A stretch of DNA of 29,049 nucleotides from a bacterium (lineage in GTDB: Bacteria; JAJRZV01), in the NCBI GenBank assembly GCA_024275095.1, contig JAJRZV010000028.1, forward strand, positions 1 through 29,049, given 5' to 3'. The notes beneath the pieces are model-generated. The model worked only from the letters and a program-made list of their open reading frames with translations. It was not told the DNA's origin and ran no database searches. Shown here piece after piece: positions 1-29,049 of this stretch. The position numbers and the translations under genes are program-made. The first letter of the stretch is position 1. Each line of letters begins with the position of its first letter.

Positions 1-1000
1 AGAAATACGCACCATCATTTCTGCCCTCGGTACGGGCATTCGAGAGGAGTTTAACATTGATAAAATTCGGTATCATCGAATCATCATCATGACCGATGCC
101 GACGTTGATGGGGCTCATATTCGCACGTTGCTCCTTACTTTCTTCTTCCGGCAGATGCCGGAGGTTATAGATAGAGGATATCTCTACATCGCCCAACCGC
201 CCCTTTACCGCGTTAAAAAGGGAAAGATGGAGAAGTACCTCAAGGACGACGAGGAACTCAGCGAGTTTTTGCTTGCGGAAGGCATACGCAAGCTGAAGCT
301 TTATTCAGGTTCTAAAATCTTGAGAGAAAAAGAAATCAGAGAACTGGTTGATGCAGCGCTCATGTGGGAGAAGGCAATGGATGTGCTCACGGGACGGGGT
401 TACGACCCACTGCTGATACAGAAAATTCTGGATGAGGGTTCTATCACCCAGGACCTCCTGAGCAGACAAAATGAGAAGAAACTGCTCGCAAGCCTTAAAG
501 CACTGGGTGAGAAATTGAAAGAAAGAAACACGCGCGTGGAGTTCTTTGTCACGTTTGACGAAATTACAGATGCCAACAAGGTGAGGATTGTTACTGCAAG
601 AGAGGGCAGACGGTACGAGCAGGAGATTGATGTGGAATTTTTGAGATCACCGGAATTTCGCAGTTTACACAAAAATGCGGACCGTATGAAATCCGCCTCA
701 TTTCCTATGAGGGATGATGGCGGGCACGAGTTCAAAAACGCTTTTGAACTCAAAGATTTTATTATGGAATCCGCACGCAAGGGCATGTTCATTCAACGTT
801 ACAAAGGTCTCGGTGAAATGAACCCTGAACAGCTCTGGGAAACGACACTTAATCCTGAGTCAAGAGTACTTGTGCGTGTAAGCGTTGAGGACGCGGCGGA
901 AGCAGATGAACTCTTCACCATACTCATGGGTGACAAGGTGGAGCCCCGCAGGAAGTTTATTGAGGAACATGCCCTTGAGGTTACCAACCTGGACGTGTGA
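1..1000 (+). CDS. gyrB: DNA gyrase subunit B, C-terminal part (5' end outside window)
   Basis: This is the 3' part of DNA gyrase B, the ATPase subunit that supercoils DNA together with GyrA. The reading frame is open from base 2, so the gene begins outside the window. The TOPRIM metal-binding motif [20 protein letters not shown] lies near bases 89-148. The signature [18 protein letters not shown] lies near bases 793-846, and the protein ends in NLDV, as GyrB proteins typically do. About 170 residues separate the TOPRIM motif from the tail signature; this insert is the longer form seen in E. coli-like GyrB rather than the compact Gram-positive form. The QLWETT tail favours GyrB over ParE. The stop lies seven bases before the GTG of alaS, so the two are probably cotranscribed. 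Confidence 0.97.
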
Positions 1001-1007
1001 CGGGTCG

Positions 1008-3650
1008 GTGAAGAGTAAAGACATCAGGGAGAGCTTTCTTGCATATTTTGAAAGGCAGGGACACGCGCGTGTGCCCAGTTCACCTCTCATTCCCGCAGAT
1101 GACGAAACGCTCCTTTTTACCAATGCAGGTATGGTCCAGTTCAAGAAGGTGTTTGTGGGGGAGGAGTCCAGACCCTACACTCGCGCCACTTCCTGCCAGA
1201 AATGCATGAGGGCTGGTGGCAAGCACAATGACTTGGAGAACGTGGGGCGTACAGCTAGGCATCACACGTTTTTCGAGATGCTGGGCAACTTTTCTTTTGG
1301 TGATTATTTCAAGGAAGAGGCCATTTCTTTTGCCTGGGAGCTTATGACGCGTGAATTTGGTATCCCTGCAAATAGGCTTTACGTCACTGTTTATAAGGAA
1401 GACGATGAAGCGAGAACACTGTGGAAAAAAATCGCAGGGCTTCCGGACGAGCGAATCGTCGGACTGGGAGAGAAAGACAACTTCTGGGCCATGGGAGAAA
1501 CCGGCCCATGCGGTCCATGTTCTGAAATTATCTACGATCAGGGTGAGGAGATGGGGTGCGGCAGGCCCAACTGTGGAGTTGACTGCGATTGCGACCGGTA
1601 TCTCGAAGTGTGGAATCTGGTGTTCATGCAGTACAACAGGCAGGATGATGGAACACTGGAGCCACTCCCTCGTCCCAGCATTGACACGGGCATGGGATTG
1701 GAAAGGATTACCGCTGTGCTCCAGGGTGTGAAAACCAACTACGATACAGACCTTTTTCTCGGATTGATGGAGGAAGGCAGGCGGTTGCTTGGTTGTGGAG
1801 ACAGTGATGAAGACACTGTAACTCTCCGGGTTGTTTCAGACCATGCAAGAGCCACCGCTTTCCTTATAGCAGATGGTGTTTATCCCACCAATGAGGGGCG
1901 GGGATATGTGCTGAGGCGCATTATCAGGCGGGCGGTGCGTTTTGGCTGGAAGGCCGGTGCAAGAGAGCCTTTTCTGAATCGGTTGTGCACCAGAGTGATA
2001 GAGGAGATGAGTGATGTTTACCCTGAGTTGCGCGACCGCTGTGATACCATCGTTCGACTGGTAGAGATAGAGGAAAATCGCTTTTTGTCCACCATTGAAC
2101 GCGGGCTTGAAACATTCGAGGAAGAAGTAAAAAAAGTGCTATCCACCGGGGGAAAGATTGTTCCTGGAGAGGCTGTTTTTCGGCTTTATGACACATTTGG
2201 TTTCCCTCCAGACCTTACGCGTCTGATGGCGGAGGAAAAAGGGCTTTCCATTGATGAGGAGGGATTCCAAAGAGAGATGGCCCGGCAAAAGGAACGAGCC
2301 CGCAGCGTGTGGAAAAGCCGTACGGGAGACACGGTTTCAGAGGGGCCGTTTCAGGAGTTTATCACAAAGGACAACTTCGTGGGCTACACGTGTATTGACG
2401 TAAGCACGCAGGTGCTTGCCCTGGCAAAAGAAGGAGCACTGGTGGATTGTTTGAGGGAGGGTGAAGAAGGTCAGGTGCTGCTCGAAGAATGCCCGTTTTA
2501 TGGAGAGTCCGGGGGGCAGGTGGGTGATACGGGAATTATAGAAAACAGCAATATGAAAGCAGAAGTTACAGATGCGAAAAAAGCGGGCTCTGCTGTCGTG
2601 TGCCACATAAAAATAGTGAGGGGTAAGCTGGAAACAGGAGATGGAGTAGAAGCACGCGTGGATGAGGCGAGGCGACGGGCTATCATGCGCAATCATACAG
2701 CAACCCATTTGTTGCACGCGGCTCTCAGGAAGGTGCTCGGTGAACATGTGCAGCAGGCGGGTTCACTGGTGGAGCCGGAACGTTTGCGTTTTGATTTTTC
2801 TCACTATCAGGCCCTTACGGATGAAGAGTTGCAAAAGGTGGAACGTCTTGTGAGGCAGTGGATTATGGACAACCGGCATGTGCGCGTTGAATGGATGAGT
2901 CTGGAGGAGGCTCGAAGTAAGGGAGCAATGGCCCTTTTCGATGAAAAATACGGAGACCGCGTCAGGGTGGTAAGTGTAGAAGGTGTCAGTGCAGAACTGT
3001 GCGGAGGTACTCATTTGAGTGCTACGGGTGAGGCAGGCCCGTTTATCATTGTGGCTGAGTCATCAGTGGCTTCAGGTGTCAGGAGAATAACAGCCCTTAC
3101 AGGTGATGGAGCATACAGGTATATAACCGAAAAGGAAGGTGAAATCAGGCTTTTGGTCAATGCACTCGGGGCTTCTTCTTCGAAGGAGGCTTTGAAGCGG
3201 GCGGAGAATCTTAAACAGCGCATCCGCCGGTTAGAACAGGAGATTGAGCGATTGAAAGAAATGTTGACCCGGGGTGAAGGTGCTTCCTCAAAAGTGTCTG
3301 AAGAGGTTGTGGACGGAATCAGGGTCATTACCGGGGCGTATGAGGATCTCGACAGGAACACCCTTGGGCGAATGGTGGATGAATTCAGGGACAAGAAGGC
3401 TCCAGCTGCGGTTCTTCTCATGTCCTCCACAGACGGCCTTGTGGTGACCGTGTGCGGAGTATCGCGTGACATCGCATCTCGACTCAATGCCTCTGAGCTT
3501 ATCAAGCGGGTAGCACCTGTGGTGAAGGGAAGCGGGGGTGGTCGTCCCGATTTTGCGCAGGGTGGTGGAAAAGATCCTTCCGGGATTCCCGAGGCATTAA
3601 AAGCGTTTGTTTCCGCGGTGAAGGATTTTCTCAGGCGAGAGAACGCCTGA
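1008..3650 (+). CDS. alaS: alanyl-tRNA synthetase
   Basis: Charges tRNA-Ala and edits mischarged Ser and Gly. The frame is open upstream into gyrB, but homology begins at KSKDIRESFLAYFERQGH, so I choose GTG at 1008, giving 880 residues, the usual AlaRS size. The class II core is at the N-terminus (LLFTNAGMVQFK, HHTFFEMLGNFSFGDYF). The editing domain has zinc ligands H563 and H567 (HTATHLLH) and C665 and H669 (CGGTH). The C-Ala domain has the GGGRPDFAQGGG motif. The gene ends inside a 26-base palindrome that also contains the stop of the convergent thyX, and the two coding regions overlap by 20 bases. No strong Shine-Dalgarno precedes the GTG, so coupling to gyrB translation is plausible. Confidence 0.97.
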   Translation: MKSKDIRESFLAYFERQGHARVPSSPLIPADDETLLFTNAGMVQFKKVFVGEESRPYTRATSCQKCMRAGGKHNDLENVGRTARHHTFFEMLGNFSFGDYFKEEAISFAWELMTREFGIPANRLYVTVYKEDDEARTLWKKIAGLPDERIVGLGEKDNFWAMGETGPCGPCSEIIYDQGEEMGCGRPNCGVDCDCDRYLEVWNLVFMQYNRQDDGTLEPLPRPSIDTGMGLERITAVLQGVKTNYDTDLFLGLMEEGRRLLGCGDSDEDTVTLRVVSDHARATAFLIADGVYPTNEGRGYVLRRIIRRAVRFGWKAGAREPFLNRLCTRVIEEMSDVYPELRDRCDTIVRLVEIEENRFLSTIERGLETFEEEVKKVLSTGGKIVPGEAVFRLYDTFGFPPDLTRLMAEEKGLSIDEEGFQREMARQKERARSVWKSRTGDTVSEGPFQEFITKDNFVGYTCIDVSTQVLALAKEGALVDCLREGEEGQVLLEECPFYGESGGQVGDTGIIENSNMKAEVTDAKKAGSAVVCHIKIVRGKLETGDGVEARVDEARRRAIMRNHTATHLLHAALRKVLGEHVQQAGSLVEPERLRFDFSHYQALTDEELQKVERLVRQWIMDNRHVRVEWMSLEEARSKGAMALFDEKYGDRVRVVSVEGVSAELCGGTHLSATGEAGPFIIVAESSVASGVRRITALTGDGAYRYITEKEGEIRLLVNALGASSSKEALKRAENLKQRIRRLEQEIERLKEMLTRGEGASSKVSEEVVDGIRVITGAYEDLDRNTLGRMVDEFRDKKAPAAVLLMSSTDGLVVTVCGVSRDIASRLNASELIKRVAPVVKGSGGGRPDFAQGGGKDPSGIPEALKAFVSAVKDFLRRENA

Positions 3651-3653
3651 GAA
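3628..3653. terminator. palindrome holding both convergent stop codons (alaS and thyX)
   Basis: TTCTCAGGCG, a six-base loop AGAGAA, then CGCCTGAGAA form a perfect 10-base-pair inverted repeat. The alaS stop TGA (3648-3650) lies in the right arm, and the thyX stop (complement of 3631-3633) lies in the left arm. Both genes therefore end in the same GCC TGA GAA. Neither strand has a clear T tract after the stem, so action as a bidirectional terminator or a 3'-end-protecting hairpin is inferred. Confidence 0.5.
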
Positions 3654-4281
3654 GGCACTGTCTGCTTTCGTCAATTTCAAAATCCTGAAAACAGGAAGGA
3701 GCGTGCTTTTGGAGGATGCGGAATATCTCGAGTGCAACGCGGCGAATTTCCCACTGGGCGTCAGGCGCTCCCCTCAGTGCCAGTATGTGCCTCCACTCCC
3801 GGAAATTGGCGGTAACCACAATTTCAGTTGTAACAGCATTGGGCAGTACGTAGCGGGCATCCTGTTTGGGAATGCCTTTTTCCTGGAGAAGTGCGTACAC
3901 CTCTCGGGCGTGTTCCATGAATTCCCGAAAGATAGCAGCGGTTTCCGTACTGCCGGAAATTGAAGGTGGGGTCACGAAGGTGAATTTTTTTTCGTCCACG
4001 TACCGCTGTGATTTTTGGGTATAAGACGCAAGCCTGTGTCTGACGAGCTGGTGTGTGAGGGCACGGGATACACCCTGAATGAGGAATGAAGCCCATGCGT
4101 GCTCCAGCACCGATTCATGTCCCCGGCGTATGAGCATTGCAATAAAGGATTTTTCGGAGCCCTCTTTCATTCGTTCGAATGACTGGTAGGCAGTACGCCC
4201 GGCGCGTTCGATAATTTTTTCTGCTTCGGGTGTAATGGAGAGGAGGGTGACTGCAGGGGTGATGTTGGCTGTATTTTTCAC
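3631..4281 (-). CDS. thyX: flavin-dependent thymidylate synthase ThyX
   Basis: Makes dTMP from dUMP using FAD and methylenetetrahydrofolate, with NADPH as reductant. The protein has 216 residues, a normal ThyX length. The diagnostic RHRx7S motif is present as R81-H82-R83 with S91 (RHRLASYTQKSQRY). The helix HESVLEHAWASF upstream of it is also typical. The start codon is GTG at 4281, ten bases after the stop of the sigma-54 regulator, with no clear ribosome binding site. It therefore probably depends on upstream translation in the minus-strand operon. Its 3' end overlaps alaS tail to tail. ThyX commonly stands in for ThyA; no thyA is in this window. Confidence 0.96.
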   Translation of the reverse strand: MKNTANITPAVTLLSITPEAEKIIERAGRTAYQSFERMKEGSEKSFIAMLIRRGHESVLEHAWASFLIQGVSRALTHQLVRHRLASYTQKSQRYVDEKKFTFVTPPSISGSTETAAIFREFMEHAREVYALLQEKGIPKQDARYVLPNAVTTEIVVTANFREWRHILALRGAPDAQWEIRRVALEIFRILQKHAPSCFQDFEIDESRQCLLRRSLA

Positions 4282-4291
4282 GTCTGAACGG

Positions 4292-5704
4292 TCAAGGTTC
4301 TTTGATGCCGTGGTATTTGAGCTTGTACCTGAGGGTGCTTCGTGCGATGTTGAGCATGGCTGCTGCGAGAGTCTGATTGCCTCGCGCTTTTTTCAATGTG
4401 TAGAGCAGAAGGTTGCGTTCAAATTCGTCCACCAGGTCTTTGAGGTTCTGCCCGGGGCCTTCCCCGCGTGCTGAACGCTCGAGTTGTGTGTCAACGTAAT
4501 ACTCCATGGGAAGATCCAGCATTTCAATGTAACCTGTTTCGTTAAGGGCGACCAGACGCTCGATGAGATTCTGGAGTTCGCGGATGTTACCCGGCCAGGA
4601 ATATTCCATAAGAATTTTGAGTACACTTTCGTCAATTCCCCGGATTTCTTTCCCCATCATGCGGGAATATCTGGTGATAAAGTAATTGATGAAGTCCGGT
4701 ATATCTTCCTTGCGTTCACGCAGTGGTGGAAGATGAAGAGGAATCACGTTGAGGCGATAGTAAAGGTCTTCTCGAAATTTTCCTTCCCTGACCAGTCGTT
4801 TGAGATTCTTGTTTGTGGCGGCGATAATGCGTGTTCGCACCTTGACCGTGCGCTCTCCGCCAACACGTTCAAACTCTCCGGTTTGAAGCACCCGGAGCAG
4901 CTTTCCCTGAAGAGCCACGGGTGTATCACCGATCTCGTCCAGAAAGATGGTTCCTCCGTCAGCGAGTTCAAATTTTCCAAAATGTCGCTGGGTGGCCCCT
5001 GTAAAGGCTCCCTTTTCATGCCCGAAGAGAACGGACTCAGCAAGCTCGGGCGTGAGGTTGTTTACGTTTACGGTCACAAACGGTCCATCTGAAAATGGCG
5101 ATTTGTTGTGAATGTATCGGGCCAGGATTTCTTTTCCTGTGCCGCTCTCTCCGGTTATGAGTATGGTTGAGGGAAGGCGCGCTATCTTTTCTGCCACTTC
5201 AAAGATTTTCTGAACGTGACGATTGCGACCGATAATAAGGGTTTTGAGCTCTTCCTCTTCTTCGGTACCTTCAGCTACTAACTGAATTTGTTTTCTCACC
5301 TGGATGCGTTCAAATGCTCTTTCCACCCGTGTACACAGCTCTTCTCTGGAAAATCCCTTGACAAGGTAATCAAACGCTCCTTTCTGCATGGCTTCCACAA
5401 CCAGGGGAATATCCTTGAGTACCGAGATCATGATGATTTCCACGTTGAAGAAGTGGTTTTTAATTTTTTCCAGGAGTTCGAGTCCGTCTTCCTCTCCCAG
5501 GCGGATGTCCAGGAGAATGACGTCTATGTTGACACGGTTGAGTACGGCCAGAGCTTCTCCGCCCCCGGAAGCTTCGTATACCTCATATTCATCGCTCAAG
5601 AATTCCCGCACGGTGTTGCGGTCGGATTCTTTGTCGTCAATGACAAGTACACGTCGAACAGGCTGTAGAGGTATCTCAATGATCCGTGATGGCTCTACTG
5701 GCAT
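4292..5704 (-). CDS. NtrC-family sigma-54-dependent response regulator
   Basis: A 470-residue activator that opens sigma-54 promoters after phosphorylation. The receiver domain (about residues 17-130) has the acidic pair in VIDD, phosphoacceptor D66, S94 and K116. The AAA+ domain has Walker A GESGTGKE (185-192), the sigma-54 contact loop GAFTGA (232-237) and Walker B IFLDEIGD (D256, E257). A Fis-type helix-turn-helix ends the protein (about 430-466, ARGNQTLAAAMLNIARSTLRY). Its ATG overlaps the TAA of the preceding receiver gene by one base (TAATG), so translation is coupled. thyX follows by ten bases. The partner kinase is unknown; the only kinase in the window is at 11384-13057 on the other strand. 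Confidence 0.95.
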   Translation of the reverse strand: MPVEPSRIIEIPLQPVRRVLVIDDKESDRNTVREFLSDEYEVYEASGGGEALAVLNRVNIDVILLDIRLGEEDGLELLEKIKNHFFNVEIIMISVLKDIPLVVEAMQKGAFDYLVKGFSREELCTRVERAFERIQVRKQIQLVAEGTEEEEELKTLIIGRNRHVQKIFEVAEKIARLPSTILITGESGTGKEILARYIHNKSPFSDGPFVTVNVNNLTPELAESVLFGHEKGAFTGATQRHFGKFELADGGTIFLDEIGDTPVALQGKLLRVLQTGEFERVGGERTVKVRTRIIAATNKNLKRLVREGKFREDLYYRLNVIPLHLPPLRERKEDIPDFINYFITRYSRMMGKEIRGIDESVLKILMEYSWPGNIRELQNLIERLVALNETGYIEMLDLPMEYYVDTQLERSARGEGPGQNLKDLVDEFERNLLLYTLKKARGNQTLAAAMLNIARSTLRYKLKYHGIKEP

Positions 5705-6063
5705 TAAATGTACCTCGTAACGATGTTGAGAAGCTCGCGGAAATGAAAGGGTTTGCGTATAAACTCATCGCATCCGGCGCGGCGACAGCGTTCTTCTGTA
5801 TCTGGGTCGCTTTTTGCAGTGATAATAATAACCCGGGTTGATGAAAGCTCTGGGTGGGATTTTACAAAGCGACATATGGTATCACCCGTCATCCCGGGCA
5901 TTGCATAGTCTATTAAAGCCACCTGAGGCCGTTCTGATTGAATTTTCTTGAGGGCCTCTGTCCCGTCCGTGGCGGTAATAATGGTACATCCTGTCCGCCG
6001 CAAAAGCACCTCTTCTAACTTCACCACACTGACCGCATCATCCGCGATAAGTATCTTTTTCAT
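5704..6063 (-). CDS. single-domain response regulator (CheY-like)
   Basis: A 119-residue stand-alone receiver domain with acidic pair DD (8-9), phosphoacceptor D52 (ALIDYAMPG), T82 (IITAKS) and K104 (FIRKPF). It has no output domain, so it probably acts by protein contact or as a step in a phosphorelay. It is the first gene of the minus-strand operon, followed with one-base overlap by the NtrC-type activator, so the two probably share a signalling path. The start lies only about five bases from the transcription start predicted from the promoter at 6075-6103, and no ribosome binding site is visible. Its mRNA may thus be nearly leaderless. Confidence 0.92.
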   Translation of the reverse strand: MKKILIADDAVSVVKLEEVLLRRTGCTIITATDGTEALKKIQSERPQVALIDYAMPGMTGDTICRFVKSHPELSSTRVIIITAKSDPDTEERCRRAGCDEFIRKPFHFRELLNIVTRYI

Positions 6064-6074
6064 GATATTTAAAC

Positions 6075-6103
6075 AATATAAGCAAAGGTTCGTCCCTTTT
6101 CAA
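6075..6103 (-). promoter_or_regulatory. sigma-70-type promoter for the receiver-ntrC-thyX operon
   Basis: On the minus strand TTGAAA (6103-6098) is followed after exactly 17 bases by TATATT (6080-6075). Transcription would start near 6068, about five bases before the ATG at 6063, leaving no room for a Shine-Dalgarno sequence. The remainder of the divergent intergenic stretch (6104-6289) contains an AAAAAGGAGGAAG sequence near 6222-6234 without a usable start codon behind it, and no + strand promoter that I can support. Confidence 0.5.
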
Positions 6104-6289
6104 TGAAAAATCTGGAGTCTCGCCCGTGAGATGGGACTTTCCGTGCATGTGTCAGAATTTCGCGTCAAAAGTTTTAGGTGTTTCTGAAACCTGAATGTGT
6201 TTTAAGAGGTTAGAACACTCGAAAAAGGAGGAAGTTCGGCTTAACAGGAAGTAAAATAAAAGACATTTCATGGGCCGAGGGGGTTAAGG

Positions 6290-8281
6290 GTGAATGTTTT
6301 GGTGACACTTGCACTCATTCAGCAAATTGCTATGGAACGAATGTTGTTCAGACCCGTAACGTCTCCTGCATCCTGGGTTGAAGCGATTAGTACTGCCCAG
6401 ATGGAAAAGTGGGGCAAACTTCACACAGATGGGAGCCTTTCACTTGTTCCGGGAGTGTATTCCACGGGTTCCATGCATCCGGGAACACCCGTGAACGTGC
6501 TTGTTCGCGGTGGCGTGCCGTACGGGGTACAGGTGTATCTCGAGGGTGTATTGCTCAGGTCTGTTCTCAATGCCGGTCAGTTCAATCTGACAGGGTTCGT
6601 TCCCGAGGGCATTGGAGGACTTGAGGTTTTCAGCGGGCCGTCGGCCACGCTCCTTGGAGCTGAATCATCGTCTGGAGGAATAAACGTACTTTTCCCGCCA
6701 CATGTTCAGGGACTGAATTCTTACGTTCAGGTAACAGAGGGCGGCTACGTGAGAGCTGGAGCTGGATACGGTGGCAGGGCCGGAGATGCTCTGCGGTATT
6801 CTTTGCTTGCAGGAGGAGAGCTCACCCTCAGGGACCGGTACGGAAGGGATGCCGATGGAAGCTACGGGATCCTGAACGTCCAGGGTAAGCTCGGCCGGTG
6901 GACGCTCAGGCTGAAGGGATATTTTCTGGAAAAAAGGTGGGAGGTGGGATTCAAGTTTTCCCAGGTGCTCACTGTTCAACGATTCATTCAAGATCAACAG
7001 CAAAATCCTGACATCCAGATGTTCATGCCGGTGGGTGTGATTGATCCCAACCAGCGTTACAGGCAGGGACTTGCGTATTTGCTCGCGGAGGGAACTTCCA
7101 GCTGGAACGGGGACAGCGTGAACCTGCAGGTTTACGTGGCACGCACTGGAGAGTCTTTACTGGATATGCCTGATGACCACGATAGTTCCCTGAGCTTTGG
7201 ATTGACAGGAGAGGAGGTTCTCCATCGTGTGCGTTCATGGAGATACGGCGGCAGAGTTCACTGGACTTCTCAGACCCGGTGGGGACTGTGGGCCTCACGT
7301 GCTGGTATTGAAGGGGAGAGCCTGGAAACGTTTTGCCTTTCTCCCGTGGGATTTTGTGGTGCGGAGGTGTCACAGGATTTTTCAGACGAAAGAGTCGATG
7401 GCTGGGTAGGATTGGAATACTTTAATCGGTTTAGTGTTATGGGGGTGTCGGCGGCGGGACGCATTGATTACATCAGTCGTTACAGTACAGTGGAGAACCT
7501 TTCCGGGCGCGTGTTTCTTTATATTCCGCCTGTTGTAAGAGATCTGAAAATTACACTTTCAGGAGCAATATCCAGGGGAGTAAGGGTACCGCGAATGGAT
7601 GAACTTTACTTTGGTGACAGGGCGAACCCGGCATTGCGTCCTGAAAAGGGTCTCATGAAGGAACTCGCGGTCCTTGCTTCGTGGCAGGGGACTCCTCTGG
7701 CGATTCAGTTCAGAACCATGTATTTCAAAAACAATTTCAAAGACCTCATTACGCGCGGCATAGATCCTTCTCGCCCCGGGGCTCTCGTGTACGTGAACCT
7801 GGACAACGGAGTGAGCGAGGGTGTGGAAGGAGTGTTCAATCTTGAAGCTTTTAAAAAAGTTTTTCTGAAACTGGTGGCAACGCGGATGAGCATGAGAAGG
7901 CAGACACCCCTGTCCGGCTGGAAGGATCTGCTCGTACACCTTAAGCCCAGATACATCGTTAACGCATACACGGGAGTAGAAGACGGCTTGTGGAGCGTGG
8001 TTGCTCAGTGGGAATCGGTGGGGCCGTGGAAGGAACCCTTGCCCTATGTGGATGAAAATGGCGAAGTCCATGGAGACCCCGTTGCTCGGGCTCCCTTCGA
8101 GCAGAAAGGTTACAACTTGCTGCATATCTATGCCCGGCTGAATCTGAAGAAAATAAGGAGTATTGAAAGACTTTCTGTGTTTGTGAAGGTATACAATCTT
8201 TTGAACAGGAAATACCGCCTTCCTGGCGGTTTCCCGGGGATTCCTCGAACGGTTACTTCAGGCATTGAGCTTTCCATGTAA
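6290..8281 (+). CDS. TonB-dependent outer-membrane receptor
   Basis: A 663-residue outer-membrane beta-barrel with an N-terminal plug. The plug (about residues 35-145) shows VPGV, VLVRGG, the GLEVFSGPSATLLGAESSSGGINVLF stretch (the usual IEVxxGPxSxLYGxxAxGGVINI pattern) and a short IHLVP-like segment. Barrel strands follow, with the VPRMDELYFGDRANPALRPEKG segment and the late VYNLLNRKYRLPGGFPGIPRT motif typical of the family. Start is GTG 6290; an in-frame TAA at 6257 excludes a much longer start. The N-terminal segment MNVLVTLALIQQIA is hydrophobic but lacks basic residues, so the signal peptide is poor, and I see no clear TonB box. The ligand cannot be told from sequence; it lies directly upstream of the maturase-peptide block. 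Confidence 0.88.
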   Translation: MNVLVTLALIQQIAMERMLFRPVTSPASWVEAISTAQMEKWGKLHTDGSLSLVPGVYSTGSMHPGTPVNVLVRGGVPYGVQVYLEGVLLRSVLNAGQFNLTGFVPEGIGGLEVFSGPSATLLGAESSSGGINVLFPPHVQGLNSYVQVTEGGYVRAGAGYGGRAGDALRYSLLAGGELTLRDRYGRDADGSYGILNVQGKLGRWTLRLKGYFLEKRWEVGFKFSQVLTVQRFIQDQQQNPDIQMFMPVGVIDPNQRYRQGLAYLLAEGTSSWNGDSVNLQVYVARTGESLLDMPDDHDSSLSFGLTGEEVLHRVRSWRYGGRVHWTSQTRWGLWASRAGIEGESLETFCLSPVGFCGAEVSQDFSDERVDGWVGLEYFNRFSVMGVSAAGRIDYISRYSTVENLSGRVFLYIPPVVRDLKITLSGAISRGVRVPRMDELYFGDRANPALRPEKGLMKELAVLASWQGTPLAIQFRTMYFKNNFKDLITRGIDPSRPGALVYVNLDNGVSEGVEGVFNLEAFKKVFLKLVATRMSMRRQTPLSGWKDLLVHLKPRYIVNAYTGVEDGLWSVVAQWESVGPWKEPLPYVDENGEVHGDPVARAPFEQKGYNLLHIYARLNLKKIRSIERLSVFVKVYNLLNRKYRLPGGFPGIPRTVTSGIELSM

Positions 8282-8564
8282 AAAACATTTCCTGGCCCGG
8301 GGTTACTTGGTATCAAGATTCAAAAAAGAAAAGAACAGCAAGTCCTTCAGGCGATATTCCGCTTCGAAGAGAAAGTGTGGCGAAAAGTTGCCTTTTGACA
8401 AAATTCAGCCATTTGGTTTTGACAGTGGCATAGAGGTCACTCTGCCTGGTGTGTAAATTTTTATCTGGCCGAAATTGGTCAGGCACGGCTCGATCGCTTC
8501 GCTGCTAAGTTCCTGAGAATTCGGCAGAAACATGTTGGCACAAACCTTCCCTTTGTAGTGTGGC
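8282..8564. other. 283-base gap before the radical SAM gene, no supported gene
   Basis: No gene can be supported here. The minus strand holds a 42-codon open frame (8533-8405) starting MFLPNSQELSS, which after one TGA continues open for another 30 or so codons. The plus strand holds a 63-codon frame from a TTG inside the receptor gene. Neither has a convincing ribosome binding site. CTGGCC-GAAATT-GGTCAG near 8465-8482 can form a small stem-loop. TTGGCAC at 8535-8541 resembles the -24 half of a sigma-54 promoter, but the -12 half reads TTCCC instead of TTGC. Confidence 0.4.
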
Positions 8565-9824
8565 GTGCGATGGTCAACCTACAACGTGGAAATACCCCTT
8601 ACAGAAAAACTGAAAATGATCTACAACCCATTCACGGGTGGAGAGGTCATTGTTGAAGATTCGGGTGGAGATTTGGATGCAGACACCGCAGAGGTGCTGG
8701 CAGAAGCGGGTTTGGTGGTGGATGGGGATGAGGAAGCCGAATATTCGCGCGTTAGAGAGTCAATTTTTGCTGATTCCACCATGGGCCATGCCACGCTTCT
8801 CCTCACAACTGCCTGTAACTTCAGGTGTGTTTATTGTTTCCAGGAAGGTGAACGTCCACGCTACATGGATGACTTCACGGCAGAGGCAACAGCATGTTTT
8901 CTCGTAAACAGAGTGAAGGAGAGAGGGCTCGAGGGCCTGAGGCTCGTGTTTTACGGGGGCGAGCCCCTGATGAATTTGCGCGCTCTGCGCATCATTGCAC
9001 GCTATTGCAGGCACGGGTTAAACGGGCGGTTCGAGGCTGGTGTGATTACCAACGGATACTATCTCACTCCCGAGGTTATCCGCGAGCTGTGGGATCTGGG
9101 CGTCCAGTGGGTCAAGGTTACCATTGATGGAGTTCCGCCTTTTCACGAGAAGATGAGACCGGCGAGGCACGGCAGGCCCACCTTTGAAAGGCTTTTTTCC
9201 AACATGGTGAAAGCGGGCGAAAAACTCCGCGTCATCCTGGCAGCCAATTACACGGCTGAAACAGTGGAAGGTGTTTACCGGCTTGTTGATTACGTTGCAG
9301 CTCGAGGTGGACAGCAGTTTATAGACAAGTTTTTTGCTCGTCCGGTATTTGGAAAGCTTCTGTGCGACTCGGGGGCAGATATTTATTCATATGCACACAG
9401 CGATATCGAAGAGCTTTTCCGCGTGAACATGCATGCGGCCAAGCGCGGGTTCCCCATCAAGGACTTTTTCCACCTGGGCCCATGCAATTTTTACGATGCC
9501 TCGAGCCTGGCAGTGGATCCTGTGGGCAATGTGTACCCCTGCGAGGGTCTCGTGCATTTCCCGGAGTTTAAGGCTGGCAATGTAAGTCGAAGTGTTGATG
9601 AAACCGCTCTCGTGGACGTGAAAAAGGTGGAGCGTTTTCGCCCGTGCCGGCGCTGCCCGTATCTTCCCGCGTGCGGGGGTGGATGCGCTGTTTCCGCGCT
9701 TGTTGCCCGGGGCTCGCACGAGAAGGTGATGTGCGAGAAAACCTTTTTTGAGCGGGCGGGCGTAAGGTTTCTGAAAGAAAGGGCCCTTTCTGAAATAACA
9801 CAACAAAAGGAGGTGGCAATATGA
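8565..9824 (+). CDS. radical SAM/SPASM peptide maturase
   Basis: A 419-residue radical SAM enzyme of the SPASM subfamily, which modifies ribosomally made peptides (relatives: PqqE, MftC, anSME). The N-terminal segment (RWSTYNVEIP, YNPFTG) is the usual lead-in. C84-x3-C88-x2-C91 (CNFRCVYC) binds the SAM cluster, and FYGGEP near 127-132 contacts SAM. The SPASM part is complete: C307-x13-G-x4-C326, then C361-x2-C364-x5-C370-x3-C374, then C390, ligands for two auxiliary Fe-S clusters. Start is GTG 8565; an in-frame TAG nine bases upstream rules out earlier starts. The stop overlaps the ATG of the 21-codon peptide gene (ATGA). No separate PqqD-like carrier is adjacent. The chemistry performed cannot be read from sequence. 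Confidence 0.93.
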   Translation: MRWSTYNVEIPLTEKLKMIYNPFTGGEVIVEDSGGDLDADTAEVLAEAGLVVDGDEEAEYSRVRESIFADSTMGHATLLLTTACNFRCVYCFQEGERPRYMDDFTAEATACFLVNRVKERGLEGLRLVFYGGEPLMNLRALRIIARYCRHGLNGRFEAGVITNGYYLTPEVIRELWDLGVQWVKVTIDGVPPFHEKMRPARHGRPTFERLFSNMVKAGEKLRVILAANYTAETVEGVYRLVDYVAARGGQQFIDKFFARPVFGKLLCDSGADIYSYAHSDIEELFRVNMHAAKRGFPIKDFFHLGPCNFYDASSLAVDPVGNVYPCEGLVHFPEFKAGNVSRSVDETALVDVKKVERFRPCRRCPYLPACGGGCAVSALVARGSHEKVMCEKTFFERAGVRFLKERALSEITQQKEVAI

Positions 9825-9886
9825 AGGTACTGAAAATCAAAAAAGTGGTCCGCCAGAAAGCTGTTTGTTCATGGTACCTCTACTGA
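9821..9886 (+). CDS. 21-residue putative RiPP precursor peptide
   Basis: A 21-codon gene (ATG 9821, TGA 9884-9886). The N-terminal part, MKVLKIKKVVRQ, is strongly basic; the C-terminus is KAVCSWYLY, with one cysteine, one tryptophan and two tyrosines. AAAAGGAGGTG (9806-9816) sits four to six bases before the ATG, the best ribosome binding site in this region. The ATG overlaps the stop of the radical SAM/SPASM gene by four bases. Size and position fit a substrate of that enzyme: PqqA is about 23 residues, and the mycofactocin precursor also ends in tyrosine (VY). I infer a basic recognition part and an aromatic core. No double-glycine or other cleavage site is visible. I recognise no family; function is inferred from context. 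Confidence 0.72.
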   Translation: MKVLKIKKVVRQKAVCSWYLY

Positions 9887-9927
9887 TTTTCCTGGAAAAG
9901 GGGGAGCAAAGCCCGTAACATAACCCC

Positions 9928-11376
9928 GTGGTGGGGTTGAGAAATTCAAAGGGGCAGGGGGTAGGGTTCTACCTGCTCCCCTTTTTCTTGTTTGTTTTTG
10001 TGTTGGGTGGTGTTTCAAGTTGTAGAGTCCATGAAAAGCGCCAAGAGTTAAGAGTAGGAGTAGTAGATTACGTTCAGCTTTATATTCCTGCACAACAGGA
10101 AATTGCGACGATAGGACCCTTTAGTACTGCCATCAATGAGCTTCGGAGAGAGAAAGTATGGACGGAACGCTATTGGGAAGCTAAGGATAATGGCAGAAAA
10201 ATTGTGTGTGGTGAAATGAAAAAATTAAATAAAAAAATCAACATGGAAAAACTTATTGATAGTTTAAATACAGCAGCAAAACGTTCTTTTTATATAACGG
10301 GTCACAATGGCTTTGTATTTTCAAGACTGCGTTTTGAAAAAGGCTCTTCCGAATGTCCTCTTAAGGTTTTGTTTCCTTCATACATATCTCCTTTAGAAGT
10401 GATGGCAATATTAAAAAGAAGAGCTTTTGTTATTTCACAGGAAAAGAAGAAAAGATTGTTTGTGATTGACCACCTGAATTCCGCGGAGGTTGTTTTAAAG
10501 AGAAACCCTTTGGCTGAACAGAAAAATAATTTTTCACAAATATTCCTCAAGGCCTATCCCCGTCCGGAAAAGGCTTTTGCAGCACTTCTCAACGGAGACG
10601 TGGACCTGGCCTTTCCTGTTCCATATTTTTTGTACAGCGCATACAAAAGTGTCAGCGGCCTCGAGTTTAAACTGTATAACATCGAGAACTTCGTTTACAT
10701 TATTGCCTTCAACCACAAACATCTTGGAACCGGTGAAAACGATGTGCTCCACAAGGTGCTGGACCTCGCTGCTGACAGGGAAAGAATCAACAGGGATGTG
10801 TTCGGCGGCCTGGCAAACCTCGAAGGCTTCTGGCCCTGGAGGTACGATCCTGTTGAAGCCATGAAGATGCTCGACGAGCACGGGTGGCACTATGCTCCCC
10901 ATTCTTCCATCAGGGAAAAGAACGGTAAGAAGTTAATGCTGAAGGCAGCCTTTCCCGAATGGTGGCCCGAGGGGCGACGTATTCTGTTTCTCTTGAAAAG
11001 AGATTTTTATCGAATAGGCATCGGGCTTGATGTAAAATCCATAAGCTTCGAAGAAATGAGGAAAATTTTTGTCGAACAAAAAGACGATTTTGACCTCGTT
11101 TTTATCATGGGTGTGGTGGGTTATCCTCACACCCCGCTTGCGCTCTGGTGCAGGAAACTGGCAGGCCGGTTCAACCCGTTTGCATACGATGACCCTGACT
11201 TCTGCCGGGCTTCTGCAAAAGGTGACGCAGAAGGAGTCATTCGGGCTGCGTTAAAGAACCCGCCTTTTGTGTTCATCGCGGAAGCCCCCGTGGTTGTGGC
11301 TGCGGATGAACTGCTGGAGATTCCCCGGGAGAGCTACCTTTTTGAGAATATCCAGCAGTGGAGGTTCCGCCATTAA
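9928..11376 (+). CDS. solute-binding lipoprotein, family 5 (peptide-type) like
   Basis: A lipoprotein related to DppA/OppA-type binding proteins (SBP family 5). The signal peptide has a hydrophobic run FYLLPFFLFVFVLGG and lipobox VSSC. Family features lie in the second half: AFAALLNGDVDLAFPVP, then LDLAADRERINRDVFGGLA and EAMKMLDEHGW, the typical late segment of these proteins. The mature protein is about 450 residues, shorter than the usual 500 or more. Start is uncertain: GTG 9928, GTG 9931 or TTG 9937, none with a good ribosome binding site. A terminator-like hairpin lies inside the signal-peptide codons. Bases 10020-10550 are much more AT-rich than the rest of the gene. No ABC permease or ATPase genes are adjacent, so it may serve the downstream kinase as a sensor partner rather than uptake. 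Confidence 0.82.
   Translation: MVGLRNSKGQGVGFYLLPFFLFVFVLGGVSSCRVHEKRQELRVGVVDYVQLYIPAQQEIATIGPFSTAINELRREKVWTERYWEAKDNGRKIVCGEMKKLNKKINMEKLIDSLNTAAKRSFYITGHNGFVFSRLRFEKGSSECPLKVLFPSYISPLEVMAILKRRAFVISQEKKKRLFVIDHLNSAEVVLKRNPLAEQKNNFSQIFLKAYPRPEKAFAALLNGDVDLAFPVPYFLYSAYKSVSGLEFKLYNIENFVYIIAFNHKHLGTGENDVLHKVLDLAADRERINRDVFGGLANLEGFWPWRYDPVEAMKMLDEHGWHYAPHSSIREKNGKKLMLKAAFPEWWPEGRRILFLLKRDFYRIGIGLDVKSISFEEMRKIFVEQKDDFDLVFIMGVVGYPHTPLALWCRKLAGRFNPFAYDDPDFCRASAKGDAEGVIRAALKNPPFVFIAEAPVVVAADELLEIPRESYLFENIQQWRFRH
9948..9986 (+). terminator. terminator-like hairpin between peptide gene and binding protein
   Basis: AAAGGGGCAGG pairs, with small bulges, with CCTGCTCCCCTTT, around an inner GTAG-GGTT-CTAC hairpin, and is followed by TTTTT (9982-9986). 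A second hairpin, AACCCC-GTGGT-GGGGTT, lies just upstream (9922-9938). The structure sits about 60 bases after the peptide stop but inside the apparent signal-peptide codons of the next gene. Partial termination here would leave more peptide-maturase mRNA than binding-protein mRNA; this is inferred. Confidence 0.5.
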
Positions 11377-11383
11377 AACCTCT

Positions 11384-13057
11384 GTGCGAACACGGTTGTG
11401 GAAACTTGTGCTCGCGGCAGCCATTGTGCCCGTGATATTTTATGGCCTTCTTAACGCAGCAACCTTTCTCAGGATGACGGCAGAGTCCACACGCGAAAGG
11501 CTCAAACGCGTGGGCAGCAGGGTCTCCGAGGAAATTACTTCTTATATAAAGCACAACTTTGACATCATGGAAACTCTTGTTGAATCTTTCTCCGGAGCGA
11601 TGATGACACCTGAGCAGGTGGATGTGCTCCTTAAAAACTATGTTGTTAATTTTTCCCGGATCAGGGACATGCAAATCCGGGTGGGTCGGCACTGGTATTA
11701 CGCAATATTACAAAAGCCCATGGTCACTCCTCCCCTTTTTTCGATTTCAGCAGAAAAAGCTGTCTCCTCGATTGCTTTTGAAAAGGAAACGGGGCTTCCT
11801 GTGATTTTTTTGCAGTTGAAAAAGAAGGATTCTATTCTCGGTGACGTTGAGGTGACGGCAAGAGTGAGCATTATTGACCTCTGGAAACGCCTTATGAATG
11901 CAGAAGCTGATACCGGCATTACGTTTATCCTGACCGACGGGCAGGCTCGCATCATCGCTCACAGTCGCAAAACGCGGAAAGCCCAGGCCCTGGTATTTAA
12001 TGACACGAGGGTCAGGGATTTCCTGGCGCACAGCTCGGATAACCTTTTCGTTCGGGAACCTGACGAAACTTATTCCATGGTGGTGACGCAGGAAGTTAAG
12101 GGTCCCGGGTGGTTTCTCGCTGCTGCCCAACCTGTTGGCATGTGGGGGAGCAAGGCATTTTATACTGCACTGCGAATATTTGCCTTTATTCTTTCCTTTG
12201 TGTCTTTTGCGACCCTCGTATCTTATTATCAGGGTGGATACATAACCGGTGCTGTAGAGGAACTCGTGAAAGGCACAAGGGAGACAGCGGCAGAGAATTT
12301 CTCGTATCGGATCAGGTTGAGAACCGGAGATGAGCTGGAAGAACTCGCAGATGCCTTCAACGAAATGAACACTCGGATAAGAGAACTGCTCGAAGAGGTA
12401 AAAGAAAAGGAAAGAAAGCTGACGTTTGTAAGGCTCATTCGAGGTGTGCTGCACGACCTCAAGCATCCTTTTGCTGGCATGAAAACTGCACTTTCTTTTC
12501 GCGATGCAGAAAAGATGAAGGAGCAAATCTCACGGCATATTGAAGAGACAGAACAGCTTTTTGAGGACCTCCAGGCTCTCGGGCAGGAAAAACTGGAAAT
12601 CCCTCTTTTAAAGACTCCAGTGCATGAGGTGGTGAAAGAAGCGGTGGACATGTATAGCGACGCCGCGAAACGAAAAGGGATTGCCATAAGTTTTCAAACA
12701 CCTGAAAAAATTTACGCTCATGCTCATCCACAGTATTTGCTGCGTGTGCTGTGCAATCTGGTAGAAAACGCTGTTCAGGCCACGTCCCACGGAAAAATCG
12801 AAGTTATTGCAAAAGATGAGGGTGAGAAGATTAAAATAGTAGTGGTGGATACAGGAAAAGGCATTCCTCCGGAGAACCTTCCGCGAATTTTTCAATGGGA
12901 GTTTTCCACCAAGCATCGTGGTCTGGGATTGGGATTGGCGTTGTGCAAGCGTTTTGTAGAAGCAATGGATGGAAGCATAACAGTGGAAAGTGAGGTGGGG
13001 AGGGGAACGACCTTTACCATTGTGCTAAAAAAGCACAGGGAGGAGAAAAATGCCTGA
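11384..13057 (+). CDS. membrane sensor histidine kinase (Cache-like, HAMP, HisKA, HATPase)
   Basis: A sensor kinase of about 557 residues. The first membrane helix is LVLAAAIVPVIFYGLLNAA. A periplasmic domain of about 250 residues looks Cache-like. The second helix is FAFILSFVSFATLVSYY. A HAMP linker (GDELEELADAFNEMNTRI) and coiled coil follow, then the H-box VLHDLKHPFAGMKTAL with the phosphorylated histidine in HDLKHP. The ATPase has N-box NLVENAVQAT, G1 DTGKGIP, F-box and G2 GLGLGLAL. No response regulator follows; candidates are the CheY-like and NtrC-type proteins at 4292-6063. I choose GTG 11384, but AUU 11372 has a better spaced GGAGGT (11360-11365) and overlaps the stop of the binding-protein gene, so the true start may be AUU. 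Context suggests it reads the binding protein or its ligand. Confidence 0.92.
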   Translation: MRTRLWKLVLAAAIVPVIFYGLLNAATFLRMTAESTRERLKRVGSRVSEEITSYIKHNFDIMETLVESFSGAMMTPEQVDVLLKNYVVNFSRIRDMQIRVGRHWYYAILQKPMVTPPLFSISAEKAVSSIAFEKETGLPVIFLQLKKKDSILGDVEVTARVSIIDLWKRLMNAEADTGITFILTDGQARIIAHSRKTRKAQALVFNDTRVRDFLAHSSDNLFVREPDETYSMVVTQEVKGPGWFLAAAQPVGMWGSKAFYTALRIFAFILSFVSFATLVSYYQGGYITGAVEELVKGTRETAAENFSYRIRLRTGDELEELADAFNEMNTRIRELLEEVKEKERKLTFVRLIRGVLHDLKHPFAGMKTALSFRDAEKMKEQISRHIEETEQLFEDLQALGQEKLEIPLLKTPVHEVVKEAVDMYSDAAKRKGIAISFQTPEKIYAHAHPQYLLRVLCNLVENAVQATSHGKIEVIAKDEGEKIKIVVVDTGKGIPPENLPRIFQWEFSTKHRGLGLGLALCKRFVEAMDGSITVESEVGRGTTFTIVLKKHREEKNA

Positions 13058-13286
13058 CAAACTGGAAAGGGTGGATATAAGAGAAGATTTCCACGATGAA
13101 TATGTGGAAGTGAGGTATTATCGTTCCTTGAGTATAGATGGCTCCGTCTCGTATTATGCGCATGTGATATTCGGCTCAGGGGACAGCTTCATTATCGACG
13201 ATGCGGATATAGACAGTGTCGCGGCAAAGGTGGAACGCATCCTTCCAGTATCGTATTATGTAAGGCAAATGGGTAACCATACCTGA
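13050..13286 (+). CDS. 78-residue protein of unknown function
   Basis: I do not recognise this protein. It has 78 residues, is acidic in its first half, lacks a signal peptide, membrane segment or cysteine, and has a tyrosine-rich pattern (VEVRYYRS, VSYYAHV, VSYYVRQ). The start ATG 13050 has a good ribosome binding site (GGGAGGAG) and overlaps the end of the kinase gene by eight bases, so translation is coupled. The next gene begins nine bases after its stop. The coupling suggests work with the kinase, perhaps as a small cytoplasmic partner, but nothing in the sequence proves this. The predicted shape, alternating strands with a final helix, is only an impression. Confidence 0.75.
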   Translation: MPDKLERVDIREDFHDEYVEVRYYRSLSIDGSVSYYAHVIFGSGDSFIIDDADIDSVAAKVERILPVSYYVRQMGNHT

Positions 13287-13295
13287 GTTGACCAG

Positions 13296-14282
13296 ATGAG
13301 CGAGATCGTATGGCAGAAAGATAATGTACGGATTGTACGATTTGGCACCCGTACACCCTGGCCGCCAAGCCATGCCAACGCGTATCTCATTGATGATGAA
13401 GTGGTCACGCTTGTGGATACGGGTTTGTGCCTGGACGAAAGCATTCAGATGATCGAAGATTATTTGAACTCGCGCAAACTTCGCATCCACAGAATTGTTA
13501 TCACTCACGGTCACATAGACCACTATGGTGCCGTCGGCGCTTTTCGGGAACGTTATCCTTCCGCTGTTGTTTTATGTCATAAAGCCGACGCGGACAAGTT
13601 GACCCGAAAGGTCTCGGAAGGAATAGAAGAAGCCTCTGAAACAATGCGGGAGTTTTTTACTTCTCAGGGAGTCCCTGAAACAGCCGTTCACATGAGCGGT
13701 GAAATGCTGCGCATACTGGATGGCGTGGTGTGTCCTGTGTATGATATTGAGTTTTTGAAGGGTGGAGAGGTTCTTGAGTCAGGAGCCATCAAGTTAAAAG
13801 TTGTGCACGTACCAGGACATTCTCCGGGTCAGGTGGTATTGTACGATGAGAAACACGGGATTCTTTTTTCCGGAGATCACGTGCTTTCCAAGAAACCTCC
13901 AACCCCGCTGATTGAAATGACGGGGGAAGGCAAGTTTTTTAACAATATCATTCATTATGTTGACTCTCTTCATTACGTGAGAAATTTTAAAGTTCAACTT
14001 GTATTGCCCGGGCACTGGCGTACCTTTGAAGACCTCAGTACAAAAGTGGATGCCCTGTTGAAGTATTACGAGATGAAAAAATGGGAAACCAAAAACGTCC
14101 TTGAAAAAGCCGGTCGCCCCATGAATGCGTATGAGATCGCCAGAGCCCTGTTTCCCGAAATGCCTGAAGGGGTGTTTTTCATAGGGGTTTCAGAAGCAAT
14201 TGGTTACCTGTCCCTTCTTGAAAAGGATGGCGAAGTTGTGGCCGACAAAACTTCTCATCCCGTTCTTTACCATCTGGTCTGA
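13296..14282 (+). CDS. metallo-beta-lactamase-fold hydrolase (LACTB2/glyoxalase II-like)
   Basis: A 328-residue binuclear metal hydrolase. Metal ligands are H71, H73, D75 and H76 (HGHIDH), H175 (VPGHSPG), D194 (FSGDHVL) and H240 (LPGHW). After the catalytic domain comes a C-terminal winged-helix-like part (residues about 245-328, GRPMNAYEIARALFP), as in LACTB2-type proteins. This subgroup includes RNases, hydroxyacylglutathione hydrolases and other thioesterases, so the substrate cannot be assigned. It follows the 78-residue orphan by nine bases and is the last gene of the block; the next promoter begins at 14327. It could be a housekeeping hydrolase that merely shares the transcript. Confidence 0.9.
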   Translation: MSEIVWQKDNVRIVRFGTRTPWPPSHANAYLIDDEVVTLVDTGLCLDESIQMIEDYLNSRKLRIHRIVITHGHIDHYGAVGAFRERYPSAVVLCHKADADKLTRKVSEGIEEASETMREFFTSQGVPETAVHMSGEMLRILDGVVCPVYDIEFLKGGEVLESGAIKLKVVHVPGHSPGQVVLYDEKHGILFSGDHVLSKKPPTPLIEMTGEGKFFNNIIHYVDSLHYVRNFKVQLVLPGHWRTFEDLSTKVDALLKYYEMKKWETKNVLEKAGRPMNAYEIARALFPEMPEGVFFIGVSEAIGYLSLLEKDGEVVADKTSHPVLYHLV

Positions 14283-14326
14283 TTCCTTACAAGCAGAATC
14301 GGTCCTCTGGTCGCACAGCGAAATAC

Positions 14327-14356
14327 TTGACATCTGTTCCGCGGGTTGTTTATTAT
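14327..14356 (+). promoter_or_regulatory. sigma-70-type promoter for the SCP2 gene
   Basis: TTGACA (14327-14332), an 18-base spacer and TATTAT (14351-14356) precede the SCP2 gene. Transcription would begin near 14364. AAAAGGAGGG (14384-14393) is its ribosome binding site. With the terminator at 14896-14927 this defines a single-gene unit. Confidence 0.7.
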
Positions 14357-14398
14357 CGTTAACACAATGAACACTATATTACGAAAAGGAGGGATAGC

Positions 14399-14860
14399 AT
14401 GGTAGAGGAAGCATTTGTGAAGGAAATTCAGGGTTTGTCAGACGAAGAGTTGGCAGCAAGGGTAAAGGAGGCTGTGGAGAAAAATGACCGCAAGGCCCTT
14501 GCTCAGATTTCTGCTGCTGCCACAGCGCGTCAGACTTACGAGGTCATCATTCCCACTGCTTCAGCTGCTCGTCCGGACCTTGGTGAGAAACTCAAGGGCA
14601 CCAAGGCTGTGTTCAAATTCGTTATCGAAGGCGAAGGCGGTGGAGTGTGGTGTCTCGTGATTGATGACGGTAACATCAGCGTGAAAGCCGAAGACGATCC
14701 CAATGCCAATGTGACCATTACCATGGCCGAAGCTGACCGCCAGGCAATGGCCCGAAGAGAGCTGGATCCTCAGATGGCTTTCATGCAGGGCAAGGTGAAA
14801 ATTGCCGGAGATATGGCTCTGGCCATGAAACTTCGTACATTGCTCCGGCCGCCCCAGTAA
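14399..14860 (+). CDS. SCP2 sterol-binding domain protein
   Basis: A 153-residue cytoplasmic protein. An N-terminal helical stretch (MVEEAFVKEIQGLSDEELAARVKEA, about 45 residues) precedes an SCP2-type fold. The SCP2 part shows the usual strand pattern: FKFVIEGEGGGVWCLVIDDG, then ADPNANVTITM-like DDPNANVTITMAEAD, then MAFMQGKVKIAGDMALAMKL. Proteins of this family bind lipids or acyl chains in a hydrophobic tunnel; bacterial members are mostly uncharacterised. The gene has a strong promoter, a strong ribosome binding site and a perfect terminator, so it is probably well expressed and independent of its neighbours. No sterol genes are in the window. Confidence 0.88.
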   Translation: MVEEAFVKEIQGLSDEELAARVKEAVEKNDRKALAQISAAATARQTYEVIIPTASAARPDLGEKLKGTKAVFKFVIEGEGGGVWCLVIDDGNISVKAEDDPNANVTITMAEADRQAMARRELDPQMAFMQGKVKIAGDMALAMKLRTLLRPPQ

Positions 14861-14895
14861 TCTTAGCTGGTATCAGGTAACAAGAGCGGTAACTT

Positions 14896-14927
14896 AAAAA
14901 GAGGGGGATGTACATCCCCCTCTTTTT
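14896..14927 (+). terminator. perfect 32-base palindromic terminator
   Basis: AAAAAGAGGGGGATGT is followed directly by its exact reverse complement ending CCCTCTTTTT. The A and T flanks make it a working Rho-independent terminator in either direction. It closes the SCP2 unit. Confidence 0.92.
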
Positions 14928-14952
14928 ATTTTTATTCTTTTCTTACTTTTTC

Positions 14953-14958
14953 TATAAT
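14953..14958 (+). promoter_or_regulatory. TATAAT -10 element just before the Ig-like lipoprotein
   Basis: A consensus TATAAT lies seven bases before the first possible ATG (14966). The -35 position has only weak similarity (TTTTAT). If used, transcription starts at or next to the ATG and the message is leaderless, unless translation begins at the later in-frame ATGs (14972, 14978, 14990). Confidence 0.35.
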
Positions 14959-14965
14959 AACAAAA

Positions 14966-15964
14966 ATGAATATGGATATGGGCTGGAGGATGTTTCTCAA
15001 AATTGAGAGATGGATAGTTATTTTTGCAAGCGTTATTATTCTATTTTCGTGCTCTCGTGAAAAAGTAGAAGTTCCAAAAACGAAGAAGCCAAAGACAGTT
15101 CCGGTCCAAAAAAAAGGCGAGCCCGAAAATCTTCCTCCCGAGATAAGGGATATAGAAATTACCCCTCGTGAGCCTGTGACCGGTGAAAACGTAAAACTCA
15201 GTTTTAAATGTGTGGACCCCGATGCCCGACGTTGCAAATCCAGCATTACGTGGATTCTTAACAACGAGCCGGTGAAAGACATCAAGGGATTTATGTTTCC
15301 TGGATCGAGGCTCCATAAGGGTGATGTACTTTATGCAAAAATTACCGCAACAGATGATAAAGGTGGAGAAGTGAGTGTCAGCAGTCCGGAGGTTTATGTT
15401 CTCAACGCGCCTCCCCGCATTGTTAGATATGTAATTACTCCCCCCAATCCTTCCGCGGATGATTCCATCAAAGTCGAGCTCGAGTTCGAAGATCCTGATG
15501 GTGATTCTGTAAGCGCAGAATTCGTGTGGTACGTGGATGGAGAGGTGGTGGATGGAGTGAATGATAATGTATTGCCCCCAGGTCATGCCCGTTCCGGACA
15601 GTCGGTGGAAGCAGATGTGACGCCTTTTGATGGTGACTCGAGAGGAGAAACCGTACACATAGGACCCATCGAAATCGCCAACAGGCCTCCCAGGTTCGTG
15701 TCGCCACCCCCCACAAACATGCAGGTTTTTGGAACGTTTCAATGGCAATTCAAGGCAGTTGATCCAGACGGCGATCCCCTCTCTTTTTCCCTGGAGGGTG
15801 ATGTCCCTCCCGGGATGAGAATAGACCCTTCTTCCGGCGTTCTTTCGTGGCAGGTGGACAGCGAAGTTCTGAAGCAAGGATTGTCCTTCGTGGTGGTTGT
15901 CAGGGACTCCCACGGTGCAGAAACGAAAATGCCCATTACGTTGGGTCCAGCAAAAGTCAAATAA
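14966..15964 (+). CDS. lipoprotein with tandem Ig-like/cadherin-like domains
   Basis: A lipoprotein of up to 332 residues. The signal peptide is RWIVIFASVIILFSC with lipobox LFSC, best seen if translation begins at ATG 14990. A lysine- and proline-rich linker follows (KVEVPKTKKPKTVPVQKKGEP). Then come three Ig-like domains, each opening with a similar edge: NLPPEIRDIEITPREPVTGE, NAPPRIVRYVITPPNPSADD and NRPPRFVSPP. Internal DPDGDSVS and DPDGDPLSFSLEG stretches resemble calcium-binding loops and the putative-Ig (He_PIG) type. It stands directly before pilM, so a role in pilus or envelope assembly is possible, but it has its own promoter region and about 110 bases separate it from pilM. I do not know its specific function. 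Confidence 0.82.
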   Translation: MNMDMGWRMFLKIERWIVIFASVIILFSCSREKVEVPKTKKPKTVPVQKKGEPENLPPEIRDIEITPREPVTGENVKLSFKCVDPDARRCKSSITWILNNEPVKDIKGFMFPGSRLHKGDVLYAKITATDDKGGEVSVSSPEVYVLNAPPRIVRYVITPPNPSADDSIKVELEFEDPDGDSVSAEFVWYVDGEVVDGVNDNVLPPGHARSGQSVEADVTPFDGDSRGETVHIGPIEIANRPPRFVSPPPTNMQVFGTFQWQFKAVDPDGDPLSFSLEGDVPPGMRIDPSSGVLSWQVDSEVLKQGLSFVVVVRDSHGAETKMPITLGPAKVK

Positions 15965-15987
15965 TGTTCGACTATTCTGTCCATTTG

Positions 15988-16016
15988 TTCACAAAGAGGT
16001 TAAAAAAAATTATAAA
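15988..16016 (+). promoter_or_regulatory. probable promoter of the pilMNOPQ operon
   Basis: TTCACA (15988-15993), a 17-base spacer and TATAAA (16011-16016) lie about 60 bases before pilM. A second -35-like TTGACA at 16022-16027 has only a poor -10 (CATTTT). The region 15965-16076 is AT-rich and holds no gene. Confidence 0.5.
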
Positions 16017-16076
16017 AGTTCTTGACAAGTGTAGTAATTTTTGTCATTTTTTAAATGAAAAAGTTGGGGGGAAGGA

Positions 16077-17126
16077 ATGAGCCTTTTCAGCAGTGCGTAC
16101 TCCCTGGGCCTTGACATCGGGTCAAGTGCCCTGAAATTAGTAGAACTTAAAGAAACAAAGGGAGGATATGTCGTTACCAGGTGTGATTTTCAGGAGATTC
16201 CTCCTGATTCCATCGTAGATGGTCAGATCATAAACTATCAGTCAGTTAGTGCTGCACTGGAAGAACTGCTCAAACGTGCAAAGCCTCACACAAAACGGGT
16301 TACAACTTCCATTGCTGGCACGTCGGTGATTGTAAAAACGGTGAATCTTCCCATGATGACGCAAGATGAACTGGAACAATCTATTACCTGGGAAGCAGAG
16401 CAGTACCTTACTGTAGACATTAACGAAGTTAATCTGGATTTCCAGATTCTGGAGACACGACCTGAAGAAAATCAGATGAGTGTGTTACTGGTAGCAGCAA
16501 AAAAAGATATTATCAACGATTACGTTTCTGTGCTCAGTGAGCTCAAATATCAGCTTGTTGTGATGGACGTAGATTGCTTCGCGGTACAAAACATTTTTGA
16601 ATTTAACTATCCTACAGAGCCGGGCGAGATGGTGGTGCTTGTCAACATCGGAAGTCACATAACAAACGTGGAGCTTTACAGAGAAGGCAAGCCTGTGATT
16701 ACACGCGATATTTCCATTGGAGGCAACAGTATTACTGATGAGATGCAGAAGGTTCTGGGCTTTTCGTATGAAGAGGCTGAAGAAGTGAAAAAGAAGGTTT
16801 CAGAAGGAGAAGAAACGTCTGATCAGATCCTCGGCGTAATGAAAGCAGGAGTGGACAATCTTGTTGGTGAAATTCAGCGTACCGTCGATTTTCTGATGGG
16901 TTCTGTTGGAGAGTCAGATATCGCCCGCATTGTCATTTCTGGGGGGGCGAGCAAGACCTATGGGTTGCGTGAAGAACTCAGTAATGCTTATGGAAAGGAA
17001 GTGGAAGTACTTGATCCGTTCAAAAGTTTTCAACTGGATACTAAGGTGGTAGACCCTGCATTGATAAACTTTCTGGGTTCTGCAGCGACGGTAGCAGCGG
17101 GGCTGGCGTTGAGAAGAGGAGAGTGA
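16077..17126 (+). CDS. pilM: type IV pilus assembly protein PilM
   Basis: A 349-residue cytoplasmic actin-like ATPase-fold protein that binds the N-terminus of PilN and carries the inner-membrane alignment complex of the type IV pilus. The opening LGLDIGSSALKLVEL is the phosphate-1 motif. Further on are VTTSIAGTSVIVKTVNLPMM, EQSITWEAEQYL, VLVNIGSHITNVELYREG and the adenosine motif IVISGGASKTYGL. The length is typical. It begins the operon pilM-N-O-P-Q, with pilN starting ten bases after its stop. The ribosome binding site is GGGGGGAAGGA directly before ATG 16077. Confidence 0.96.
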   Translation: MSLFSSAYSLGLDIGSSALKLVELKETKGGYVVTRCDFQEIPPDSIVDGQIINYQSVSAALEELLKRAKPHTKRVTTSIAGTSVIVKTVNLPMMTQDELEQSITWEAEQYLTVDINEVNLDFQILETRPEENQMSVLLVAAKKDIINDYVSVLSELKYQLVVMDVDCFAVQNIFEFNYPTEPGEMVVLVNIGSHITNVELYREGKPVITRDISIGGNSITDEMQKVLGFSYEEAEEVKKKVSEGEETSDQILGVMKAGVDNLVGEIQRTVDFLMGSVGESDIARIVISGGASKTYGLREELSNAYGKEVEVLDPFKSFQLDTKVVDPALINFLGSAATVAAGLALRRGE

Positions 17127-17135
17127 GGGATACCC

Positions 17136-17720
17136 ATGATTAAGATCAATTTATTACCCGTAAGGGAAGTCAAAAAACGTGAGGAGCTGAGGAATCACTT
17201 CATCATTGTAGGTATTATGGCATTGGTGGTTGTAATTATTATTGCGTATTTGAAAATTTCCATATCATCGTCCATAAAAAAAGTTCAAAGGGATATTGCA
17301 CAGACAAGGGCCGAAATTCAGAGGCTGGAGAAAGTTATTGGAGAAGTCAATAAGATCAAACAAATCAAAAAAGAACTGGAAGATAAATTAAGGGTGATTG
17401 ATCAGTTGAGCTCCGATAGAGATTATGTTGTGCACCTGCTCGATGAGCTTGCGATGGCTATTCCTGTCGATTACGCACGTAAAATACCTCGAAAAATCCA
17501 GCTGACTTCATTTGAGAAAAAAGGAAATGCTGTGACGATTAAAGGTGTTTCCCTGGATAATGATTCCGTTTCTGTGTTTGTCAACAACCTGGAGAAGTCT
17601 CCGTACTATCAGGCCGTGAGCATAAAGAAACTGACTAAAAAGATGAGGCAGAGAATTCGGACGTACGAGTTTGAAGTGCTGGCTACGGTGGAAAAGCCGA
17701 GAGGAGGAGGTAATCCGTGA
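17136..17720 (+). CDS. pilN: type IV pilus assembly protein PilN
   Basis: A 194-residue bitopic inner-membrane protein of the alignment complex. The N-terminus MIKINLLPVREVKKREE is the conserved PilM-binding peptide (INLLP). One membrane helix follows (FIIVGIMALVVVIIIAYLKI), then a coiled coil (residues about 50-90) and a ferredoxin-like periplasmic domain including LLDELAMAIP. It overlaps pilO by four bases (GTGA), so the two partners, which form heterodimers, are translated together. Confidence 0.95.
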   Translation: MIKINLLPVREVKKREELRNHFIIVGIMALVVVIIIAYLKISISSSIKKVQRDIAQTRAEIQRLEKVIGEVNKIKQIKKELEDKLRVIDQLSSDRDYVVHLLDELAMAIPVDYARKIPRKIQLTSFEKKGNAVTIKGVSLDNDSVSVFVNNLEKSPYYQAVSIKKLTKKMRQRIRTYEFEVLATVEKPRGGGNP

Positions 17721-18373
17721 ATCCTCAGGAGCTGCTTGATCGATATTTGAAACTCCCCCAGGCACAGAGATTTCTGGTTGTAGGGGGAGTGCTGGGTTTC
17801 ATTCTTCTGCTGTTTATTTATTTTTCGTACCTGCCTTCAAGAACACAACTGAATGCTCTTAAAGGGCAGTTGAACACTCTCACGGCTCAAATGATGGAGA
17901 AAAAAAGAATTGCAGCTGAACTGGACCGGTTTAAACAGGAAGTGGAAAATTTGAAAAAGGAATTGGCAGAAGCCCAGAAGGTTCTACCGGAGAAGGCTGA
18001 TATTCCCAACCTTCTTCTGGAACTTTCATCGCGGGGGTCGGAGGCAGGAATTACAATTGACTCTTTTCAACCCAAGGGAGAGAAGGCACTGGGTTTCTAC
18101 TCCGAACTGAATTTTGAACTTAAAATAGAAGGTGGATATCACGATATTGCTACTTATCTGGACATCATTTCAAAACTCAAACGAATTGTGAAAGTTACAG
18201 ATCTCAACATAAAACCCGCCTCCAAAGGCCAGAGCAAAGGTAAAAAAAAGGAGCAAAAAGGCACTCTCCTGGTTTCTTCTATGAAGCTCGTGACCTACCG
18301 CTTTAATCCAGAATCTTCAAAAAAACCTGGAAAGAAACCAGGTGGCGCCTCGCGCGTTCGGTCCCGGAGGTAA
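17717..18373 (+). CDS. pilO: type IV pilus assembly protein PilO
   Basis: A 218-residue partner of PilN. The N-terminal part (LLDRYLKLPQAQRF) leads into one membrane helix (FLVVGGVLGFILLLFIYFSYL). A coiled coil follows (about 45-95, LNALKGQLNTLTAQMMEKKR), then the PilO domain (IPNLLLELSSRGSEAGI, FELKIEGGYHDIATYLD). The C-terminus is a basic, disordered tail (SSKKPGKKPGGASRVRSRR) longer than in many PilO proteins. The start is GTG 17717, inside the end of pilN. The ribosome binding site of pilP (GGAGG, 18366-18370) lies in its last codons. Confidence 0.94.
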   Translation: MNPQELLDRYLKLPQAQRFLVVGGVLGFILLLFIYFSYLPSRTQLNALKGQLNTLTAQMMEKKRIAAELDRFKQEVENLKKELAEAQKVLPEKADIPNLLLELSSRGSEAGITIDSFQPKGEKALGFYSELNFELKIEGGYHDIATYLDIISKLKRIVKVTDLNIKPASKGQSKGKKKEQKGTLLVSSMKLVTYRFNPESSKKPGKKPGGASRVRSRR

Positions 18374-18376
18374 GCG

Positions 18377-18904
18377 GTGAAAAGTGAGCGTGTAGTAATA
18401 TTGGCGATTTTTTCAGTGATTCTAACCGCAGGTGCGGTGTCCGTTGGAGGCTGTGGTGGTTCTGCCGAGGTTAAACGAGTACAACCCCCCAAGAAACCCG
18501 TACCTGCTCCGGCCGTTTCGAAGAAGCAGACTCCAGCGGGTGCCGTAAAGAAAGAACCTGAAAAACCTTTATACAGATATGACCGGTTTAACAAGGTTGA
18601 CCCATTTGAACCCATCCTGAGGATTGGTCCTTCTGAAGAGAAAATCCCAACCAATCCTCTGGAGAAGTTCGACATTCACGAATTAAAGGTAAAGGCTATT
18701 GTGTATGACCCTCGCAATCCAATGGCGGTGATAGAAGATCCTGAAGGGCAAACTTACATTGTAAAAAGAGGGATGAAGATAGGAAGGGCTGATGGAACGA
18801 TCACTCGCATTTCGCGGGATAAAATTTATGTGCTTGAAAAGTATGAAGATATTTTTGGAAATGTGAGAACAAATGAAGTGGTGTTATCCATAGAGGAAGA
18901 ATAA
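18377..18904 (+). CDS. pilP: type IV pilus lipoprotein PilP
   Basis: A 175-residue lipoprotein that joins PilN/PilO to the PilQ secretin. The signal peptide ends at lipobox VGGC, followed by a proline- and lysine-rich linker (VQPPKKPVPAPA). The conserved beta domain contains VDPFEPIL, LKVKAIVYDPRNPMAVIEDPEGQTYIVKRGMKIG and EVVLSIEE, the hallmark C-terminal fold of PilP. Start is GTG 18377, three bases after pilO, with GGAGG six bases ahead. pilQ follows with almost no gap. Confidence 0.94.
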   Translation: MKSERVVILAIFSVILTAGAVSVGGCGGSAEVKRVQPPKKPVPAPAVSKKQTPAGAVKKEPEKPLYRYDRFNKVDPFEPILRIGPSEEKIPTNPLEKFDIHELKVKAIVYDPRNPMAVIEDPEGQTYIVKRGMKIGRADGTITRISRDKIYVLEKYEDIFGNVRTNEVVLSIEEE

Positions 18905-18933
18905 ATATGAAGAGGATTAAAGGAGGCAGAACC

Positions 18934-21684
18934 ATGATAAATGCCGTGATAAAAAAAGCACTGGTGGCAGGTGCTGTTATTTGTATAATCTTGACAGGAG
19001 GAAACCTCGTTTTCGCCAAGGACAACGGTTTCCCTCTTGAGGTTCGCTTCAGCATGAAAAAATCGCCTTCTTTTTTCATTAAATCTTCAAAACCGGTTCC
19101 ATATACAGCATACAGGCTGCTTCAACCAGCAAGTGTGGTTATTGATTTGACGGATGGATATTTCACAAAAGAGGGACGTTTTAAGGTGAGGTCTCAGGGT
19201 ATTCAGTACGTGGAACTGAAGAACATAAAGCGTAACACGTATTTTTCTGCACAGATGATTATTGTAATGAGTACCCCCCTCGACTATGTCATCGATCGCA
19301 AGGGGAATATTCTGGTGGTGAAGTTGAGACGGATTCCCCCTGCTGTTACGCTCGACGGTGGTCCTGGCCTGGCCCAGGAGGAAGAAGTAATTGAAATCGC
19401 CGAGGCAGAAGATGTTGAAGAAGAATTTGAAGAGGCTGAAACACTGGGTGAGGAGATTCCGGAGAGTCCGGAAGAAGTAACTGAAGAAGCAGCTCCCGTG
19501 GCAGGTGAAGAGGTGGGTGAGGAAGGGGTTGCTGCAGAAGAAGTGACCGAGGAGGCTGTGCAAGAGGTGACAGAAGAAGTGCCTGCGGAGGAGGTAAAGG
19601 AAAAAGTCACTGCTCCTGAGGAAGCGCCTGCACTGGCGCGTGCAACAAAAATACTCGATGTGAAAACTTCTGTGGAGGGTGGCTTGACGGTGATTGAAAT
19701 AATCGGGAACGGTCCTATCGGCGATTACAATGCCTTTAAATTAGAGGGGCCCACCCGCATCGTGGTTGATATTCGAGACGTGGGCAATCTTTTCCCCTCA
19801 AACGAAATTCCTGTAAATACACCCGTAATCAGTAAAGTCAGGATCGGGCAGCATCCCGACAAGCTTCGTCTTGTAATGGATGTACAGGAAGGCGTTGAGC
19901 CGGCTTTTGAGGTGCAACGCATTGATAACAAGCTGGTATTACGAGTGGGTGAAGGCATTAAGGAGGAGAAAACCATAGAGGTCGCACAGGCACCTCCGGC
20001 AGAGGAAGAAGTTCCTGCGGAGGCGGTTACTGAAGAAGCAGCCCTCCCTGAAACTGCCCCCGAGGCAGTTACAAAAGCCCCTGAAGAGGTTACGGAAGAA
20101 CTGGCGGAAGAGGTGCCACCTGAGGTTGAAGAAACAACTGCTGAGGCAAAACCTGAAGTGGTAGAAGAAAAAGCAGCGCCTGCTGCTCCTGTGGCAGTTC
20201 CGCCAAAGGCTGAAGCAAAAGCGCAGGTGGCTCCCCAACCTGCGCCTGCACCGGCTGCGGCAGCAACTTTACCCACATCAACTCTGAAAAAACGTTCAAA
20301 ACTTATTCGCAGAGGAGAAAAACCCTATTTTGTATTTGAGCCAGAAGAACTGGGAATGCAAAAGGTGTACAAGGGACGCAAAATTTCTCTCGTGTTTAAG
20401 GACGCTGATATACGGGACGTGTTGAGGGTTATTGCAGAAGTAAGCAATATGAATATCATAGCAGGTGATGATGTAAAAGGTACCATCACCATCCGACTTA
20501 TTAATGTACCATGGGATCAGGCGCTCGATATTATTCTTCAGTCGCAGGGTCTTGGTATGGTGAAAATTGGTAATATTATCCGCATCGCCCCACTGGATAG
20601 ACTCCAGAAGGAGCGCGAACGGATATCTGAAGCCAAACGAAGCCTCGAGAAGGTTCAGGACCTTATAACCAAGTTGATTCCCGTCAACTATGCATCTGCC
20701 AAGGAGATGGAAGCAAAAGTCAAAAAGCTTCTTTCTGACCGCGGAAGTTTGGAGGTAGATGAACGCACCAACACTGTCATTATTAAAGATGTGCCCGCAG
20801 TAGTGGCTGAAGCCGAAAAACTTATCGAGTCCCTGGACCTGCAAACGCCACAAGTACTTATCAGCGCCCGCATCGTGGAGGTTCAGGATCGCTATACCAG
20901 AGAGCTTGGAATCCAGTGGGGCGGAGGTTTTGAGTCTTCCCCCCGGTATGGCAATTCCACAGGTCTCTTCTTCCCCAACACGATTAACATGTTTGGCACA
21001 GTGCCTCAAGGAGCTGGTGGTGGCGGCGGCGGTGGCGGCGGCGGTGCCGGTGGCGGCGGTGCCGGTGCCATGGCAGTGGGAGTACCTCAGAATCTTTTCG
21101 CGGTTAATTTGCCAGCGGCTGTAGGTATGGGCACCGGTGGAGCCATTGGGTTTGTTTTGGGAAGCATTAATAATTCGGCCATACTTGATTTGAGGCTTTC
21201 TGCACTGGAAAGCACGGGTAAAGGAAAGGTTATTTCCAGTCCTAAGATTTTGACCCTTGACAACCGTGAAGCGGAGATTAAACAAGGTATCTCCATACCT
21301 TATGAAACAGTTTCCCAGTCGGGAACTCAAACACAGTTTGTGGACGCAACGCTTTCACTTAAAGTGACACCCCATATAACAGCCGATCGCTCTGTAATCA
21401 TGAAGATCAAAATAGCAAAAAATGCACCTAATGAAGCGTTGAGAAGTGCCGGTGGTGTTCCCAGCATTGATAAAAAGGAAGCCCGCACAGAAATTCTTGT
21501 CAGGGATGGAGAAACCGCGGTTATCGGGGGAATTTACAAGATCGACAAATCCGAATCCCTTAGCGGAGTTCCACTACTTTCGCGGATACCTCTTATTGGA
21601 TGGTTGTTCAGAAAGAAAGCCCGCGCTGACAGCAAGACAGAATTGCTTGTGTTTATTACACCCAAGATTGTGGTAAGGCGCTGA
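18934..21684 (+). CDS. pilQ: type IV pilus secretin PilQ
   Basis: The outer-membrane channel for the pilus. An in-frame ATG exists at 18907, but ATG 18934 has AAAGGAGG eight bases ahead and begins a proper signal peptide (INAVIKKALVAGAVICIILTGGNLVFA), so I choose it (916 residues). Domains in order: AMIN 1 (about 19030-19335), an acidic E/V/T/A-rich linker (19380-19630), AMIN 2 (19640-19960), a second acidic and proline/alanine-rich linker (19980-20275), STN (ISLVFKDADIRDVLRVIAE), an N1/NolW domain (LIPVNYASAKEMEAKVKKLL), and the secretin domain (VISSPKILTLDNREAEIKQG, then VPLLSRIPLIGWLF near the end). A run of glycines lies inside the secretin part (21014-21070). It is longer than most PilQ because of the linkers. 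Confidence 0.95.
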   Translation: MINAVIKKALVAGAVICIILTGGNLVFAKDNGFPLEVRFSMKKSPSFFIKSSKPVPYTAYRLLQPASVVIDLTDGYFTKEGRFKVRSQGIQYVELKNIKRNTYFSAQMIIVMSTPLDYVIDRKGNILVVKLRRIPPAVTLDGGPGLAQEEEVIEIAEAEDVEEEFEEAETLGEEIPESPEEVTEEAAPVAGEEVGEEGVAAEEVTEEAVQEVTEEVPAEEVKEKVTAPEEAPALARATKILDVKTSVEGGLTVIEIIGNGPIGDYNAFKLEGPTRIVVDIRDVGNLFPSNEIPVNTPVISKVRIGQHPDKLRLVMDVQEGVEPAFEVQRIDNKLVLRVGEGIKEEKTIEVAQAPPAEEEVPAEAVTEEAALPETAPEAVTKAPEEVTEELAEEVPPEVEETTAEAKPEVVEEKAAPAAPVAVPPKAEAKAQVAPQPAPAPAAAATLPTSTLKKRSKLIRRGEKPYFVFEPEELGMQKVYKGRKISLVFKDADIRDVLRVIAEVSNMNIIAGDDVKGTITIRLINVPWDQALDIILQSQGLGMVKIGNIIRIAPLDRLQKERERISEAKRSLEKVQDLITKLIPVNYASAKEMEAKVKKLLSDRGSLEVDERTNTVIIKDVPAVVAEAEKLIESLDLQTPQVLISARIVEVQDRYTRELGIQWGGGFESSPRYGNSTGLFFPNTINMFGTVPQGAGGGGGGGGGGAGGGGAGAMAVGVPQNLFAVNLPAAVGMGTGGAIGFVLGSINNSAILDLRLSALESTGKGKVISSPKILTLDNREAEIKQGISIPYETVSQSGTQTQFVDATLSLKVTPHITADRSVIMKIKIAKNAPNEALRSAGGVPSIDKKEARTEILVRDGETAVIGGIYKIDKSESLSGVPLLSRIPLIGWLFRKKARADSKTELLVFITPKIVVRR
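21014..21070 (+). repeat. GGC/GGT codon repeat in the PilQ secretin domain
   Basis: A tract made almost only of GGT, GGC and GCC codons encodes about 17 glycines and three alanines in a row. It lies where PilQ secretins have a loop in the channel (gate region). Such tracts can gain or lose codons by slippage without changing the frame. Confidence 0.85.
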
Positions 21685-21695
21685 ACTGAAGAGGA

Positions 21696-22913
21696 GTGGA
21701 AATTTCGCCATTTTTTTTTGTGACAGCAGGTGAGTCACACGGGCAGGGAATTTGTGTAATTGTTTCAGGGGTGCCATCAGGTATACCCGTGGCTGAAGAG
21801 TACTTACGAAAAGCTCTGACAAGACGACGTCTGGGGTATGGACGGGGCCCCCGGATGAGACTGGAAGCTGATGAATTTACCATTACGGGTGGTTTGAGAG
21901 GTGGGGTGACTACTGGAAATCCTTTTTCCGTGATTGTATGGAATACGGAAAGAGAAAAATGGTCAAAGCTCATGTCTCCTTTTGTCCCGGACGAAAGTGA
22001 AAGAATTACTCGTCCCCGACCTGGACATGCAGACCTGGCGGGTTTTTTGAAATTCGGATACAGAAGTATTCGGGATGTAATTGAACGTGCGTCCGCGCGG
22101 GAAACAGCAGCACGTGCAGTCGCTGCTGTTATTTGTTCGAATTTTCTCCAGCTTTTTGGAGTGAAAGTGATAGGTTTTGTCACCTCAATTGGTAATGTTA
22201 AAGCAGATGACATTCCGACTTCTGTGGAAGAGCTGGAAAAGCGGGTTGTAGCTTCTGAACTTTTCTGTCCTGACCCTGCTATAGAAGAAGATATGAAAAG
22301 AGAAATTGATGCTGCTGCAGAGGCAGGTGATACAATAGGAGGTACGATCAAAGTAAAAGCGTATAATGTACCCCCTGGTCTGGGCTCTTACGACCAGTGG
22401 TTTAAGCGGCTGGATGCTCGACTGGCTATGGCGGTAATGAGTATCCCGGGCATTAAAGGAGTTGAAATCGGAGCTGGTTTTCAGTATGCAACTGTGCGGG
22501 GGTCTCAAATCCACGACGAAATACAGCCCCGTGGACCTATCAGAAGTTATGGTGAAGAAGAAACCCTGCTGTGGAATGATGTAAAGTGGTTTGAGAGACT
22601 TTCTAATAACGCAGGCGGAATCGAAGGTGGAGTAAGCAACGGGGAAATCATTGAACTTTCTGCTGTAATGAAACCCATTCCCACGCTTAAAAAATCCTTG
22701 AGAACTGTTGATTTAAGTACAGGTGAAGCTGCGCTTGCTCATTATGAACGCTCCGACGTATGTGTGGTACCTGCTGCAGCATATGTGTGCGAATGCATGG
22801 TAAAAATTGTGCTCGCGGCAGCATTTCTCGAAAAATTTGGTGGCGATTCGGTTCGGGACGTGAGAGCGGCTTACCATGCTTATCTTTCCAGGTTAAAAGA
22901 GGTGCGGTTTTGA
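21696..22913 (+). CDS. aroC: chorismate synthase
   Basis: Last step of the shikimate pathway: EPSP to chorismate with reduced FMN. The protein has 405 residues, a common size. Motifs are TAGESHGQG at the N-terminus, RPRPGHADLAGFLKFGYRSIRDVIERASARETAAR (the conserved arginine/histidine segment), GSQIHDE and NNAGGIEGGVSNGE. The start is probably GTG 21696, 11 bases after pilQ, but GAGGAG abuts it too closely; AUU 21702 would be better spaced. Codons 6-8 are a run of nine T (21711-21719). The end overlaps the next gene by four bases (TTGA). Sharing a transcript with pilQ is conserved in deltaproteobacteria. Confidence 0.95.
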   Translation: MEISPFFFVTAGESHGQGICVIVSGVPSGIPVAEEYLRKALTRRRLGYGRGPRMRLEADEFTITGGLRGGVTTGNPFSVIVWNTEREKWSKLMSPFVPDESERITRPRPGHADLAGFLKFGYRSIRDVIERASARETAARAVAAVICSNFLQLFGVKVIGFVTSIGNVKADDIPTSVEELEKRVVASELFCPDPAIEEDMKREIDAAAEAGDTIGGTIKVKAYNVPPGLGSYDQWFKRLDARLAMAVMSIPGIKGVEIGAGFQYATVRGSQIHDEIQPRGPIRSYGEEETLLWNDVKWFERLSNNAGGIEGGVSNGEIIELSAVMKPIPTLKKSLRTVDLSTGEAALAHYERSDVCVVPAAAYVCECMVKIVLAAAFLEKFGGDSVRDVRAAYHAYLSRLKEVRF

Positions 22914-23203
22914 ATATAGTATTCGTCGGCATTTCAGGTTCGGGCAAAAGCACAGTGGGCAGGTTTCTCGCTCGCCGCAGAGGTGTGAAATTCGTTGATA
23001 CCGACCGGCTTGTTGAACGACGGGAAGGCAGGAAGATTCACGAAATTTTTAAAACGAAAGGAGAAAAATATTTCCGAAAAGTGGAAAAAGAGATTGTGAT
23101 AAGGGCTCTTGAAAAAGCCAACGTGGTGGTCTCCTTGGGTGGTGGTGCAGTAGAAGATAGGGATGTTCGAAATATGCTCAAAAAAAAAACACGATATGGT
23201 TGA
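22910..23203 (+). CDS. aroK: shikimate kinase, N-terminal part (piece 1 of aroKB)
   Basis: Holds the nucleotide and shikimate sites of shikimate kinase (shikimate to shikimate-3-phosphate): P-loop GISGSGKST, DTD (FVDTDRLVE), the GEKYFRKVEKE helix and GGGAV (VVSLGGGAVED). Start is TTG 22910, overlapping the aroC stop (TTGA), with AGAGGTG six bases ahead. The frame ends at TGA 23201-23203 right after the ten-A run, before the lid arginine and the C-terminal helix. As read, the protein is only 97 residues and would be inactive. The missing part continues in the -1 frame. Confidence 0.85.
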   Translation: MNIVFVGISGSGKSTVGRFLARRRGVKFVDTDRLVERREGRKIHEIFKTKGEKYFRKVEKEIVIRALEKANVVVSLGGGAVEDRDVRNMLKKKTRYG

Positions 23204-23958
23204 GGGTGGAAGTGGATAGGGCTATAGAGAGATTGCAAAAAACACGGGAAGTTCGCCCACTTCTGAGAAACAATCCTCGTGAACAGCTCGAGAACCTTTT
23301 AAACAAGCGCCGGCCACTTTACCGGGAGGTTGCGAGGTATGAGGTTTTTTCCAAAGATGATATTGAACGCACAGTCCTGGAAATAGAAGGGCTTCTTTCT
23401 GGTGAGATATATTCCAGAATTCTTTTAAACCATGCAAACGGAGTTACGTGCATTGACGTGGCAGATAATTATTACAAAGCATTAAGGTCTTCACCTGTGA
23501 AAGGAAAGGGTGCTTTCGTGGTGATTTCTCGACGTGTCGCCCGTCTTTACCCTTCGATCGCAAAACATCTGCAAAGTGTTTTCAGTATTAAGGGTGTATA
23601 TCAACTTCCTGATGGTGAACGATATAAGAACCTTCGTTCCCTATCGCTCATCTATAACGCGATGGCAAATGCAGGAGTGGACAGGTCGGATGTTCTCATT
23701 GCTGTGGGTGGGGGCGTGGTTGGAGATACCGCTGGGTTTGCCGCCTCTACTTATATGCGGGGCATCAGATGGACGGTTGTTCCCACAACCCTGCTTGCTC
23801 AGGTTGATTCCAGTATCGGCGGTAAGACCGGAATTAATACTTCCCGGGCCAAGAACATAATCGGTGCTTTCTGGCAGCCGGAACACGTTGTCGCAGGTAT
23901 TGATTTTCTTGGCACCCTCCACCACGGGTATACCGTTCCGGTCTTGCAGAGGTGGTGA
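23200..23958 (+). CDS. aroB: end of shikimate kinase joined to start of 3-dehydroquinate synthase (piece 2 of aroKB)
   Basis: The first 65 or so codons complete shikimate kinase: VEVDRAIERLQK, REVRPLLRN and RRPLYREVARYEV supply the lid and shikimate-binding arginines. The frame then runs without a stop into 3-dehydroquinate synthase (DAHP to 3-dehydroquinate): DGERYKNLRSL, the NAD loop VGGGVVGDTAGFAASTYMRG, PTTLLAQVDSSIGGKTGIN and NIIGAFWQP. This proves that kinase and synthase are fused in the gene. The frame leaves AroB at about 23919 and stops at 23958, just before the zinc-binding glutamate. The TTG at 23200 as a separate start is unlikely. Confidence 0.85.
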   Translation: MRVEVDRAIERLQKTREVRPLLRNNPREQLENLLNKRRPLYREVARYEVFSKDDIERTVLEIEGLLSGEIYSRILLNHANGVTCIDVADNYYKALRSSPVKGKGAFVVISRRVARLYPSIAKHLQSVFSIKGVYQLPDGERYKNLRSLSLIYNAMANAGVDRSDVLIAVGGGVVGDTAGFAASTYMRGIRWTVVPTTLLAQVDSSIGGKTGINTSRAKNIIGAFWQPEHVVAGIDFLGTLHHGYTVPVLQRW

Positions 23959-24470
23959 AATACGGGGCCATTCGTAATGCAGAGTTCTTCAGGTTTCTCG
24001 AAGATCATACCGAAGAACTCTTAAATCGAGAGAAGGAGTTGCTACTTCACGCTGTGGCTGTTTCTGCAAAAATTAAAGCATCGGTGGTAGAAGAAGATGA
24101 ACGGGAAGAAAGCGGTCTCAGGCGCATTCTCAATTTTGGACACACTCTGGGCCACGTGATAGAGAGCGTTTACGGGTATCGCCATTTTTATCATGGAGAG
24201 GCGGTGGCTGAAGGGATGAAGGTCGCTTCTCGTGTGTCTGAAAAAATTGGTCTTGCACAAAAAGGTACGTCCGAACGCGTGGAAACTCTTTTAAGGGCTT
24301 TTAAATTTAACCGATCATTTGAACTGAAAGACATAGAGAAACACCTGTGGCTCGACAAGAAGGTGGAAGGAAGTAAAATTCATTTTGTGGGTCTCAGGCG
24401 TGTAGGGGAAGCCCAAATTGTTTCCATACCCGTTAATGAGCTGATAAAATTAATGCGGGAGGTGTGGTGA
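23952..24470 (+). CDS. aroB: 3-dehydroquinate synthase, C-terminal part (piece 3 of aroKB)
   Basis: Carries the rest of AroB: VVKYGAIRNAEFF, the zinc ligand histidines in NFGHTLGHVIE and HGEAVAEGM, LDKKVEGSKIHFVGLRRVGEA and the final helix. The zinc-ligand glutamate (GAG 23949-23951, LAEVVKYG) lies just before the first possible start (GTG 23952), so this piece made alone would lack a metal ligand. Function therefore needs reading through from piece 2. The next gene starts one base after its stop. Confidence 0.85.
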   Translation: MVKYGAIRNAEFFRFLEDHTEELLNREKELLLHAVAVSAKIKASVVEEDEREESGLRRILNFGHTLGHVIESVYGYRHFYHGEAVAEGMKVASRVSEKIGLAQKGTSERVETLLRAFKFNRSFELKDIEKHLWLDKKVEGSKIHFVGLRRVGEAQIVSIPVNELIKLMREVW

Positions 24471-24471
24471 A

Positions 24472-24948
24472 ATGAAGAAGATAATATTGAGCTTGGTTGT
24501 CACAATTTTTATTTTTGCAGGATGTGGTAGTACAAATCCTAATGTTTCATTGGTTGTAGAACCAGACAGTTATACTTTTAATAAAGTAAGCAATTTAAGT
24601 AATATTAGCGCACCCTTTGTACTTAGAGTGCTTGATAAGACCCAGGAAGAACCGCTCCCTTTAGAGAATTATAAAATTATTGCAGAAAGTCCTTTTGTAT
24701 ATGGAACGGGAGAAGGTTGTACAAATGACAAGAATAATGCGTGGGGAGAATTTCATTATCCTGACGGGACAACTGCTGACTGTCCGGCAGAACTTTATAC
24801 TGATTCACATGGAGAAGCCCGAATTGTTTTTGTATTTTACCCTCGAACTATAACAGAACAGATAGAGTTTGATATTTCTTTTTACATCAAGGGAGGTGTA
24901 ACACAGGACTTTTATAAAATTGTGGAGATTTCTGCATCACCAGATTAA
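24472..24948 (+). CDS. small AT-rich lipoprotein of unknown function
   Basis: A 158-residue lipoprotein with signal peptide KKIILSLVVTIFIFA and lipobox FAGC. The mature part is rich in beta strands; two further cysteines (in GEGCTND and TADCPAEL) could form a disulfide. A DSHGEARIVFVF segment resembles bacterial Ig-like (Big_1) domains, but I cannot assign a family. The sequence is clearly more AT-rich than its neighbours, which suggests late arrival between aroB and the roadblock gene. It starts one base after aroB (TGAAATG), so it shares the transcript. Being next to the pilus operon, an envelope role is possible but unproved. Confidence 0.75.
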   Translation: MKKIILSLVVTIFIFAGCGSTNPNVSLVVEPDSYTFNKVSNLSNISAPFVLRVLDKTQEEPLPLENYKIIAESPFVYGTGEGCTNDKNNAWGEFHYPDGTTADCPAELYTDSHGEARIVFVFYPRTITEQIEFDISFYIKGGVTQDFYKIVEISASPD

Positions 24949-24973
24949 TTGAGGTAAGGACAGAGCTGAGGCC

Positions 24974-25330
24974 ATGTTCAAAGAAATACTTAATGAAATT
25001 TTCAAAAATGTCGAAGGTGTGCTTTCCGTTGTGATTGCGGGTAACGATGGCATACCTGTTGAGACAGTAGAAAAAGAGAGTATTCCCTTGGGCTCGGAAG
25101 TGGTAACTGCGGAGATGACCAATATTATTCGCAGTGTCAGTGATTTTCTGAATGCCACCCAGGGAGGAGCGCCCGAGGAGGTGGTTATTAAAACAGAACG
25201 CTACATTATTGTTGTTCGCGTTATTAACGAAGACTATTTTGCCCTTGTGCTTCTTGATTACAGGGGCAACCTGGGAAAATCGAGGTATCTCCTCAGGCGA
25301 GCCGTGGACAGGCTCCAGAAGGAGTTTTGA
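24974..25330 (+). CDS. roadblock/LC7-domain protein
   Basis: A 118-residue protein with the roadblock/LC7 fold: an opening helix (MFKEILNEIFKNVEGV), strands LSVVIAGNDGIPVETV, a long middle helix with MTNIIRSVSDFLN, strands EEVVIKTERYIIVVRVINEDYFALVLL and a final helix (SRYLLRRAVDRLQKEF). Bacterial members include MglB, the GTPase-activating partner of MglA, and other regulators of cell polarity and gliding or twitching. No MglA-like GTPase is in the window. Its place after the type IV pilus genes fits a role in pilus control, though the family is also found in other settings. Confidence 0.85.
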   Translation: MFKEILNEIFKNVEGVLSVVIAGNDGIPVETVEKESIPLGSEVVTAEMTNIIRSVSDFLNATQGGAPEEVVIKTERYIIVVRVINEDYFALVLLDYRGNLGKSRYLLRRAVDRLQKEF

Positions 25331-25339
25331 TGGGGCAAT

Positions 25340-26437
25340 ATGCCCGTTGCTTCATCTTTCATTTATGAACGCATAGCTCCTTTTCTGTCTGAAAGCAGGC
25401 GCGTAAGGGCTTTTGTATGTTTTTCTCCTGTCAACGTGTACTGGGCGTCCCGCTTCCGCAGTACGTCGTGTGTTTTGTTGGTGGAGAGAGGAAGCAATGT
25501 TTATGTGTTTACTGATTCCCGCTACGAAGAAAGGGCATGTTCCCACTTCTTGGATGCTCGTGTGATGGTGGGCAAGCATGGTGCATTGCAGGAATTTTTG
25601 AATTTTTTGAAGAAAAGGAACAGGTGGCATATCGCACTGGACTCCGATGAGCTTACGGGTAGTGAACTGCTTGCGGTACAGGAAGCGTTAAGAGAACGAA
25701 TGCATATTCAAAAGGGACTGTGGCGTAAAATGAGAGCATTTAAAACCGACGAAGAAATCTTTATGCTCGAAAAAGCCTATAAAAAGCACAAGCCAGTAAT
25801 TAATGCTCTTCTCGAGTTTCTTTCTTGTGGCCCTGTACCCCGTTCTGAACATGAAATATCTCTGTTCTTGAAGAGGAAACTGCTGGAAGCAGGATTTGAC
25901 AACTGGTCATTCGAGCCGATGGTTCTTTCAGGAAAACGCACGTCATGTCCTCACGGAGAGAATTCGCGCAATTCTATATCCCGGAAAGGTCCTTTCTTGA
26001 TTGATTTCGGCGGTGTTTTCAGTGGATGGTGTAGTGATGAAACCATTATGATTTATTCGGATGAAACAGGAGCACGGCGTTTTAAGGATTACCATCTGGC
26101 ACTTAAAGAAGCGATGGATACTGCAATTGATATGATAAAGCCGGGGGTGCGATGCAGTGATGTTGACGCTGTGGCACGGGCGGTTTTAAAAAAGTACAAA
26201 CTGGCGGACCACTTCACACACGGCCTTGGACACGGTGTCGGTCTTGAAGTACACGAGGAGCCGATTGTGAATTCACGGTCGGAGATCGTTCTGGAGAGAG
26301 GGATGGTTTTTACAATAGAACCGGGCGTTTATTTCTCCGGGCGCTTCGGATTGAGGCTGGAAAGTACGGTGGTTGTGGAGAGAAACGGTGCTCGGGTAAT
26401 ATCTACCATTTCCAAGAATCCTTTGATGTTGAGGTGA
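25340..26437 (+). CDS. M24 family aminopeptidase (Xaa-Pro peptidase type)
   Basis: A 365-residue metallopeptidase with an N-terminal creatinase-like domain (residues 1-135) and a pita-bread catalytic domain. The five metal ligands are present: D222 (LIDFGG), D233 (CSDET), H298 (HGLGHGVG), E327 (FTIEPGVY) and E341 (RLESTVVV). The HE in EVHEEP is also conserved. Members cut Xaa-Pro bonds (PepP/PepQ). The place before accB matches deltaproteobacterial clusters, where an elongation factor P gene usually comes between; here it is absent. Whether it is a dipeptidase or an aminopeptidase cannot be told. Confidence 0.93.
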   Translation: MPVASSFIYERIAPFLSESRRVRAFVCFSPVNVYWASRFRSTSCVLLVERGSNVYVFTDSRYEERACSHFLDARVMVGKHGALQEFLNFLKKRNRWHIALDSDELTGSELLAVQEALRERMHIQKGLWRKMRAFKTDEEIFMLEKAYKKHKPVINALLEFLSCGPVPRSEHEISLFLKRKLLEAGFDNWSFEPMVLSGKRTSCPHGENSRNSISRKGPFLIDFGGVFSGWCSDETIMIYSDETGARRFKDYHLALKEAMDTAIDMIKPGVRCSDVDAVARAVLKKYKLADHFTHGLGHGVGLEVHEEPIVNSRSEIVLERGMVFTIEPGVYFSGRFGLRLESTVVVERNGARVISTISKNPLMLR

Positions 26438-26440
26438 ACC

Positions 26441-26899
26441 ATGGACAGGGAAAAAATTCGAGAGATTATAACCGGGCTTCTCGAAACCATCAGAGGGACG
26501 GACGTGGAGGAAGTTGAGGTGGAAAGTGAAGGAATGCGGGTGCGCATAAAACGCAGAGAAAGAGGTAAAAAGGTGGTTCGTGACGTTGAGAAAGCACCTC
26601 AGGAAAGTGCCTTGGAAGAGGCTGAAGTACAGGATATGGAGGAGGAATGGGAAAATTGCCATATTGTCAGATCGCCTTTTGTCGGCACTTTTTACCGGGC
26701 ACCATCCCCTGGAGCACAGCCGTTTGTGGAAGTAGGCGATTCGGTCAAAAAGGGACAGGTGCTTTGCATTGTAGAAGCAATGAAAATTATGAATGAGGTT
26801 GAGTGTGATGTAAGTGGTCGAGTGGTGCATGTCTTCGTGAAGAATGGGGAGCCCGTAGAATACAACCAGCCGCTCTTTGCCATCGAAGCGGGGGAGTGA
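26441..26899 (+). CDS. accB: biotin carboxyl carrier protein of acetyl-CoA carboxylase
   Basis: A 152-residue carrier subunit. The N-terminal helix ([15 protein letters not shown]) and an acidic linker precede the biotinyl domain. The biotin is attached to K115 in [34 protein letters not shown] with the thumb-like region is typical of AccB rather than of other biotin proteins. Start is ATG 26441, three bases after the peptidase gene. The stop overlaps the accC ATG by one base (TGATG), so carrier and carboxylase are translated together. Confidence 0.96.
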
Positions 26900-28239
26900 T
26901 GTTTGAGAAAGTTCTTATCGCCAATCGCGGTGAAATCGCGGTGCGTATTATTCGATCGCTTCGAGACATGGGAATTACATCTGTTGCAGTTTATGCTGTA
27001 AACGAGAAGAACGCCCTTCACGTTGCTCTTGCAGATGAAGCAGTGTGTATCGGGCCCGAGCCTCTGTCAGAGAGTTATCTCAAAGTGCCCAACATTCTCT
27101 CTGCAGCTGAAATCACAGGCGCGGATGCGGTGCATCCGGGTTACGGCTTGCTGGCAGAAAATCCGGACTTTGCAGAGGCATGCATTCAATCCGGCTTCGT
27201 GTTTATAGGGCCCCAACCGGAAATCATCGCAAGCCTGGGTGATAAAATCAAAGCGCGTCACGTGGCAAAAAAAGTGGGTGTGCCGGTTGTCCCTGGAAGT
27301 GAGGGACCTGTTAAAGATGAAAGAGAGGTCAGGAATATTGCCGATGAGCTGGGTTATCCATTGATCCTCAAGGCTGCCCATGGTGGTGGTGGAAGGGGAA
27401 TGAAGCTGGTAACATCCCCGGGCTCTCTTTCGTCAGCCTTTCAACTTGCCCAGGTCGAGGCGGAGGCTGCATTTGGAAGTGGTGAAATTTTTGTTGAAAA
27501 GTACTTCGAACCGGCCAGGCACATTGAGGTTCAGGTGTTTGGTGATGGAAAGGGAGGAGTTATATGCTTGGGAGACCGTGATTGTTCTGTGCAGAGGCGG
27601 AATCAGAAAATTGTGGAAGAAGCTCCTGCTCCCTTTCTTTCGTGGGAGGTGAGAAAGCGGATCTGGAATGATGCGGTTAAGCTCGCCGCTCACTTGAAAT
27701 ATCTCAATGCCGGAACGGTTGAATTTCTCGTGGATGAAGAAGGAAACCATTATTTTCTGGAGATGAACACGCGCATTCAGGTAGAACACCCCGTAACGGA
27801 AATAATCACCGGTACAGATATTGTAAAAGCTCAGGTACTTATTGCGGCAAACGAAGATCCCGGAATATCAAGCCTTGATGAGCCGCCAAATGTTCACGCT
27901 CTTGAATGTCGCATCAATGCAGAGGACCCTTATTCATTTGCCCCTTCTCCCGGTGTGGTTGAAGATTTTCATTTTCCGGGAGGACCTTACGTGCGTGTTG
28001 ACACCGCTCTGCTCAGAAACCAGATGGTGTCGCCGGTATATGACCCTCTTCTTGCAAAAGTCATCACGTGGGGAGAGAATCGTGAACAAGCGATTGAGCG
28101 TATGAAGCGGGCCCTCGCAGAAACACGGGTTTCAGGTGTAAAGATTAATGTCCCCTTTTTGCTGAAGTTGCTTGAGTTTCAGGATTTTGTTCGCGGCCCT
28201 CTTTCCACACGCATGGTGGAGAAAGTGCTGGTGTCTTGA
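26899..28239 (+). CDS. accC: biotin carboxylase subunit of acetyl-CoA carboxylase
   Basis: Carboxylates the biotin on AccB with ATP and bicarbonate. About 446 residues, the standard AccC size. Motifs: LIANRGEIAVRIIRS at the N-terminus, HPGYGLLAENPDFAEAC, the ATP loop AAHGGGGRGMK, EKYFEPARHIEVQVFGD, GDRDCSVQRRNQKIVEEAPAP, FLEMNTRIQVEHPVTE and ECRINAEDP. I use ATG 26899 rather than GTG 26896. The stop overlaps the next gene (TTGA). The carboxyltransferase genes accA and accD are not in this window. Confidence 0.96.
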   Translation: MFEKVLIANRGEIAVRIIRSLRDMGITSVAVYAVNEKNALHVALADEAVCIGPEPLSESYLKVPNILSAAEITGADAVHPGYGLLAENPDFAEACIQSGFVFIGPQPEIIASLGDKIKARHVAKKVGVPVVPGSEGPVKDEREVRNIADELGYPLILKAAHGGGGRGMKLVTSPGSLSSAFQLAQVEAEAAFGSGEIFVEKYFEPARHIEVQVFGDGKGGVICLGDRDCSVQRRNQKIVEEAPAPFLSWEVRKRIWNDAVKLAAHLKYLNAGTVEFLVDEEGNHYFLEMNTRIQVEHPVTEIITGTDIVKAQVLIAANEDPGISSLDEPPNVHALECRINAEDPYSFAPSPGVVEDFHFPGGPYVRVDTALLRNQMVSPVYDPLLAKVITWGENREQAIERMKRALAETRVSGVKINVPFLLKLLEFQDFVRGPLSTRMVEKVLVS

Positions 28240-28889
28240 GCGTTCAAAAAATCCATTATCAGCGCATATTGTGGCAGGATTATCTTTATCTGAAGCGTTA
28301 CATTTACAACAGCCGAGCATTTGTACTTCCATCCGGCTTTGTGAGTGTCGGATTTGTAATGGGCCGGCGCGTAAAGATACCAGAGGAACTTTCTGACCAG
28401 AACGTGCTTGTTCGACCTACAGGGGGGGGGCTTGTAATCCACGGATGCGATGTTTGTTTTGGTTTTTCTGTTCCCGGTGTTGTTCATAATAAACTTGACA
28501 GGAGAGAGGTTTATAAAACGATTGCCGAAGTAATATCAAAATTTTTGGAATTAGAGTTTGCAATTTCAGCAGAAATGACCACGGAGGTTCGGCAGGAGGG
28601 CCTGTTTTGTCAGGACATGCACAGCTACGGGGAACTTATGGTAAAAGGCCGGAAAATATGCGGTATGGCTTTGAGAATATGGCGGAAGGGGTTTGTGTTG
28701 CAGGGCACGCTCAACGTGTTACCCTGGACGTCCCATCCACTTTCGGACAGGACAGCGCTTCAGAACGTATTTATAAAATCAATTTCTATTTCTGAAATTT
28801 GTATGAACAACACATCTGTTCTGCAGGTGTCACGTATGCTTGAGCAGTATTTAAACACAAAAAAGTTTTCATTTTTGAAGTATACTTGA
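28236..28889 (+). CDS. lipoate/biotin protein ligase family protein (LplA-like)
   Basis: A 217-residue protein of the BPL/LplA/LipB family. The key motif RPTGGGLVIHGCDVCFGFSVP matches the RRxxGGGxVxHxxxxxxyS motif of LplA and octanoyl transferases. KGRKICGMALRIWRKGFVLQGTLNV holds the catalytic lysine in the expected place (usually GRKISGxAQ...HGxxL). Start is TTG 28236, overlapping the accC stop by four bases, so it belongs to the acc operon. LplA, octanoyltransferase or an unusual biotin ligase for AccB are all possible; motif and size favour the first two. A run of nine G (28422-28430) encodes the GGG. Confidence 0.82.
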   Translation: MSVQKIHYQRILWQDYLYLKRYIYNSRAFVLPSGFVSVGFVMGRRVKIPEELSDQNVLVRPTGGGLVIHGCDVCFGFSVPGVVHNKLDRREVYKTIAEVISKFLELEFAISAEMTTEVRQEGLFCQDMHSYGELMVKGRKICGMALRIWRKGFVLQGTLNVLPWTSHPLSDRTALQNVFIKSISISEICMNNTSVLQVSRMLEQYLNTKKFSFLKYT

Positions 28890-28898
28890 CAAAAAAAA

Positions 28899-28927
28899 TT
28901 GACCTGAATTAACTTTTTGGTCATAAT
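28899..28927 (+). promoter_or_regulatory. promoter of a tiny transcription unit
   Basis: TTGACC (28899-28904), a 17-base spacer and CATAAT (28922-28927) lie just after the ligase gene. A second -35-like TTGACA (28886-28891) overlaps the ligase stop. Transcription would start near 28934 and end at the terminator at 29037, giving an RNA of about 100 bases. Confidence 0.55.
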
Positions 28928-28962
28928 TACATCCTCAATCATGAAGAAGGGAGAGTATAGCT

Positions 28963-28995
28963 ATGATTTTGATGGACTTTAAGTGTGGTTGTTGA
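28963..28995 (+). CDS. possible 10-residue peptide MILMDFKCGC
   Basis: ATG 28963 has AAGGGAGAG (28948-28956) at about the right distance and opens a 10-codon frame ending CGC. An overlapping 13-codon frame from ATG 28941 (MKKGEYSYDFDGL) lacks a ribosome binding site. The unit lies between a promoter and a terminator with no other gene. It may be a leader peptide, a small RNA or a genuine micro-gene; the sequence alone cannot decide. Confidence 0.25.
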   Translation: MILMDFKCGC

Positions 28996-29009
28996 TGTTT
29001 CTTTTGAAT

Positions 29010-29037
29010 AAAAAACCCCCAATATTGGGGGTTTTTT
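29010..29037 (+). terminator. Rho-independent terminator at the window end
   Basis: AAAAAACCCCC, a loop AATATT, then GGGGGTTTTTT form a perfect 11-base-pair stem with a T tail. The whole is a 28-base palindrome that can act in both directions. Confidence 0.92.
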
Positions 29038-29049
29038 ATTTTTACAAAA

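Follow-up and report, generated by a model that had tools for sequence, protein, structure and literature searches.

The window, a 29,049-nucleotide stretch of bacterial DNA analysed as a whole, contains a radical SAM maturase gene that runs into an open reading frame of 21 codons. This raises the question of whether the short frame encodes the substrate of the maturase and, if it does, what the peptide is made for. The two genes are as follows.

8565–9824, plus strand: RRE-radical SAM-SPASM peptide maturase, 419 aa, GTG start (PF04055, TIGR04085, invariant cysteines, CteB model match)
9821–9886, plus strand: precursor peptide gene encoding MKVLKIKKVVRQKAVCSWYLY (21 aa; ribosome-binding site, similar peptides in 12 other genomes, shuffle test)

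The maturase and the short gene at its end

The maturase carries the radical SAM motif C84-x3-C88-x2-C91 and all seven SPASM cysteines (C307, C326, C361, C364, C370, C374 and C390), as an earlier note on this DNA had read them. The SPASM spacing fits C-x13-G-x4-C ... C-x2-C-x5-C-x3-C ... C, and all ten cysteines are invariant in an 11-member alignment of relatives. The protein matches PF04055 (E 6e-19) and the TIGR04085 SPASM model (52 bits; cut-off, 27). In its AlphaFold model (pLDDT 80), three strands and two helices precede the barrel. The best match of this model among solved structures is CteB, covering residues 4–410 (Z 25.8, rmsd 4.2 Å, 376 residues), and a profile search agrees (E 1.7e-44). 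The alignment to CteB gives the model the RRE-rSAM-SPASM fold of the ranthipeptide/SCIFF type. Because these strands and helices lie ahead of the barrel and CteB is matched both by the model and by profile, the N-terminal part of the maturase likely holds an RRE-like leader-binding domain. Together, the Cx3Cx2C motif, the seven SPASM cysteines and a conserved adjoining precursor gene mark the protein as a radical SAM/SPASM peptide maturase.

The earlier note had also proposed an overlooked precursor gene overlapping the maturase stop, and its reading of the junction holds. The ATG at 9821–9823 overlaps the TGA at 9822–9824, and a near-perfect ribosome-binding site, AAGGAGGT at 9807–9814, ends 6 nt ahead of that ATG. 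We share the view that the gene is too short for gene callers: 21 codons is below the size they accept, and standard annotation would miss it.

Is the frame there by chance, with the maturase acting on some other substrate? We counted open reading frames of 12–45 codons with a ribosome-binding site of at least five matching bases in the gaps between the radical SAM gene and the gene of a binding protein (SBP). Exactly one such frame occurs per gap in the window, G092, G454, G146, G072 and G525 (six gaps, five lineages), and all six encode a peptide of 21–26 residues with a basic leader and C-x-W near the end. After dinucleotide shuffling, such a frame with C-x-W near its end appeared in 0, 1, 0, 2, 0 and 0 gaps per 1500. 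The short-ORF HMM search that had been suggested as a check was unhelpful; an HMM built without the window peptide fails to single out the window frame among 1175 short ORFs, the one observation that speaks for chance. The claim therefore rests on position, ribosome-binding site, motif and recurrence, not on the peptide sequence by itself. Against the shuffle test and the recurrence at the equivalent place in five lineages, a chance frame is hardly credible.

The other suggested check, a short ORF beside homologous maturases elsewhere, gave a positive result. The nearest maturases were gathered by whole-genome search, and their surroundings were screened for short ORFs preceded by a ribosome-binding site. 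A comparable short ORF adjoins the homologous maturase in 12 other genomes, as follows.

G525: MKVIVLKKGVKPEKVCAWFKY, GTG start
G092: MKLQVIKKGTRKDDKKTLYCAWFVST
G454: MKLKVVKKGSKEDKKVLWCFWYLYV
G146: MKIIKKGTRRNSRSVNRCVWVISH
G072: MKIIRKGNRRSNPGTNRCVWVIMQ
G224: MKVIKVGKKYGRVHPMGCCWYIYGGYMLGF
G084: MKIKILKKGKMNSNMKCYCCIYAGLPIA
G014: MKLTVIRVGKPGPLGCVILR
G059: MKLTVIRTGKPGPLGCVILR
G060: MKLTVIRVGKPGILGCIMFR
G574: MEAKSKVIRKDSRRRQERQPGGGGTGGPRCGEGPV, among the two least certain
G781: MKVKKSEKKKTVVVRKGERHLPPSKMPPPWPSCHDAGMF, start overlapping the stop of the maturase, like that of the window gene; among the two least certain

Across these relatives, precursor genes beside RRE-rSAM-SPASM maturases encode 20–39 residues. 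C-x-W is not universal, differing in G014, G084, G574 and G781, and cysteine is the only constant core residue. The precursor–maturase pair is strongly supported, and the peptide gene is real and is kept in several lineages of phylum rank. Among the genomes compared, the source genome (2.45 Mb, 136 contigs) is alone in its phylum, which makes a comparison within its own lineage impossible; for the phyla or classes of G014, G092, G146, G525 and G574, two to five genomes each were searched. Viral contigs gave no relative, and plasmid records gave distant maturases only (<30% identity). Scanning genome contigs with a three-row alignment returned mainly generic radical SAM patterns and one useful match, L031. 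Homologues in G018 and G049 were rejected as relatives of the system, as they have Cys-rich precursors and belong to a different clade.

The sensory neighbourhood

The genes around the pair form a conserved module, comprising a sigma-54 response regulator, a TonB receptor, the maturase, the peptide, an SBP_bac_5 lipoprotein, a dCache histidine kinase and a small protein. The earlier note missed this context, which holds the greater part of the functional information. The features in the window are listed here.

4292–5704, minus strand: NtrC-type sigma-54 response regulator (PF00158, PF00072)
5704–6063, minus strand: single receiver-domain protein (PF00072, 86 bits)
6290–8281, plus strand: TonB-dependent receptor (PF00593, PF07715); adjoins the maturase in G146 and G072 too
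8536–8551, plus strand: degenerate sigma-54-like site TGGCACAAACCTTCCC, 29 bp ahead of the maturase (p 0.06 in the window)
9928–11376, plus strand: SBP_bac_5 lipoprotein, start codon uncertain (PF00496, 53 bits); orthologous position in relatives
9957–9990, plus strand: terminator-like hairpin with a T run, downstream of the peptide gene and overlapping signal-peptide codons of the SBP frame; same position in relatives
11384–13057, plus strand: membrane sensor histidine kinase (PF02518, HAMP), start uncertain (ORF open from 11267)
13050–13286, plus strand: conserved small protein, 78 aa

An SBP_bac_5 protein and a histidine kinase stand beside the pair in nine genomes (the window, G014, G059, G092, G454, G146, G072, G525 and G574), representing six lineages, and no permease genes lie alongside the SBP. 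In G781 the contig ends inside the SBP gene. The absence of permease genes favours sensing over import. The kinases of G092, G454, G525 and G574 have dCache_1 domains, and the window kinase is homologous over its whole length (27% to the G454 dCache kinase over residues 40–585, E 1e-65). NtrC-type regulators adjoin the module in the window, G454, G146, G072 and G574, and in G781 as judged by length and receiver domain. The window regulator is 45–48% identical to the module regulators of relatives, compared with 38% to another NtrC of G574. TonB receptors adjoin the module in the window, G146, G072 and G454, and G157 has one alongside a CC peptide and an SBP; none is found near the module in G092, G014, G525 or G574. 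Sequence comparison thus shows the precursor–maturase pair accompanied by an SBP_bac_5 lipoprotein, a predicted sensor kinase and a response regulator in most lineages found.

Sigma-54-type (−24/−12) sites lie 31–92 bp ahead of the maturase in G092, G454, G146, G072, G574 and G781 (p 0.007–0.02 each, compared with randomly chosen stretches of the respective contig). No such site was found ahead of the maturase in G014 and G059, whose regulator, at 260 aa, is of a different and shorter kind, and nothing above chance was found ahead of the window TonB gene. Homologues of the small protein (78–87 aa) follow the kinase in the window, G454, G146 and G072. The 78-aa protein has no Pfam match, and a fold search gave no significant match. 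Perfect sigma-54 sites precede its homologues in G146 and G072, so the circuit may have this protein as one of its outputs.

The module genes include no conserved exporter or leader protease. In G084, an MFS transporter, possibly an exporter, directly follows the maturase within an apparent cobalamin salvage/uptake operon. In G525, the peptide gene is separated from that of the SBP by the gene of a prepilin-like protein with an N_methyl motif (L197:7698–8309).

Proposed mechanism and its alternatives

On balance, we favour a RiPP system that is tied to a sensory operon and works as a pheromone-like or metallophore-like self-sensing loop. In such a loop, the N-terminal RRE of the maturase would bind the basic leader (V-I-K-K-G or similar), and radical SAM chemistry would crosslink the conserved core cysteine with one of its neighbours, most likely through a thioether bond. 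The product would be trimmed and then exported. In diderms it would return through the TonB receptor and be captured by the SBP. The loaded SBP, or the ligand directly, would activate the kinase, which would phosphorylate the NtrC-type regulator. The regulator would then fire the sigma-54 promoters of the maturase gene and, in some relatives, of the small protein, giving positive feedback. We infer this chemistry and function, including the modification, export and ligand binding of the peptide, from the genes and their comparison. Because the maturase is related to CteB and PapB and cysteine is the only invariant core residue, the product is probably a thioether-crosslinked single-Cys RiPP. 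Points against the loop are the lack of a conserved exporter or protease, the degenerate sigma-54 site of the window, the patchy TonB receptor and a C-x-W that is not universal.

In sensing of the LuxP–LuxQ type, a periplasmic binding protein partners a membrane kinase and there is no permease. The window module would resemble this arrangement in its binding protein and membrane kinase without a permease, and differs in its binding-protein family and in having a peptide as putative ligand. Streptococcal RaS-RiPPs are Rgg/SHP-controlled, with a separate peptide and a cytoplasmic regulator controlling the cluster; the likeness lies in radical SAM peptides tied to quorum sensing, whereas the window has a binding protein, a kinase and a sigma-54 regulator instead (PMC13361665).

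A hairpin like that of the window follows the peptide gene in G092, G454, G072 and G525 (five genomes in all), which would be expected were the precursor produced in larger amounts than the products of the genes downstream. With its Trp and Tyr codons and the terminator-like hairpin behind it, the short ORF might also be read as a regulatory leader peptide, with the hairpin attenuating the SBP–kinase genes and the peptide being no maturase substrate at all. This is very unlikely, given that the peptide gene lies upstream of the maturase in G014, G059, G060 and G084, with no Trp in these peptides, and that the leader V-I-K-K-G and the cysteine are kept as amino acids. Also against it, six of the seven codons that differ between the peptide genes of G014 and G059 are synonymous and one is nonsynonymous; comparisons with G060 lean less to one side (2 to 4 and 3 to 5). 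It is scarcely probable that the peptide is a redox cofactor precursor like PqqA or MftA. That reading would account for a very short precursor with an aromatic C-terminus beside a SPASM maturase, yet the conserved neighbourhood holds no dehydrogenase, peptidase or further biosynthetic enzyme, and sensory genes stand there instead. Both readings are less likely than the sensory loop. The anSME systems, named as an analogue in the earlier note, are a poor one because they are not precursor-peptide systems.

Uptake of a peptide metallophore partly overlaps with the self-sensing loop and differs in purpose. A modified Cys peptide would chelate metal and be taken back through the TonB receptor and SBP, with the kinase reporting metal–peptide status. 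The TonB receptors beside the module fit this, as does the best NCBIfam match of the SBP, nickel-binding NikA (50 bits, below cut-off). Methanobactin operons likewise pair a very short Cys precursor, of ~30 residues, with a TonB transporter (PMC3621798). They differ in their MbnB/MbnC chemistry, which uses no radical SAM enzyme, and the window has a kinase and a sigma-54 regulator; a scan of the genes adjoining the peptide gene showed no MbnB/MbnC. The metallophore reading is opposed by the missing permease genes, by the few ligands that one cysteine offers and by the several modules that keep SBP and kinase with no TonB receptor nearby. We consider it unlikely. The self-sensing loop, if true, would give a biological role to a group of radical SAM peptide systems for which NCBI has family names only, and would tie radical SAM RiPPs to binding-protein/kinase sensing with sigma-54 feedback.

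Relation to geopeptides and ranthipeptides

The best NCBIfam model for the maturase is TIGR04280 (geopeptide maturase), at 174 bits against a cut-off of 400. The PapB and SCIFF maturase models are also among its best matches, and it falls below the cut-offs of TIGR03974 and NF047865 (85 bits against 425 and 102 against 340). L031 encodes a true TIGR04280 member (523 bits) with the precursor MQEQIIVLDQGMDEAKVAIMGTCCVGKPSTPATAAPTK. The window peptide does not match TIGR04229 even at E 10, where the L031 geopeptide itself scores only 12 bits. In a 38-sequence tree, the window maturase groups with the C-x-W/CVILR rows (92/95) and outside the adjoining CC-geopeptide clade (100/99), its exact place being uncertain because its branch is long. 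By these sequence comparisons, the window maturase is sister to, not inside, the geopeptide maturases. The earlier note placed the peptide in no recognised family; the system is nevertheless related to a known one through its maturase and the h-V-h-x-x-G leader of the precursors.

The geopeptide system shares with the window a homologous maturase and a short precursor with an h-V-h-x-x-G leader and a Cys core. The window peptide has C-x-W rather than CC, and its binding protein is SBP_bac_5 rather than PF04392. In most of 15 geopeptide-side loci (L151–L164 and L199; 10–20 kb read per locus), the maturase is accompanied by a kinase, a binding protein and a TonB receptor: the receptor occurs in 13, a PF04392-type binding protein in 12 and a related kinase in 8–10. 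The better-known sister family seems to follow this logic too, with a binding protein of another kind. CteB (SCIFF) and PapB ranthipeptide maturases have the RRE-rSAM-SPASM architecture and a Cys-containing substrate in common with the window. The window substrate is far shorter, with one core Cys and no SCIFF pattern, and belongs to a sensory operon.

The window thus holds a variant of geopeptide-like radical SAM RiPP systems, and we did not find its sensory operon described in the open literature. The open-access literature searched made no mention of geopeptide or TIGR04280 and held nothing relevant on a radical SAM RiPP with TonB and kinase. More tentatively, and with some doubt, there may be a widespread undescribed class of 20–26-residue single-Cys crosslinked peptides that are caught by an SBP, reported by a kinase and self-induced through sigma-54, with the geopeptides (CC) as a second branch using another binding protein. 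As this case shows, position and comparison can reveal precursor genes of ~21 codons, which lie below gene-caller size.

A different radical SAM peptide system occurs in G049, where a pair of neighbouring SPASM maturases is accompanied by tandem Cys-rich precursor-like ORFs, MEFLNYPNSGYQTDFC... and MEFINIPKNESNKELDFC... (L007:819–1176 and L006). In L134 and L138, two geopeptide-type maturase ORFs reach 721–726 aa, each with a C-terminal extension of ~290 residues.
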